Assembly: GCA_903874895.1 (NCBI GenBank)
Contig: CAIQUG010000118.1
Location: forward strand, 1-64,000
DNA: 64,000 bases
Direction: 5' to 3'
DNA from: an uncultured Caulobacterales bacterium
GTDB lineage: Bacteria > Pseudomonadota > Alphaproteobacteria > Caulobacterales > Caulobacteraceae
Within the stretch, counting starts at the first letter, position 1, and each line of letters opens with the position of its first letter. The translations under genes and the position numbers were made by a program. This document shows positions 1 to 64,000 of this stretch, piece after piece. The notes under the pieces were generated by a model. The model had not been told where the DNA came from, made no database searches, and saw only the letters and a program-made list of their open reading frames with translations.

Positions 1-151
1 CCCATCTCATTCAGGGCGTAGAGCATGGCGACCTGTCGCCTCCGCATGACATCGTTTGCGTAAGAACACTATCATGCTGCACTTGCGAAAAGGGTAATGT
101 CGATGCGATTCCCCTGACAATTTCAGGCGGTCCCGCACATTTTTCGGTGAT

Positions 152-811
152 CTAGCCCCCGCGCATCGCCTTGCGGATGTCTTCTGCCAGCTTGGCGGGG
201 CCCTGCTCATAGGTCAGCGGAACCGCGAACTCGCCCTTCGGGTCCATCAGATAGATCGCCGCACTGTGCGCCACCTGATAGTCCGTCACCTTGTTTTCCT
301 TGGCATAATAGACGCGATAGACCCGGGCGACCGCCGCGATCTCTGCCGGGGACCCGGTCAGGGCCATCACGTGCTTCGGAAATCCCGGCTGGTCCAGCCA
401 GGCCTTCAGCTGCGGCGGGGTATCCCGGGCGGGGTCGACAGAAATGAAGACCGCCTGCAGGTTGTCGCCGTCCGGGCCGAGCCTGGCCTGGGCACCGCCC
501 AGGGTCTGCATCGTCGCCGGGCAGATGTCCGGGCAGGACACATAGCCGAAGAAGACGGCGCTCCAGTGCCCCTTCAGCACCGCCTCGCTCACCCGATGTC
601 CGGTCTGGTCCGTGAGGACAAACGGTCCGCCGATCGCGGCCGTACCGGTCGCAGACCTGGGTGCGGGCTGGGTCATCCACAGCCATCCCACCAGGCCCAG
701 CACCAGGACCGCCATGGTCAGAAGGAACAGCACCGCCGGACTGGCCAGGGGCAGCCGTGGGACGCCGCCGGTTTTGGTTTCCGTGGTTTCAGGTCCGGAG
801 TAACGTTTCAT
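152..811 (-). CDS. SCO1/SenC family copper chaperone
   Basis: A 219-aa membrane-anchored thioredoxin-fold protein of the SCO/SenC family, which delivers copper to the CuA site of cytochrome oxidase or acts as a periplasmic thiol-redox factor. One transmembrane anchor lies at about residues 25-46. The copper-binding CxxxC (SCPDICP, C93 and C97) and the distal histidine (VAHSAAIYLMDP, H182) are all present, so copper binding looks intact. The start chosen is the ATG at 811. It is divergent from the regB-like kinase; in Rhodobacter senC and regB are also divergent, so shared redox control is plausible. The gene after it lies beyond the left window edge. Confidence 0.93.
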   Translation of the reverse strand: MKRYSGPETTETKTGGVPRLPLASPAVLFLLTMAVLVLGLVGWLWMTQPAPRSATGTAAIGGPFVLTDQTGHRVSEAVLKGHWSAVFFGYVSCPDICPATMQTLGGAQARLGPDGDNLQAVFISVDPARDTPPQLKAWLDQPGFPKHVMALTGSPAEIAAVARVYRVYYAKENKVTDYQVAHSAAIYLMDPKGEFAVPLTYEQGPAKLAEDIRKAMRGG

Positions 812-912
812 AACAGGCTCCCAGGCCAGACTGAGTCATGTCCTTGACCCGATCCTTCAGCCGCCTCCGGTCGCCGGGACCGTCCCGCAGCGCGAAGACC
901 GTTAAGCCGGGA

Positions 913-2271
913 ATGTCGCTGCTACAAGAGCTCGGCCCTCTGGACGACCTCGGGCGCCCCGTGACCGCCACCGACGGTCACCTGTGGGACTGGGCCTATG
1001 CCCGCCGCGGACTTCGCCTGCGGACGCTGATCGTGCTGCGGTGGGTCTCCATCTTCGCCCAGCTGACCACCGTCCTCTGGGTTGCGCTGGGCCTGCATTT
1101 CACCCTGCCCCTCGGCTCGTGCCTGATGGTGATCGCCCTGACGGCCTGGATGAACCTGTCACTGGAACTCGCGTCCCCCGCCGGGCGGCTGACCGGGCGT
1201 TGGGAATCTGTGTTCCAGCTGAGTTTCGACCTGATCGAGATGTCGGTCCTGATCGGCCTGACCGGCGGGCTCGCGAACCCGTTCATCCTGATGCTGGTGG
1301 CGCCGGTGACCGTGGCGGCCGCCACCCTGCCCGCCCGCAACGCGGCGGCGCTGGGGCTTTTGTCGGCCGTGTGCGTCACGGCCCTGTTCTTCTTCGCCCT
1401 GCCTCTTCCGTGGTTTCCGGGTCAGGCGTTCCAGTCCCCGTGGCTCTATCGGTTCGGCATGTGGGCCGCCACCGTGTCCGGCATCGGCTTCAACGCCGCC
1501 TATGCCTGGCAGGTCTCGGCGGAAGCCGCGCGCATGGAGCTGGCCCTGGCCACGACCCAGGCGGTTCTGTCGCGGGAGCAGCGCCTGTCCGCCCTGGGCG
1601 GTCTGGCCGCCGCCGCCGCCCACGAGCTGGGGACTCCGCTGGCCACCCTGCAGGTGGTGACAACGGAGCTGCTGCGGGACAATCCCGATCCGTCTCCCCT
1701 CCGCGAGGACCTCCAGCTCCTTGCAGACCAGAGCCAGCGCTGTCGGGAAATACTGATGCGGCTCTCCCGGTCGCCGGACGCCGAGGACGCCCATCATGCG
1801 CGGCTGGCGGTCCTGCATCTGCTCGAGGAGGTGGCCGAACCCTACCGGAGCGACGATATCCACCTGAACTGCCGGATAGAGGGCGGCCCGCCGCTGCAGA
1901 TCCGCCGCCTGCCGGAGATGCTGCACGGCCTGTCCTCCCTCGTGGAGAACGCCGTCGACTTCGCCAGATCGGAGGTCGAGCTTCATGCCGTCATCGATGA
2001 CGTCACCCTGCGGATCGAGATCCGTGACGACGGCCCGGGCTTCGCCGCCGATGTGCTGACCCGCCTCGGAGAGCCCTATCTGACCACCCGCAGCCAGGGA
2101 GAAAACTCCCGCACGCACCATGTCGGGCTGGGACTTGGGTTCTTCATCGCCAAGACCCTGCTCGAACGCTCAGGGGCCAAGGTGGAGGTCGGAAACCAAC
2201 GGCCGACGGGCGCTGTGGTCAGCGCCGTCTGGCCCCGGGCGCGGCTCGAGGCCGCCCCCATCACCCCGTGA
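913..2271 (+). CDS. regB: RegB/PrrB/ActS-type redox sensor histidine kinase
   Basis: Membrane histidine kinase that in related bacteria senses redox state and phosphorylates RegA/ActR to control respiration and carbon and nitrogen metabolism. Counted from the ATG at 913 (452 aa) there is a six-helix membrane domain with the ubiquinone-binding GGxxNPF signature (GGLANPF, about 118-124). The H-box is AHELGTPL with H237, the family's redox-active cysteine is in QSQRCREIL (C277), and the ATP-binding boxes are DDGPGF and GLGLGF. An upstream ATG at 838 would add 25 Arg/Ser-rich residues but leave only 26 bp to the divergent sco gene; 913 leaves room for promoters. No regA is visible in the window. 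Confidence 0.9.
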   Translation: MSLLQELGPLDDLGRPVTATDGHLWDWAYARRGLRLRTLIVLRWVSIFAQLTTVLWVALGLHFTLPLGSCLMVIALTAWMNLSLELASPAGRLTGRWESVFQLSFDLIEMSVLIGLTGGLANPFILMLVAPVTVAAATLPARNAAALGLLSAVCVTALFFFALPLPWFPGQAFQSPWLYRFGMWAATVSGIGFNAAYAWQVSAEAARMELALATTQAVLSREQRLSALGGLAAAAAHELGTPLATLQVVTTELLRDNPDPSPLREDLQLLADQSQRCREILMRLSRSPDAEDAHHARLAVLHLLEEVAEPYRSDDIHLNCRIEGGPPLQIRRLPEMLHGLSSLVENAVDFARSEVELHAVIDDVTLRIEIRDDGPGFAADVLTRLGEPYLTTRSQGENSRTHHVGLGLGFFIAKTLLERSGAKVEVGNQRPTGAVVSAVWPRARLEAAPITP

Positions 2272-2275
2272 CAGG

Positions 2276-3328
2276 TCAGAGCCCGCGGCGACGGGCGCGA
2301 CCGGCGATGTTCAGCGCCAGCCGCTCCGCAATGAGGCCGTCGGGATAGCCGGTGGTCTTGCACTGCCGGTCCGCTTCCAGCACGTCCGGCTGCAGGGCAT
2401 CCAGATCCGTCAGCCGCCAGGCGCGGAGCTGGCGCAGAAATTCCCGCTCCTGCTTCCAGAAGACGCCGACCGCCTTGGCCGCCTCCGGCGGGCCCATGCC
2501 CGTGGCCACCAGGGTCAGGGCACGGCGCAGGCGCATCAGATGCTGGCCCATGGCGCGGACGGCCGCCGGCCCGCCCTCCCCCTCGGCCCGGGCCCGGCGC
2601 AGGCCGCTCTGCGCATCGGCAACCCTCCCGCCAAAGGCATCGCTGGCCGCATCGAACAGGGAGGCTTCGGGTTCGACGCCGAGATGATCCTCCAGGTCCG
2701 CCGCATTGGCCGTCACGCCGCTGCCGGGGCCGAGATACAGCACAAGCCGCTCGATCTCCTGGCGCATGACCCCGCGCTCCTTGGGCAGGCGGCTGACAAA
2801 GACCTCCAGGGCGTCCGCCGTCAGACCGACCTTGTCCGCCGCCAGGGCCTCGCGCACCAGCCGGGAGACGTCCCCGACCTCATCCTCGTAGACGGCAATG
2901 GCTGCGGCAAGCTTGCCCGCCTCCGCCGCCTTGCGCAGGGGCGAGCTGCGGTCCAGCGCCGCCGCCTCGATCAGGAAGAAGGCGTCGGGATTGAGCAGAC
3001 CCTCCAGATGCGCCTTCAGGGCCTCGGCGGCGATGCGGACAGGGCCGGCCTTGTCGCCGGTGAGCTTCAGCCGGACCAGTCGCCGCCCGCCCATCATCGA
3101 CAGGGCCGCCAGCTCGTCCATCAGACGGCCGGCGTCCTGATCCAGATCGGTCTCGGTGAGGAGGGAGACATCGAACGGATCGTCGATGTTCGGCACGATG
3201 CGCCGGGCCAGGCCATCCGCCCGTTCCCGCACGCCGCCGCGATCGCGACCATGGAGCAGGCACGCCCGCATGTCCGGCGGCGGATGCCCCAGAAACCGGT
3301 CGACCTCGGGCCGCTTGGACAGGATCAC
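2276..3328 (-). CDS. holA: DNA polymerase III subunit delta
   Basis: Clamp-loader delta subunit, which opens the beta sliding clamp. About 350 aa when read from the GTG at 3328 (protein begins ILSKRPEVDRFL after the initiator), the usual size for HolA. The open frame extends further upstream only by running through lptE and has no family resemblance there. The GTG lies 10 bp after the lptE stop with no clear Shine-Dalgarno, suggesting translational coupling. The sequence shows the characteristic N-terminal LLHGRDRG...RRIV segment and the GGRRLVRLKL region of alphaproteobacterial HolA. It is last in the unit DUF3576-leuS-lptE-holA and ends 4 bp from the convergent regB stop. Confidence 0.9.
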   Translation of the reverse strand: MILSKRPEVDRFLGHPPPDMRACLLHGRDRGGVRERADGLARRIVPNIDDPFDVSLLTETDLDQDAGRLMDELAALSMMGGRRLVRLKLTGDKAGPVRIAAEALKAHLEGLLNPDAFFLIEAAALDRSSPLRKAAEAGKLAAAIAVYEDEVGDVSRLVREALAADKVGLTADALEVFVSRLPKERGVMRQEIERLVLYLGPGSGVTANAADLEDHLGVEPEASLFDAASDAFGGRVADAQSGLRRARAEGEGGPAAVRAMGQHLMRLRRALTLVATGMGPPEAAKAVGVFWKQEREFLRQLRAWRLTDLDALQPDVLEADRQCKTTGYPDGLIAERLALNIAGRARRRGL

Positions 3329-3338
3329 GGGGCGGCGG

Positions 3339-3857
3339 TCACGGTGTCGGCCGCACGGCGAAGTAGCGCAACAGCCGGATCCGCAGAAGGTCCGCGGCCT
3401 GGGCGGCAACCCGGGCCTCGCCGTCCTGCTCCGCCGCGACGCCGGCATAGGGCTGGTCGGCGGAGTCATAGGTGGCCATGGCGGTCACCTGGTCCTTGAG
3501 CGCCACCTTGTCCGTCGCGGCATCACGAAGCTCGAAGTTCACCGTCATGGTAATCTCGTACCGGCTGGCCACGTTGTTGACCCGCAGGCCCTGGGGGGTG
3601 CGACGGCTCGACGCATCGACCATGAGCTTCCACGACGCATGATCGTCATGCCGGCCAAAGGCATCGTTCAGGCGTTGCTGCAGAAGGAATCCGCCGCGGC
3701 TGTGTTCGGACAGCTGGACGGAAATGTCCTCCAGCGACCCGCTCGCACTGGACTGCGCGTACATGGGGGTGAAGCCGCATCCGGTCAGACCGACCGCGCT
3801 CACCGCAGCGCCGAGGAGAAGTCCGCGTCTCAGGACGGCCGTGGCCTTCGCAAACAT
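3339..3857 (-). CDS. lptE: LPS-assembly lipoprotein LptE
   Basis: Outer-membrane lipoprotein that plugs LptD in the LPS translocon. The 172-aa protein starts at the ATG at 3857 behind an AGAGGAA ribosome site. It has a signal peptide ending in a lipobox (VGLTGCGF) and the family's N-terminal FTPMY motif right after the lipidated cysteine. The rest is the small alpha/beta LptE fold with YEITMTVNFELRD strands. Position between leuS and holA is the classical order in proteobacteria and supports the call. Confidence 0.88.
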   Translation of the reverse strand: MFAKATAVLRRGLLLGAAVSAVGLTGCGFTPMYAQSSASGSLEDISVQLSEHSRGGFLLQQRLNDAFGRHDDHASWKLMVDASSRRTPQGLRVNNVASRYEITMTVNFELRDAATDKVALKDQVTAMATYDSADQPYAGVAAEQDGEARVAAQAADLLRIRLLRYFAVRPTP

Positions 3858-3897
3858 GCGCGTTTCCTCTTCCCTGCAATCCGCCGGAGCTGACGGA

Positions 3898-6474
3898 TCA
3901 GCCGACGACGATATTGACGATCCGATCCCGGACGACGACCACCTTGCGCACGGTCTGACCGGCAATATGACGCTGAACATCGGCGTCCGCGAGGGCAATC
4001 GCTTCCACGTCCGCCTCGGGTGCGCCCTTGGGCGCGCGAATCTCCGACCGCCGCTTGCCGTTCACCTGCACCGCCAGGACCGCCTCGTCCTCGGCGAACA
4101 GGGACGGATCCGCCTTCGGCCAGGGGGCTTCGGCCACCATCCCGGTCTGGCCGAGGCGGGCCCAGCATTCCTCCGCCAGGTGGGGCATGAAGGGTGCGAC
4201 CAGCCGCGACAGGATCGACAGGGCCTCATGCCGGGCCGCCAGCCGGGACGGGCTCGCGCCCGCGGCGGGGTGGGCCTTCAGGACCCCCATCATCTCGTGC
4301 ATCCGGGCGACGGCGAGGTTGAAGCGGAAGGTCTCCAGCCCCTCGGTGATCTGCTGGGCCAGCTGGTGTGCGGCGCGGCGCAGGGCAAGTCCGTCCTCGG
4401 ACAGGTCCGGCGGGCCCACCGGCGTGTCGGGCTGGGCGTCGAACTCCGTCCAGATCCGCTGGATCAGGCGCCAGGCCCCCTCGACGCCGGCTGTGGACCA
4501 CTGCACGTCGCGCTCCGGCGGGCTGTCCGACAGGACGAACAGGCGCGCCGCGTCCACACCGTACTGCTCGAAGATGTCCTCCGGCGCCACGACATTGCGC
4601 TTGGACTTGGACATCTTCTCGACGCCCACCACCTCGACCGCCTGGCCGAACTCGGTGTCCACCCAGATGCCGTCGCGCTTCTCCACCTCGTTGGGCTGCA
4701 GCCACATGCCGTTGCGCGAGCGATAGGCCTCGTGCGTGACCATGCCCTGGGTGAAGAGGCCGGCGAAGGGCTCCTTGACCCCCACCAGACCGTCATCCGC
4801 CAGCGCCCGGGTCAGGAAACGGGCATAGAGCAGGTGCAGCACCGCGTGCTCCACCCCGCCGATGTACTGGTCCACCGGAAGCCAGTAGTCGGCGGCGGCC
4901 TTGTCGATCGGTGTCTCGGAGCGCGGGTTGGCAAAGCGGGCGAAGTACCAGCTGGAATCCACGAAGGTGTCGAAGGTGTCGGTCTCCCGCTCGGCGTGCT
5001 TGCCGCAGGCCGGACAGGCCACGAACCGCCAGGTCGGATGACGCAGCAGCGGATTGCCGGGCTTGTCGAAGGCCACATCGTCAGGCAGGCGCACGGGCAG
5101 CTGGTCTTCGGGCACCGGCACCACGCCGCAGGTCGGGCAATGGATGATGGGGATCGGGCAGCCCCAGTAACGCTGCCGCGACACGCCCCAGTCCCGCAGA
5201 CGATAGACGGTCGCCCCCTCGCCGCGACCGTCCGCCTCGACCCGGGCAATGGCGGCACCCTTGGCCTCCTCGATGGTCAGGCCGTCGAGGAAATGCGAGT
5301 TGAAGATGCGTCCCGGTCCCACAAAGGCCTCGGTCCCCACCGCGAAGCTTGCCGGATCCTCCCCGGACGGCAGCACCACCGGGGTGACCGCGAGCCCGTA
5401 CTTGCGGGCAAAGTCCAGGTCCCGCTGGTCGTGGGCCGGACAGCCGAAGATGGCGCCCGTGCCGTAGTCCATCAGGATGAAGTTCGCCACCCATACCGGC
5501 AGCTTCCAGTCCGGATCGAAGGGGTGGGACACGGTGACGCCCGTGTCGAAGCCCTTCTTCTCCCCGGCCTCGATGTCGGCCTCCGACGCCCCCCCGCGGC
5601 GGCACTCGGCGATGAACTCCGCCAGGGCCGGGTTGTTGGCCGCCAGGGCCTGGGCCAGGGGATGATCCGCCGCCACGCCGACGAAACTGGCCCCGTAGAG
5701 GGTGTCCGGGCGGGTGGTGTAGACCTCGATCCGGTCGAACTCGGCCGGGGCACCGTCGGCCACATCGAAGTGGAAGCGCAGGCCCTGGCTTCGGCCGATC
5801 CAGTTTTCCTGCATCAGCCGGACCTTGTCGGGCCAGCGATCGAGGGTCTTCAGCCCCTCGATCAGATCGTCCGCATAATGGGTGATGCGCAGGAACCACT
5901 GGGTCAGCTTGCGCTTCTCCACCGGGGCTCCGGAGCGCCAGCCACAGCCATCGATCACCTGTTCGTTGGCCAGCACGGTCATGTCGACGGGGTCCCAGTT
6001 GACCACGCCTTCCCGGCGATAGGCCAGACCCCGGCGATACAGCTCCAGAAACAGCTTCTGTTCCTGGCCATAGTATTCCGGGTCGCAGGTGGCGAACTCC
6101 CGGCTCCAGTCGATGGCCAGGCCCAGTTCCTTCAGCGGCTCCCGCATGGCCGCGATGTTTTCGTAGGTCCAGCCCTTGGGGTGGACCCCCTTCTCCATGG
6201 CCGCGTTCTCGGCCGGCATGCCGAACGCGTCCCAGCCCATCGGATGGAGCACGTTGAAGCCCTGGGCGCGTTTGTAGCGCGCCACGACATCCCCCATGGT
6301 GTAGTTGCGGACATGGCCCATGTGGATGCGCCCCGAAGGATAGGGGAACATCTCCAGCACATAGTACTTCGGACGGTCCCCGGCCTCTTCAGGCGTCAGG
6401 GTACGGAAGGTGTCTGAGTCCGACCACCGTGCGCGCCAGTGGGGTTCGGAGACTTTCGGATTGTAGCGGCCCAT
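3898..6474 (-). CDS. leuS: leucyl-tRNA synthetase
   Basis: Class I aminoacyl-tRNA synthetase charging tRNA-Leu; 858 aa, full length. The HIGH-type motif is HMGH (residues 51-54) inside [15 protein letters not shown], and the KMSKS loop is intact at 620-624. The CP1 editing domain with TTRPDTLYG is in the middle, followed by the anticodon-binding domain and a C-terminal domain ending in a [13 protein letters not shown]-like strand. It lies 12 bp downstream of the DUF3576 gene and 40 bp upstream of lptE, so the three are probably co-transcribed. Confidence 0.98.
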
Positions 6475-6486
6475 GCGGGCGACTTA

Positions 6487-6981
6487 TCAGCCCTTCACGT
6501 TGATCGTCGAGAGCTTTAGCTGCCGTGCGCGGGTCAGGATCGCATTTTCCACGTCCACGTCCGTCTGGCCGGACACCGGCGCGTTGGTCCAGCCACCCAC
6601 CGTATCCTTGACCTGCTTGAACACGGTCACCGACACCCCGTCCGCGCGCAGCCGGGTGTCGAGGATGTAGACGGTCGCCTTGAACCGCTCGTCCGGCTTT
6701 TCCGGATTGGCGTACCAGTCGGTGATGATCACGCCGCCGAACGGATCAGCCGAGGCCAGAGGCATGAAGGACAGGGTGTCGAGGGAGGCGCGCCACAGGA
6801 AGGCGTTGACGCCGATCCCGGCCGGAGCCGCGGCGACGGTATGCTCGTTGCGCTTGCCGAACGGGAAGCCGCTGCCGCCGCCGGATGCCTGATCACCGCC
6901 ATGGGCGCAGGCCGTCAGCAGGAGCGCACCGGCCATCACGGCACCGGCCTTGAGCGTACCGGCCTTGAGTGTAAACGACAT
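6487..6981 (-). CDS. DUF3576 lipoprotein
   Basis: Conserved alphaproteobacterial lipoprotein of unknown function, usually found directly upstream of leuS as here. 164 aa from the ATG at 6981, which has GGAG nine bases upstream; GTG/ATG codons at 6999 and 6996 are alternatives. The signal peptide ends in a lipobox (LLTACAHG). The mature part contains the conserved WRASLDTLSFMPLASADPFGGVIITDWY block typical of the family. The n-region of the signal peptide carries an exact repeat of TLKAG produced by a 15-bp tandem duplication. Confidence 0.85.
   Translation of the reverse strand: MSFTLKAGTLKAGAVMAGALLLTACAHGGDQASGGGSGFPFGKRNEHTVAAAPAGIGVNAFLWRASLDTLSFMPLASADPFGGVIITDWYANPEKPDERFKATVYILDTRLRADGVSVTVFKQVKDTVGGWTNAPVSGQTDVDVENAILTRARQLKLSTINVKG
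6943..6972 (-). repeat. 15-bp in-frame tandem duplication in a signal peptide
   Basis: Two adjacent 15-bp copies (accggccttgagcgt and accggccttgagtgt on the plus strand), differing at one base. They encode TLKAG twice near the N-terminus of the DUF3576 lipoprotein. Copy number changes by slippage would keep the frame and only alter signal-peptide length. Confidence 0.85.
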
Positions 6982-7323
6982 CTTCCACTGCTCCATCACG
7001 CGGGCCCGCCGGTGTTCGGCGTGTTCTTCGCCGTCAACGCACCAAAGTTCAACCCGGCCTGGCCGGCGGATCCCTGAATATTCCCAACTTGGTCCTATAC
7101 CACGGCGGGAAAGCGTCCAAGTCGCAAAAATTTACCATCCGACGTGACCCTTCCGCCACAGGGAATGGAGTTCCGGATCAAAATTTCCCGTTTTGATTGA
7201 CGGTTATCAATCATGCGGATTAAGCCAAACGTGAGAGTACTCCTGCGACCGTCCTCAGACGGCACGGGTTCGGCTGCATGGGGTCCGACGCGGTGTCGGG
7301 CCGGAAGTTTGGACGGGAACGTC
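6982..7323. promoter_or_regulatory. divergent control region, DUF3576-leuS unit and ntrZ
   Basis: A 342-bp gap without a convincing gene. Leftward, a TTGGAC/TATAGG-like pair lies at about 7120 to 7094 and could drive the DUF3576-leuS unit, though its spacing of 15 is short. Rightward, TTGACG at 7197-7202 followed about 17 bases later by an AT-rich TTAAGC-like hexamer could serve ntrZ. A perfect 7-bp-arm palindrome overlaps that -35 element. The short frames here look random. Confidence 0.4.
7194..7213. promoter_or_regulatory. perfect palindrome upstream of ntrZ (possible operator)
   Basis: Arms TGATTGA and TCAATCA separated by CGGTTA, about 110 bp before the ntrZ start. The inner TTGAT...ATCAA halves resemble an FNR/FixK site, but the spacer between them is 8 rather than the canonical 4, so it is not a standard box. 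It overlaps a TTGACG -35-like hexamer, which would suit a repressor site. No binding protein can be named from sequence alone. Confidence 0.5.
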
Positions 7324-7710
7324 ATGTCTTGGAAGGCGACCTTGGCTACGGCTGCGGCGCTCCTGATCGCGGGGGCGGCTCATACCGCGTCTGCGGAATC
7401 CGCCAAGACCGTGGTCCAGAACAACTTTGCCGGGGAAATCGATCCGACCGGTCCGTGGACGGTGAAGCCGGACCACAAGACCCTGCTGTTCGGCGGCAAT
7501 GGCCGCTGGGGCCTGAAGCTCGACATGGAACAGCCTCTTGGCCGTGACATGGCGTGGAAGGACGTCAACGCCGGGGCCTATCTGAAGCTGACCCCCAATA
7601 TCCGGGTCGGCGGCACGGTCGGCCTGGGCGATCGTCTGGCCCAGCCGCAGAAGGTGACGCCGCAGGATACCGCGCCCCGCGTGCATCTCGAGACCGCCTT
7701 CAAGTTCTGA
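7324..7710 (+). CDS. NtrZ-like periplasmic protein
   Basis: A 128-aa secreted protein starting at the ATG at 7324 (GGACGGGAAC upstream). An N-terminal signal peptide (about 1-24, ending ASA) is followed by a short domain with GGNGRWGLKLDMEQPLGRD and AGAYLKLTPNIRVGGTVGLGD. This resembles the NtrZ family of Caulobacterales, periplasmic proteins that modulate the NtrY sensor kinase. The family call is from memory of the pattern and should be confirmed. The last 11 bp overlap the 3' end of the convergent ThiE-like gene. Confidence 0.6.
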   Translation: MSWKATLATAAALLIAGAAHTASAESAKTVVQNNFAGEIDPTGPWTVKPDHKTLLFGGNGRWGLKLDMEQPLGRDMAWKDVNAGAYLKLTPNIRVGGTVGLGDRLAQPQKVTPQDTAPRVHLETAFKF

Positions 7711-8311
7711 CCCGGCGCGCCTGAGGTCGGCTGCGGCCGATCGCCTCCACCGCCGCGAACCCGGCCACACCCGTCCCCTTCAGACGCGCCGCCGTCTTCG
7801 GCCCGACGCCCCCGAGCGCCAGCACCGGGAGCTTCGCCAGACGCACCATGGCCGCCAGGCGGATCACGCCGAGGGGACGCCCGGCAGAGGGACTGCGGCT
7901 CGGAAAGATCGCCGAAAGGAAGACCGCATCCGCCGCCGCCCGGCTCCCGCGGGCGATGGCGGCCGGACTGTGGGCCGCTGCGGTCAGGATCCAGCGGGGC
8001 CATTGCGCCCGCAGCCGGGGGAGTCGGCGGATATCCCGCTCCGGCAGGTGTACGCCATGGGCACCGACCCGGGCCGCGAGGGCCGCGTCCTGCCCGATCA
8101 GCAGAAGGAGGCCTCGCCGTCGCGCGAGTCGTGACAGGGCGAGGGCCTCCCCCACGGCACCGGGCCGCCCGAAGCCGCGATAGACGATGCCGGCACCCCG
8201 GGGCAACTGATGCGCCGCGGCCACGACATCGACAATCCGATCGGGGTCAGTGAACATCCACAGGGACGGAAGCCCGCGGGCACCCTTTCGCTTTGCCCCG
8301 TGACGGCGCAA
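7700..8311 (-). CDS. ThiE/TenI-family thiamine phosphate synthase-like protein
   Basis: TIM-barrel protein related to thiamine phosphate synthase (ThiE) and TenI. Family marks are FTDP near the start, VGAHGVHLPERD and a C-terminal phosphate-binding LALGGVGPKTAARLKGTGVAGFAAVEAI. The usual ThiE substrate motifs are altered: the NDR before the GVHL strand reads IGQDAAL, and the pyrophosphate loop reads FPSRSPSAG. It may therefore be a TenI-like or divergent enzyme. The start is uncertain: TTG at 8311 with AGGA upstream is preferred over a TTG at 8362, which would abut the divergent yggS start. Confidence 0.75.
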   Translation of the reverse strand: MRRHGAKRKGARGLPSLWMFTDPDRIVDVVAAAHQLPRGAGIVYRGFGRPGAVGEALALSRLARRRGLLLLIGQDAALAARVGAHGVHLPERDIRRLPRLRAQWPRWILTAAAHSPAAIARGSRAAADAVFLSAIFPSRSPSAGRPLGVIRLAAMVRLAKLPVLALGGVGPKTAARLKGTGVAGFAAVEAIGRSRPQARRVRT

Positions 8312-8361
8312 GTAAAGGGCTGTCCTCGAGAGACCATCCAGATCCGAACCCGGCAGAGCCA

Positions 8362-9042
8362 ATGTCAGCTATCTCCTCCGACCGCCATGATTCCGCAAAG
8401 GCCCGCCGGGACATCCTCGACCGGATTGTCATGGCGGCCCGCGACGCCGGCCGCAAGGACCTGCCGACCCTGGTCGCGGTGAGCAAGGTCCAGCCCTGGG
8501 AGAGGATCGCACCGGTCCTCGCCGCCGGCCAGCGGGTGTTCGGTGAAAACCGCGTGCAGGAGGCGCAGACGCGCTGGGCCGGTGTTCGCGATGATCATCC
8601 CGACCTGGAACTGCGGCTGATCGGTCCGCTTCAGAGCAACAAGGCCCGCGCCGCCCTCGACCTGTTCGACGTGATCGAGACAGTAGACCGGGAGTCCCTG
8701 GCCGCCGCCCTGGCCGAAGCCATTGCCAAGGGTGCCCCAAGACGGCGGTTCTATGTGCAGGTGAATACCGGCGAGGAACCGCAGAAGGCGGGCGTGATCC
8801 CGGCCGAGGCCGACGCCTTCATCGCGCGACTTCGGTCGCATCACGGGCTGTCGCCGGAGGGGCTTATGTGCATTCCGCCGGTCGACGAGGCCCCGGGCCC
8901 GCACTTTGCCCTGCTGGCGAAGATTGCAGCCCGGAACGGGCTGGACCGGCTGTCCATGGGCATGAGCTCGGATTTCGAGACCGCCGTGCGGTACGGCGCC
9001 ACCTCCGTCCGGGTGGGCTCCGCGTTGTTCGGGGACCGCTGA
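8362..9042 (+). CDS. yggS: YggS/PROSC family PLP homeostasis protein
   Basis: 226-aa PLP-binding protein with the fold of alanine racemase domain 1 and no known catalytic activity; the family keeps pyridoxal phosphate pools in balance. The PLP lysine lies in LVAVSKVQPWE (K42). FGENRVQEAQ, LRLIGPLQSNKA and LSMGMSSDFETAVRYGATSVRVGSALFG are the family hallmarks. The ATG at 8362 is preferred over an in-frame start at 8293 because the extra residues have no family counterpart. The stop is one base before the GTG of the moeB-like gene. Confidence 0.93.
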   Translation: MSAISSDRHDSAKARRDILDRIVMAARDAGRKDLPTLVAVSKVQPWERIAPVLAAGQRVFGENRVQEAQTRWAGVRDDHPDLELRLIGPLQSNKARAALDLFDVIETVDRESLAAALAEAIAKGAPRRRFYVQVNTGEEPQKAGVIPAEADAFIARLRSHHGLSPEGLMCIPPVDEAPGPHFALLAKIAARNGLDRLSMGMSSDFETAVRYGATSVRVGSALFGDR

Positions 9043-9043
9043 A

Positions 9044-9844
9044 GTGGCGAGCCCGCCCCTCCTGTCCCCCGGCGAGGTAGAGCGCTATGCCCGCCACCTG
9101 GTCCTTCGCGAGATCGGCGGGCCCGGCCAGCAGCGGCTGAAGGCGGCCAGGATGCTGGTCGTCGGGGCTGGCGGCCTCGGCTCTCCGGCGGCGCTCTATC
9201 TGGCGGCGGCCGGAGTGGGTCGGATCGGCCTCCTCGATCCGGACACGGTGAGCCTCTCCAACCTTCAGCGTCAGGTGCTGTTCGCGACCGGGGACGTGGG
9301 GTCGAGCAAGGTCGTGGCGGGATCCGCCCGTCTGACCGCGCTGAACCCCGATATCTCGATCCAGGCCCATGACGTCCGTCTGGACGCCACCAATGCTGAC
9401 GCCCTGTTGGCCGCGTACGACGTCATTCTCGATGGCACGGATGACTTCGCGACCCGGTTTGCCGTCAATGAGGCCTGCCTGCGCCAGGGCCGTCCGCTGG
9501 TATCCGGCGCGCTGGGCCGCTGGATCGGACAGGTCGGCGTCTTCGGGGTTGCGGATGGCCCCTGCTACCGTTGCCTTGTGCCGGAAATCCCGCCCGACGC
9601 GGAAACCTGTCAGGCGGTCGGAGTCGTGGGGGCCCTCGCCGGCGTGATCGGCGCGATGATGGCCGTGGAGGCGATCAAGCTGGCCACGGGCATCTCCCAG
9701 GGTCTGGCCGGGCGGTTGCTGGTCTATGACGCCCTCGCCGCCGAGACCCGGACCCTGCGCGTGCCCCGCGATCCTGGATGTCCGGCCTGCGGCGACCGGC
9801 ACCGATCCGATTCGTCCCTCGCACTTTCCGGAGCTCACCCATGA
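9044..9844 (+). CDS. moeB: HesA/MoeB/ThiF family adenylyltransferase
   Basis: E1-like enzyme that adenylates the C-terminal glycine of a ubiquitin-like sulfur carrier (MoaD or ThiS). 266 aa with a GTG start. The nucleotide-binding GAGGLG is at 41-46, NLQRQVLF carries the conserved arginine, and DGTDDFATRFAVN follows. Zinc cysteines are in CYRCLVP and CPACGD, and ETCQAVGVVG carries the possible thioester cysteine. No rhodanese domain is present, which fits MoeB/ThiF rather than MOCS3. No carrier protein is encoded nearby, so the molybdopterin versus thiamine role is open. It overlaps the next gene by 4 bp. Confidence 0.88.
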   Translation: MASPPLLSPGEVERYARHLVLREIGGPGQQRLKAARMLVVGAGGLGSPAALYLAAAGVGRIGLLDPDTVSLSNLQRQVLFATGDVGSSKVVAGSARLTALNPDISIQAHDVRLDATNADALLAAYDVILDGTDDFATRFAVNEACLRQGRPLVSGALGRWIGQVGVFGVADGPCYRCLVPEIPPDAETCQAVGVVGALAGVIGAMMAVEAIKLATGISQGLAGRLLVYDALAAETRTLRVPRDPGCPACGDRHRSDSSLALSGAHP

Positions 9845-10893
9845 CGACCCTGTTGCGGCGTCTCGGCCTCAGTCTGGCCGCCCTGCTGGTCCTGGCGGCC
9901 ATCGCGTTTGCCGTGGTCCACCGCGGGGCCATTCCCTATGCGACCCTGGAGCAGCGCTACGCCGCCCCCGCCTCCCGCTATCTCGACCTTCCGGACGGGG
10001 TGCACGTCCACTACCGCGACGAGGGATTGGCCACGGGACCGGTGATCGTCCTGGTCCACGGTTTTTCCGATTCCACCGCCACCTGGGAGGGCTGGATCAC
10101 CGCCCTGAAGGCCCGGAACCGTGTGATCAGTCTGGATCTGCCCGGCCATGGGCTGACCCGGGCCCCGAAGGACTGGCCGGCGGGCACGGTCCGCTATGCG
10201 GCCCTGCTGGACCAGGTCGTCAACCGGCTGAGTGTGACTCGCTTCGCCCTGGTCGGCAATTCCATGGGCGGGTCGGTGGCCTGGAACTATGCCCTCGGAC
10301 ATCCGGACCGCCTGACCGCTCTGGTGCTGGTCGACGCGGCCGGCTGGCCCGAGCCCCCCCGCAAGCCGGGCCAGAAGAGCGACGGTGCCCTCGCCTTCGA
10401 GATGCTGCGCACACCCTGGGGCCGCTGGCTGCTGAGCCGCATCGATCTGCGGCCGGTGATCGCCGACGGCCTCCGCAAGGCGTTCCATGATCCTTCACGG
10501 GTCACGGACGGGATGATCGACCGCTTCTCCGATCTCAGCCATGCGCCGGATCATCCGGCGATCATCCTCGGCATGCAGGACCGGGCCTGGGTCCGGGCCA
10601 CGCCGGACGCCATGGCACGGATCCGCACGCCGACCCTGGTGATGCACGGGGCCGATGACAGGCTGATCCCGGTGGAGAACGGCCGACGGTTCGCATCCAC
10701 GATCCCGGGGGCGGAGCTGATGGTCTATCCCGACTGCGGGCATACGCCGCAGATGGAAATTCCCGACCGCTCGGTCGCGGATCTCGCTGCCTTCCTGGCC
10801 CGTCATCCGGCCGGTGACGCACCTGCGGGACATCAGGCGGAGGGACCGTCTCCCTCCACGTCCGCACGGACCGGGTCGGGCGCGGGCGTGTAA
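9841..10893 (+). CDS. membrane-anchored alpha/beta hydrolase
   Basis: 350-aa alpha/beta hydrolase with an uncleaved N-terminal anchor or signal (about residues 8-27). The oxyanion-side motif is LVHGFSDST, the nucleophile elbow is GNSMGGS (S141), and the acid and base are in MHGADDRLIP and DCGHTPQME. Substrate unknown. It starts inside the moeB stop (ATGA). The last 61 bp overlap the convergent CDF gene, and the matching C-terminal tail (rich in A, G, P, S and T) looks like an extension beyond the enzyme fold, which ends near FLARHP. Confidence 0.85.
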   Translation: MTTLLRRLGLSLAALLVLAAIAFAVVHRGAIPYATLEQRYAAPASRYLDLPDGVHVHYRDEGLATGPVIVLVHGFSDSTATWEGWITALKARNRVISLDLPGHGLTRAPKDWPAGTVRYAALLDQVVNRLSVTRFALVGNSMGGSVAWNYALGHPDRLTALVLVDAAGWPEPPRKPGQKSDGALAFEMLRTPWGRWLLSRIDLRPVIADGLRKAFHDPSRVTDGMIDRFSDLSHAPDHPAIILGMQDRAWVRATPDAMARIRTPTLVMHGADDRLIPVENGRRFASTIPGAELMVYPDCGHTPQMEIPDRSVADLAAFLARHPAGDAPAGHQAEGPSPSTSARTGSGAGV

Positions 10894-11855
10894 ACCTCGG
10901 GAAAGGCACCGCCATGGGGCTCGGCCCGGCCGTCGGGGTCGGGATGGATCAGGATGTCAGCCGCCGGGAAGTGCGCCAGGATCCGGCGTTCCGCCGCCAC
11001 GACGATCCGGTGGGCCTCGTCCAGTGTCAGGGTCGGATCCAGCTCCATGTGCATCTGCAGATGCACGAACGGACCCGACGCCCGGGACCGGAGCTGGTGA
11101 ACGCCGCGGATCTGCGGATCGTCTCCGGCGAGGCGCAGGATCGTCTGCCGGTCCTGCTCCTCCAGTTCCTTGTCCATCAACTGGGCCGAGGCGTCGCGGA
11201 AGACGTTGATCGCACCCCAGACGAGCCAGCCTGCCACCACGAGCCCTGCCACCGCGTCGATCCGCGGCTCCCGGAAGATCATGGCCCCCGCGAGGCCGAT
11301 GAGCGCGGCACCATTGCAGACCAGATCCGCCAGATAATGGGCCCGGTCCCCGTGGATCGCGACGGAGCCCGTCTGGCTCAGCACCCGGGACTGCTGCCAG
11401 ACCAGACCGCCCACGGCGATGCTGGAGACGATCAGGACCAGTATGCCGAACAGCTCCGACTCCACCGGATGCGGATGCAGGATGTGGCCGATGGCCTCCT
11501 GGGTGATGACGGCGGCGGAGGCGAAGACCAGCCCGGCCTGCATCAGACTGGCAAAGGCCTCGGCCTTGCCGTGACCGAACCGGTGCTCGGCATCCGGTGG
11601 GGCGGCGGCATAGCGCACCGCAAAGAAGGTCGTCAGGGCGGCCACCAGGTCGAGGGCAGAGTCGCCGAGGGACGCGAGCAGGCCTACGGACCCGCTGGCG
11701 ATCCAGGCCAGCCCCTTGGACAGCACCAGAGCCGAGGCCAGGGCCACCGACAGCCGGGTCACATGACCGGTCAGCGCCACGCTGTCCTGGGCCGTCACGG
11801 CCCCGGGGCGAGCGGATCCGTGCCCGTGACCTGCATGTGAACCGTGGGATGCCAT
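10833..11855 (-). CDS. cation diffusion facilitator family transporter
   Basis: 340-aa CDF metal/proton antiporter, probably exporting zinc, iron or related divalent ions. Six membrane helices. The transport-site residues match FieF/YiiP: DSALD in helix 2 (D65, D69) and HYLAD in helix 5 (H173, D177). The cytoplasmic C-terminal domain has the family's HQLRSRASGPFVHLQMHMELDP strand and a late HIVVAAERRILAHFP helix. The N-terminus is His/Gly-rich (HGSHAGHGHG), probably a metal-binding extension. A palindrome abuts the start codon and no Shine-Dalgarno is visible. Confidence 0.93.
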   Translation of the reverse strand: MASHGSHAGHGHGSARPGAVTAQDSVALTGHVTRLSVALASALVLSKGLAWIASGSVGLLASLGDSALDLVAALTTFFAVRYAAAPPDAEHRFGHGKAEAFASLMQAGLVFASAAVITQEAIGHILHPHPVESELFGILVLIVSSIAVGGLVWQQSRVLSQTGSVAIHGDRAHYLADLVCNGAALIGLAGAMIFREPRIDAVAGLVVAGWLVWGAINVFRDASAQLMDKELEEQDRQTILRLAGDDPQIRGVHQLRSRASGPFVHLQMHMELDPTLTLDEAHRIVVAAERRILAHFPAADILIHPDPDGRAEPHGGAFPEVYTPAPDPVRADVEGDGPSA

Positions 11856-11881
11856 CCCGGTTCTATACTGCGCGAACCGGG
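11856..11881 (-). promoter_or_regulatory. palindrome directly abutting the CDF start codon
   Basis: Arms CCCGGTTC and GAACCGGG (8 bp, perfect) with a 10-base spacer. On the minus strand the spacer and right arm contain TATAGA, six bases before the ATG at 11855. Read as a -10 box, this would give a leaderless or near-leaderless transcript with an operator or hairpin over the core promoter. The -35 position is weak; a good TTGACA exists but is 32 bases upstream of TATAGA. It could be a metal-responsive operator; this is inference. Confidence 0.5.
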
Positions 11882-11987
11882 CGCCTGCACCCGCAATAAT
11901 GTCAAATTCCCCGGACCCTCGAGGTAAACCTTAACCGTCGGCATGCCTAGATGAGTCATGTAGCGCCGGGGCCCGGTCCGGCTGCAC

Positions 11988-12020
11988 CCACCGGGGACAT
12001 CCACCGGGGACATCCACCGG
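11988..12020 (+). repeat. 2.5 tandem copies of a 13-bp unit
   Basis: The unit CCACCGGGGACAT occurs at 11988-12000 and 12001-12013, followed by a partial copy CCACCGG at 12014-12020. It ends 22 bp before the citrate synthase start, in its probable 5' leader. It may be a simple slippage repeat or a multiplied binding site. Confidence 0.85.
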
Positions 12021-12042
12021 CTTGACGACGGAGCTTTTCTGC

Positions 12043-13311
12043 ATGGCCGCCCTCTGGATCACCGCCGATGAGGCCCAGGCGCGACTCGGCGTTCGACTTC
12101 AGACGCTTTACGCCTATGTGAGCCGTGGCCTGATCACGGTCCGCGCCGACGAGACCGATCCCCGTCGCAGCCTCTATGCGGCAGAGGACATCACCCGCCT
12201 GGTGAAGCGCCGCAGCCGTGGTCGCGAGGCGGTGGCACAGCGGGCGCTGGATCACGGCGATCCGGTGCTCAGCTCCGCCATCACGGTCATCCATGACAGC
12301 CGACCCTGGTATCGCGGACGGGATGCCATTGCCTGGGCGGAAACCGCCTCTCTCGAAGAAACCGCACGCCTGCTGTGGGACTGCGACGAGGATCCCTTCA
12401 TCGGCCTGGTACCCCACCCGTCCACCGGGGTCGGCGGCGACGCCAGGGCGCGGGCCTTCTCCCTGCTGGCCTATCGGGCCGCCAACGATCCTGCCACCTC
12501 CGGCCGGTCGGACAAGGCCCTGCGGCGGGAAGCGGCATCGATCATGATCGATCTGGTGGACGCCATGTCCGGCGCGGCGCGGAACGGTCTGATCCATGAG
12601 CGGCTGGCCAAGACCTGGCGCGTGGACAGCAGCAAGGCCGACATCCTCCGCCGGTGTCTGGTCCTGGCGGCCGATCACGAACTGAATGCCTCGACCTTTG
12701 CCACCCGAGTGGCCGCTTCCACCGGCGCGTCCCTGGCCGCCTGCGCCCTGGCGGGCCTCAGCACCCTGTCCGGTCCGCTGCACGGGGGGATGACCCTGCA
12801 GGTCGCCGCCTTCATCGCCGAGTGCCGGCGAACCAATGATCCGCGCAGCACCGCCGCCCTTCGCCTGAGCCAGGGCCTCGACGTGCCCGGCTTCGGACAA
12901 CTGGTTTATCCGGCCGGCGATCCGAGGGCCCGGGCCATCGCCCAGGCCCTGATCTTTGCCGACGACCTTCGCGAGATCGCGGTGGCCGGGGAAAGCGTGA
13001 CCGGGGTCGCCCCGAACCTCGACTTTGCCCTGGTGGCGGCGACGCGGACCCTGGGTCTGCCCGTGGACGCCGCCTTCACCCTGTTCACGGTCGGACGGGC
13101 CGTGGGCTGGTTCGCCCACGCCATCGAACAGCGCACCGCCCAGCGGCCGATCCGTCCCCGTGCCAGTTATGTCGGCCTGGAACCGGGATATCTCGACCGG
13201 CAGGACATGGTGTTCGAGGCAATGCCGGCGACGGCACCGCCGAAGGAAATCACGGCCGACGACACGCTCGCGGTCGAACCGCCTCCGTCCCTCGCGGCCA
13301 GCAACGCCTGA
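12043..13311 (+). CDS. citrate synthase family protein with N-terminal helix-turn-helix-like domain
   Basis: 422 aa from the ATG at 12043 (GGAG about 10 bases upstream). Residues about 5-57 look like a MerR/excisionase-type helix-turn-helix: ITADEAQARLGVRLQTLYAYVSRGL, then a basic wing and KRRSRGR. The rest is a citrate synthase fold with all three catalytic positions kept: H212 (ADHELNAST), H247 (GPLHGG) and D327 (APNLDF). It is thus probably active in condensing oxaloacetate with an acyl-CoA, with a possible DNA-binding or protein-docking role for the N-terminus. Fused citrate synthases of this form occur in alphaproteobacteria; whether this is the main TCA enzyme cannot be told here. Confidence 0.88.
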   Translation: MAALWITADEAQARLGVRLQTLYAYVSRGLITVRADETDPRRSLYAAEDITRLVKRRSRGREAVAQRALDHGDPVLSSAITVIHDSRPWYRGRDAIAWAETASLEETARLLWDCDEDPFIGLVPHPSTGVGGDARARAFSLLAYRAANDPATSGRSDKALRREAASIMIDLVDAMSGAARNGLIHERLAKTWRVDSSKADILRRCLVLAADHELNASTFATRVAASTGASLAACALAGLSTLSGPLHGGMTLQVAAFIAECRRTNDPRSTAALRLSQGLDVPGFGQLVYPAGDPRARAIAQALIFADDLREIAVAGESVTGVAPNLDFALVAATRTLGLPVDAAFTLFTVGRAVGWFAHAIEQRTAQRPIRPRASYVGLEPGYLDRQDMVFEAMPATAPPKEITADDTLAVEPPPSLAASNA

Positions 13312-13327
13312 CGGAAACCGGACGGGA

Positions 13328-13756
13328 TCAGTCCTCGGCGGTGAGCAGCGGTCCGAGCCCGGGAATGGTGTTCAGGACGTCCTTGAGCAGATCACGACCG
13401 GTGGTCTCCCGGACGAACTGCATGGCCACCGGCAGGATCGCCTGCATGTCCGCCGTGGTGATTCCCTGGCGGGTGAGGCGCTGACCGACGGACATGGCGT
13501 CGGACATGGCCGCACCGCTGGCACCGCCCACCTTCTGCATCATGCCGGCCACCAGGCCGCCGGTCTTGTTCTGGCCAAGGACCGCGCCCTGCCGGGCGAG
13601 GTCCTCTGCTCCCGGGACGGAGGCGAAAAGGTCCTTCACCTGGGTCGGGTCCGCGTGCTTCTCCAGGAGAAACAGGGCGGCCGACAGGGCGGTATTGGCT
13701 TGTTCGGCGGACAGTCCGGTGCGGTCTGCCGCCCGTGCGACGAGGGTCTGGATCAT
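13328..13756 (-). CDS. DUF2267-like small protein
   Basis: 142-aa soluble protein beginning MIQTLVARAADRTGLS. It shows the DUF2267-style pattern: an N-terminal helix pair with ALFLLEKHADPTQVKDLFASVPGAEDLA, then a Gly/Ala-rich segment and a C-terminal helix ending IPGLGPLL. No signal peptide or catalytic motif seen. Family function unknown. It is convergent with the citrate synthase gene, 16 bp apart. Confidence 0.6.
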   Translation of the reverse strand: MIQTLVARAADRTGLSAEQANTALSAALFLLEKHADPTQVKDLFASVPGAEDLARQGAVLGQNKTGGLVAGMMQKVGGASGAAMSDAMSVGQRLTRQGITTADMQAILPVAMQFVRETTGRDLLKDVLNTIPGLGPLLTAED

Positions 13757-13824
13757 GAGGCAGATGATCTAGAGGAACTCATCGGTTCCGTCCACGTCTT
13801 CACGCCGAGGGGTCCGGCCGCTGC

Positions 13825-14631
13825 TCAGGCCTCGGACACGGCCATCGGCGTTCCCGGTGCCGGCTGGGGGCGGGTGAACACCCATTCGGACTCTCCCGAC
13901 AGGTCCGGCCGGAAGCCATATCCGGCCCGGTCGAAGCCCTTGAGGTCTTCGGCCCGGGTGATCCGGTGGTCGATGGCATAGCGCGCCATCAGGCCGCGCC
14001 CGGTCTTGGCGAACAGGGACAGATTGCGCAGCTCCCCGTCGCGGATCTGCCGGAAGGCACAGGAGACCACCGGCCGCTTCAAGGCCTTGCGGTCGACCGC
14101 GCCGAAATATTCGATGCTGGCCAGGTTGACGAGGGTGGGATCGGAATGGGTCTTCAGGGCGTCGTCCAGACGTCGGGCGATCCGGTCCCCCCAGAAGTCA
14201 TAGAGGCTCGACCCCCGGGGCGTAGGGAGGCGGGTCCCCATCTCCAGCCGGTGCGGCTGGATCCGGTCCAGGGGCCGCAGGAGCCCGTAGAGGCCCGACA
14301 GGATGCGCACATGCTCCTGCGCCCAGGCCAGCCCGTCGCCGTCGAGGGTCCGGGCCTTCAGCCCCTCGTAGACATCCCCGGCGAAGGCCAGGGCCGCCTG
14401 CACACCCTGCGCCTTCTCCGGGTCCGGCTGGAAGGCGCGGAAGCGTTCGGCATTGAGATCGGCAAGGGCGTCGGAAATGCCCATCAGCCGGGAGAGGTCG
14501 GTGGCCTTCAGCCGCCGGGTCACCTTGGCCAGGGCCGCCGTATCCCGGACGAGCATCGGGTCCGTCGCCGGGACGTCAGGGGACGGCGGCGAGAAGTCGA
14601 GGGTCTTGGCAGGCGAAAGTACGACGAGCAT
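13825..14631 (-). CDS. yaaA: peroxide stress protein YaaA
   Basis: 268-aa member of the YaaA/UPF0246 family, which in E. coli limits intracellular free iron and DNA damage under peroxide stress. The hallmark start MLVVLSPAKTLDF is present, with SRLMGISDALADLNAERF, ILSGLYGLLRPLDRIQPHRLEMG and NLASIEYFGAV. Full length with no disruptions. Probably a single-gene unit or co-transcribed with the DUF2267 gene 68 bp downstream. Confidence 0.95.
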   Translation of the reverse strand: MLVVLSPAKTLDFSPPSPDVPATDPMLVRDTAALAKVTRRLKATDLSRLMGISDALADLNAERFRAFQPDPEKAQGVQAALAFAGDVYEGLKARTLDGDGLAWAQEHVRILSGLYGLLRPLDRIQPHRLEMGTRLPTPRGSSLYDFWGDRIARRLDDALKTHSDPTLVNLASIEYFGAVDRKALKRPVVSCAFRQIRDGELRNLSLFAKTGRGLMARYAIDHRITRAEDLKGFDRAGYGFRPDLSGESEWVFTRPQPAPGTPMAVSEA

Positions 14632-14679
14632 CCGACTCTCTCAGTGGCGTCCGGCCCGATGACGTCCGGGCCGGTCCGC

Positions 14680-15132
14680 TCAATATGGCGTTCCATCCCG
14701 CCGGCGGTAGCCCACCACCGGGTCGCTGACCATATCTATGTCGGGATAATCACAGACATCGTCGTCCGGGTGGTCCGTGCCGATCTCGAGGAGGACGGCC
14801 TCCCGGTCGGAACGGTTCTGGATGTGGTGGCCGTCCCGGTCACCGGCGCGGAACCCGGCGCAGTCCCCGGCCCGGAGGATCTCCTCCCCCGCCTCCGTCA
14901 CCAGCACGACCTCGCCCTCCAAGACCATGACGAACTCGTCGTCATGGGTGTGCCAGTGCCGCTGGCTCGACCAGACCCCCGGCGGCAGACGCAGCTGGTT
15001 CACGCCGAACTGGGTCAGGCCTGCCGCCTCCGCCAGACGCAGCCGCCGCCGCGCCTGACAGGGCACATCGAACGGAGCCGGATAGCCCGTGCCCACCCGC
15101 ACCGGCGCGGTATCCTTGTCGATCTTCTTCAT
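14680..15132 (-). CDS. cupin-domain protein
   Basis: 150-aa single-domain cupin. Metal-ligand motif 1 is HWHTHDDEF (59-67) and motif 2 includes GHHIQNRS (about 101-108), so a bound metal is likely. The pattern (LPPGVWSSQRHWH, then VLEGE) matches the small cupin group often annotated as sugar-binding or ectoine-synthase-like; substrate unknown. Start at the ATG at 15132 with AGGTG just upstream. It is divergent from dapE. Confidence 0.82.
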   Translation of the reverse strand: MKKIDKDTAPVRVGTGYPAPFDVPCQARRRLRLAEAAGLTQFGVNQLRLPPGVWSSQRHWHTHDDEFVMVLEGEVVLVTEAGEEILRAGDCAGFRAGDRDGHHIQNRSDREAVLLEIGTDHPDDDVCDYPDIDMVSDPVVGYRRRDGTPY

Positions 15133-15194
15133 CACCTGCGCTCCCGTCCCGTGAAGGCTTTCTCTCCGACGACAGCTAGCCTAAAGCTGGGGGA

Positions 15195-16361
15195 ATGTCC
15201 GATCCATCCGTCATCGATCCCGTCGAACTCGCCCGTGACCTGATCCGCCGGCCGTCGGTGACGCCCGCGGACGAGGGGGCCATGGACATCGTCCAGAGCG
15301 CCCTCGAGGGCCTGGGCTTTCGCTGCCAGCGCCTGCGGTTCGGTGAGATCGAAAATCTCTACGCTCGCCGCGGCGGTGCCGGTCGCAACCTCTGCTTCGC
15401 CGGCCACACGGACGTGGTCCCGGTGGGCGACGGGGCCGCCTGGACCCGCCCGCCCTTCGCCGCCGATCTCGCCGACTCCCTGCTCTGGGGCCGGGGGGCC
15501 GTGGACATGAAGAGCGCCATTGCCGCCTTTATCTCCGCCCTTGCCGAAATACCGCAGCCTCTCGCCTCGGACGGGGCCGTATCCCTGCTGATCACAGGAG
15601 ACGAGGAAGGCCAGGCCCGGGACGGAACCCGCGCGGTGGTCGAATGGCTGCGGGCCAAGGGCGAGCGGATCGACCACTGCCTGGTGGGAGAGCCGACCTC
15701 CGCCGCGCAGCTGGGGGACATGATCAAGATCGGCCGCCGCGGCAGCCTCAACGCCTGGCTCACCGTCGAAGGGGTGCAGGGGCATGTGGCCTATCCGGAC
15801 CGCGCCGCCAACCCGGCACCGGTCCTGGTGCGGCTGCTGCAGGCGCTGGACGCCCACCGACTGGATGAGGGATATCCCGAATTCCAGCCCTCCAATCTCG
15901 AGATCACCGAGATCGAGATCGGCAATCCGGCCCAGAACATCATCCCGGCCCGGGCCCGGGCCCGGATCAACATACGCTTCAATCCCGCACACAAGGGGGC
16001 CGACCTCGTCCGCTGGCTGGACGCCGAGTGCCGTCGTGCCAATGCAGGTTTCCGCGGTTCGGTCTCCGTGGATCCCTCCATCTCCGGAGAGGCGTTCCTG
16101 ACGCCGCCGGACCCTTTCGTCGCCCTTTGCGCCCAGGCGATCGAAGGGGAGCTCGGCGTGCGGCCGGTCCTGTCCACCACCGGGGGGACCTCCGACGCCC
16201 GATTCATCCGCGATCTGTGTCCGGTGATCGAGTTCGGTCTCGTCGGAACCACCATGCATCAGGTGGATGAACGGGTTCCGGTCGGCGACGTGCGCGCGCT
16301 CTCCCGGGTGTATGGCCGGATCATCGCGGGCTATTTCGGTTCATCAGGCGACCTGGCGTGA
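15195..16361 (+). CDS. dapE: succinyl-diaminopimelate desuccinylase
   Basis: 388-aa zinc peptidase-fold enzyme of the lysine/meso-diaminopimelate pathway; it hydrolyses N-succinyl-LL-DAP. Metal and catalytic residues are in GHTDVVP (H71, D73), GRGAVDMKS (D104) and TGDEEGQA (E137, E138). The C-terminal STTGGTSDARFI motif is diagnostic for DapE over ArgE. GGGGGA precedes the ATG. Feeds peptidoglycan and lysine synthesis, together with asd at 49 kb. Confidence 0.96.
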   Translation: MSDPSVIDPVELARDLIRRPSVTPADEGAMDIVQSALEGLGFRCQRLRFGEIENLYARRGGAGRNLCFAGHTDVVPVGDGAAWTRPPFAADLADSLLWGRGAVDMKSAIAAFISALAEIPQPLASDGAVSLLITGDEEGQARDGTRAVVEWLRAKGERIDHCLVGEPTSAAQLGDMIKIGRRGSLNAWLTVEGVQGHVAYPDRAANPAPVLVRLLQALDAHRLDEGYPEFQPSNLEITEIEIGNPAQNIIPARARARINIRFNPAHKGADLVRWLDAECRRANAGFRGSVSVDPSISGEAFLTPPDPFVALCAQAIEGELGVRPVLSTTGGTSDARFIRDLCPVIEFGLVGTTMHQVDERVPVGDVRALSRVYGRIIAGYFGSSGDLA

Positions 16362-16945
16362 GCGGGACCGCATCCGACAATCTCGCGCGGGATTCCCTTC
16401 GTGCCGCCCGGGGTACCGTCCGGTTGATCCGGTTCGACCCCGCCTGGACCGATGATTTCGACCTGTCCGGACTGGGCTTCATCCGCTCCTTCTTCGCCCA
16501 GGCCCTGAGGGCCCCCCTGGCGATCCTGTTCACCTGCGTCCTGGCCCGCGCCTCCGGCGAGGCGATCACCCGCGCGCTGGTCCTGCAGACCGCCTTGGCC
16601 CTGACCATCGGCGTCGTCAGCTATACCCTGGTGGTCTGGATCACCTCGCGGCTGATCGGGCTGGCGAACTGGCGGGCCTTCATCGTGCTGGTGAACTGGG
16701 GGGATCTGGTCTTTGCGGCCGTGATGACAGCTGTTTCGTCCCTGGCGGTCTTTGGCGAGAACGGTGGCATTGCCGCCCAGCTGATCTGGCTGATGCTGGC
16801 GGCGCCGGTACAGATCCTGTTCCTCTGGCGGGCGGCCCGGGTGACGCTGAAGGCCGACGTGGCCGCCACCGTGCTGCTGATCGTGCTCGACATCGCCGTG
16901 TCGGTCGCGGCCGATCAGCTGGCGACGGTGGTGGTCCCGACCTGA
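16358..16945 (+). CDS. polytopic membrane protein of unknown function
   Basis: 195 aa starting at a GTG that overlaps the dapE stop (GTGA), so probably translated with dapE. After a soluble stretch of about 40 residues there are about five hydrophobic helices (roughly 46-66, 75-97, 106-127, 133-153 and 163-190). The layout resembles Yip1/YIPF-like small membrane proteins, but no signature supports a firm family call. The last 31 bp overlap the 3' end of convergent truA. Confidence 0.7.
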   Translation: MSGTASDNLARDSLRAARGTVRLIRFDPAWTDDFDLSGLGFIRSFFAQALRAPLAILFTCVLARASGEAITRALVLQTALALTIGVVSYTLVVWITSRLIGLANWRAFIVLVNWGDLVFAAVMTAVSSLAVFGENGGIAAQLIWLMLAAPVQILFLWRAARVTLKADVAATVLLIVLDIAVSVAADQLATVVVPT

Positions 16946-17694
16946 TCGTCCGTTCCGTAGGTCACGCCGGAGAGATAGAGCCCGTGCGCCGGGGCTACCG
17001 GCCCGCACCGCCGCCGGTCCCGCGCCGCCAGCGCCTCGACCAGATCATCCGCGGTCCAGCGACCCACACCGACCTCCGCCAGGGACCCGGTGATCGAACG
17101 GACCTGACGGTGCAGGAACGAGCGGGCCGCGAAGCGCAGGTGCACCTCATCGCCCACCCGCGTGACGGTGATCTGGTCCAGGGTCTTCACCGGGCTCTTC
17201 GACTGGCAGGCCAGGTCGCGGAAGGTGGTGAAGTCATGGGTCCCGAGAAGACAGGCCGCCGCGCGCTCCATCTGCCCCACGTCCAGGGGGGATTTCACCC
17301 ACCAGACCCGTCCCTTCTCGATGGCCGGAGGCGGCTTGCGGTCGAGGATGCGATAGAGATAACGCCGACCGGTGGCGGAAAACCGGGCATGGAAATCCGC
17401 GGCCGCCCGGGTCACCGAAAGGATCGTCACCGGATGCGGGACCAGATGGGCGTTCAGGGCGTCGCGCACCACATCCGGTGACCAGTCCTTCACCAGATCG
17501 GCATGGATCACCTGGAAGGACGCATGCACGCCGGTATCGGTCCGTCCCGCGGCATGGATGCGCAGGGTCTCGCCGCTGAAGCCGCGGATCGCCGCCTCGA
17601 TCACCCCCTGGACGGTCAGCAGGCCGGGTTCCTGCGCCTGGAATCCCTTGAAGGGTCCACCGTCATATTCGATCTCGAGCCGATATCGGGGCAT
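16915..17694 (-). CDS. truA: tRNA pseudouridine(38-40) synthase
   Basis: 259 aa. Modifies U38-U40 in the anticodon arm of many tRNAs. The catalytic aspartate is in AAGRTDTGVHA (D53), and [19 protein letters not shown] is the family start. The longer upstream frame would lie inside fmt and is rejected. The ATG at 17694 overlaps the fmt stop by one base (TGATG), a coupling arrangement. Downstream it overlaps the convergent membrane-protein gene by 31 bp. Confidence 0.96.
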   Translation of the reverse strand: MPRYRLEIEYDGGPFKGFQAQEPGLLTVQGVIEAAIRGFSGETLRIHAAGRTDTGVHASFQVIHADLVKDWSPDVVRDALNAHLVPHPVTILSVTRAAADFHARFSATGRRYLYRILDRKPPPAIEKGRVWWVKSPLDVGQMERAAACLLGTHDFTTFRDLACQSKSPVKTLDQITVTRVGDEVHLRFAARSFLHRQVRSITGSLAEVGVGRWTADDLVEALAARDRRRCGPVAPAHGLYLSGVTYGTDDQVGTTTVAS

Positions 17695-18629
17695 CAGCCC
17701 AGTTTCTCCGACGGCGTGACGGGCAGGCCGCGCAGGAAGGCCTCGGCGTCCGCCGCGCCACGGCCCTCCCGCTGCAGCCGCAACAGGCGCACCGCGCCAC
17801 TGCCGCACGCCACCCGCAGCTGATCGTCCAGCACCTCGCCGGGGGTACCGTCACCGAGGGCCAGCCGGGAGTCGAGGGCCTTGACGCGGACGGGACCCTT
17901 CGCGGTCTCGAGGGTGAACCAGGCCCCGGGAAAGGGCGAAAGGCCCCGGATCTGGCGATCGATCTCCACCGCCGGGCGCGTCCAGTCGATCCGCGCCTCG
18001 GCCGGCAGGATCTTGCGGGCATAGGTGGCCCCGGTTTCCGCCTGTGGGGTCTCGACAGCGGTCCCGGCGGCAATGGCCTCGAGGGCCGGTGGCCAGAGAT
18101 CCGCCCCCAGCCGTGCCAGCCGGTCATGCAGGGACTGGGCCGTATCGTCGGCGGCAATCGGGGTCCTCGCCGTGAACAGCACCGGGCCTTCGTCGAGGCC
18201 GGCGCTCATCCGCATCACCTGCACCCCGGTCTCGCGGTCGCCGGCCAGGATCGCCCGCTGGATCGGTGCCGCCCCCCGCCAGCGCGGAAGCAGGGAGCCG
18301 TGCAGGTTGAAGCTGCCCAGGCGCGGGGCGTCCAGCACGGCTGGCAGCAGGATCTGGCCATAGGCCACGACCACCGCCGCATCGAGGTCCAGGGCCCGGA
18401 AGGCGGCAATGGCGTCCGGATCCTTCATCGACTTCGGCGTGTGCACGGTCAGGCCGCGGGACTCGGCGAAGGCGTGGACCGGCGACGGCTGCAGGATCTG
18501 GCCGCGCCCCCGCGGAGACGGCGGCTGGGTATAGACCGCCGCGACCTGGTGACCCGCGTCGAGGAGGGCGCTCAGACTGTACACGGCGAAGTCCGGCGTG
18601 CCCATGAAGGCGAGGCGCAAGGTCGTCAT
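17694..18629 (-). CDS. fmt: methionyl-tRNA formyltransferase
   Basis: Formylates initiator Met-tRNA using 10-formyl-THF. 311 aa from the ATG at 18629; an ATG two codons upstream (18635) is possible. [13 protein letters not shown] is the standard start. Catalytic residues are N108, H110 ([17 protein letters not shown]) and D146 (AGLDEGPV). A C-terminal OB-like domain follows. It lies between marC and truA on the minus strand. The peptide deformylase gene often found beside fmt is absent. Confidence 0.96.
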
Positions 18630-18639
18630 CGTCATCCCG

Positions 18640-19335
18640 TCACTGGCTCTGCCACGGATGCACCGCGGACCCGCGAATGAAGCCCACCGTCGCCCCCGAC
18701 AGGCCGACAATGATGAATTGGACCGCCATGGCGCAGAGCACCAGGCCCAGCACCCGCACCACGATCATCATGCCCGTCTTGCCCAGCAGCCGGCTGATCA
18801 GGCCCGTGGCGAGGAAGGCCATCAGGACCGTGAGGGCAACGGCCGCGATGGCCGCCAGACCGGCAATGCGGCTTGGCCAGTCATTGGCGTCACTGGCATA
18901 GATCACCACGGTGGAGATCGCGCCCGGGCCGATCAGCAAGGGCATGCCGAAGGGCACGATGAGCCGCTCGAAGTGGCGCCTCGCATCCGCGGACGCGGTG
19001 TCCGGGGCATCCGGCAAGGGCTCCTCGGCCGGTAACTCCGGCGCATGGGCCCCGCTGTCGGCAGACATCTGCAGGCCCAGCAGGAGAAGCATGAGGCCGC
19101 CGGCAATGCGAAAGGCCGGCATGGAAATGCCGAAGAACTGCAGGATTCCCGTCCCCGTGAAATAGAAGAACGCGAGGAAGCCCGCGGTGAACAGGGACAG
19201 GTAGACGACCAGCGTCCGGCGCGCCGCCTTGGGCACCCCGAGCGTGGCCGCCGCATACAGGGGGACATTGCCGACCGGATCGATCAGCGCGAACAGGGCG
19301 ATGAAAAAGTTGACCGCAACTTCGAGCTGGCCCAT
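18640..19335 (-). CDS. MarC family inner-membrane protein
   Basis: 231 aa from the ATG at 19335 (AAGG upstream). Six predicted helices and the family motifs [17 protein letters not shown] near the start and [15 protein letters not shown] in the middle. MarC/SnatA-like proteins are of uncertain function; some transport amino acids. A hydrophilic insert rich in Pro, Glu and Ala (about residues 97-120) separates the two three-helix halves. The stop is 5-11 bp from the fmt start, so they are probably one unit. Confidence 0.9.
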
Positions 19336-19403
19336 CACGATACCTTCATCACCAGTGCCGTTCCCCCCGGGACCGGTCCGCCCGGACCGTAGAAGGAGCC
19401 CGC

Positions 19404-20105
19404 ATGTCCGCAGATCCCCGCCTGATCGTCGCCCTGGATGTTCCCACCCGCGCCGAGGCCGAAACGCTGGTGCGGTCTGTGGACGACGCGGTGTCATTTT
19501 ACAAGATCGGGCTGCAATTGTTCGCCAGCGACGGCATGTCTCTCGCCCGGGACCTGAAGTCGGCGGGCAAGGCGGTGTTCCTGGACTGGAAGCTGCACGA
19601 CATCGGCGCGACGGTGGAAAAGGCGGCCGCCGCGGTGATGGCATCCGGTGCCTGCGACCTGCTGACGGTCCATGCGGAGCCCCAGGTGCTGGCCGCCGCC
19701 GTGCGCGGACGAGGCGGCGACCGCAGCGCTCGGATCCTCGGCGTCACCGTGCTGACCAGCCTCGATGATGCCGCCCTGGCCGAGATCGGCTACGGCCTGG
19801 GCGTCACGGCCCTGGTGGAACGGCGCATCCGCCAGGTGGTGGACAGCGGCGCAGACGGCGTTGTGGCCAGTCCGCATGAGGCTGCACTGGCGCGGCGGAT
19901 CGGCGGGCCCGATTTTCTGGTGGTGACCCCGGGCGTGCGCCCGGCGGGCGCGGCCATGGATGACCAGGCCCGGGCCGCGACCCCGGCCGACGCCCTCAAG
20001 GCCGGGGCCAGCCATCTGGTGGTGGGCCGGCCGGTGACGGGGGCCGCCGATCCCCGGGCTGCGGCCCTGGCGATCGCGGCGGAAATGTCGCGGGTTCCGG
20101 CCTGA
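19404..20105 (+). CDS. pyrF: orotidine 5'-phosphate decarboxylase
   Basis: 233-aa TIM barrel making UMP in pyrimidine synthesis. Active-site array: LDV (D12), K34 in YKIGLQLF, and D61/K63/D66 in FLDWKLHDI. Phosphate-binding residues are in VTPGVRP and VVGRPVT. Canonical enzymes usually have Leu where Trp62 stands, but the Asp-Lys-Asp set is intact. Divergent from marC. Confidence 0.96.
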   Translation: MSADPRLIVALDVPTRAEAETLVRSVDDAVSFYKIGLQLFASDGMSLARDLKSAGKAVFLDWKLHDIGATVEKAAAAVMASGACDLLTVHAEPQVLAAAVRGRGGDRSARILGVTVLTSLDDAALAEIGYGLGVTALVERRIRQVVDSGADGVVASPHEAALARRIGGPDFLVVTPGVRPAGAAMDDQARAATPADALKAGASHLVVGRPVTGAADPRAAALAIAAEMSRVPA

Positions 20106-20219
20106 CCGCTCCGGTCCGGCACCAGGGACCTGCTGCCGGAATTGATCCCGCCCCTTGCACCGCCCATGCCGGTCCGCTTACCTCCACGGCAAAGCTGAAA
20201 AACCGTCGGGAGTTGCGCC

Positions 20220-22160
<1,941 letters not shown>

Positions 22161-22250
22161 TCCGGGCGAATTCTGCTGACAAGTCCACGGCCGGGGTACA
22201 GGCTGTGATCCGCTAGGCCGGGCCGTCAAAAGAGCCCGCCGGGAGGATAC

Positions 22251-23756
22251 ATGCCGGTCGACACCAACGCCCCGCCTCCGGGAGGCGGCTCCCTGTCCGA
22301 AGCCCTCGGTCAGGGTCTCGACCCGGGTTCGGAAGTCATTGCCCCGGGTCCGCCGGATCTCGGCGGCATCTTCCGGCTACCGAAGGCCGCCTGGGCCTGG
22401 GCCCTGTTCCAGGGAGTCCGCGACCCGTATGTGGTGGTCGTGTCGATCTATATCTTTGCCCCGTATTTCGCCACGACCGTGGTCGGCGATCCGGTTCGCG
22501 GCCAGCAGGTGGTGGCCAATCTCAGTACGATCCAGGGCGTGATCCTGAGCGTGACCGCGCCCCTGCTCGGGGCTGCCGTCAACCGCATCGGCCCCCGGAA
22601 GCCGGGCCTGGCCCTCTGCGTCGGCCTGATGATCCCGCTGATCGCCGCCCTGTGGTTCGTCCATCCCGGTCCAGGGGGCCTGTCGGTCGCCATGACCGGG
22701 GGGATGCTCGTCGCGATCGGGGTCCTGCTCGTCTATACGGACCTGCTGCACAATGCCCTCCTGAGCGCCGTCGCGCCGCCGCAGCAGGCACCGGTGGCCT
22801 CGGGCCTCGCCTATTCCCTGCTGAACGCCATCTCGACGGCCATACTGGTCGCGATCCTCTGGGCCTTCGTGCTGCCGGGGAAGGTCGGCTGGCCCCTCAT
22901 TCCCGCAGCCCCTCTGTTCGGCCTGAACGTCGCCGCCCACGAACCGGAACGGATCGTCGGCCCGATCATCGCCCTGCTCCTCGCCCTGGGAACCGCCCCG
23001 CTGTTTCTGCTGGCACCGGACGCGGCGCGGACCGGCATAAGACTTCGGGACGCTGTGGTGGAGGGGGCGAAGGAGCTCGTATCCACGGTCAAGGTCCTGC
23101 GCGGCGAGCGCAACATCACAGTCTTCCTCGCCTCGCGCATGATCTACACCGACGGAAAGACCGCGCTCCTGGCCTTCAGCGGGCTGTACGCCAAGGGTGT
23201 GATGCACTGGCATGTGCTGGAGATGCTCGCCTTCGGCATCCTCCTGTCGATCTTTGCCGTGATCGGCGGCTTTGTCGGGGCGGGCCTCGACCTGGTTCTG
23301 GGGCCGCGCCGGGCGGTGATGCTGGAGGTCGCCGGCTCCTTGATCTGCGTCGTGCTGGCCACGGGCATGAGCCCGCACGCGATCCTCTATGTCATTCCCT
23401 GGGACAGCGCAGCGCATCCCGCCCTGTGGAACGGGCCCATGTTCCGCACCCTGCCGGAGGTCCTGTATCTCTGCATCGGGTTCGGAACCGCGATCTTCGT
23501 GACCGCCGCCTACTCCTCGAGCCGGATGCTGCTGGTGCGACTCGCACCACCGGAGAAGCTGGGGTCGTTCTTCGGCCTCTACGCCCTGAGCGGTACGGCG
23601 ACCATGTGGCTCGGCGCGCTGATGGTGGGCCTGTTCACGGCCCTGTGGCACACACAGGAGGCTGGATTTGCGGCCATTGCCGGGTTGCTGACCCTCGGCG
23701 GTCTCGGCATGACCCTGGTCCGGGGCGGAGATCCGCTGCCGAAACGGCAGAGCTGA
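22251..23756 (+). CDS. MFS transporter (UMF1/Atg22-like)
   Basis: 501-aa major facilitator with about 12 membrane helices and a 40-residue soluble N-terminus; GGGAGG precedes the ATG. The conserved GVRDPYVVVVSIYIFAPYF start and YTDGKTALLAFSGLYAKGVM middle segment are typical of the Atg22-like (UMF1) MFS branch. Substrate unknown; location 90 bp after acsA does not identify it. A large helix-free segment lies between helices 6 and 7. Confidence 0.85.
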   Translation: MPVDTNAPPPGGGSLSEALGQGLDPGSEVIAPGPPDLGGIFRLPKAAWAWALFQGVRDPYVVVVSIYIFAPYFATTVVGDPVRGQQVVANLSTIQGVILSVTAPLLGAAVNRIGPRKPGLALCVGLMIPLIAALWFVHPGPGGLSVAMTGGMLVAIGVLLVYTDLLHNALLSAVAPPQQAPVASGLAYSLLNAISTAILVAILWAFVLPGKVGWPLIPAAPLFGLNVAAHEPERIVGPIIALLLALGTAPLFLLAPDAARTGIRLRDAVVEGAKELVSTVKVLRGERNITVFLASRMIYTDGKTALLAFSGLYAKGVMHWHVLEMLAFGILLSIFAVIGGFVGAGLDLVLGPRRAVMLEVAGSLICVVLATGMSPHAILYVIPWDSAAHPALWNGPMFRTLPEVLYLCIGFGTAIFVTAAYSSSRMLLVRLAPPEKLGSFFGLYALSGTATMWLGALMVGLFTALWHTQEAGFAAIAGLLTLGGLGMTLVRGGDPLPKRQS

Positions 23757-23774
23757 GGCCCCGCCGCCGGACCC

Positions 23775-24257
23775 TTATTCCGACGCGGGACCGGGCACGG
23801 ACACGCCCGGGCTGGCCGGGGCCGCCCCACCACCGCCGCTGCCGCCGGCGCCGCCCGTCCGAATGCTGACCTGGCAGTTGGGGGAGCAGGCCATGTCCGT
23901 CCGCTCAGCCCCGCGGAACACGCTCACGCGGCCCGTGTGGGCCACGCCGACCACGACTTCCGTGGAGTAGAGGGTCCGGCCGCTGGCATCGAGGACCACG
24001 ACGTCGGTCACGCCATAGCCCCGGCCGCTGACGAACAGGGTGTGGCTGTCCACAACGGTCACGTCCGCGACCGTCGGATTTCCGACCACCACGGATTGGG
24101 CCGCTCCGGCGACCTTCAGGCGTGTGGAGTGATCCAGAGGCACGACCAGCGCCTCGGCCCGGGCCGTGGTCGCGCCGGCAAACAGGGTCAGGGCCGCGGC
24201 GGCCGCAAGCGAAAAGATCGTGATCGGTCGAAGCGAAGGAGGTGAACCGAAGCGCAT
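23775..24257 (-). CDS. secretin N-terminal-domain-like pilus protein
   Basis: 160-aa exported protein. Signal peptide about 1-34 (ending ARA), then one domain of the type found at the N-terminus of CpaC/RcpA secretins: VPLDHSTRLKVAGAAQSVVVGNPTVADVTVVDSHTLFVSGRGYGVTDVVVLD. It stops before any secretin pore domain. A distal CSPNC pair and a Gly/Ala/Pro/Ser-rich tail follow. Compare cpaC at 27.1 kb, which carries the same VSNPKVAEV...VYLLGQTAGQTDAVFFD unit. Divergent from pilA and therefore probably part of the pilus system; it may bind the secretin or pilus periplasmic parts. Confidence 0.82.
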   Translation of the reverse strand: MRFGSPPSLRPITIFSLAAAAALTLFAGATTARAEALVVPLDHSTRLKVAGAAQSVVVGNPTVADVTVVDSHTLFVSGRGYGVTDVVVLDASGRTLYSTEVVVGVAHTGRVSVFRGAERTDMACSPNCQVSIRTGGAGGSGGGGAAPASPGVSVPGPASE

Positions 24258-24618
24258 GTCACGAAATCTCCAGAGGGCGCGGGACCGGCCGGGGCAACGC
24301 CCGCGTGCAGGATCGCGCCCGCGCGTTTGTAAGGTCGGTGTGCGGGAAGGGTGCGGTCAAATCGTCAACAAACCCCTTATTCAACGATGTCGAAGGCCGG
24401 TTTGGCGTTCGCGCCGGCCCGGCGCGTCGCCGGAGCTCGGTGGAGGATCGCTGCCGACCTTCCCGGGACGGGTCAAATTCGCCGAAATGGAACTAAATGC
24501 CACTGAAAATTGTATTTCTGCCTGCTCACCTGAGCATCATATTGGATAAATCGCGACATTTTGTCACATCTTGGTCCCTGGGAGGCGGGGTACCGGGGGA
24601 CGGTCCGAGATAGCAAGT

Positions 24619-24633
24619 CGTTGCGGAACAACG
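24619..24633. repeat. short perfect inverted repeat
   Basis: CGTTG, loop CGGAA, CAACG. It lies inside the pilA upstream region about 240 bp before the start. Too short and without a T-tract to be a terminator; it could be an operator half-site pair or chance. Confidence 0.4.
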
Positions 24634-24770
24634 AATTATGAAAATGCATCAATGGGTATTAACCGCAAGTGAAGCTGCACCCCCCGCATATTAGCAGCGA
24701 TTTGTTCTAGTTAATATACAGTAACGTTAATTTTCTCATTACTATATTATCGAAATTATTGGTTGTTGAC

Positions 24771-24785
24771 TTCACCTAACATTAA
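24771..24785 (+). promoter_or_regulatory. candidate CtrA box upstream of pilA
   Basis: TTCA-CCTAACA-TTAA, followed by CC. It fits the CtrA consensus TTAA-N7-TTAA with one mismatch and keeps the TTAACC half common in Caulobacter sites. It lies about 90 bp before the pilA ATG, a workable activation distance. Supported by family knowledge of pilA regulation, not by measured binding. Confidence 0.45.
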
Positions 24786-24873
24786 CCCCCATGCGGCAAA
24801 TTACTCAGGCAATAAGGGGTCAGGCGAGTGGAAACGCTCTTACCCCGCTCGCTTGGCAAATGAGGAGAACACT

Positions 24874-25038
24874 ATGACCAAGTTCGTTTCGCGCTTCCTG
24901 AAGAACGAGTCCGGCGCCACCGCCATTGAGTACGGCCTGATTGCCGCCCTGATCGCCGTCGTGGTGATCGGTGCCGTGACCGCCGTCGGCAACAACCTGA
25001 GCGGCAAGTTCAATAACATCGCGAACTCCGTGAAGTAA
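24874..25038 (+). CDS. pilA: Flp/Fap-type major pilin
   Basis: 54-aa type IVb prepilin. The ATG at 24874 has a strong TGAGGAGAAC ribosome site. Leader MTKFVSRFLKNESG (14 residues) is followed by ATAIEYGLIAALIAV with the +5 glutamate (E19), the classic Flp prepilin cleavage region. The mature pilin is about 40 residues, a single hydrophobic helix plus a polar tail. It is first in the cpa locus and is followed by a strong terminator, which would let it be made in excess over the assembly genes. CpaA at 25.4 kb is its likely processing peptidase. Confidence 0.95.
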   Translation: MTKFVSRFLKNESGATAIEYGLIAALIAVVVIGAVTAVGNNLSGKFNNIANSVK

Positions 25039-25137
25039 TCTGGCTTCATTCCGGCAGCCGGGCGTCAGGTACGTCACGGCTGTCGGGATGGGCTCGCGGA
25101 CCTCGCCTCCAGAGCGAGATCCGGCATCTGCCTGACG

Positions 25138-25174
25138 GGGCCGCGACGTTCAAAGGTTGCGGCCCTTTCTTTTT
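25138..25174 (+). terminator. rho-independent terminator after pilA
   Basis: A 10-bp stem GGGCCGCGAC / GTTGCGGCCC (one G-U pair), an 8-base loop and the T-rich tail TTTCTTTTT. It lies 100 bp after the pilA stop and just before the second pilin gene, so pilA is likely a separate or partly read-through transcript. Confidence 0.88.
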
Positions 25175-25197
25175 GCCCCCGTGACGGAGACCGTCCG

Positions 25198-25362
25198 ATG
25201 CGATTGCTCTTGGAAGATTTTGCTTCGGACCAGTCCGGCGCCACCGCCATTGAATATGGCCTGCTCGTCGCCCTGATCGGCCTGGTGGTGGTCGCCGCGA
25301 TGACCAATCTCTCCAACGTCATCTGGAACAAGCTGAACAACGTCGCGGTCGCCATTAAATAG
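25198..25362 (+). CDS. second Flp-type pilin, paralogue of PilA
   Basis: A 54-aa prepilin of the same length as PilA and easily missed by length cut-offs. It reads MRLLLEDFASDQSG (14-residue leader), then ATAIEYGLLVALIGLVV, so the G/A cleavage site and +5 Glu (E19) are preserved, and the tail is NVIWNKLNNVAVAIK. The leader is less basic than PilA's (one Arg, three acidic residues). The ATG at 25198 is preceded by GGAGACCGTCCG. It sits between the pilA terminator and cpaA, so it may be expressed with the assembly genes as a low-abundance or minor pilin; this is inference. Confidence 0.9.
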   Translation: MRLLLEDFASDQSGATAIEYGLLVALIGLVVVAAMTNLSNVIWNKLNNVAVAIK

Positions 25363-25431
25363 GGGCTAAACGCTTCTTTATAGGGTGACCGGCTAGGATG
25401 CCGTTCTGTCTTCACGGAAGCTGAGCCGCGC

Positions 25432-25953
25432 ATGTCTCCTTTGAATCTTCTGATCGTCGGGTTGTTTCCCGCCGTGGTCATCTTCGCTGCGCTGCGCGAT
25501 GCGACCACCATGACCATTCCCAACTGGCTTTGCGGCCTCGGTGCGCTGATGTTCGTCCCGGCGGCCCTGATCAGCGGCCTGAACCTCGGAACGGCCGGCA
25601 TCGCCCTCGCCGTGGGCTTTGCGTCCCTGGTCGCCGGAATCGGCCTGTTCGCCGCCCGCTGGGTCGGCGGGGGCGACGCAAAACTGTTCGCGGTCTGCGG
25701 TCTATGGCTCGGCTGGCCGTCCTGGATCGAATTCGTCATGTGGACGGCCATTGCGGGTGGCGGCCTCGCCATCGGCCTGATCGCATCCCGAAAGCTTGCA
25801 ACCCTGTGGCCGGTCAGGATGCCGGCCTGGACAGCTCGACTGCTCAGTCCGGGCGGTGACATTCCCTACGGCATCGCCATCTGCGTCGGGGCCCTGTGCG
25901 CCTTCCCGGACAGCCCTGTGATGCACGCCGTACGTCTGGCCAGCAAGGTCTGA
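25432..25953 (+). CDS. cpaA: prepilin peptidase CpaA (A24 family)
   Basis: 173-aa membrane aspartyl protease that cleaves Flp prepilins. Catalytic aspartates are D23 (AALRDATTMTIPN) and D82 in the GxGD-type motif GGGDAKLF. About five helices. It lacks the cytoplasmic methyltransferase domain of PilD-type enzymes, as normal for TadV/CpaA. Starts 69 bp after the second pilin. Confidence 0.94.
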   Translation: MSPLNLLIVGLFPAVVIFAALRDATTMTIPNWLCGLGALMFVPAALISGLNLGTAGIALAVGFASLVAGIGLFAARWVGGGDAKLFAVCGLWLGWPSWIEFVMWTAIAGGGLAIGLIASRKLATLWPVRMPAWTARLLSPGGDIPYGIAICVGALCAFPDSPVMHAVRLASKV

Positions 25954-26194
25954 GAGCCTCGCCCGGCCTTGACTGCCAAGGGTTCGCGCCCCCAAGGGCG
26001 GAAGGCCCGTAGATCCCCGCACACAGCGTGATGGACTGGCTGAAGCGCTCCTGACGCCATTGTTAATCAAAAAGCGCCACTCGACCACAAAGGCTTAGTC
26101 GAACGTTAACCTGCGACGACCAAGGTCGAGGCCGTCGGGTGTGCCGGATTCCGCGATTGGCCCAAAATCGGCGCGATGCATCGGAGCTGGGGTC
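25954..26194 (+). promoter_or_regulatory. intergenic region before cpaB
   Basis: 241 bp without a gene. It contains AT-rich TTGTTAATCAAAAA and, further on, ACGTTAACC, which look like CtrA half sites, plus one GANTC methylation motif at about 26147. A separate promoter for cpaB onward is likely. No terminator of convincing strength was found. Confidence 0.4.
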
Positions 26195-27085
26195 ATGGGT
26201 CCGAAACGGATCATCGTATTAAGCATCGCCGGCATTGCCGCCGTCATGGCGCTATTCCTGTTTCGAGGTCTTGCGACCAGCAAGGAACACAAGCCCGCCC
26301 CGGTACAGGTGGTCCAGGCCGGACCGGCCCTGATCTATGTGGCGGTTGCCGGGCGCGATATCAGCGTCGGAGACCGTCTCGCGGAATCGGATCTGACCTG
26401 GCAGGCCTGGCCCGCCGCGAACATCAACCCCGACTACGTCACCAACGGTCCTGTTCCCAACTTCACCGGCAATACCGGAGTCGGCAAGGCGGCAGGCGGT
26501 GCCATCGCGGTGGCGGACTCCGTCAAGCAGCGGGCGCTCGGCATGCAGGGAACCCCCGGCGAGGTCTTCCTCGGCGGCGTCGCGAAGGAAATCGTGCGCA
26601 AGGGCGAGCCGGTGGTCCTGGCCAAGGTGGTCCGCGCCGGCCAGTCCGGCGTGATGGCCGTTCGCCTCGAGCCCGGCATGCGCGCCATGGCCATTCCCCT
26701 CTCCCCGGAGAGCTCCGCCGGAGGCTTTGTCCTTCCCGGTGACCATGTGGACGTGGTGCAGGTCCGCAAACTCGACGGCGGCGTCGTGACCTCGACCACC
26801 GTCATGAAGAACGTCCGCGTCCTGGCCATCGATCAGAGCACCTCGACCTCGACCAAGGGCTCGACCCTCGGTGCCACCGCCACCCTGGAGGTCGCTCCGG
26901 AGCAGGCGGAAAACCTCGTCCTGGCCCGCGCCCAGGGCGAGCTGACCCTGGTGCTGCGCTCCTATGCCGATGTGGGCGGTCCGACGGTCGACAGCATGGT
27001 CAAGCGCGCCCAGGCCCTGATCGCGACCCCGGTCGTCCGTGTCTACCGCAATGCTGCCCCAACTGAAGTCAAGGTCGCCCGGTGA
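26195..27085 (+). CDS. cpaB: Flp pilus assembly protein CpaB
   Basis: 296 aa from the ATG at 26195 (GGAGCTGGGG upstream). One N-terminal membrane anchor, then a SAF domain (VAVAGRDISVGDRLAESDLTWQ) and the RcpC/CpaB domain (AMAIPLSPESSAGGFVLPGDHVDVVQVRKL). CpaB is a periplasmic/inner-membrane part of the Tad machine, thought to contact the secretin. Its stop overlaps the cpaC GTG (GTGA). Confidence 0.95.
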   Translation: MGPKRIIVLSIAGIAAVMALFLFRGLATSKEHKPAPVQVVQAGPALIYVAVAGRDISVGDRLAESDLTWQAWPAANINPDYVTNGPVPNFTGNTGVGKAAGGAIAVADSVKQRALGMQGTPGEVFLGGVAKEIVRKGEPVVLAKVVRAGQSGVMAVRLEPGMRAMAIPLSPESSAGGFVLPGDHVDVVQVRKLDGGVVTSTTVMKNVRVLAIDQSTSTSTKGSTLGATATLEVAPEQAENLVLARAQGELTLVLRSYADVGGPTVDSMVKRAQALIATPVVRVYRNAAPTEVKVAR

Positions 27086-28821
27086 CTCCGAACCTGCACC
27101 CCACGCCGCTGGTCCGCCGCCCGCTCCCGGGCACACCCGCCCGTTGGCGCGCCGCCCTGTGCGCGCTTCTCGCCGCCACGAGCCTGTCCGCCGGACTCCT
27201 TGAGACAGCGGCCGCCGCCGCAGCTCCAGGCAGCGACAGCGCTCTGGCCGGTGCCCCGAAGCGCGGCCGCGAGGCGGTTGCCCGGCGCGCCCGGGCACAG
27301 GCGGCCACCGCCGCTGCTGCCGCGGCCGCGGCGAGTGCCCAGACCGACCCGGCCTCGGCCGTTCAGACACCTGTCAATGAGCAGACCGTCCGCGTCGATC
27401 TCGGCGGTGGCGGAGCCTCCCGGTCGCTGACCCTGCCCCGGGGCAAGTCGGCGGTGATCGAGCTCCCGGTGGACGCCCGCGACGTGGTGGTCTCCAATCC
27501 CAAGGTCGCGGAGGTGATCCTGTCGACCCCTCGGCGGGTCTATCTGCTCGGCCAGACCGCAGGCCAGACAGACGCCGTCTTCTTTGACGGCTCGGGTCGC
27601 CAGCTGCTGCGCCTCGAGGTGCGGGTTGACCAGGACGTATCCGGCATTGCCCAGACCCTCGGACGGATGCTGCCGGGCTCACAGCTCCATGTCGAAGCGG
27701 TCAATGACAGCGTGATCCTGTCGGGTCAGGTCCCCGATGCGGCCTCGGCGGACAAGGCGGTCCGGGTGGCCGGCGGCTTTGTCAGCAAGCCGGAGAACGT
27801 GATCAACATGCTGAGCATCGCCGGGCCCGAGCAGGTGATGCTCAAGGTCCGGATCGTCGAGGTGAACCGCTCGATCATCAAGCAGCTGGGCTTCAACCTG
27901 AGCACCCTGGTGGGCCAGACCGGCATGAACCAGTATCTGGCCGGCATCTCCCCGACCTACGGGGTGAACGGCGCGCTGATGGGCGGTCTTACGGGCGGCT
28001 ACAAGATCGACACCACGTCCCAGCCGGAGCTGCCCTGCGCCAGCGGCATCGGCAACTGCGTCGTGCACGGATCGACCTCCGGCTACACCAACTGGAACAC
28101 CGCCGTTCCCGCGGCGACCGCCGGTTCCACCGGCGTGAACCAGGCCAAGGCGATGATCCAGGCCTTCGAACGGGTCGGCCTCGTCCGCACCCTGGCCGAA
28201 CCCAATGTGACGGCGATCTCGGGCGAGAGCGCCAAGTTCCTGGCCGGTGGGGAGTTCCCCGTGCCGGTGAGCCAGGACTCCAGCGGTCGGATTACCGTGG
28301 AATTCAAGCAATACGGTGTCGGGCTGGGCTTCTCGCCGGTAGTGCTGGGTCCGGGACGGATCTCGCTGAAGGTGTCCACCGAAGTGTCGGAGATCAGCAG
28401 TCTGAACGCCTTCTCCGCCTCCGGATCCACATCCGGGTCCGCCCTGGTGATCCCCGGCCTGAACGTCCGTCGGGTCGAAACCACGGTGGAACTGCCCTCC
28501 GGCGGTGCGCTGATGCTCGCAGGGCTGCTTCAGAACACGACCAAGCAGACCCTCGACGCCCTGCCCGGGCTGATGGAACTGCCGGTGATCGGGCCCCTGT
28601 TCCGGTCGCGGGACTTCCTGAACAACCAGAGCGAACTGGTGGTGATCATCACGCCCTATCTGGTGAAGGGAACCAGCCCCGACCAGCTGTCGACCCCCGC
28701 GGACGGGCTGGTGATCGCCAATGACTTCGAGACCGATCTTCTCGGTCACCTGAATTCCGGCTTCACCAAGCCGGCCGCCGGCGCGACCTACCAGGGACCC
28801 TTCGGCTATGTTGTGGAGTAA
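27082..28821 (+). CDS. cpaC: outer-membrane secretin CpaC
   Basis: 579-aa secretin forming the pilus exit channel. Signal peptide (about 1-47), then an Ala/Arg-rich spacer to about 95. Next come the pilus-type N-domain (VIELPVDARDVVVSNPKVAEV), a BON-like VNDSVILSGQVPDAASADKAVRVA, and the secretin C-domain with QVMLKVRIVEVNRSIIKQLG and LMLAGLLQNTTKQTLDALPGL...LVVIITPYLV. A ring insert includes two cysteines (LPCASGIGNCVV) that may form a disulfide. GTG start overlaps cpaB. Confidence 0.96.
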   Translation: MTPNLHPTPLVRRPLPGTPARWRAALCALLAATSLSAGLLETAAAAAAPGSDSALAGAPKRGREAVARRARAQAATAAAAAAAASAQTDPASAVQTPVNEQTVRVDLGGGGASRSLTLPRGKSAVIELPVDARDVVVSNPKVAEVILSTPRRVYLLGQTAGQTDAVFFDGSGRQLLRLEVRVDQDVSGIAQTLGRMLPGSQLHVEAVNDSVILSGQVPDAASADKAVRVAGGFVSKPENVINMLSIAGPEQVMLKVRIVEVNRSIIKQLGFNLSTLVGQTGMNQYLAGISPTYGVNGALMGGLTGGYKIDTTSQPELPCASGIGNCVVHGSTSGYTNWNTAVPAATAGSTGVNQAKAMIQAFERVGLVRTLAEPNVTAISGESAKFLAGGEFPVPVSQDSSGRITVEFKQYGVGLGFSPVVLGPGRISLKVSTEVSEISSLNAFSASGSTSGSALVIPGLNVRRVETTVELPSGGALMLAGLLQNTTKQTLDALPGLMELPVIGPLFRSRDFLNNQSELVVIITPYLVKGTSPDQLSTPADGLVIANDFETDLLGHLNSGFTKPAAGATYQGPFGYVVE

Positions 28822-28828
28822 GACCGGC

Positions 28829-29554
28829 ATGACGCGCACACCGCTCATCACAGCCCTTGCAGTCTCCGCCCTGATGCTGTCGGCCTGCGCGACGGGGGGT
28901 GCCCGCCACGCGGCAGCACCGGTCCGGCCGACCAAGGCCGTCAACCCGACCTATGATCCGAAGGCGCGCACGGAGCTGGACCGCTACCGCGCTGCCACGC
29001 GGGAAACCGATGGAGAGCTGGCGCTCGCCCAGCACCCCAACGGCCGCCTGTCCGATGCCCAGAAGACCGCCCTGATCTCCCTCGCGCAGGCCAATCTTGG
29101 CTCGGAGGGCTCGACCTTCATCATCCGGACCGCCACGGGCGAGACGAATTTCGGTGACGCCGCCCAGACGGCCCGGGCCGCCGCGGAGGTGATGCGGGCA
29201 TCCGGGATCCCCACATCGCGGATCCTGATGGACCACTACGACGCCACCAGTTCCGGCGCCCCCGTCAAGATCACCTACCGGACCCTCGTCGCCGTCGGAC
29301 CCGACTGCCGCAAAGGCTGGGATGACATGGCCGCGACCGGATCCAACCGGAACTACGGCCATTTCGGCTGCGCCGCTTCGGCCAACCTTGCCGCCATGAT
29401 CGCCGACCCGCGGGATCTCCAGCATCCCGCAGCCGAAGATCCCTCGGACGCGACCCGACGGGGCGTGACCCTCGGCAAGTACCGGAAGGGTGAGCAGACC
29501 TCGGCCGCCAAGGATGATCAGGCCTCCGGTGCCGTTTCCAGTTCGGTCAAATAG
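28829..29554 (+). CDS. cpaD: pilus assembly lipoprotein CpaD
   Basis: 241 aa from the ATG at 28829 (GGAG 10 bases upstream). Signal peptide with lipobox LMLSACATG. The CpaD/TadZ-neighbour domain contains FIIRTATGETNFGDAAQTARAA and ends with the family motif NYGHFGCAASANLAAMIADPRDL. Presumed secretin pilotin or stabiliser in the outer membrane. It is followed two bases later by cpaE. Confidence 0.94.
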   Translation: MTRTPLITALAVSALMLSACATGGARHAAAPVRPTKAVNPTYDPKARTELDRYRAATRETDGELALAQHPNGRLSDAQKTALISLAQANLGSEGSTFIIRTATGETNFGDAAQTARAAAEVMRASGIPTSRILMDHYDATSSGAPVKITYRTLVAVGPDCRKGWDDMAATGSNRNYGHFGCAASANLAAMIADPRDLQHPAAEDPSDATRRGVTLGKYRKGEQTSAAKDDQASGAVSSSVK

Positions 29555-29556
29555 CG

Positions 29557-30948
29557 ATGGCCTTCACAATGTCCGATCAGTCTGCTGACCTCGACCCGTT
29601 CGACGCCGATGAAGGCCTCGACGAGCCGCAATGGGTAACCGCGGAGGCACCTGCGCCGGACTATGGCGTTCATGGGGTCGATCCGATCCCTGCGGCCCCG
29701 CCGACCGGCGGTGGTGCCCTGATTTCCCTCGACGACTCGGCGGCTGGCGAACTGCCGGTTCCCCGGATTGCGATCCACTTCTTCTGCCGCAACGAGGAAA
29801 CCGCGGCGGCGGCGGCGCGCGCCGCGTCCGACAGACGTCTGTCCCGGGCCACGCCCAAGGTGCTCCGCGGCGGTCTCACCGAAGCCATCGCCATTTATCA
29901 GGAACAGCCGACCCCGCCGCTGATCGTGGTCGAATGCCTGGAGCCGGGCATGGAGCTGCTCCAGAAGCTCGAAGTCCTGGCCGAGGTGTGTGACCCGAAC
30001 ACCAAGGTGGTGGTGATCGGAGCATCCAACGACATTGCCCTCTACCGCGAACTGATCCGTCGCGGTGTGAGCGAGTATCTGGTTCCGCCGATCCAGCCGC
30101 TGCAACTGATCCGGACCATCGCCGGGCTCTATGCTGATCCGACCACTCCGTTCATGGGCCGGACCGTGGGATTCGTCGGATCCAAGGGTGGGGTCGGTGC
30201 CTCGACGCTCGCCCACAATATCGCCCACACCCTTGCCGAGCAGGTGAAGGTGAACACGGTGATCGCAGACTACGACCTGGCCTTCGGCACGGCCGGGCTC
30301 GATTTCAACCAGGACCCCCTGCAGGGCGTCTATGACGCGCTCCACCAGCCCGACCGCCTGGACCCGGTGCTGCTCGACCGCATGACGGCGCGCTGCACCG
30401 ACCGTCTCAGCCTGTTCGCCGCCCCGGCAACCCTCGACGACGTCTATGAATTCGGTCCTGAGGTGTTCGAGGAGGTGTTCAACCGGATCCGGACCACGGC
30501 CCCCTTCGTGGTGCTCGACATTCCGCACAGCTGGAACACTTGGGTAAAGCAGACGATCCTGGCCTGTGATGACCTGATCATGGTGGCGACACCGGACCTG
30601 GCCTCGCTGCGCAACGCGAAGAACATGATCGACCTGATCCGCAAGGCCCGTCCGAACGATGCCCCGCCCCGGCTGATCCTGAACCAGATGGGCGTGCCCG
30701 GCCGCCCGGAGATTCCCGTGAAGGAATTCGCCAAGGCCCTGCAGCTCGAGCCGGCCCTGGTTCTGCCCTTCGACGCCAAGCTGTTCGGCGAGGCCGCCAA
30801 CAACGGCCAGATGCTGTCCGAGATCAACCCGAAGGCCAAGGCCGTCGAAGGCCTTCTGGAGTTCGCTCTGGCGCTGTCGCGGCGGGAATCCGCACCGGCA
30901 CCGGCCAAGACACGATCGCTGATCGAGCGCCTTCTGAAGCGCGCCTGA
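29557..30948 (+). CDS. cpaE: pilus assembly ATPase CpaE (TadZ)
   Basis: 463-aa protein localising the Tad machine to the cell pole in related bacteria. An acidic N-terminal tail is followed by a pseudo-receiver domain (about 70-195; PLIVVECLEPGMELLQKLEVLAEVCDPNTKVVVIG). Then comes a MinD/ParA-type ATPase with deviant Walker A KGGVGAST (210-217) and VIADYDLAFGTAGLDF as Walker A'-like region. C-terminal basic helix RSLIERLLKRA. Confidence 0.95.
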   Translation: MAFTMSDQSADLDPFDADEGLDEPQWVTAEAPAPDYGVHGVDPIPAAPPTGGGALISLDDSAAGELPVPRIAIHFFCRNEETAAAAARAASDRRLSRATPKVLRGGLTEAIAIYQEQPTPPLIVVECLEPGMELLQKLEVLAEVCDPNTKVVVIGASNDIALYRELIRRGVSEYLVPPIQPLQLIRTIAGLYADPTTPFMGRTVGFVGSKGGVGASTLAHNIAHTLAEQVKVNTVIADYDLAFGTAGLDFNQDPLQGVYDALHQPDRLDPVLLDRMTARCTDRLSLFAAPATLDDVYEFGPEVFEEVFNRIRTTAPFVVLDIPHSWNTWVKQTILACDDLIMVATPDLASLRNAKNMIDLIRKARPNDAPPRLILNQMGVPGRPEIPVKEFAKALQLEPALVLPFDAKLFGEAANNGQMLSEINPKAKAVEGLLEFALALSRRESAPAPAKTRSLIERLLKRA

Positions 30949-30964
30949 AGGAGGAGCGGAAACC

Positions 30965-32464
30965 TTGTTCGGTAAACGGAGTCCGTCTGCGCCCCAGGCC
31001 GCGCCGCCTCCGGCCCCCACCAAGGGGCCGGACATCGCGACGCGTCCACAGCGGGCGGAGACCCCTCGTGCCGAACCGGCCGACGCACCTGCCGCGAAGC
31101 CGCGGGCGACCTCGGGGCTGGACCAGCTGCGTGCCGCACAGGGCGGGGCGGTGTCGAACTCCGGACCGGTGGCGGAAATCGTCCGTGACCAGACGGATTA
31201 CTATCACGCCACCAAGACCACCATCTATTCCGCCCTGCTCAACACCATCGATCTCGGCCAGCTGGCCCAGCTCGACCACAAGACCGCTGCCGAGGAAATC
31301 CGCGACATCGTGGCGGAGCTGGTGGCGATCAAGAACGTCTCCATGTCCGCCGCCGAACAGGACCACCTGGTCCAGGACATCATCAACGACGTCCTCGGCT
31401 ATGGCCCCCTCGAGCCCCTGCTGAAACGCGACGACATCGCCGACATCATGGTCAACGGGGCCCACCGGGTGTTCATCGAAGTGGGCGGAAAGGTCCAGCT
31501 GACCAATGTCCGGTTCCGTGACAACGCCCAGCTGATGAATATCTGCCAGCGGATCGTGAGCCAGGTCGGCCGGCGGGTCGACGAAAGCTCGCCGATCTGC
31601 GACGCCCGTCTGCCCGACGGCAGCCGGGTCAACGTGATCGGGCCGCCCCTGGCTCTGGATGGTCCCACCCTGACCATCCGGAAGTTCAAGAAGGACAAGC
31701 TGACCATGCGGAACCTGGTCGAGTACGCCTCGATCAGTCCCGAAGGGGCCCGCGTGCTCGGCGTGATCGGTGCCAGCCGGTGCAATATCGTGATTTCCGG
31801 CGGTACCGGTTCCGGCAAGACGACCCTGCTGAATACCCTGACCGCCTTCATCGATCCGACCGAGCGGGTGATCACCTGCGAGGACGCCGCCGAACTGCAG
31901 CTGCAGCAGCCCCATGTGGTGCGACTGGAAACCCGTCCTCCGAACCTCGAGGGGCAGGGCGCGATCACCATGCGCGACCTCGTCAAGAACTGCCTGCGGA
32001 TGCGTCCAGAGCGGATCATCGTCGGCGAAGTCCGGGGGCCCGAGGCCTTCGACCTGCTGCAGGCCATGAACACAGGTCACGACGGTTCCATGGGCACGCT
32101 GCACGCCAACAGCCCGCGGGAAGCCATCAGCCGGATGGAATCCATGATCACCATGGGGGGCTACGGCCTCCCCTCGAAGACCATCCGCGAGATGATCGTG
32201 GGGTCCGTCGACGTGATCATCCAGGCGGCCCGTCTGCGGGACGGATCGCGCCGGATCACCCACATCACCGAGGTGCTGGGACTCGAAGGCGACGTGATCA
32301 TCACCCAGGACCTGTTCGTCTACGAAATGACCGGCGAGGACAAGGACGGGAAGATCATCGGTCGCCACCGGTCCACCGGGATCGCCCGCCCCCGCTTCTG
32401 GGATCGGGCCCGATACTACGGCCTCGACCGGGAACTGGCCGAAGCTCTGGACGCGGCGGAATAG
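30965..32464 (+). CDS. cpaF: pilus assembly ATPase CpaF (TadA)
   Basis: 499-aa secretion ATPase powering pilus extension and probably retraction. TTG start at 30965 with AAGGAGGAG upstream. Pro/Ala-rich N-terminal linker (about 1-60). Walker A is GGTGSGKT (279-286) and Walker B is RMRPERIIVGEVRGPEAFD; the Asp box (CEDAAELQLQ) and His box (GSMGTLHANSP) are intact. Confidence 0.96.
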   Translation: MFGKRSPSAPQAAPPPAPTKGPDIATRPQRAETPRAEPADAPAAKPRATSGLDQLRAAQGGAVSNSGPVAEIVRDQTDYYHATKTTIYSALLNTIDLGQLAQLDHKTAAEEIRDIVAELVAIKNVSMSAAEQDHLVQDIINDVLGYGPLEPLLKRDDIADIMVNGAHRVFIEVGGKVQLTNVRFRDNAQLMNICQRIVSQVGRRVDESSPICDARLPDGSRVNVIGPPLALDGPTLTIRKFKKDKLTMRNLVEYASISPEGARVLGVIGASRCNIVISGGTGSGKTTLLNTLTAFIDPTERVITCEDAAELQLQQPHVVRLETRPPNLEGQGAITMRDLVKNCLRMRPERIIVGEVRGPEAFDLLQAMNTGHDGSMGTLHANSPREAISRMESMITMGGYGLPSKTIREMIVGSVDVIIQAARLRDGSRRITHITEVLGLEGDVIITQDLFVYEMTGEDKDGKIIGRHRSTGIARPRFWDRARYYGLDRELAEALDAAE

Positions 32465-32475
32465 GGGAACAGACG

Positions 32476-33465
32476 ATGGACATGTCATCGATCTGGCCCG
32501 TCGTCGCCGCCCTGCTGGGCTTCGTGGCCCTCGCCGGCGTCGGCTGGGTGCTGGTCGGTGAGGAACCCACCAGCGCCAAGGCCAACAAACGCATCAGTGC
32601 TGTTGCCGCCGACACCAAGAGTGAAGCCGCCCGGGGTCGCACCACCCAGGATACGCAGGCCGCGCGGCGGAAACAGATCCTCCTGACCCTCAAGCAGCAG
32701 GAAAACCAGGACCGGAAGGCCAAGCTGAGCCTCGAGTCCCGCCTCATCCAGGCGGGTCTGTCCTTCACCGTCCGCGACTTCTGGGTCGGATCAGGGATCA
32801 TCGGCGTGGTCTCGGTCGTGGTGGCCCTGCTGCTTCGGGCGCCCATCCTGGCCGCCATCGGCATCGGGTTCGCCAGCGGGCTTGGCGTCCCGCGCTGGCT
32901 GTTGTCCACATTGGCCAAGGGTCGCGCCAAGAAATTCACCGAGGAATTCCCCAACGCCATCGACATCATCGTACGGGGCATCAAGTCCGGTCTGCCGGTG
33001 CATGACTGCATGCGTCTGATCGCCGCAGAAAGCCCTGAGCCGCTGGCCAAGGAGTTCAAGAAACTGATGGAGAGCATCGCCGTCGGCACCTCCATCGATC
33101 AGGCCCTCGAGAAGATGTATGACCGCATGCCCACGTCGGAGGTGCGGTTCTTCTCCATCGTGCTCGCGATCCAGCAGAAGACCGGCGGCAACCTCGCCGA
33201 AGCGCTGAACAACCTCTCCATCGTGCTCCGCGCGCGCAAGCTGCTGCGGGAGAAGATCAAGGCCCTCTCCGGCGAAGCCGTGGCGTCCGCCTTTATCATT
33301 GGATCCCTGCCCCCGGGGATCGGACTGATGGTGACCATCACCTCCCCCGGCTACATGAATCCGCTGATCAACGACCCCCGTGGACACGTGATCCTGGGGA
33401 TTGGCATCGGCATGGAGATGCTCGGCATCTTCGTCATGCGTCGCATGATCAACTTCAAGTTCTGA
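32476..33465 (+). CDS. tadB: Tad inner-membrane platform protein TadB/CpaG
   Basis: 329 aa from the ATG at 32476 (AGGGGAAC upstream). A type II secretion F-domain (about 140-265) contains AIDIIVRGIKSGLPVHDCMRLIAAESPEPLAKEFKKL and KTGGNLAEALNNLSIVLRARK. Membrane helices lie at both ends and before the F-domain. It forms the platform with TadC in the inner membrane, coupled to CpaF. Ten bp upstream of tadC. Confidence 0.95.
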   Translation: MDMSSIWPVVAALLGFVALAGVGWVLVGEEPTSAKANKRISAVAADTKSEAARGRTTQDTQAARRKQILLTLKQQENQDRKAKLSLESRLIQAGLSFTVRDFWVGSGIIGVVSVVVALLLRAPILAAIGIGFASGLGVPRWLLSTLAKGRAKKFTEEFPNAIDIIVRGIKSGLPVHDCMRLIAAESPEPLAKEFKKLMESIAVGTSIDQALEKMYDRMPTSEVRFFSIVLAIQQKTGGNLAEALNNLSIVLRARKLLREKIKALSGEAVASAFIIGSLPPGIGLMVTITSPGYMNPLINDPRGHVILGIGIGMEMLGIFVMRRMINFKF

Positions 33466-33474
33466 GGCGGGCCC

Positions 33475-34473
33475 ATGGAAAGCTTCATGGCGATCTTCGA
33501 GCCGGCCAACCTGCTCTCGATCTTCGTGGCCGTGATCGTGTTCGCCACTGTGGTGACGCTGGTGACGCCGATCCTGTACCGCGACCGCCTGACGGACCGC
33601 ATGAAGTCCGTCGCCAGCCGGCGGGATGAACTTCGCCGAATCGCCCGTGCCCAGATGCGCAACGAGGCACCGACCCTGCGTCAGACGGACGAGGGCTTCT
33701 ACAAGAAGGTCGTGGACCAGCTCCAGCTGTCACGCCTGCTGGAGGACCCGAAGGTCGTCGACACCCTCGCTCAGGCCGGATTCCGCGGCCCCCGGCCTGT
33801 CACCACCTTCTACTTCTTCCGGTTTGTCACACCGTTCGTCTTCCTGACCTTCGCCATCGTCTACATCTATGTGCTGAAGGCGATCGACTGGCCGGCCATG
33901 ACCAAGATCACGGCCTGCTGCGTGCTGTTCGTGGCCGGCTTCTATGCGCCGAACGTCTATCTGCAGAACGTCATCACCAAGCGTCGCACCGCGATTGTCG
34001 GCGCTTTCCCCGATGCCCTGGACCTTCTGCTGATCTGCGTGGAGTCCGGCATGTCCATCGAGCTCGCCATCCAGAAGGTGGCATCGGAAATCGGCACGCG
34101 CTCCATCGAACTGGCTGAGGAACTGACCCTGCTCAGCGCCGAGTTGTCCTATCTGCCCGAGCGCCGCCTCGCCTATGAGGGGTTGTCGAAGCGGGTCAAT
34201 TATCCGGGAATCAAGGCCGTCACCACGGCCATGACCCAGGCAGAGCGCTACGGCACGCCGCTCGGCACCGCCCTGCGAGTCATGGCCAAGGAAAACCGCG
34301 AATTACGCATCGCCGAGGCCGAGAAGATTGCCTCCCAGCTGCCCGCCAAGCTGACCGTCCCAATGGTGCTGTTCTTCCTGCCGGTGCTGTTCCTGGTGAT
34401 TCTCGGACCGGCCTACATCAAGGCGACGGACACCACCACCAAGAGCGACACCCAGCAGCGGATGCGTCACTGA
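33475..34473 (+). CDS. tadC: Tad inner-membrane platform protein TadC/CpaH
   Basis: 332-aa partner of TadB. N-terminal helix, a linker with QLQLSRLLEDPKVVDTLAQAGFRGPRP, two helices, then an F-domain with AFPDALDLLLICVESGMSIELAIQKVASEIG and TQAERYGTPLGTALRVMAKENRELR, and a C-terminal helix. It is the last gene of the rightward unit. No tadE, tadF or tadG minor pseudopilin genes follow in this window. Confidence 0.95.
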   Translation: MESFMAIFEPANLLSIFVAVIVFATVVTLVTPILYRDRLTDRMKSVASRRDELRRIARAQMRNEAPTLRQTDEGFYKKVVDQLQLSRLLEDPKVVDTLAQAGFRGPRPVTTFYFFRFVTPFVFLTFAIVYIYVLKAIDWPAMTKITACCVLFVAGFYAPNVYLQNVITKRRTAIVGAFPDALDLLLICVESGMSIELAIQKVASEIGTRSIELAEELTLLSAELSYLPERRLAYEGLSKRVNYPGIKAVTTAMTQAERYGTPLGTALRVMAKENRELRIAEAEKIASQLPAKLTVPMVLFFLPVLFLVILGPAYIKATDTTTKSDTQQRMRH

Positions 34474-34518
34474 CCATCGCGCCGCGGTCCGACCCGCGCA
34501 CAGCGTCCGGTACGGGGT

Positions 34519-35415
34519 CTATCGGATCTCGGGGGTGCCGGGCCGGGCCGGCGCGGAGGGCATGGCCGCCGCCACGGTCGGAACCGCTCCACCGACGCCC
34601 GGCTGGACGGAGCGCAGATAGGCGAGATTGGCTGTCGCCACCTCCGGCGGCAGGTCTTCCCGGATGAGACGCTCGGCCTCGTCAAGCTTGCCCTCGAGGC
34701 CAATGATCAGAGCGAGGTTCTGCCGCACCTGGATCGTTGCATCCGGCCGGGCCACGGCGCGGCGCAGGAGGGCTTCGGCTTCTGCCCGCTCACCCTTGGC
34801 AGCGTGGAACATGGCAAGGTTCGACAATACAGCGGGATTTTCCGGGGAAAGGGCCAGCGCCTGGTCATAGGCCGCCAGCGCCTCTGCGGGTCGCAGGCTC
34901 TGTTCGAGGGCGACGCCGAGCAGCGAGTAGGGCCGCCAGTCCTTGGGTGCGAGTCGGCTGGCCTGCTTGAGGGGCTGGATGGCATAGAAGCCCTGGCGCT
35001 CGCTGATCCGCGCCCGGGCGATCTCCATGATCGCATCCACATTGTCCGGGTGCAGGGCGATCACCTTGGTGGCCGCAGCGTCGGCCTCGTCATAGCGCGC
35101 GAGCTGTCGAAGGGCGATGGACAGCCGAATCCCGGCCTCCGCATCCGACGGGTCGATATCTGCTTCCCGGGTCCAGAAGGCGGCGCGGGCGAGGGGATCG
35201 AGGCGCTCGGCGGCCTGGCGCTCCGCGGGCATCGCCTTGTGCAGCCGTTCGGGTGGCACCGCCTTGGTCGGTGCCGGCGCAATGGAGACCGCTGGTGCGG
35301 GGGATGCCTTGGGCACGGCACCACCGGACGCTGATGGCTCTGCCGACAGGGCCGGTCCTGCCAACAGGATGACGGCGAGAATGGTTGCGATGGAGTGAGG
35401 GTTCGTACACATCAT
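34519..35415 (-). CDS. tadD: TPR-repeat protein, TadD-like
   Basis: 298-aa exported TPR protein convergent with tadC. Signal peptide about 1-27 from the ATG at 35415 (35412 is an alternative), a Pro/Ala-rich linker, then about five tetratricopeptide repeats. A clear one reads LLGVALEQSLRPAEALAAYDQALALSPENPAVLSNLAMFHAAKGERAEAEALLRRA. TadD lipoproteins help secretin assembly; here no clear lipobox is present (LLAGPALSAEP), so it is likely periplasmic. The name rests on location and repeat type. Confidence 0.78.
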   Translation of the reverse strand: MMCTNPHSIATILAVILLAGPALSAEPSASGGAVPKASPAPAVSIAPAPTKAVPPERLHKAMPAERQAAERLDPLARAAFWTREADIDPSDAEAGIRLSIALRQLARYDEADAAATKVIALHPDNVDAIMEIARARISERQGFYAIQPLKQASRLAPKDWRPYSLLGVALEQSLRPAEALAAYDQALALSPENPAVLSNLAMFHAAKGERAEAEALLRRAVARPDATIQVRQNLALIIGLEGKLDEAERLIREDLPPEVATANLAYLRSVQPGVGGAVPTVAAAMPSAPARPGTPEIR

Positions 35416-35516
35416 GGCGCATCCCGAAGCCGCGGCGAATTGCCCGGCGCAGTGTCTTCGGCGTCGTCTCAATTTTGCGTTAACACATTTGCTTCGGTTG
35501 TATTGGAGTGCAGGTC

Positions 35517-36902
35517 GTGAGCGATGCCCATCCCAATCTGATTGTCGACAGTCCGGCGGCCGGCACCGTGTGGCTGGTGACAGAGGCCATGTGCGCCCAG
35601 TCGGTGGCTGCAGACCCGGATTTCGCCGCCCTCTGCGCCCTGCACGATTTTGCCGGACAGGCCGGACGCCTGGTCCTTCGCACCGGTACCGCCGGACCGG
35701 AGGCCTGGTACGGCCTCGGTCGAACGACCGGATCGGTCATGAGCCTTCGGGCGCTGGCCGAACGCCTGCCGGCGGGGGACTGGCAGATCGGCACAGACGT
35801 CCCCTGGCCGGCCTCCGGCGTCGCCCTCGCCTTTGCCCTCGGAGGCTACAGCTTTGACCGCTACAAGGCGTCGAAGGCCCGACCCGGCCCGCGGCTGGTC
35901 GTGGGCGAGGCCGCGGAGCCCGCCCTGAGGATCGCCGAGGCCTGTGCCCTGGCCCGGACCCTGATCAACACCCCGGCCTCCGACATGGGCCCCGCGGACC
36001 TGGAACAGGCGGCTCGCACCCTGGCCGACGCCCATGGGGCCGAGCTCTTCGTCGTCGTGGGCGACGACCTGCTGACCGCAGGCTACCCCGCCGTCCACGC
36101 CGTGGGCCGTGCCGCCGCGCCCGCACGGGCACCCCGGATGATCGAGATCCAGTGGGGCGATCCGACGGCTCCGGTGGTGGCCCTGGTGGGCAAGGGCGTG
36201 ACCTTCGATACCGGCGGCCTCGATCTCAAGCCCTCCGCCGGGATGAGATGGATGAAGAAGGACATGGGCGGTGCCGCCCACGCCCTGGCGCTGGGACAAT
36301 TGATCATGGGGGCCGGGCTTCCTGTCCGGCTGGTGATCCTTGTAGCAGCCGTGGAAAATGCCGTCTCCGGAGACGCCATGCGCCCTGGCGACGTCCTGCA
36401 CACCCGCAAGGGCCTGACCATCGAAGTGGGCAATACCGACGCCGAGGGACGGCTGGTCCTGGCAGACGCCCTCGCCCGGGCGGACGAGCTCAAGCCGGCC
36501 CTGACCCTCGACTTCGCCACCCTGACCGGCGCGGCTCGGGTCGCCCTGGGTCCGGACGTGCCTCCCTTCTTCACCGATGACGACGGTCTCGCCGCGGACC
36601 TGGCGTTCGCGGCCCTGGCGACGGAGGATCCGATTTGGCGTCTGCCCCTGTGGGATGCCTATGACGAGTCCCTCGACTCCGACATTGCCGATCTGAAGAA
36701 CGATTCCGACGGCTGGGCCCAGGCGGGCGCGATCACTGCGGCCCTGTTCCTGCGACGCTTTGCACCTGCCGGAAGCTGGGCGCATTTCGACATCTTTGCA
36801 TGGCGGCCGCGGAAGCTGCCCGGCCGTGCCTTCGGCGGCGAGGCGCAGGCCCTGCGGGCCTGCTTCGAAATGATCTGCAAGCGGTACGGAGCGCCGAAAT
36901 GA
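35517..36902 (+). CDS. leucyl aminopeptidase family protein (M17)
   Basis: 461-aa cytosolic di-metal aminopeptidase. Metal and catalytic motifs are GKGVTFDTGGLDLKPSAGMRWMKKDMGGAA and NTDAEGRLVLADAL, both complete; the N-terminal macro-like domain is diverged. A GTG at 35517 with GGAG eight bases upstream is preferred; a GTG three codons earlier is possible. Likely peptide turnover. The stop overlaps the next start (ATGA), linking it to a cell-wall-type hydrolase, so it may finish degrading peptides released from peptidoglycan. Confidence 0.92.
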   Translation: MSDAHPNLIVDSPAAGTVWLVTEAMCAQSVAADPDFAALCALHDFAGQAGRLVLRTGTAGPEAWYGLGRTTGSVMSLRALAERLPAGDWQIGTDVPWPASGVALAFALGGYSFDRYKASKARPGPRLVVGEAAEPALRIAEACALARTLINTPASDMGPADLEQAARTLADAHGAELFVVVGDDLLTAGYPAVHAVGRAAAPARAPRMIEIQWGDPTAPVVALVGKGVTFDTGGLDLKPSAGMRWMKKDMGGAAHALALGQLIMGAGLPVRLVILVAAVENAVSGDAMRPGDVLHTRKGLTIEVGNTDAEGRLVLADALARADELKPALTLDFATLTGAARVALGPDVPPFFTDDDGLAADLAFAALATEDPIWRLPLWDAYDESLDSDIADLKNDSDGWAQAGAITAALFLRRFAPAGSWAHFDIFAWRPRKLPGRAFGGEAQALRACFEMICKRYGAPK

Positions 36903-37750
36903 CCGACCAACGGGGCATCCTGGCCCGGGACGGCGTTGCAGCGGCCCGGCTGGAAGGCATTGTCGCCGCCCGACATTACGCCCCGACCACCCGCCGACGG
37001 GTGGTCACCCCCGTAGCACCGCTCCGCCGCGCCCCCCGGATCGAGGCGGAGCAGGTCTCCCAGCTGTTGTTCGGCGAGACGGTGGAGATCCTCGACGAGG
37101 CAGAGGGCTTCGCCTTCGCCCAGTCCGGACGCGACGGTTATGTCGGATACGTGGACGCCGAATGCCTGGACCTGCCCGGAGACCCGGTCGCGCCGGCCCC
37201 GGCTGCGCTCCGGGTTGCCGTGCTTCGGACCTATGCCTTTACCGAACCGTCGATCAAATCCCTGCCGGAGGGACTCTATTCCCTCAATGCCTTGATCACG
37301 CCGGAGGACCGGGAGGGTCGCTTCGTCAAGGCCCGCGACGGCGGCTGGTTCATCGGCGATCATCTGGCACCCCTTGACCAGTTCGAGACGGATCCGGTGG
37401 CGGTGGCGGAACGATTCGTCGGTACGCCCTATCTGTGGGGTGGGAATGAAAGCCTCGGGCTGGACTGCTCCGGCCTGGTGCAGCAGTCCCTGCGTGCCTG
37501 CGGCATGGCCTGTCCCCGGGATTCCGACCAGCAGATGGCGCTGGGTACCGCCATTGACCCGCTCCAGGGCCTCCTGCGGGGAGATCTGGTGTTCTGGCGG
37601 GGACATGTGGGTTTTCTGACCGGCAGCAACGGCCTGCTCCACGCCAATGGGCATCACATGGCCGTGGTGATCGAGCCCCTCGATGCCGCCATCGCGCGGA
37701 TCGAGGCTGCCGGGTCGGGACAGCCCACCGCCTACCGGCGGCTGGCCTGA
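36899..37750 (+). CDS. NlpC/P60 (C40) family peptidase
   Basis: 283 aa. Two SH3b-like domains (about 40-100 and 104-160) precede a C-terminal NlpC/P60 cysteine peptidase: WGGNESLGLDCSGLVQ (C190), then GHVGFLTG (H236) and HHMAVVIEP. Such enzymes split gamma-D-Glu-diaminopimelate bonds in peptidoglycan fragments. No signal peptide is visible, so it may act in the cytosol on recycled muropeptides, consistent with its overlap with the aminopeptidase gene. Confidence 0.92.
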   Translation: MTDQRGILARDGVAAARLEGIVAARHYAPTTRRRVVTPVAPLRRAPRIEAEQVSQLLFGETVEILDEAEGFAFAQSGRDGYVGYVDAECLDLPGDPVAPAPAALRVAVLRTYAFTEPSIKSLPEGLYSLNALITPEDREGRFVKARDGGWFIGDHLAPLDQFETDPVAVAERFVGTPYLWGGNESLGLDCSGLVQQSLRACGMACPRDSDQQMALGTAIDPLQGLLRGDLVFWRGHVGFLTGSNGLLHANGHHMAVVIEPLDAAIARIEAAGSGQPTAYRRLA

Positions 37751-37783
37751 AGCCGACCGCTCCTGCCGAGCCCTGAAACGACA

Positions 37784-37815
37784 ACGCCGCCGCCCCGAGG
37801 TGGGGGCGACGGCGT
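37784..37815 (-). terminator. terminator hairpin for the cytochrome c gene
   Basis: Arms ACGCCGCCGCCCC and GGGGCGACGGCGT (one mismatch) around a short loop, with T-containing sequence (TTGTCGTTTC) after it on the minus strand. It lies just beyond the cytochrome stop and may also stop the convergent aminopeptidase/NlpC transcript. Confidence 0.7.
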
Positions 37816-37841
37816 CGCGCTGGATCGGTGTGTGCGCCGGA

Positions 37842-38498
37842 TCAGGCCGCGGGCTTGGCGTCCGCAGGCTTGGCCGCGTCGGCCGGTGCCGTGGCCCCCG
37901 CCGCAGCGGCCGGGGCGGCAGCCGCCGCCGGAGCAGCCGCGGCCGGATTCGGTGCCGGAATGGCCGGCGGGCTCGAGCTCTGCTGACGCAGCCAGGCAAT
38001 CAGGTTGATGCGGTCTTCCCGCTTCTTCAGGCCGACGAAGGACATCTTGGTGCCGTTGATGTAGGCCGCCGGGCCGGAGAGAAACTCATAGACGTGCTGG
38101 TAGTCCCAGGCCGCCTGCTTGCCGCTGAAGTCCGTCATGCCCTGCGAATAGGCGAAGCCCGCGTGCGATCCCGGCTTCCGGCCGAGGACACCCCACAGGT
38201 TCGGACCGGTCTGATTCGGACCACCATTGGCGAAGTTGTGGCAGGATGCGCACTTCTGCGACACGGCTGCGCCGGCAGCCACGTCGGCCTTGGCCAGTTC
38301 GGTGCCCCAGTCCGGCGGCGTGTCCGCAACCTCGGCGGTCGCACCGGCATCGCCTGTCGCCACGGCGATGGCGTAGCCCGGTGTCTTCACGGGCGTGGGC
38401 GCAAACAGCATCTCGGCACCCTGGCGCACGATCAGCAGAAGCAGCACCGCACCCAGCAGGCCGCCAAAAATCTTGTTCCAGCGAAGTTCGTCTTTCAT
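37842..38498 (-). CDS. membrane-anchored cytochrome c (CycM-like)
   Basis: 218 aa. One N-terminal membrane helix (about 9-25), then a class I cytochrome c domain with CASCH (C83, C86, H87), GPNLWGVLGRKPGSHAGFAYS and an axial Met in NGTKMSFVGLKK (M152). The layout matches CycM/cytochrome c552-type electron carriers between bc1 complex and oxidase. An Ala/Pro-rich C-terminal tail (about 173-218) is extra. Needs cytochrome c maturation; ccmA and ccmB lie at 46-47 kb. Confidence 0.93.
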   Translation of the reverse strand: MKDELRWNKIFGGLLGAVLLLLIVRQGAEMLFAPTPVKTPGYAIAVATGDAGATAEVADTPPDWGTELAKADVAAGAAVSQKCASCHNFANGGPNQTGPNLWGVLGRKPGSHAGFAYSQGMTDFSGKQAAWDYQHVYEFLSGPAAYINGTKMSFVGLKKREDRINLIAWLRQQSSSPPAIPAPNPAAAAPAAAAAPAAAAGATAPADAAKPADAKPAA

Positions 38499-38743
38499 GT
38501 CGCCCCATGAGCCTCTGAGAGCAAAAATGGGTCTGCCCGCCGCAAGCGTGTCAGACCGCTGGAACGGTCAGGCGGGACAGCCGGTCGAAGACCGACAGGA
38601 CCAGGCACCAAAACCCGTTCTTGCGTGGGCGTCTCTGACACGCTACCGCGGCTCACGCAACCACTCGCGTGATGTCTTCCGCCCTTGCAGGCGCAAACAG
38701 CCCGCAACTCTGACTGAAATTGGCCGGGACGCTCCAGAACATC

Positions 38744-39484
38744 ATGACGCCGATCACGATCATACCCGCCCGGATGGCGGCGACCCGGCTGCCGGACAAG
38801 CCGCTGGCAGACATTGGCGGCGTGCCCATGATCGTCCGGGTGCTGCGCCGCGCCGAAGCGGCCGGCGTCGGTCCCGTCGCCGTCGCCGCCGGTGATCTGG
38901 CCATTGTCGATGCGGTACGGGCCGCAGGGGGTACGGCGGTGCTGACCGACCCTGCGCTGCCCTCCGGTTCGGACCGGATCATGGCGGCCCTGGACGCCCT
39001 GGATCCGAAAGGGCGGCACGACGCGGTGATCAACCTGCAGGGCGACATGCCGTTCGTCGACCCGGCCATGGTGCAGGCCTGCGCCGCGCTGCTCGCAGAT
39101 CGGCCGGACGCCGACATCTCCACCCTCGTCGCCCCGGAGATGTCCCCGGCCGACCGGACCAATCCGGACGTGGTAAAGGCCGTTCTGGCCCTGGCGGAGG
39201 ACAGCCGGAGCGGCCGGGCCCTCTATTTCACGCGATCGACCCTCTATGGCGACGCCCCCGTGTGGCGTCACATCGGACTCTACGGCTATCGGCGGGACGC
39301 GCTGGCCCGTTTCACCCGCTCGCCCCCGTCGCCGCTGGAGCGTCGGGAGAAGTTGGAGCAGCTCCGCGCCCTTGAAATGGGAATGACCCTCTACGCCGCC
39401 GTCTTCGCAACGGCCCCCATTTCCGTCGACACGCCGGCCGATCTGGCCGCCGCCCGTACGGAAGCGGAAAGGACCCGCGCATGA
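38744..39484 (+). CDS. kdsB: CMP-KDO synthetase
   Basis: 246-aa 3-deoxy-manno-octulosonate cytidylyltransferase, activating KDO for the LPS inner core. IIPARMAATRLPDKPLADIGG is the CTP-binding start, followed by INLQGDMPFVDP, the RALYFTRS segment and HIGLYGYRRDAL. Start at the ATG at 38744; a TTG eight codons upstream is less likely. Overlaps pheA by 4 bp (ATGA). Links to LPS export by LptE at 3.3 kb. Confidence 0.94.
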   Translation: MTPITIIPARMAATRLPDKPLADIGGVPMIVRVLRRAEAAGVGPVAVAAGDLAIVDAVRAAGGTAVLTDPALPSGSDRIMAALDALDPKGRHDAVINLQGDMPFVDPAMVQACAALLADRPDADISTLVAPEMSPADRTNPDVVKAVLALAEDSRSGRALYFTRSTLYGDAPVWRHIGLYGYRRDALARFTRSPPSPLERREKLEQLRALEMGMTLYAAVFATAPISVDTPADLAAARTEAERTRA

Positions 39485-40329
39485 GCCGCCCCGGCATCGC
39501 CTTCCAGGGAGAATTCGGCGCGAACAGCGACGAAGCCTGCCGCGAGCACTTCCCCGACCATGAGCCGACCCCTTGCCCCACCTTCGAGGACGCCTTTGAG
39601 GCCGTCCGGTCCGGCACGTGCGCACTGGGCCTGATCCCGGTCGAGAACTCGATCGCCGGGCGGGTGGGCGATGTCCACCACCTGCTGCCGGACTCCGGCC
39701 TGAAGATCATCGGCGAGCGGTTCAAGCCGATCCGCTTCCAGCTGATGGCCAATCCCGGAACGACGCTGGGTGATCTCCGACAGGTGGCCAGCCATGTCAT
39801 GGCGCTGGGCCAGTGCCGCAAGGTGATCCGGGACCTGGGCCTCCGGACGGAAATCGCCTCGGACACCGCCGGTGCCGCCAAGGCCCTGTCCGAGCATCCG
39901 GACCGCACCCGGGCGGCGATCGCTCCAGCCCTCGCCGCAGACCTCTACGGCCTGGAGATCCTGCGCCGGGACATCGAGGACGCGCATCACAACACGACGC
40001 GCTTCCTGGTCATGACGGCCGATCCGTCACCTGCCCGGCCGCCCCCTGGTGTCCCCTGTGTCACCAGCTTCGTGTTCCGGGTCCGCAACGTCCCGGCCGC
40101 CCTCTACAAGGCCATGGGCGGGTTCGCCACGAACGGGGTGAACATGACCAAGCTGGAAAGCTACATGGAGGGCGGGGTCTTCACGGCCACGGTCTTCTAT
40201 GCCGACGTCGAGGGTCGTCCCGAGGACGGCAATGTCACCCTGGCGCTGGAGGAACTGGCGTTCTTTTCCGAACGGATCGAGATCCTCGGCGTCTATCCTG
40301 CAGACCCCTACCGGACGATCCGGCGCTAG
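39481..40329 (+). CDS. pheA: prephenate dehydratase
   Basis: 282-aa phenylalanine-pathway enzyme converting prephenate to phenylpyruvate. Catalytic-domain motifs are IPVENSIAGRVGDVHHLL and the NTTRF loop (HHNTTRFLVM). A C-terminal ACT domain (about 195-275; TSFVFRVRNVPAALYKAMGGFATNGVNMTKLESY) implies Phe feedback control. No chorismate mutase domain, as usual in alphaproteobacteria. Confidence 0.95.
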   Translation: MSRPGIAFQGEFGANSDEACREHFPDHEPTPCPTFEDAFEAVRSGTCALGLIPVENSIAGRVGDVHHLLPDSGLKIIGERFKPIRFQLMANPGTTLGDLRQVASHVMALGQCRKVIRDLGLRTEIASDTAGAAKALSEHPDRTRAAIAPALAADLYGLEILRRDIEDAHHNTTRFLVMTADPSPARPPPGVPCVTSFVFRVRNVPAALYKAMGGFATNGVNMTKLESYMEGGVFTATVFYADVEGRPEDGNVTLALEELAFFSERIEILGVYPADPYRTIRR

Positions 40330-40396
40330 TCGCGTCGACATCACGAATGACGCAACCGGATCATCCGATCCGGATGAACAGACGAGGAGACCCGCG

Positions 40397-40810
40397 GTGA
40401 ATTCGATCCTCACGCCCTTGCTGGCACTTGTGGCCTGGACGCTGGTCGTCTGGATCTGGATGTATGCCACCCGGATCCCTGCCATGCAGACACACAAGAT
40501 CGCGCCGCAGGCCGGTGCCCACCCCGGCAGCCTCGATGTGCTCCCGTCCTCCGTGCGGTCGGTCGCCGACAACTACAACCACCTGATGGAACAGCCGACC
40601 ATCTTCTATGCGCTGGTCGTCTATCTTCACCTGACGCAGCAGGGTAACGCCATCAATGTGGATCTCGCCTGGGCGTATGTGGCCCTGCGGGTCGTCCACA
40701 GCCTTGTGCAGAACACGTCCAATGTGGTGCTCGTCCGGTTCCTGGTCTTCACGCTCTCGACATTGATCCTGTTCGCCCTGACCGCCCGAGCCCTCATCGC
40801 CCTCTTCTGA
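40397..40810 (+). CDS. MAPEG family membrane protein
   Basis: 137 aa from a GTG with GAGGAG upstream. Four helices with the MAPEG pattern: MEQPTIFYALVVYLHLT and AWAYVALRVVHSLVQNTSNVVLVRF. Eukaryotic relatives are glutathione-dependent microsomal transferases; bacterial substrates are mostly unknown. A second, unlike MAPEG gene lies at 47.8 kb. Confidence 0.85.
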   Translation: MNSILTPLLALVAWTLVVWIWMYATRIPAMQTHKIAPQAGAHPGSLDVLPSSVRSVADNYNHLMEQPTIFYALVVYLHLTQQGNAINVDLAWAYVALRVVHSLVQNTSNVVLVRFLVFTLSTLILFALTARALIALF

Positions 40811-41012
40811 ACTCCCGGGGAAAAACCCCCTGCGCCGCTGGGCCCCGGAGCGTCCACTGCGCACAGAGAACCTGCTTAATTCCGGAACGGGCGCGCCCGC
40901 CATCTTGCGCTGCACAAAAGAATTTACTATTGTCTTCCGCCGGTTGTTCGCGCCCGCAGCCCGGCCTGTCACTTCTGAACTCCCCTAGGGCGACTTGAGC
41001 TCACTGTCCGCA

Positions 41013-41486
41013 ATGGAAAAAGTGCCTATGACCGGCGAGGGCTACAAGGCTCTCGACGAAGAACTGAAGCGTCTCAAGTCTGTGGAGCGTCCGGCGGTGA
41101 TCGCCGCGATCTCGGAGGCCCGCAGCCACGGCGACCTTTCGGAAAATGCCGAATACCATGCCGCCAAGGAACGGCAGGGCTGGATCGAGGGCCGCATCGC
41201 GGAAATCGAGGACAAGATCAGCCGCGCCCAGATCATCGATGTGTCGAAGCTCTCCGGCGATCAGGTGAAGTTCGGCGCGACGGTCACGGTGCTGGATGAG
41301 GACACCGAGGAATCGGCCCGCTACCAGGTGGTCGGCGAACATGAGGCGGACGTCAAGAAGGGTCGACTGTCCCTGACCTCGCCCCTCGCCCGTGGGATGA
41401 TCGGCAAGAGCGCCGGTGACGTGTTCGAGGTGATCACCCCGGCCGGCGTCAAGGCCTACGAAGTCATCAAGGTCGAGTGGATCTGA
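41013..41486 (+). CDS. greA: transcription elongation factor GreA
   Basis: 157 aa; rescues backtracked RNA polymerase by transcript cleavage. Coiled-coil N-domain with [17 protein letters not shown] and the tip acidic residues in [18 protein letters not shown]-like C-domain ending [11 protein letters not shown] at 41013 gives the standard length; a TTG at 40995 is possible. About 200 bp upstream has no gene. Confidence 0.97.
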
Positions 41487-41515
41487 CGGACCCGGCGGCG
41501 GGGTCTCAGGCCCGG

Positions 41516-42532
41516 ATGCATCGGTCCCTGTCCATATGGACGGTGACGGATGGCCGGATTGGCATCGAGAACCAGGCCCTGGGCCTGGCCGAAGCCATTG
41601 CTCGGCTCACCCCCGCCGACATCTCCGTCAAGCGGGTCACCTGGCCGCGCTGGATGCGGCGAACGCCGTCCCGGTTCATTCCCGCCCTGCCCAGGCTTCT
41701 GGCCACCGGCGGTCGGGAGATCCTGCCCCCTTGGCCGGATCTTTGGATCGGCAACGGACGGGCGGCGATCCCCCTGTCGATCGCGGTCCGCCGATGGTCG
41801 GACCACCGGACCTTCGTCATCCAGTTGCAGGATCCGCTGCGGCCGACGCGGCTTTTCGACCTCACCATCCCCCCGACCCATGACCCTGTGCGGGGCCCGG
41901 ACGTGTTTCCGATCATCGGCGCGCCACATCGGGTGACGGCCGAACGTCTGGCCGAAGCCTACAAGGCCTTCGCCCGGCAGCTCGACCCCCTGCCACGACC
42001 GCGGATCGCAGTCCTGATCGGCGGAACGGCCAAGGCCTATGGACTGGGACCGGAGCGCGCGCGGCAAATGGCGGCGGAGATCGCCGACACTGTCGTGACC
42101 CGTGGCGGATCCCTGATGCTGACCTTTTCCCGACGCACCCCGCCCGAAGCCCGCGCCATACTGACCGAACGCCTGTCCGGCCTGCCGGGCCTCATCTGGG
42201 ACGAGACCGGCCCCAACCCCTATTTTGCCTTCCTGGCCGCTGCAGACGCGGTGATGGTCACGGAGGACTCGGCCAACATGCCCGCCGAAGCCGCGGCCAC
42301 CGGCGCACCGGTCCATCTGTTGAAGATGGATGGCGGCCAGTCGCGCCGCCAGCGTTTCCATGCAGACCTCGCCGCCCGCGGTGTGCTGCAGTCTCTTCGA
42401 CCGACCGACGGCGGGTCGACACTGCCGCCGCTCCGGCGCTACGACCCCCTGCGGGAGACGGACAGGGCAGCCAGTGAGGTCCTCCACCGGATGCGACTGT
42501 CCGGACACATCCCCGCTGGACTGCAATCATAA
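41516..42532 (+). CDS. ELM1-family (DUF1022) protein
   Basis: 338-aa protein of the family named after the plant mitochondrial fission factor ELM1, with a GT-B glycosyltransferase-like fold. Typical start LSIWTVTDGRIGIENQALGLAEAIA, then PDLWIGNGRAAIPLS, RIAVLIGGTAKAYGLG, LTFSRRTPPEA and VTEDSANMPAEAAATGAPVHLLKM. Bacterial role unknown; envelope glycan work is a guess. ATG at 41516 fits the family start better than the GTG at 41477, which overlaps greA. Confidence 0.88.
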   Translation: MHRSLSIWTVTDGRIGIENQALGLAEAIARLTPADISVKRVTWPRWMRRTPSRFIPALPRLLATGGREILPPWPDLWIGNGRAAIPLSIAVRRWSDHRTFVIQLQDPLRPTRLFDLTIPPTHDPVRGPDVFPIIGAPHRVTAERLAEAYKAFARQLDPLPRPRIAVLIGGTAKAYGLGPERARQMAAEIADTVVTRGGSLMLTFSRRTPPEARAILTERLSGLPGLIWDETGPNPYFAFLAAADAVMVTEDSANMPAEAAATGAPVHLLKMDGGQSRRQRFHADLAARGVLQSLRPTDGGSTLPPLRRYDPLRETDRAASEVLHRMRLSGHIPAGLQS

Positions 42533-42628
42533 ATCTTCAAATCGCCGCATTCCCGACGCGGACGCGCCGCGTTCGGGTCCGACAGTGACACGGTCGGTTG
42601 GTCGCACGCTCCGCTTCGGACCCTGAAC

Positions 42629-42646
42629 AGCCCCCCCAGCCCCCCC
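42629..42646. repeat. two tandem AGCCCCCCC units (G7 runs on the minus strand)
   Basis: Two copies of a 9-bp unit in the convergent gap between the ELM1-like and DUF1223 genes. The minus strand carries two runs of seven G, enough to fold a two-run G-quadruplex in principle. Confidence 0.7.
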
Positions 42647-42677
42647 GAACCGGGTGCGATGGGCCAACCGACGCCTT

Positions 42678-42694
42678 CCCTTCCGTCGGAAGGG
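42678..42694. terminator. hairpin between convergent genes
   Basis: Arms CCCTTCC and GGAAGGG with loop GTC, perfect. It lies just after the DUF1223 gene on the minus strand but lacks a T-tract on either side, so it is a weak terminator candidate or an mRNA 3'-end stabiliser. Confidence 0.35.
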
Positions 42695-42712
42695 CGCGGC
42701 CGATGCCCTCCC

Positions 42713-43417
42713 TCAGAACTGCGCGACCCCGAGGATGGCACCCCCGCGGGGAGCCTGGACCAGCACGACGGTCTTCAGGGCGGCATCAGACGCCGCCGGC
42801 AGATCGTAGGTCGCACCGGGTCCGTGCCAGCGTCCCAGCTTGACCAGGGACCGGACGATGTTCTGCTGGGAAAGGGTCTTGCCGCGGTTTTCGCCGGACT
42901 TGACCTGGACCGGCTGGTCCTGGGGATCATAACGCACCAGCCAGATATCGGCACCGCCCTGAGGGGCCCGTCCGGACACCCGGACCCGACCGCGTGACGC
43001 ACGGAGCTTGACGGTCCGCCGGACGGCCGCTGCACTGGCGCTGTCGATCCGCGCCATATCGACGCCGGCACCCTCGCTGCGCCCGTCGATCACCAACTGG
43101 GGGGAATAGGTCTCCCGAAGCTTGAAGCGGGACTTGTAGGCCGCCTGGCGCTGGGTGAACTCCGGACGGGCAAAGGTGTCCTTCCAGCCCAGATAGTCCC
43201 AGTAGTCCACGGGGAAGGCGAGGACCAGCACGTTCGGCCGGCCGATCACGCCCTTGATCGCCTGGTCCGCCTCCGCACAGCCGGTGCAGCCCTGGGCGGT
43301 GAACAGTTCCAGCACATGTGGCACCACCGCCGACGGTCGCGCAGCGGCGCGATCGAAACCGCCGATCAGGAGAAGAAACGCGCCCGCGACGCAGGCCAAC
43401 CGGTGGAAGCTCAGCAT
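42713..43417 (-). CDS. DUF1223 thioredoxin-fold secreted protein
   Basis: 234 aa from the ATG at 43417. Signal peptide (about 1-25, ending AAA), then the DUF1223 domain with a CxxC in LELFTAQGCTGCAEADQ, VDYWDYLGWKDTFA and YSPQLVIDGRSEG. Thioredoxin-like, but with TG between the cysteines. It follows acnA on the same strand, an order also seen in other alphaproteobacteria. The longer upstream frame is not protein-like. Confidence 0.9.
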   Translation of the reverse strand: MLSFHRLACVAGAFLLLIGGFDRAAARPSAVVPHVLELFTAQGCTGCAEADQAIKGVIGRPNVLVLAFPVDYWDYLGWKDTFARPEFTQRQAAYKSRFKLRETYSPQLVIDGRSEGAGVDMARIDSASAAAVRRTVKLRASRGRVRVSGRAPQGGADIWLVRYDPQDQPVQVKSGENRGKTLSQQNIVRSLVKLGRWHGPGATYDLPAASDAALKTVVLVQAPRGGAILGVAQF

Positions 43418-43547
43418 GGTGCTGTTCTTAGACCAGGTTTGCACGGGAGAGCGCCTCACCTCTGCGTGAAACGATTCAGCGACACCCCGTTGCCGGGACG
43501 TCGCCGAACCTGATTCCGTCAAGCTTAGGGGCTCCAACCCCGGATGG

Positions 43548-46265
<2,718 letters not shown>

Positions 46266-46430
46266 GATGCGTCATCTCCTACAGTCGGTCCGCCTCTCGC
46301 CCGGGAGTCCGGGGCCCTTTTCGGAGGGGCGGGATCGCGCGCAGACCGGCCGGACACACAGCGTCCGGACGCGCGCCGCGTTCATCCCGCGCGGCCGTTT
46401 GCTACATAGACCCGAGAACGTTTCCAGTCC

Positions 46431-47066
46431 ATGACCGATAACGCATCCTCCATTCAACGTCTCTGCCTGGACCAGCTGAGCCTCGAGCGCGGCCAGCGGC
46501 GACTGTTCTCCGACCTGACTGAAACCCTGTCCTCCGGGGAGGCCATCTCCCTGACCGGTGCCAACGGTGCCGGCAAGACCAGCCTGCTTCGGGCCATTGC
46601 CGGCCTCCTGACCCCGGCGTCCGGCCAGGTCCGGTTCGAGGGACCGGACGGGGCGCTCGATGCCGAGACGGCCCGGGCGGAGGGCCTGCATCTGCTGGCC
46701 CATCTCGATGGTCTGAAGACCAGCCGGACCGCCGGCGAGGAACTGGACTTCTGGGCCCGCTGGCTGGGCGGGACCGGCCAGATCGACCAGGCCGTCGAGG
46801 CCTTCAATCTCAAACCCCTGCTCGCGCTGGACGTGCGCAAGCTGTCGGCGGGACAGCGGCGGCGCCTGGCCCTTGCCCGGCTGCTGGCGGCACCTCGCCC
46901 CCTGTGGCTGCTGGACGAGCCGATGGCCCCCCTCGACACCAGCACGCGCCGCAAGCTCGCAGAGGTGATGCAGGCGCATCTCCACGACGGTGGCATGATC
47001 CTCGCTGCGGTTCATGACCCGCTACCCTTTCCGACCCGGTCGCTGCACGTGGGAGCCGCCGCATGA
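46431..47066 (+). CDS. ccmA: heme exporter ATP-binding protein CcmA
   Basis: 211-aa ABC ATPase of cytochrome c maturation system I, needed to release heme from CcmE. Walker A is GANGAGKT (43-50), the signature is LSAGQRRRLALARL, and Walker B is PLWLLDEPMAPLD; H-loop histidine in AAVHDP. It overlaps ccmB by 4 bp (ATGA). The -10-like TACATA lies about 30 bp before the start. Confidence 0.94.
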   Translation: MTDNASSIQRLCLDQLSLERGQRRLFSDLTETLSSGEAISLTGANGAGKTSLLRAIAGLLTPASGQVRFEGPDGALDAETARAEGLHLLAHLDGLKTSRTAGEELDFWARWLGGTGQIDQAVEAFNLKPLLALDVRKLSAGQRRRLALARLLAAPRPLWLLDEPMAPLDTSTRRKLAEVMQAHLHDGGMILAAVHDPLPFPTRSLHVGAAA

Positions 47067-47740
47067 GCGCGTCCGGACGCCCGATGAACGCCCTGTTCCG
47101 CCGGGAGATGTCCCTGGCCTTCGGCCGGGGCGGCGGCCCGTTGCTGGCCTGCGGCTTCTATGCGGGGGTCGCCGTGCTGCTGCCGCTGGCGGAGGGCCCG
47201 GATCCGGCACGCCTCGCCGCCGTGGCCCCGGGAGCCGCCTTCGCCACACTGGCGCTGGCCTCGCTCCTGTCGCTGGAGCGCCTGTTCGAGCGGGACTACG
47301 AGGACGGTGCCCTCGACCTGCTCAGCCTCGGAACCCCCGGCCTTACCGTGGTGGCGGCTGTGAAGTGCTTCGCCCAGTGGCTTGCCACCGGTGCGCCGCT
47401 GGCCGTGGCGGCCCCGCTGGTCGCCATTGCGCTCGGGGCGGCCCCGACCCTCGCGCCCCTGATCTTCCTGGCCAGCCTGCTGGCCGGACTGGGCTTCAGC
47501 TTCATCGGCGGGATCGGGGCGGCCCTGTCCCTCGGCACCCGACGGGGCGGGGTGCTCGTGGCCGTGATCGTCCTGCCCCTGTTCACGCCGCTGGTGGTGT
47601 TCGGAGCCGGTGCCGTGGACGCCTTTGCGAACGGTCTTGAATGGGCACCCGCCCTGGCTCTGCTAGGCGCCTACTGCCTGGGTGCCTGTGCCCTGGCACC
47701 CTTCGCCATGTCGGCGGCATGCCGCAACGCCATGGGCTGA
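47063..47740 (+). CDS. ccmB: heme exporter membrane subunit CcmB
   Basis: 225-aa six-helix permease partner of CcmA. Family motifs FRREMSLAFGRGGGPLLACGFY, LLSLERLFERDYEDGALDLL and LLAGLGFSFIGGIGAALSLGTRRGGVL. The expected next gene, ccmC, is missing: a convergent MAPEG gene follows 19 bp after the stop, so ccmC and later ccm genes must be elsewhere. Confidence 0.94.
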   Translation: MSASGRPMNALFRREMSLAFGRGGGPLLACGFYAGVAVLLPLAEGPDPARLAAVAPGAAFATLALASLLSLERLFERDYEDGALDLLSLGTPGLTVVAAVKCFAQWLATGAPLAVAAPLVAIALGAAPTLAPLIFLASLLAGLGFSFIGGIGAALSLGTRRGGVLVAVIVLPLFTPLVVFGAGAVDAFANGLEWAPALALLGAYCLGACALAPFAMSAACRNAMG

Positions 47741-47759
47741 GCCCCGCCGTCGGGTCCGT

Positions 47760-48149
47760 TCAGGTCAGGGCTGGCGTGAGGAAGATCGCGATGTTGACAG
47801 CAAGCGCCGCCACCCAGATGAGGGATCGCAGGGTCGCCCGGTCAGTCAGATAGGCCAGTCCATGGCCGATCCGCAGCAGGATCCACGCGACGCAAAGCAC
47901 GTCCAGAAGGGGTCCGCGCCCGCCGCCGAACTGCAGGGCCAACGCCACGGCCCCCACGAAGAACGGCAAGGCCTCGAAGGCGTTCTTGTGGGCATCGTGG
48001 GCGCGGCGGCGATGACCCTGATACAGTTCGGGGTCTCGCGGCGTGGCGTTGTTGTAGTGGGAGCCCCACTTGGCGACGCCAACCCACACGAAGGGAAGCA
48101 ATGCCGCGATCAGAACGCACCAGTAGGCGGCGGGAAGTGACATCGACAT
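47760..48149 (-). CDS. MAPEG family membrane protein (second copy)
   Basis: 129 aa from the ATG at 48149 (GGAGAAC ten bases upstream). Four helices with the MAPEG motif RAHDAHKNAFEALPFFVGAVALA and RIGHGLAYLTDRATLRSLIW. This belongs to the MAPEG branch with RAxxNxxE-type residues for cofactor binding, unlike the protein at 40.4 kb. Substrate unknown. Confidence 0.88.
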   Translation of the reverse strand: MSMSLPAAYWCVLIAALLPFVWVGVAKWGSHYNNATPRDPELYQGHRRRAHDAHKNAFEALPFFVGAVALALQFGGGRGPLLDVLCVAWILLRIGHGLAYLTDRATLRSLIWVAALAVNIAIFLTPALT

Positions 48150-48260
48150 CGACAGTGTTCTCCAGTCGGCTGGGTCAAGGTCCGCGAGGCGCATGATTCT
48201 TGCGCCCCGGTCGCGCAGGGTAGCATAACGAAGGTCGAAACCATCAGCGGCAAAAGGCGC

Positions 48261-48878
48261 GTGCCCGTGACCGACACCCCGTCCTCATCGCCCGGCTTTC
48301 CCTGGCGGCGCATGCTGGAAACCACGCCGGTGCTCCAGACGCCCCGCCTGATCCTGCGGGCACCGGTGGCCGACGACCTGCCCGCCTGGCAGGCGAACAT
48401 GGGCGATCCGGACAGCATGCGCTTTCTCGGCGGGGTGGTATCCCCGCACATGGCCTGGCGCAACATGACCTCAGTGGTCGGGGCCTGGGCCATTGTCGGC
48501 TTCTCCATGTTCTCCGTGGTCGAGAAGTCCACCGGCCGCTGGATCGGCCGGCTGGGTCCATGGGAGCCGGAGGGCTGGCCCGGCCAGGAGATCGGCTGGG
48601 CGCTCTCCCGGGACGCGGAAGGCAAGGGCTATGCCACCGAGGGCGCGCTGGCGGCGATGGATTTCGCGTTCGAGGTTCTGGGCTGGGATGCTTGCATCCA
48701 CTCCATCGACGCCGCCAACACCGCCTCGATCGCCGTGGCGCACCGGCTGGGCTCGACCCACAGGGGCAAGGCGGTCCTGCCATCGCCCATCGACAAGACG
48801 GTGGAGATGTACGGCCAGTCCCGGGCCGAATGGCAGGCCCGCCGGGATGCGGCCGCGACCAGCCTGGGCGCGCGCTAG
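48261..48878 (+). CDS. GNAT family N-acetyltransferase
   Basis: 205-aa acetyltransferase of the RimJ/RimL type. TPRLILRAPVADDLPAW is the standard start, then WIGRLGPWEPEGWPGQEIGWALSRDAEGKGYATEGALAAMDFAFEVLGWDACIHSIDAANTAS with the acetyl-CoA loop, and SIAVAHRLGSTHRGK. GTG start at 48261, or 48267. Substrate unknown. Confidence 0.9.
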   Translation: MPVTDTPSSSPGFPWRRMLETTPVLQTPRLILRAPVADDLPAWQANMGDPDSMRFLGGVVSPHMAWRNMTSVVGAWAIVGFSMFSVVEKSTGRWIGRLGPWEPEGWPGQEIGWALSRDAEGKGYATEGALAAMDFAFEVLGWDACIHSIDAANTASIAVAHRLGSTHRGKAVLPSPIDKTVEMYGQSRAEWQARRDAAATSLGAR

Positions 48879-48948
48879 GACGTTCTAACTTGCATCCCGG
48901 GTGTCAAGGGTCTAGGCGTTCGCCGCCTTCCCTAAAAGGAGCTTGAAC

Positions 48949-49980
48949 ATGGGCTACCGCATCGCGGTCGTCGGCGCCACGGGCAATGTGGGCCGGGAAA
49001 TGATGCATATCCTCGAGGAACTTCAGTTCCCCGTGCGTGAAATTCACGCCGTTGCCTCGCGCAAGTCCGTGGGCAAGGAGGTCTCCTATGGGGACCGCGT
49101 GCTCAAGTGCGTCGACCTGGAGACCTTCGACTTCACCAAGGTGGATGTGGTCCTGATGTCCGCCGGCGGTGCTGTCTCGCGGGAATGGTCCGAGCGGATC
49201 GGTGCCGCCGGCCCCATCGTGATCGACAACTCCTCGGCCTGGCGCCAGCATCCGGACGTCCCGCTGATCGTGCCGGAAGTGAACCCGGATGCCGTCGTCG
49301 ATGCCCACCGCAAGAACATCGTCGCCAATCCGAACTGCTCGACCGCCCAGCTCGTGGTGGCGCTGAAGCCCCTGCATGACGAGGCCGGCATCAAGCGGGC
49401 CGTGGTCTCGACCTATCAGTCGGTGTCAGGCGCGGGCAAGGAGGGCATGGACGAGCTCTGGGACCAGTCCAAGGGCGTGTTCGTGCTCGGCCCGACGGAG
49501 CCGGTGAAGTTCCCCAAGCAGATCGCCTTCAACGTCATTCCGTTCATCGGCACGTTCCAGGACGACGGCTATACCGACGAGGAAGCCAAGATGTGGAAGG
49601 AGACGCACAAGATGCTGGATCCGGACATCAAGCTCACCGTCACCTGCGTCCGCGTCCCGGTGTTCGTCGGCCACTCCCTGTCGGTCAATCTCGAGTTCGA
49701 GAGTGCGCTCGACGCCGATGATGCCCGGGACATCCTGCGGGAAGCGCCCGGCGTGGTGGTGATCGATAAACGCGACCCGACGGGCTACATCACGCCGAAG
49801 GAGTGCGTGGGCGAGTTCGGCGTGTTCGTCAGCCGGATCCGCAATGATCCCACGGTCGAGCACGGGCTGAACCTGTGGGTCGTCTCCGACAACCTGCGCA
49901 AGGGGGCTGCCCTGAACGCCGTCCAGATCGCCCAGCTCCTGCACGAGCGCGGCATGATCCGCACCGCCGCCATCGCCTGA
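48949..49980 (+). CDS. asd: aspartate-semialdehyde dehydrogenase
   Basis: 343-aa NADP enzyme at the branch to lysine/DAP, threonine and methionine. Nucleotide motif GATGNVGREM (9-18), catalytic NPNCST (C130), and SVSGAGKEGMDEL. ATG at 48949 with AAAGGAGC upstream. A strong terminator follows directly. Confidence 0.97.
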   Translation: MGYRIAVVGATGNVGREMMHILEELQFPVREIHAVASRKSVGKEVSYGDRVLKCVDLETFDFTKVDVVLMSAGGAVSREWSERIGAAGPIVIDNSSAWRQHPDVPLIVPEVNPDAVVDAHRKNIVANPNCSTAQLVVALKPLHDEAGIKRAVVSTYQSVSGAGKEGMDELWDQSKGVFVLGPTEPVKFPKQIAFNVIPFIGTFQDDGYTDEEAKMWKETHKMLDPDIKLTVTCVRVPVFVGHSLSVNLEFESALDADDARDILREAPGVVVIDKRDPTGYITPKECVGEFGVFVSRIRNDPTVEHGLNLWVVSDNLRKGAALNAVQIAQLLHERGMIRTAAIA

Positions 49981-50010
49981 CCGGCGGCGGACAAGATCGG
50001 ACCCGAAGCG

Positions 50011-50039
50011 GGGGCGTCGCGCAGGCGACGCCCCTTTTT
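50011..50039 (+). terminator. rho-independent terminator after asd
   Basis: Perfect 10-bp stem GGGGCGTCGC / GCGACGCCCC, tetraloop GCAG, then TTTTT. It lies 31 bp beyond the asd stop. Confidence 0.95.
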
Positions 50040-50080
50040 CATGCCGGGACCCTCCCCGGATCACCGTCATCGGACACGAA

Positions 50081-50110
50081 AAACCCCGCCTCCGGTCGGG
50101 AGGCGGGGTT
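50081..50110 (-). terminator. rho-independent terminator after exbD
   Basis: On the minus strand, perfect stem AACCCCGCCTCC / GGAGGCGGGGTT with a short loop and a TTTTTCG tail, 29 bp beyond the exbD stop. The A-run on the plus side makes it mainly a leftward terminator. Confidence 0.92.
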
Positions 50111-50138
50111 CGTCAGACCCGACAATGCGTCGGTCGGA

Positions 50139-50588
50139 TCAGGTTTCCTGGCTCAGGTCTTCGGTGATCAGCGCGATCTTGTAGAGACCGGCGTCCTGCA
50201 GCTTGTTCACGACGGCCATGAAGGCCGAGTACTTCACGTGCTTGTCCGCGCGGATGAACACGGTGTCGTTGGTGTGAGCGCTGAGCTCACCCTTCACGTC
50301 GGTGATCAGCGCGTCGAGATTGGTGGACCGGCTGGAGTCGCCCGTGCCGACAAAGATGTTGCCGGACTGCTGGATGTTGATGATCGTCGGCGGCTTCGGC
50401 TTGGTGTTGCTGGCCGGTTGGGCCGGCGGCAGGTCGAGCTTGATGGACAGGGTGGCCAGCGGCGCGGTCACCATGAAGATGATCAGCAGCACGAGCATGA
50501 CGTCCACGAACGGCGTCACGTTGATGTCAGAGTTTTGACCCAGGTCGAACTTGGACCCACCGCCCGGGCCGGACAACTTTGCCGCCAT
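50139..50588 (-). CDS. exbD: ExbD/TolR family biopolymer transporter
   Basis: 149 aa; one membrane helix (about 26-45) in DINVTPFVDVMLVLLIIFMVTAP with the proton-pathway Asp at D29, then a periplasmic domain (TIINIQQSGNIFVG, ALITDVKGELSAH, VFIRADKHVKYSAFMAVVNKLQDAG). ATG at 50588 with GGAGAG upstream. No exbB/tolQ partner and no tonB or tolA lie beside it, so it is an isolated member with its own promoter and terminator. Confidence 0.93.
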   Translation of the reverse strand: MAAKLSGPGGGSKFDLGQNSDINVTPFVDVMLVLLIIFMVTAPLATLSIKLDLPPAQPASNTKPKPPTIINIQQSGNIFVGTGDSSRSTNLDALITDVKGELSAHTNDTVFIRADKHVKYSAFMAVVNKLQDAGLYKIALITEDLSQET

Positions 50589-50799
50589 CTCGCAATCTCT
50601 CCTCAGCCACCCAAGGGTAGCGCCTGTCTCTCTGCGGCGATTGATCGCCTCGAACGCGCGGGAAGTAAAGACGGTTTTCGCCGCACCGGACCGGATTCCC
50701 CTGGCAGGGGCACCGATTCGACCGAATGCGGCACCGGTGTGCGCAGACCGATCCACGAGGACACTAGGCAAGGGGGGTTAAGGGACGGTATCGGGCGGT

Positions 50800-51762
50800 A
50801 TGCAGAAGTCCTTCGAGAGCTATGTCGTGGCGATCCTGTTCGATCGCAGTGGGGCCGTGTTCGCCCTGTCGGACGGAACCGTGCGCTTCGAGACCGGCGA
50901 GACCGTCGAGGCCCATGACGGCGCCGTGCTCAGCGCAGCCCTTCATCCGTCAGGCGACGGGGTGGTCACCGGAGGCGATGACGGTCGCCTGGTCTGGTCC
51001 CGCCGCGGCGGCGCGCAACCGCTCGCCGACCTCGGGGGGAAATGGCTCGATGCCGTGGCCGCCAGTCCCGAGACAGGGTTGATCGCGGTCGCCGCCGGGC
51101 GTGAACTGATCGTCCGTGACGCCGCCGACCCGGCCTTCGAGCGGCGGTTCCGCCATGAGCGCACCGTGACCGCGGTGGCCTTCGACCCCAAGGGCCGACG
51201 GATCATGGCGGCAACCTATGGCGGCGTGATGCTGTGGTACGCACGGATCGCCGACCAGAAACCCACCCTTCTCAAGTGGCCGGGCGCCCATGTGGGGGTG
51301 GCGGTCAGCCCCGACGGAAAGTTCGTTCTGTCGGCCATGCAGGAGAATGCCCTCCACGGCTGGCGCCTGCAGGACGCCAAGGACATGAAGATGGCGGGCT
51401 ATCCGGGCAAGATCCGGTCCCTCAGCTTCATGGCCAAGGGCGCACTGCTGGCCACCTCCGGTGCGCCGGGGGTCGTGATCTGGCCGTTCGCTGGGGCCAA
51501 TGGTCCCATGGGCCGCGAGGCCGTGGAGATCGGGGTGGACGAGACCAGTCTGGTCACCCACTGCGCCGGGGCCCGGGACACGGTGCGGCTGATCGCCGGC
51601 CGGTCCGACGGTCAGGTCTGGACCGTGGATCTCAACGTCACGGGGGAGCGCAAGCTGCGGGCGGAGAAGGGCGCGGCCGTCAGTGCCGTGGCGGTCACTG
51701 CCGATGGTCGCCGGGTGGCCTTCGGCGACGAGGACGGAGAGGCGGCCGTCATCGACCTCTGA
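50800..51762 (+). CDS. WD40-repeat beta-propeller protein
   Basis: 320 aa made of WD40-like repeats: AHDGAVLSAALHPSGDGVVTGGDDGRLVWSR, RHERTVTAVAFDPKGRRIMAATYGGVMLWYAR and GAHVGVAVSPDGKFVLSAMQENALHGWRL, among about seven blades. No signal peptide or membrane helix, so cytosolic; probably a protein-binding scaffold. Partner unknown. Diverges from exbD over a 211-bp gap; ends 3 bp from the convergent mtgA stop. Confidence 0.88.
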   Translation: MQKSFESYVVAILFDRSGAVFALSDGTVRFETGETVEAHDGAVLSAALHPSGDGVVTGGDDGRLVWSRRGGAQPLADLGGKWLDAVAASPETGLIAVAAGRELIVRDAADPAFERRFRHERTVTAVAFDPKGRRIMAATYGGVMLWYARIADQKPTLLKWPGAHVGVAVSPDGKFVLSAMQENALHGWRLQDAKDMKMAGYPGKIRSLSFMAKGALLATSGAPGVVIWPFAGANGPMGREAVEIGVDETSLVTHCAGARDTVRLIAGRSDGQVWTVDLNVTGERKLRAEKGAAVSAVAVTADGRRVAFGDEDGEAAVIDL

Positions 51763-51765
51763 GGA

Positions 51766-52455
<690 letters not shown>

Positions 52456-52583
52456 GCAACCCCCAATTCGCCGAGCCCGCGGTCCCGCCTGAACAATGCG
52501 GCTTGTGTTGACGCAGGGGCTGGAGTGCAATCTCGGCGACCACCGGCCTGCGGGTCAAGATGGGCGAGAGCGGAGAGGTACGC

Positions 52584-53264
52584 ATGAAGGTCAGCGAAGC
52601 GGTCGACCAGCGGATGTCCGTGCGGGCGTTCACGCCGGAGCTGCCACCCCGGTCCCTGGTGGAAGGCATCCTGCGCCGGGCGGCGCGGGCCCCGTCCGGC
52701 GGGAATCTGCAGCCCTGGCGGGTGCAGGTGCTGGTCGGTGGGCCACTGGCCGCACTGCTGACGGACGTGGCGGCACTCCTGGCCGATCCCACCCGACGGG
52801 AGACACCCGAGTATGATGTCTATCCGAAGGATCTCTGGGATCCGCTCCGCGCCCGGCGGTTCCAGGCGGGGGAGGACCTCTACGCCACCCTCGGCGTCCC
52901 GCGGGAGGACCGGGCCGGTCGCCTCACCCAGTTCGCCAACAATTTCCGCCTGTTCGGGGCCCCGGTCGGGCTGTTCTTCACCCTCGACCGGCGGGTCGGT
53001 CCGCCCCAGTGGTCGGACATGGGGATGCTGATGCAGACCGTCATGCTGCTGGCGGTGGAGGCCGGCCTCGACACCTGTGCCCAGGAGGCCTGGAGCCAGT
53101 TTCCGAAGACCCTCGCCCGCCATCTGGACCTGGGCGAGCACGAAATGCTGTTTTCCGGGATGGCCATGGGCTACCGCGACGCCGGTCACCCGATCAACAG
53201 CCTGCGCACCCGCCGCGAGACGCTGGAGGACTTCGCCGTGATCCGGGGCTATGGCGAGGACTGA
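52584..53264 (+). CDS. nitroreductase family protein
   Basis: 226-aa FMN-dependent oxidoreductase. VDQRMSVRAFTPELP and RRAARAPSGGNLQPWRVQV give the FMN site; the end has FSGMAMGYRDAGHPINSLRTRR. ATG at 52584 with GGAGAGG upstream. Divergent from mtgA. Natural substrate unknown. Confidence 0.92.
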   Translation: MKVSEAVDQRMSVRAFTPELPPRSLVEGILRRAARAPSGGNLQPWRVQVLVGGPLAALLTDVAALLADPTRRETPEYDVYPKDLWDPLRARRFQAGEDLYATLGVPREDRAGRLTQFANNFRLFGAPVGLFFTLDRRVGPPQWSDMGMLMQTVMLLAVEAGLDTCAQEAWSQFPKTLARHLDLGEHEMLFSGMAMGYRDAGHPINSLRTRRETLEDFAVIRGYGED

Positions 53265-53279
53265 GACCGGGCGATCCGA

Positions 53280-54719
53280 CTACGGGCGCTTGGCCGGAGG
53301 CGGCGTACCCGGGCCAGCGGCCAGGGCGCGGAAATCCGTGGTCGAGTCCGCTGCCAGATAGGCCATGGCGGCCCAGGCGGCGACGGCCTTGTCCAGGCTG
53401 GCGGCGCTGACCTTGTCCAGGGTGTCGTCCACCGAGTGGTGCAGGTCGAAATAGTGGGTTCCGTCCTGGGACATGCCCACCAAGGGCACGCCGACCAGCC
53501 CTTCCAGATCTGCCCCACCGTCTCCCACGGGCTTGAAGGTGACCGTGGTCGGCAGGGTGGCGACCACGGTGGACAGGGCCCGGCCATAGGGGCTCATGGC
53601 TGCGTGACTGGGCAGGGCGATGGAGACCACGGGCTCCGCTCCGAAATCGCACTCCCCGGCCAGCACCGTCCCGGCCTCGTCGGCCTTGTGCGCCGTGGCA
53701 AAGGCCTCAGCGGCCTTGCCGATCTCTTCCGCCCCGAACATGGCGACACGGATGGTGCGGCGGGGATGTTGCGGCAGGTCGGCGATCAGCTTGGCCGCCG
53801 CTGTTGTGATGGCCACCCCGGCCCCGTCGTCGATCGCCCCGGTGCCCAGGTCCCAGCTGTCCAGGTGACCGCCGATCAGGACGATCTCGTCCGGCTTTTC
53901 CCGGCCCACCAGATCGCCGACCACCGTCTCCGCGGTGGCACCTTCGCGGATCGTCGGAGTCAGGACGAGCTTCAGCCGCACCGGCTTGCCCCGGGCCACC
54001 ATCCGGTCCAACTGCTCGGCATCCGGGACAGACAGGGCGGCGGCGGGAATCCTCGGGGCATCCGTCGCATAGGTCATGGCCCCGGTGTGGGGATCGCGGC
54101 GATCGCCGGTGGCAAGGGAGCGGAGCAGGTAGGCAATCGCCCCGCGTTTCGCCGCCTCCGACGCGCCCTGGCCACGGATGCGGTAATTCATGCCGTAGCC
54201 CAGGCCATCCTGGGACCGGGGGATCGGCTGGGTGACGACCGCGAGCTTTCCGGTGAGGGATCCAGGGCCGGAGGCGAGCAGGGCGTCATAGGTGCGGAAG
54301 ACGACGATCTCCCCCTCCAGGCCGCCGGGCGGCGTTGCGACGCTGCCCCCCAGGGCGGCAACGATCAGGCGCTGCGGGAAGGGGGATACCACTTCCGCTG
54401 TCTCTGCTCCGCGGGTCCAGCCGGGCACGGCGAACCTTTCGGTATGGACATGGGTGAAGCCCAGCGCCTTCAGCTTTTCCACACCCCAGGCCGCTGCCCG
54501 GTGCTCGGCGTCCGAACCGGCGAGGCGCGGACCGATCTCCGTGGTCAGGCTTTCGAGGATCTCATAGGCGCCGCTGCCCGTCAGGGCCCGGTCACGCAAG
54601 GCCTCTGCCCGGGCGACGGTGGCGGCCGGAATGTCGTCGGCGATCGCCAGAGAGGGCCCGATGGCCAGACTTGCGGACAGGGCCCATCCGGCCAGGACTG
54701 CGGAACGTACGACACTCAT
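53280..54719 (-). CDS. M28 family zinc metallopeptidase
   Basis: 479-aa exported aminopeptidase-type enzyme. Signal peptide 1-27 (ending AIA). Zinc ligands and catalytic residues in GGHLDSWDLGTGAIDDGAGV, GAEEIG and the late HHSVDDTLDKV. A PA-type insert (TYDALLASGPGSLTGKLAVV...) lies before the peptidase core. ATG at 54719 is best placed after AAGGGG. Periplasmic peptide digestion. Confidence 0.92.
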   Translation of the reverse strand: MSVVRSAVLAGWALSASLAIGPSLAIADDIPAATVARAEALRDRALTGSGAYEILESLTTEIGPRLAGSDAEHRAAAWGVEKLKALGFTHVHTERFAVPGWTRGAETAEVVSPFPQRLIVAALGGSVATPPGGLEGEIVVFRTYDALLASGPGSLTGKLAVVTQPIPRSQDGLGYGMNYRIRGQGASEAAKRGAIAYLLRSLATGDRRDPHTGAMTYATDAPRIPAAALSVPDAEQLDRMVARGKPVRLKLVLTPTIREGATAETVVGDLVGREKPDEIVLIGGHLDSWDLGTGAIDDGAGVAITTAAAKLIADLPQHPRRTIRVAMFGAEEIGKAAEAFATAHKADEAGTVLAGECDFGAEPVVSIALPSHAAMSPYGRALSTVVATLPTTVTFKPVGDGGADLEGLVGVPLVGMSQDGTHYFDLHHSVDDTLDKVSAASLDKAVAAWAAMAYLAADSTTDFRALAAGPGTPPPAKRP

Positions 54720-54775
54720 GACCATCCCCTTGCAACATCTGGCGACCTGCGGAAACGGCTCCGCGGGTCGTCCCC

Positions 54776-55282
54776 TCACACCGCCCGGATCTCCACCGCC
54801 GCCCCGGGGGTCGCCTCGGCCAGCAACCGAAGCAGATCCGGCCGCGTCAGGGCAACGCACCCTTCGGTGGGCGCGCCATCCGGTCGCGCCAGATGCAGGA
54901 AGATGGCAGACCCCATCCCGGGAACGGGTGGATCGTCGTTATGACCCAGTGTGACGATAAGATCGTAGACCTCGTCGTCACGCCAGAGGTTTTCTGCGCT
55001 GGCCGGATACGGCAGGCGAACGGCACGGTTGTAGGCCGGATCCAGCGGCGCATCGCACCATCCGTCGGAGGGATCCAGAGGCGATACGGCGAGACGTGTC
55101 GGCGGGCACGGCATCCGGTCGGGCCGGTAGAGCACCCGCCGGATCGGCCAGACGCCGATGGGCGAGCGTCCATCCCCCTCGCGCTTGTCCTCCGCCGCGA
55201 TGACGCCAGACCGCCCCAGACAGCAGTGACTGTCCCAACCGGGGGCCTCGAAATGACCATCGCCGTGTGCAACGAAAATCAT
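54776..55282 (-). CDS. L,D-transpeptidase (YkuD) family protein
   Basis: 168 aa with the YkuD catalytic region SAIFLHLARPDGAPTEGCVAL (H130, C142), preceded by GDGRSPIGVWPI. No signal peptide or anchor is seen from the start at 55282, so either export is by another route or the enzyme acts inside. Such catalytic cores make 3-3 cross-links or attach proteins to peptidoglycan. 56 bp upstream of the M28 gene on the same strand. Confidence 0.9.
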   Translation of the reverse strand: MIFVAHGDGHFEAPGWDSHCCLGRSGVIAAEDKREGDGRSPIGVWPIRRVLYRPDRMPCPPTRLAVSPLDPSDGWCDAPLDPAYNRAVRLPYPASAENLWRDDEVYDLIVTLGHNDDPPVPGMGSAIFLHLARPDGAPTEGCVALTRPDLLRLLAEATPGAAVEIRAV

Positions 55283-55360
55283 GCTATCGCCTCGTCATCG
55301 CCATCTTGGCACCCCAGAGCCCTCTTGGCCCGTCCGTGTTCCCGGTGCAGGATCGCACAT

Positions 55361-56047
55361 ATGTCACAACAGAAGACCATCCTGATCGTCGACGACGACA
55401 CGGACCTGCGGGAAGCCCTGGCAGAACAGCTGGCCCTGGAGGCGGACTTCAAGGTCTCCGCTGCCGCCACCGTGGCCCAGGGGCTCGCGGCGGCTCGCAG
55501 CCTGTCGCCGGACCTGATCATCCTGGATGTGGACCTGCCCGACGGCGATGGTCGGGATGCCTGCAAGCAGCTTCGCAGCGAGGGCATCAGCGCTCCGGTG
55601 ATCATGCTCACGGCGGCGGCGGAGGATGCGGACGCCATCCGCGGTCTGGACTCCGGTGCCGACGACTATGTGATCAAGCCGTTCAAGTTCGCCGTCCTCG
55701 CCGCCCGCATCCGCGCCCATCTGCGCGCCCACGAGCAGTCGGAACATGCCGTCTTCCATATCGGGCCCTACGAATTCCGCCCGGCCCAGAAGGTGCTGAT
55801 CGATGCCCGTCAGAAGAAGATCCGGCTGACGGAGAAGGAAACCAACATCCTCAAGTACCTGTACCGGGCCGAAGGACGCACCGCGACACGGGAAGCTCTG
55901 CTGGCGGAAGTCTGGGGCTATAATGCTGGGGTCACGACCCACACCCTGGAAACGCACATCTACCGCCTGCGACAGAAGATCGAGCTCACCACCGGTACCG
56001 CGCAGATCCTCGTGACGGAGGTCGGCGGCTACCGCCTCGCCCCCTGA
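55361..56047 (+). CDS. OmpR-family response regulator (CenR-like)
   Basis: 228-aa two-component regulator. Receiver with acidic pocket D11-D13, phosphoacceptor D56 (LIILDVDLPDG) and lysine in DYVIKPF; winged-helix DNA-binding domain with LTEKETNILKYLYRAEGRTATREALLAEVWGYNAGVTTHTLETHIYRLRQKIE. This strongly conserved C-terminus resembles the alphaproteobacterial CenR group, which controls the cell envelope; that assignment is tentative. No kinase gene is adjacent. It sits beside envelope enzymes (L,D-transpeptidase, mtgA). Confidence 0.9.
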   Translation: MSQQKTILIVDDDTDLREALAEQLALEADFKVSAAATVAQGLAAARSLSPDLIILDVDLPDGDGRDACKQLRSEGISAPVIMLTAAAEDADAIRGLDSGADDYVIKPFKFAVLAARIRAHLRAHEQSEHAVFHIGPYEFRPAQKVLIDARQKKIRLTEKETNILKYLYRAEGRTATREALLAEVWGYNAGVTTHTLETHIYRLRQKIELTTGTAQILVTEVGGYRLAP

Positions 56048-56056
56048 GGGTCGCAG

Positions 56057-56803
56057 TCAGACGGGCGCTTCCGATGCAAAGGCGCGGACGTCACTGATCA
56101 GACCCTCCGCCGCCAGACGGACAATCTCCCCCCCCGCTTCCGGCGTCGCCAGGCCCGGATCAGAGCCCATCCGGCCATCGGCATAGCGGGCGCGGAAGTC
56201 GAGCGCCTCGCGGATCGGGCCACTGGGGGCGATCCGTGGCGCATAGTCCGCGGACTTGCGGCTGTCGGGATAGGCAAACTGGGTGACGGCAATCTCCGAC
56301 GGCGTGGCGTGACTGCCGTGGCCGGTGGGATAGAGCCGTTCGCAGAGCTTGGCGACACCCGGCAGGTCCCACCAGTTCTTCAACTTCAGGGCAAAGCCCC
56401 GCCGCTCCCCGCGCCAACTGGCCTCGGAATAGATCTCGGAAAAGGCGGCCTCGATGGTGGCGACATTGCCCCCGTGGCCATTGAGGAAATAGATCCGGTC
56501 AAAGCCATGACCCGCCAGGCTCACGCTCCAGTCCCGCAGGGCCGCGATCATGGTCGACGGCCGCAGGCTGATCGAGCCGGGAAAGCCCAGGTGATGCTGG
56601 GCCATGCCCACATTGAACGTCGGCGCCACCAGAAGATCACCGGTGTCGTGCGCATGATGGGCGATGATTTCCGGGCACATCCAGTCCGTGCCCAGAAGCC
56701 CCGTCGGGCCGTGCTGCTCATTGGAGCCGATCGGCACCACGACGGTCCGGGAACGGGCGATCCGGGCTTCCAGCTCCGGCCAGGTCGAATGGGCCAGCAG
56801 CAT
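56057..56803 (-). CDS. creatininase family amidohydrolase
   Basis: 248-aa metal-dependent cyclic amidohydrolase-type protein. Metal motif GSNEQHGPTGLLGTD (E29, H31, D40), then FLNGHGGN and a TGHGSHATPSE histidine stretch. Family members act on creatinine, mycofactocin precursor or formamides; the substrate here is unknown. Start overlaps the SDHAF4-like stop (TGATG). Confidence 0.9.
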   Translation of the reverse strand: MLLAHSTWPELEARIARSRTVVVPIGSNEQHGPTGLLGTDWMCPEIIAHHAHDTGDLLVAPTFNVGMAQHHLGFPGSISLRPSTMIAALRDWSVSLAGHGFDRIYFLNGHGGNVATIEAAFSEIYSEASWRGERRGFALKLKNWWDLPGVAKLCERLYPTGHGSHATPSEIAVTQFAYPDSRKSADYAPRIAPSGPIREALDFRARYADGRMGSDPGLATPEAGGEIVRLAAEGLISDVRAFASEAPV

Positions 56804-57018
56804 CAGAAGTCCACCGCCAGGCCCTTGTGCTCCCAGTCCCCATATCGGGTCGGCTCCGGCCCCTCCGGTCCCCCCGTCTCGCCGGTGACCGCGCGGATCG
56901 CGGCCAGGCGGCGACGCTCAGCCGCCTCCGCGAGGGCGCGGACCGCCGCAGGGCTCAGGACCTTGGCCGGGATCTCAGGCCCGTTGGCAGCAGAGGATTC
57001 GTCAAGGGGGGGTGTCAT
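56803..57018 (-). CDS. SDHAF4-like (DUF1674) protein
   Basis: 71 aa from the ATG at 57018 with a strong GGAGG. It ends in the family signature [19 protein letters not shown]. Eukaryotic SDHAF4 helps flavinylated SdhA enter complex II; bacterial DUF1674 proteins are its relatives. The N-terminal half is low-complexity and likely disordered. Divergent from rsmB, a common alphaproteobacterial neighbour. Confidence 0.88.
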
Positions 57019-57139
57019 GGGCAAGGCCTCCATTGGTGCATCTCAGATACGCGCTGAGCGCCTGTGGCGCCAGAGGCCGGGGACGCGCGCGGCGATTCGG
57101 GCCTTGCCAAGTCCCCGCCCATGGGGCACCCGATCACCG

Positions 57140-58459
57140 GTGACCCAGATCGACATTCCCGAACTTTCCGCCAACGGCCTCCCTGCGCGCCGCGCCGCCC
57201 TGTCCCTCGTGGATGCCGCCCTCGCCCGCCGCGGCGGCTTCGAGGAGGCGATGAACACGCCGCCCTTCTCCCAGCTGACCGGATCGGACCGGGCGTTCGC
57301 CCGCAATCTCGCCTCCACGACCCTGCGTGGACTGGGGCGGATCGACCATCTGCTCAACGCGCGCCTGACGTCGCCCCCGCCCCCTTCGGCCCTTGCCCTG
57401 CTGCGCCTCGGGGCCGCCCAGATCCTGTTCGGACTGGCGCCCGCCTTTGCCGCTGTCTCCACCACCGTCGATCTGGCCGACCAGTTTCCGTCGACCCAGA
57501 GGTTCAAGGGACTGATCAATGCCATCCTCCGGGGACTGGACCGGGACGGGGGTGCGCGCCTCGCCCAGGACCTGCCGGCGACGCTGAACGCACCCGACTG
57601 GCTGGTGGCCCGCTGGCGCGCGGCCTTCGGTGACGTGCAGGCGGCCGCCCTCTGCGCCCGCATTTCCGAGACCCCGCCCACGGACGTGACGCCCAAGCGG
57701 CCGGATCTCGCGAATGCCGTGGCGGCGGCCCTGGACGGCATTGTCCTGACGACCGGTTCGGTACGGGTCACGCGCCGCGGGGATGTGGCCGAATGGCCCG
57801 GCTACGAGGACGGCGACTGGTGGGTCCAGGATGCGGCTGCGACCCTGCCGGCCCGGCTGCTCGCCGTCGCACCGGGGGAGACCGCCCTCGACATGTGCGC
57901 GGCACCCGGCGGAAAGACCCTGCAGCTGGCGGCCGCCGGAGCCGTGGTCACTGCCGTCGACCGGTCCGCCCGTCGTCTGGAGCGGGTGGCGGACAATCTG
58001 ACACGCACCCGGCTGGACGCGGAGCGGGTGACAGCGGACGTGACGCGCTTCGGTGAGGACGGCCGGACCTTCGACGCCGTCCTGCTGGATGCCCCTTGCT
58101 CCGCGACCGGGACCTTTCGGCGCCATCCCGATGTGCTGTGGGGGGCGCGACCCGCGGATATCGCCAAGCTGGCGGACGTCCAGTCGCGGATGCTCGACGC
58201 GGCAGCACGCCTCACCCGGCCCGGTGGCCGGCTGGCCTTTTCCGTCTGCTCCCTCGAGCCCGAAGAGGGCGAAGCCCAGGCCGAGGCGTTCCTGAAGCGC
58301 CACCCCGACTTTCAGCGGGGCGAGGTCATCCCGGACGCGCTCGGGCTGTCGCCGGAAACCCAGAGCCGTCCGGGTGAGTTCCGGCTGCTGCCCGGGGCAT
58401 CGACACCGGACGGCGGGCAGGATGGATTCTTCGCGGTGCTGTTCGTTCGGGCCTCCTGA
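57140..58459 (+). CDS. rsmB: 16S rRNA (cytosine(967)-C(5))-methyltransferase RsmB-like
   Basis: 439 aa from the GTG at 57140. NusB-like N-domain (about 10-140; ARRAALSLVDAALARRG, NAILRGL). C-terminal SAM methyltransferase with DMCAAPGGKTLQLAA, LLDAPCSATGTFRRHPDVLWG and FSVCSLEPEEGE, so both catalytic cysteines are present. A longer frame to an ATG at 57017 is possible but unlike relatives. Confidence 0.92.
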   Translation: MTQIDIPELSANGLPARRAALSLVDAALARRGGFEEAMNTPPFSQLTGSDRAFARNLASTTLRGLGRIDHLLNARLTSPPPPSALALLRLGAAQILFGLAPAFAAVSTTVDLADQFPSTQRFKGLINAILRGLDRDGGARLAQDLPATLNAPDWLVARWRAAFGDVQAAALCARISETPPTDVTPKRPDLANAVAAALDGIVLTTGSVRVTRRGDVAEWPGYEDGDWWVQDAAATLPARLLAVAPGETALDMCAAPGGKTLQLAAAGAVVTAVDRSARRLERVADNLTRTRLDAERVTADVTRFGEDGRTFDAVLLDAPCSATGTFRRHPDVLWGARPADIAKLADVQSRMLDAAARLTRPGGRLAFSVCSLEPEEGEAQAEAFLKRHPDFQRGEVIPDALGLSPETQSRPGEFRLLPGASTPDGGQDGFFAVLFVRAS

Positions 58460-58647
58460 CGCTGACAGGGGGCCGAAATGTCCGCGACCCGACGGCTGTG
58501 CCGCAATCGCGCCCGCATCGTGCTCTAGATACCGATCCGTTCACGTGCGGTTCAGCGCGCCTCGGGCAGACTGAGGCCATGAGCGAGCGTGAGGTCGGGG
58601 AACAGGGTTCGATGATCCCGACCCGGACCGGAGATCAGGAGACCAGA

Positions 58648-59166
58648 ATGACGACCCATCGCAACCCCAGGACCGGACGCGCAGCAACCGCGATGGCTGT
58701 CACGGTACTGACCGTCTTCAGCCTGGCTGCCTGTGCGGAAACGCCCGGACAGGGCCGCTACACCGCCTATGAATCGGGCGTCGCAGCCCATGTGGAGGAG
58801 GGCGAAGTCGTGGCCTTTCGCCCTGTCACCATTGCACCCGATTCCACCGGCAACGGCGCGGTGATCGGCGGGGTCGGCGGAGCCGTTGTCGGCTCCCAGT
58901 TCGGCGGGCGGCGACAGGATCACGTGGCGTCCGGTGTCGTCGGTGCCATCGCCGGAGCCTTGATCGGCAACGCGATCGAAAAGGGCAACCAGACCCAGGG
59001 CTACGCCTATACCGTGCGGGTTCTGCGGACCCGGGAGCTGGTGGAGATCGTCCAGCCGGATGCCAGCCCGATCCCGAACGGCGTGCATGTGGCCATCAGC
59101 TACGGCGCCCGCGTGCGGATCGCCCCGCTGGGAGGCTATGAGCGTCCACCCGAGCCCCGTCACTAG
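58648..59166 (+). CDS. glycine-zipper (2TM) outer-membrane lipoprotein
   Basis: 172 aa from the ATG at 58648 (CAGGAGACC). Signal peptide with lipobox FSLAACAET. Two glycine-zipper helices: GNGAVIGGVGGAVVGSQFGG and HVASGVVGAIAGALIGNAIEKG, then a small SlyB-like beta domain (TVRVLRTRELVEIVQPD). Role in the outer membrane unknown. Earlier starts in the frame do not give a signal peptide. Confidence 0.88.
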   Translation: MTTHRNPRTGRAATAMAVTVLTVFSLAACAETPGQGRYTAYESGVAAHVEEGEVVAFRPVTIAPDSTGNGAVIGGVGGAVVGSQFGGRRQDHVASGVVGAIAGALIGNAIEKGNQTQGYAYTVRVLRTRELVEIVQPDASPIPNGVHVAISYGARVRIAPLGGYERPPEPRH

Positions 59167-59198
59167 CCCCGTCACCCGCCCCCTCCTCCACCTCGTGT

Positions 59199-59226
59199 TT
59201 CGCCCCGGGATCCGCCGGGGGGCGAA
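59199..59226. repeat. hairpin ahead of rpe
   Basis: Arms TTCGCCCC and GGGGCGAA with a 12-base loop that can extend the pairing partly. It lies 40 bp before the rpe start and 33 bp after the glycine-zipper stop, and has no T-tract. Could end the upstream mRNA weakly or fold in the rpe leader. Confidence 0.45.
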
Positions 59227-59265
59227 CGCTTGCCATCCAGCCCGAACGCGGCGTATCCGAAGGAC

Positions 59266-59952
59266 ATGACGACACCTCCGATCATCGCCCCTTCCATGTT
59301 GTCGGCGGACTTCTCGCGGCTGGGCGAAGAGGCCCGCGCGATTGCGGCCGCGGGGGCGGACTGGCTTCATCTGGATGTGATGGACGGGCACTTCGTGCCC
59401 AACATCACCATCGGTCCGGACGTCATCCGCGCCCTGCGTCCCCACGTCACCCTTCCCTTCGACGTGCATCTGATGATCGCCCCGGCCGATCCCTACCTCG
59501 AAGCCTTCCGGGACGCGGGAGCCGACATCATCAGCATTCATCCCGAGGCCGGTCCCCACCTGAACCGCAGCCTGCAGCGGATCCGCCAGCTGGGGGCCCG
59601 GGCCGGCGTGGTGTTCAACCCCTCCACCTCCCCCGAGGTCGTCCGCTACATGCTGGACGACATCGACCTGATGCTGGTGATGTCCATCAACCCGGGCTTC
59701 GGCGGCCAGTCCTTCATGCCCTCCCAGCTGAAGAAGATCGAGGCGCTGCGGGCCATGGCCGATGCCGCGGGGCGGCCCGACATGATCATCGAAGTGGATG
59801 GCGGGGTGAATGCGGACACGGCGCGGCAGTGTATTGCCGCGGGCGCGACCGCCCTCGTCGCCGGAACCGCGGCCTTCCGCGGTGGCCCGGCGGCCTACCG
59901 CGCCAATATCGCAGCGTTGCGGGGCGAACCGGCCACGCCCGCCCTGACCTGA
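59266..59952 (+). CDS. rpe: ribulose-phosphate 3-epimerase
   Basis: 228-aa TIM barrel of the pentose phosphate pathway, interconverting ribulose-5-P and xylulose-5-P. IAPSMLSADFSRLGEE, HLDVMDGHFVPNITIGPDV, VMSINPGFGGQSF and IEVDGGVNADTA carry the metal and acid/base residues. ATG at 59266. Confidence 0.97.
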   Translation: MTTPPIIAPSMLSADFSRLGEEARAIAAAGADWLHLDVMDGHFVPNITIGPDVIRALRPHVTLPFDVHLMIAPADPYLEAFRDAGADIISIHPEAGPHLNRSLQRIRQLGARAGVVFNPSTSPEVVRYMLDDIDLMLVMSINPGFGGQSFMPSQLKKIEALRAMADAAGRPDMIIEVDGGVNADTARQCIAAGATALVAGTAAFRGGPAAYRANIAALRGEPATPALT

Positions 59953-59962
59953 ACAGGTGCCC

Positions 59963-61744
59963 ATGACACCGGCAGCAGGCGTCACAGGGTCCGGCCGGAC
60001 CCCCCGGCCGCTGCAGGTCATCGCCGAGTGGCTGCTGGCCGCGACGCACCTGGTCCGCCGCCGGCTCTCCGCGGAATGGGCGGCGGTCCCGCTCTATCGC
60101 ATCGTCATCCTGGATCACCCGAGGGCGACCTTCCTCGCCTTCACGCCCCGGGACTTCAGGCCGGTGGCCGTGGGCCAGGGTCGCACGCTTCTCGAGGGAC
60201 GACTGTGCCTTGCGGGGGACGAATCCGAGATCGGCCTCCATGGCGATCCGTGGGACCGGCCCAGCCCGTCGCGCCGATTTGCCGCGGCGCTGCATCAGTT
60301 CAGCTGGCTGCCGGGGCTTCTGGCGACGGGAGCCGCCGGGGAGCGGGAGGCCCTGCGGCTGTTCGTCACATGGCGAGCCGAATTCGAGCGGCTGTCTCCC
60401 TTCGTCTGGGGGTCCGAGATCCTCGAACGCCGCGCCTTCAACCTGGCCTGCGGCGCCCACCGGATGTGGCCGCACGCATCCGACGAAGAGGCGCGGTTGC
60501 TGGCCGTGATGCTGGCGCGCCACGCCCGGCGCCTGGCCCGGATCGATGGGCCTGACATCCGGCGTGCCGGACAACTCGCCGTGGCGTGCATCGGTGCCGG
60601 TGCCCTGGCGGACCCGGTCGGCGGAACCCTCCTGCGGCGATGGCTTCCCCGGCTGGCGCGGACCCTGGACCGGACGGTCGGCGCGGACGGCGGGATCGCC
60701 AGCCGGTCACCCCAGCAGGGGTTGGAACTGCTCTACGACCTTCTGACCCTCGACGACCTTCTCAGTCAGAGGGGCCTCGCGCCGCCGGCAGACCTCAGCC
60801 GCGCCATCGACGCCCTGACGGCGACAACCGCCTTTCTGCGCCTTCGGGATGGCCGGCTGGCCAGCTTCCAGGGCGGCGGGGCCGTCAACGCCCAGCATGT
60901 GGACGGGGCCCTGGCGCAGTTCGATCCGGCGTCCACCGGCTCGACCGGCAACGGGCGCGGCGGCTTCCACCGGATCGCGAGCCAGAGGATCGAGGTCCTG
61001 TTGGACGGCGCCGCACCCGCAACTGGCCCGTTCAGCGTCTCGGCCTGCGACCAGCCCTTGGCGATCGAGGTGGTGTGCAATGGGGAGCGGCTGATCACCA
61101 ATTGCGGCTGGACGCCATCGGGGCCCCTTCCGGAAGGGCTTCGGCTCGGGTCGGGCGGATCGACGGCCACCCTCGACGACACTTCGCCAGGTCGGTTGCT
61201 GACCGGCCTGCGGCGGGCTGGGCTCGGGGCCCGCCTCGTGCGAGGTGCCGCAACCGTATCGGCGCAACGCACCGAAACGGAAGACGGAGCATGGATAGAG
61301 CTTCAGCATGACGGCTGGCTGAGATCACGGGGTCTGATCCATGCGCGTCGCCTGTTCGTTGACCACAGGACAGCAGAACTGCGGGGCGAAGACGCCATTC
61401 TTGCGGGAACGGATCGCCGCCGTCCCGGGATCGTGCCATATGCCGTTCGCTTCCACGTCGCCTCGGGCGTGCAGGTGTCGCTCGCGCGGGACGAACGCAG
61501 CGTCCTGTTACGGGGGGTGTCCGATCAGGGCTGGTGGCTTCGCAATGATGCAAAGGACGTGGTTCTGGAACCGTCACTGATCTGCCTTGACGGCCAGCCG
61601 CGGCGAAGCACCCAGATCCTGCTGCGGGGCGCGGTCCTGCCGGATGGAGACGGCGGCCGTATCCGCTGGAAGCTGACCCCGGTCGATCCGGGCACCGAGC
61701 CGGGCCGCCGTCGAGCCCGGGACCCGGGAGCCTTGCCCGCGTGA
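59963..61744 (+). CDS. heparinase II/III family protein
   Basis: 593 aa, no signal peptide. An all-helical toroid-like N-half (about 1-330) is followed by a beta-sheet heparinase II/III domain with NAQHVDGALAQFDPASTGSTGNGRGGFHRIASQRIEVLLDG, HDGWLRSRGLIHARRLFVDHRTAELRGED and VPYAVRFHVASGVQVSLARD. The family includes polysaccharide lyases; the cytosolic form between rpe and other core genes in alphaproteobacteria has no assigned substrate. Start at the ATG at 59963, or a GTG two codons earlier. Overlaps the next gene (GTGA). Confidence 0.88.
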   Translation: MTPAAGVTGSGRTPRPLQVIAEWLLAATHLVRRRLSAEWAAVPLYRIVILDHPRATFLAFTPRDFRPVAVGQGRTLLEGRLCLAGDESEIGLHGDPWDRPSPSRRFAAALHQFSWLPGLLATGAAGEREALRLFVTWRAEFERLSPFVWGSEILERRAFNLACGAHRMWPHASDEEARLLAVMLARHARRLARIDGPDIRRAGQLAVACIGAGALADPVGGTLLRRWLPRLARTLDRTVGADGGIASRSPQQGLELLYDLLTLDDLLSQRGLAPPADLSRAIDALTATTAFLRLRDGRLASFQGGGAVNAQHVDGALAQFDPASTGSTGNGRGGFHRIASQRIEVLLDGAAPATGPFSVSACDQPLAIEVVCNGERLITNCGWTPSGPLPEGLRLGSGGSTATLDDTSPGRLLTGLRRAGLGARLVRGAATVSAQRTETEDGAWIELQHDGWLRSRGLIHARRLFVDHRTAELRGEDAILAGTDRRRPGIVPYAVRFHVASGVQVSLARDERSVLLRGVSDQGWWLRNDAKDVVLEPSLICLDGQPRRSTQILLRGAVLPDGDGGRIRWKLTPVDPGTEPGRRRARDPGALPA

Positions 61745-63603
61745 CCACGAAGAGCCCCATTCCGCATCAATTCAGTCAGTGGCTGGCCTACGCCTATGAT
61801 GTGGCGATCTCCTCCGGCCTCATGGCGACGGTCCTGATCTGGCGATATCGGTTCGAGCCCAAGCCGCTGCCATCCGACATGGTCTGGCGCGCGACGGTCG
61901 CCTTTGCGGTGATCACGGCTGTGGTCTACCCGCTCATCCGTCTGCATCGCGGCCTTTGGCGCTTCACCACCCTGAGCGACGTCCTTCGGATCGCACAGGC
62001 CGTCGCCTTTGCCAATCTGGTCTTGATCCCGACGTTGTTCATCACCGACCGGCTCACGGACTTCCCGCGAACCGGCCTGTTGATCGAGGCTCCCCTCCTG
62101 GTGCTGATCCTGACCGCCTCCCGCCTCGCCGTGCGGGTCTGGCGACGGGGGGACCTGGCGGCCGCGTTGCGGTTCGAGGATCGCAGCGCCCCCTGGGCGG
62201 TGATCGTCGGCGATCATTCCGCCGCTGCGGACTATCTGTCCGAGCTCCGTCGCCTTGGGGGCCAGCGTTTCCGCTTCCGGGGCGTCATCACAGCCAGCGA
62301 GCCGGCGGATGGGGGCCTGATCGACGGCGTGGAGGTCCTAGGCGGCCTCGACCGACTGGGTGCCGTGCTCCAGGCCAGCGCGGAGGATGGCCCCGAGGTG
62401 CGCGTGATCCTCGCGGAACTGCGCCCCGGACGGGAGCTGATGCAGCTGGTGGTGGCCGCCGCTGCCGAAACCGGAGCCCGTGTGGTTCGTCGCCGGGGCC
62501 CCGGAGCCCTGGCTTCTCCCGTGGAGGCCGCCGATCTTCTGGACCGCCCGCCCCGGCGCCTGAACCATGAGCGGGCCGCCGCCCTGATTTCAGGACGCAA
62601 CGTCATGGTCACCGGAGCCGGCGGGACCATCGGCTCGGAGCTCACTCGGCAGGTGCTGGCCCTGGGTCCGGCCTCGGTGGCTGTGGTGGATGCGTCGGAA
62701 TACAATCTGTACGCCATCGACATGGCCCTGCGGGAAGCGGGGGCCCCGCCCGTCTGGCGGGTGGAGTTGGCGGACGTCCGCGATCGTGTCCGGATGGAGC
62801 AGCTGTTCCGGTCCGTAAAGCCCGACCTGGTGCTGCATGCGGCGGCACTGAAGCACGTGCCGCTGATGGAGACGCACCCGTCCGAGGCGGTACTGACCAA
62901 TATCGCCGGGGCCCGGATCGTGGCTGAACTCGCGCGGGATCATGCGTCGGTATTTGTCTTCATCTCCACGGACAAGGCCGTGAACCCCACCAATGTGATG
63001 GGTGCCACCAAGCGGGTGGCGGAACGTACCGTCCGCGCCATCTGCAGCGGCTCCCGGACCCGCGCGGCCATCGTCCGCTTCGGCAACGTGCTGGGCTCCA
63101 CCGGGTCGGTGGCCCCCCTGTTCGAACGGCAGATCGTCGAAGGCGGGCCGATCACGGTGACGGACCCGCAGATGGTCCGCTACTTCATGACCGTGCAGGA
63201 GGCTGCGAGTCTCGTGCTGCAGGCCGCTGCCCTGCCGGCGGACGAATCGGGGACCGGTGGTGTGTTCGTCCTCGACATGGGAGATCCGGTGCGGATCGAT
63301 GATCTGGCCCGGCAGATGATCCTGCTGCATGGCCTGAGGCCGGACAAGGATATCGCCATTGCCTATACGGGGCTCCGCCCCGGCGAGAAGCTGTACGAGG
63401 AAATCTTCTATGCTGACGAGGCGGTTCATCGAACGGACGCGGATGGCGTGTTTTCCGCCTATGAGCGCCCGTCGGACTGGACGGATCTGGTCGAGCCGGT
63501 GGAGGCCCTGATCACGGCGGCATGGGCCCGGGACGATACGGAGACCCTCCGTCGTCTCGGCCTGCTCGTACCGGAATTCGTGCGCACACCGAACCGGGAC
63601 TGA
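61741..63603 (+). CDS. CapD/PglF-like nucleotide-sugar 4,6-dehydratase
   Basis: 620-aa membrane enzyme. About four N-terminal helices (15-115), a CoA-binding-like Rossmann domain, then an extended SDR domain with TGAGGTIGSEL. It has STDKAVNPTNVMGATKR, where Met replaces the usual Tyr as in PglF/FlaA1 dehydratases, and RPGEKLYEEIF. Probably makes a UDP-4-keto-6-deoxy sugar for surface polysaccharide or bacillosamine-type sugars. GTG start. Confidence 0.93.
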   Translation: MTTKSPIPHQFSQWLAYAYDVAISSGLMATVLIWRYRFEPKPLPSDMVWRATVAFAVITAVVYPLIRLHRGLWRFTTLSDVLRIAQAVAFANLVLIPTLFITDRLTDFPRTGLLIEAPLLVLILTASRLAVRVWRRGDLAAALRFEDRSAPWAVIVGDHSAAADYLSELRRLGGQRFRFRGVITASEPADGGLIDGVEVLGGLDRLGAVLQASAEDGPEVRVILAELRPGRELMQLVVAAAAETGARVVRRRGPGALASPVEAADLLDRPPRRLNHERAAALISGRNVMVTGAGGTIGSELTRQVLALGPASVAVVDASEYNLYAIDMALREAGAPPVWRVELADVRDRVRMEQLFRSVKPDLVLHAAALKHVPLMETHPSEAVLTNIAGARIVAELARDHASVFVFISTDKAVNPTNVMGATKRVAERTVRAICSGSRTRAAIVRFGNVLGSTGSVAPLFERQIVEGGPITVTDPQMVRYFMTVQEAASLVLQAAALPADESGTGGVFVLDMGDPVRIDDLARQMILLHGLRPDKDIAIAYTGLRPGEKLYEEIFYADEAVHRTDADGVFSAYERPSDWTDLVEPVEALITAAWARDDTETLRRLGLLVPEFVRTPNRD

Positions 63604-63613
63604 CCCGCGGCGG

Positions 63614-64000
63614 CTAGAGCATGGCAGGGATGACCCGATCCGGTGGGCGGTGGCCGTCCATGAAGGTCTTGATGTTGATGATGACCTTCTCGCCCATGTC
63701 GATCCGGCTCTCCACCGTGGCAGAGCCCATGTGCGGCAGCAGCACCACGTTGGGGAGCTTCAGCAGCTTCGGATTGATGGCCGGCTCGTTCTCGTAGACA
63801 TCGAGGCCCGCCCCGGCGATCTCGCCCCGGGCCAGCATGTTGGCAAGGGCCGGCTCGTCGATCACCTCGCCCCGGGCCGTGTTGACCACGATGGCGTGTG
63901 GCTGGAGCAGCTTCAACCGCCGGGCCGACAGCAGGTGGAAGGTGCCCGGCGTGTGCGGGCAGTTGATGCTGATCACATCCATCCGGGCCAGCATCTGGTC
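63614..64000 (-). CDS. D-2-hydroxyacid dehydrogenase / glyoxylate reductase, 3' part
   Basis: Partial: the N-terminal part is beyond the right window edge. The 129 visible codons are the NAD-binding to C-terminal region with INCPHTPGTFHLLSARRL, VNTARGEVIDEPAL (catalytic Arg), GLDVYENEP (Glu) and LLPHMGSATVESRIDMGEK (His). The HMGSAT pattern and the INIKTFMDGHRPPDRV end fit the glyoxylate/hydroxypyruvate reductase group. Confidence 0.93.
   Translation of the reverse strand, partial: DQMLARMDVISINCPHTPGTFHLLSARRLKLLQPHAIVVNTARGEVIDEPALANMLARGEIAGAGLDVYENEPAINPKLLKLPNVVLLPHMGSATVESRIDMGEKVIINIKTFMDGHRPPDRVIPAML

Follow-up and report, generated by a model that had tools for sequence, protein, structure and literature searches.

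Results

A second Flp prepilin gene lies between pilA and cpaA

The DNA analysed here (the window, a stretch of 64,000 nucleotides) comes from a contig of 96 kb in a genome of 3.56 Mb, which belongs to a small genus of which 6 genomes were examined. CpaF relatives of the host's family are those of Caulobacter, Brevundimonas, Phenylobacterium and Asticcacaulis, and the nearest named relative is an uncultured Caulobacterales metagenome bin (L028, the same stretch as G004). As listed in Table 1, the locus comprises, in this order, pilA, a hairpin terminator, a second Flp prepilin gene, cpaA, and the genes from cpaB to two T2SSF platform genes.

Table 1. Features of the pilA-cpaA region and the adjoining Tad machine genes (positions in the window)
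Feature	Position	Strand	Details
CtrA-like box, further one upstream of pilA	24659-24673		
CtrA-like box TTCA-cctaaca-TTAA, upstream of pilA	24771-24785	+	1 mismatch
Conserved structured pilA leader, proposed H-type pseudoknot	24818-24858 (approximate limits)	+	GGGGU/ACCCC and CAGGCGAG/CUCGCUUG
pilA, major Flp prepilin	24874-25038	+	54 aa, 14-aa leader; Pfam Flp_Fap 73.7 bits
Intrinsic terminator between pilA and second pilin	25137-25175	+	hairpin 25137-25166 plus T tract
Shine-Dalgarno-like ACGGAG	25184-25189	+	~8 nt 5' of the second-pilin ATG
Second Flp prepilin	25198-25362	+	54 aa: leader 14 aa, mature part 40 aa with Trp29 and Leu32
CtrA-like box TTAA-atagggg-CTAA	25355-25369	+	overlaps the second pilin's stop; not conserved
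cpaA, prepilin peptidase	25432-25953	+	Pfam Peptidase_A24 62.2 bits
CtrA-like box TTAG-tcgaacg-TTAA, before cpaB	26095-26109	+	
Tad machine	26195-34473	+	cpaB/RcpC, cpaC secretin, cpaD, cpaE, cpaF ATPase, two T2SSF platform proteins (Pfam, ORF table)

The initial annotation had proposed a complete second prepilin gene at 25198-25362, and this was confirmed. Indeed, the plus-strand reading frame translates into the 54-aa protein MRLLLEDFASDQSG/ATAIEYGLLVALIGLVVVAAMTNLSNVIWNKLNNVAVAIK (the slash marks the cleavage site), which matches Pfam PF04964 (Flp_Fap) with 52.8 bits (E 3.5e-14; curated cut-off 32.2), and orthologues occupy the same place in related genomes (see below). Leader length, cleavage motif and total length had also been described correctly as equal to those of PilA: both proteins have 54 aa and 14-aa leaders, and the motif G/ATAIEY fits a short G/xxxxEY prepilin with a hydrophobic stretch. 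The mature pilin retains Glu5 and Tyr6, which are invariant in the two pilin alignments examined. Overall identity to PilA is 46%, with the difference spread over the second half. The Flp/Tad (type IVc) linkage is found as well, with cpaA 69 nt downstream and cpaB to the T2SSF genes next. With its 54 aa and Flp_Fap as its sole match, the protein is not a TadE/TadF-type minor pilin, for which a TadE profile match and ~180-220 aa are expected. The GACGGAG that contains its Shine-Dalgarno-like site is conserved in genomes G004 and G002. A more acidic leader than that of PilA had likewise been claimed, which is true of this genome (net charge -2 versus +2) but not of a stable trait, given that the nearest orthologue has a charge of 0 and the next one of -3; acidity as a defining trait was rejected, since it also gave no significant difference between the classes defined below over 18 loci (p 0.14).

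The AlphaFold2 model of the second pilin is helical throughout (pLDDT 84). Searching the PDB with the fold of this short helix returned zero matches and structure therefore contributes nothing to the assignment, while a sequence search retrieved PilA (8u1k, E 7e-5). PADLOC gave no match. A 262-aa reverse-strand reading frame that covers the gene (25074-25862) has no Pfam match and was taken as a chance reading frame.

CpaA has a single match in its own genome, which makes it the only copy found, and the genome encodes one full-length CpaF. The second pilin therefore has to share the peptidase and the machine of PilA. Four TadE-like minor pilins are encoded elsewhere in the genome, on contigs C106 and C132. 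Two orphan Flp genes were also observed, at 1459-1644 of locus L002 (contig C199) and near 1501-1644 of locus L003 (contig C202), in both cases with tad genes absent beside them within the 3-kb loci; the mature part of the C199 product is very close to PilA. Together with the tandem pair, these genes imply that one machine serves four Flp pilins. Upstream of pilA, a reverse-strand 160-aa reading frame (23775-24257) matches T2SS-T3SS_pil_N, an N-terminal domain of secretins, with 67 bits and lacks a secretin part, and was read as a stand-alone CpaC-like domain protein.

A conserved terminator separates the two pilin genes

The two pilin genes are 159 nt apart, with ~30 nt between the hairpin and the second ATG. 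Taken alone, the terminator pattern scan was at chance level (3 found versus 2.3 expected in the region). Compared with shuffled sequences, the hairpin folds with a z-score of -2.6, and the orthologous hairpins of three related genomes reach -3.6, -3.8 and -4.4. The hairpin is found in all four of these genomes of the genus, in which the two genes are closely spaced, amid an otherwise diverged gap, and one position of its stem is paired as G-U, G-C or A-U across them, a compensatory change. Folding scores, conservation and covariation thus argue that the predicted terminator, which the initial annotation had placed between the two pilins, is real. Most other close-spaced tandem loci likewise have a similar GC-rich hairpin with a T tract in this position; among those that do not are Caulobacter loci with a gap of <30 nt, so short that the two genes must share one transcript.

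CtrA-like boxes and a structured leader precede pilA

We scored as a CtrA-like box any site with at most one mismatch to TTAA-N7-TTAA, these being putative binding sites. Only 5 were found in the 64 kb, and 4 of them fall between 24659 and 26109. None lies in the 159-nt gap between pilA and the second pilin. In C. crescentus, CtrA expresses both PilA and CpaA, and GcrA induces the basal body (PMC11264516).

The pilA gene is further preceded by a leader with the letters GGGGU-CAGGCGAG...ACCCC-CUCGCUUG, just 5' of its Shine-Dalgarno site, which looks like an H-type pseudoknot. The same layout recurs with different, covarying letters before pilA in many Caulobacteraceae, and the second pilin has no such leader. 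In a MAFFT alignment of 33 leaders, 87% of the cells of stem 2 are paired, and the two pairs of this stem that vary most show two-sided changes 10 and 6 times; MAFFT aligned stem 1 poorly, and its pairing was assigned only by visual inspection or with a finder biased towards pairing. When the register was slid, pairing over the whole structure dropped from 72% to 34-52%, and an anchor test on the flanking positions gave p 0.004-0.009, uncorrected for relatedness. For the window leader the predicted minimum is a plain hairpin, from a folding program that cannot make pseudoknots. Rfam searches of the window and 11 related loci gave no family at gathering score, with nothing near it in this region, and a literature search on a pilA-leader structure found no paper.

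The initial annotation had inferred high expression of pilA alone and a second pilin whose expression is linked to that of cpaA and the machine genes. A probably lower expression of the second pilin than of pilA is supported, given the terminator and the missing box and leader before the second gene. The link to cpaA stands in part: the genes are 69 nt apart and the terminator scan reported none between them, but the box overlapping the second pilin's stop is a candidate cpaA promoter element that could give cpaA its own start. This box is found in this genome only (1/19 loci, 0.34 expected), and a cpaA promoter at the pilin stop codon was rejected as a general feature. The link to the machine genes is weakened further, as cpaB starts ~240 nt past cpaA and is preceded by its own CtrA-like box and a GANTC site, so that the machine genes may form a separate unit. 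Within the cpaA-cpaB gap, the stretch 26078-26160, which holds the box, the GANTC site and a reverse-strand hairpin, suggests a separate cell-cycle promoter for these genes.

The second pilin is under purifying selection and changes faster than PilA

Of the 5 other genomes of the genus, 4 have an orthologue of the second pilin at this position; the fifth, G005, in which none was seen, is 88% complete and in ~610 contigs. Identity is 91% for G004 and 74% for G002, while the proteins of G003, whose gene reads from TTG, and G001, with an apparently longer leader, are more distant; the motif AMTNLSNxIWNKLN is conserved across three of the orthologues. Using Nei-Gojobori counts, we obtained dN/dS values of 0.12 (G000-G004), 0.35 (G000-G002) and 0.21 (G004-G002), with a significant synonymous excess in each pair (Fisher p 3e-5, 0.006 and 8e-5, respectively). 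Against G003 the ratio was ~0.5, and it was below 1 in every comparison. Neutral decay, which the initial annotation had named as a test to be run in close relatives, is ruled out by these values: the gene is retained and dN is well below dS. For PilA, dN/dS was ~0.03 in the same genome comparisons, and the protein change of the second pilin is ~5 times faster. The second pilin is thus a gene under purifying selection that changes several times faster than PilA.

Tandem Flp genes form two classes in related loci

A CpaF scan of genome contigs combined with family searches yielded 87 distinct loci with cpaA and, after removal of one double count, 80 with at least one Flp gene upstream of cpaA, a sample that is biased to CpaF relatives, unevenly spread and mostly from Caulobacterales. 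Of the 80, 39 carry two or three Flp genes in front of cpaA, while many relatives that have a tad locus carry only one. Pairs less than 200 nt apart (n=18) had a median identity of 0.50, compared with 0.96 for those farther apart (n=21; p 3e-7). We therefore defined class A as near-identical copies that are far apart, often with a CtrA-like box of their own, and class B as pilins that are divergent from PilA, less than ~200 nt behind pilA and without such a box. The second pilin of the window belongs to class B, with 46% identity, a 159-nt gap and no box in that gap. Caulobacter hibisci and C. radicis are cultured relatives that also have a class B pilin, but with no hairpin between it and pilA.

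The boxes are distributed accordingly, though these counts come from related species and are not independent. The first pilin is preceded by a box in 17/19 class B loci (2.8 expected) and in 15/20 class A loci; further class A copies have one in 8/23 cases (1.7 expected), and class B second pilins in 1/19 (0.34 expected). The difference between first and second pilins of class B loci (17/19 versus 1/19) is significant (p 2e-7). From these patterns, class A copies resemble self-standing pilA units, and class B copies resemble passengers behind pilA and its terminator. In the pilin tree the class B copies form the longest branches. Their 19 members need 10 changes on this poorly resolved tree, and the starred branches force at least 4; one origin for all class B pilins is not resolvable with 54 residues and was set aside.

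At locus L118 of genome G095 (1127-1674), we observed that the first mature pilin matches the Tad pilin of PDB 8u2b over the aligned residues, and that the second tandem pilin has a different leader and a mature part 98% identical to the first, so that a cryo-EM map could not easily separate the two. The tandem pilins of L118, L039, L042 and L044 all combine near-identical mature parts with leaders or tails that differ, as would be expected had gene conversion kept the mature pilins alike.

A sub-lineage with a displaced aromatic residue

Of the 140 distinct mature Flp sequences collected, 120 have an aromatic residue, usually Phe, at position 32. Seven sequences instead carry an aromatic residue (Trp or Tyr) at position 29 together with Leu, Met or Ile at 32, a combination found in 0 of the other 133, and aromatics at both positions occur in 0/140. 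They coincide with the cpaA-proximal pilins of five genomes from the genus and two from genus g13, and position-29 aromatics were found in these two genera only; a profile built from the seven retrieved 0 further clear members from 299 family genomes. In the tree, the five members from the genus group with G032 (support 92; long-branch warning); G017 lies beside its own PilA. We read this as a new sub-lineage whose aromatic has moved from mature position 32 to 29, about one helical turn, and its survival in a fast-changing protein is the best sign of a specialised role.

Proposed role of the second pilin

Our preferred reading, which we hold with slightly more than even confidence, is that 25198-25362 encodes a second, functional structural subunit for the one Tad machine, a diverged tandem PilA paralogue made by low-level read-through and co-assembled with PilA. 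Since the second gene has a terminator in front and neither a CtrA-like box nor a structured leader, we take its protein to be the lower-level product. CtrA-timed transcription from the pilA promoter would mostly halt at the terminator, with the remainder reading into the second pilin and cpaA, and the second pilin would be produced together with PilA in the cell cycle, though in smaller amounts. CpaA would then cleave the prepilin, and the CpaF/CpaG/CpaH machine would build it into the PilA filament, where, as a minor or alternative subunit, it would alter the surface or the packing of the pilus. Read-through, low level, cleavage and co-assembly are all inferred from the gene arrangement and sequence; co-assembly in particular is drawn from homology, because helix-only Flp pilins carry little information. 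In the Caulobacter Tad pilus structure, a hydrogen-bond network of Glu5 and Tyr6 holds the filament together (PMC11067988).

The ~5-fold faster change relative to PilA is compatible with a weak or redundant function of the second pilin, and it can be read in more than one way. It might be the very point of a backup or alternative major pilin that builds pili alone when PilA is absent or selected against by phage. The pilus phage PhiCb5 contacts the pilin helix and C-terminal part, and pilin differences have been offered as a reason for the phage resistance of NA1000 (PMC11067988); the second pilin is unlike PilA over its second half, paralogous rhizobial pilins are thought to compensate for one another (PMC12918737), and other Caulobacteraceae retain two or three near-identical pilA copies. 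However, dN/dS is below 1 in every comparison, high expression is improbable with the gene's own box and leader missing, and filament formation by the second pilin alone is purely hypothetical, so that we regard this reading as unlikely, though worth keeping in mind. Somewhat less probable still is a near-redundant duplicate, produced by repeated tandem duplication and held under weak constraint with little effect. Tandem duplication is frequent (39/80 loci), class B has the longest branches and dN/dS reaches ~0.5 against G003, but the three closest genomes reveal significant purifying selection, the AMTNLSNxIWNKLN motif persists in three orthologues, and frame, cleavage motif, Shine-Dalgarno-like site and terminator are all conserved.

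Expression offers a further alternative, which overlaps functionally with the backup pilin. With a terminator in front, the gene can only be expressed by read-through or from a new start, and a promoter of its own in the gap, active under conditions differing from those of pilA, would provide the latter; against this, the gap has no CtrA-like box, leaves ~30 nt from the hairpin to the ATG and is poorly conserved between species in its upstream part, and we give such a promoter as little credence as the redundant duplicate. The initial annotation had also suggested an initiating pilin. A specialised initiating or tip pilin would fit the probably low expression and the adjacent cpaA, but we consider it very improbable: the canonical TadE-like minor pilins, four in number, are encoded elsewhere in the genome, many tad-bearing relatives have a single Flp gene, in C. 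crescentus CpaL is predicted at the tip alongside other minor pilins (PMC12607857), and nothing indicated a tip role for this protein.

Returning to co-assembly at low level, we also consider a more specific and rather doubtful version, in which the aromatic-29 pilins would be a distinct, selected class of Tad subunit, sparse in PilA filaments, whose displaced aromatic alters packing and so tunes breakage, retraction, surface sensing or phage adsorption, with the leaky, cell-cycle-controlled terminator setting the stoichiometry.

The Tad pilus of Caulobacter serves as a model of surface sensing and of phage entry. In the cited literature it is described as a filament of one pilin with additional tip pilins. 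A second Flp subunit is nonetheless encoded beside pilA in about half of the loci examined here, mostly from Caulobacterales. If the second pilin is incorporated into the filament, studies of Caulobacterales by pilus labelling, phage resistance or cryo-EM may need to allow for mixed filaments. The two classes predict different outcomes: class A copies would raise pilin dosage, whereas class B copies would add a different subunit at low level.

Comparison with known systems

Within the Caulobacteraceae, the class A tandem pilA genes of Brevundimonas and other members likewise place two to three Flp genes in front of cpaA. Their copies are mostly 84-100% identical and more than 200 nt apart, and several have a CtrA-like box and leader of their own, whereas the second pilin described here shares 46% identity with PilA and lacks both. 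The same gene order is known from the classical tad locus of Aggregatibacter actinomycetemcomitans, in which flp-1, flp-2 and the peptidase gene tadV are followed by the machine genes (PMC12905792) and whose transcription is called 'a termination cascade' in the title of Kram et al. 2008, as cited in PMC3767616. According to a review, loss of flp-2 is among the mutations that give reduced or altered fimbriation (PMC12905792). In Aggregatibacter, however, the machine follows tadV within one 14-gene operon, while here cpaB lies behind its own CtrA-like box; moreover, unlike flp-2, the class B second pilins are fast-changing and include the lineage with the shifted aromatic. The TAD operon of Bdellovibrio also has two Flp genes, flp1 and flp2, in one locus, and knock-outs of these abolish predation (PMC5430801), but flp2 is a trimmed version without the cleavage glycine, and no peptidase is encoded in the locus, whereas motif and peptidase are intact here. 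Sinorhizobium meliloti has several Flp pilins per genome, one of them outside the tad clusters (PMC10934763), a situation reminiscent of the two orphan Flp genes of our genome, although rhizobial pilin paralogues sit in separate loci and not in a tandem pair. The second-pilin arrangement is thus common in relatives and long known in other bacteria, and is a variant of a familiar system, not a new one.
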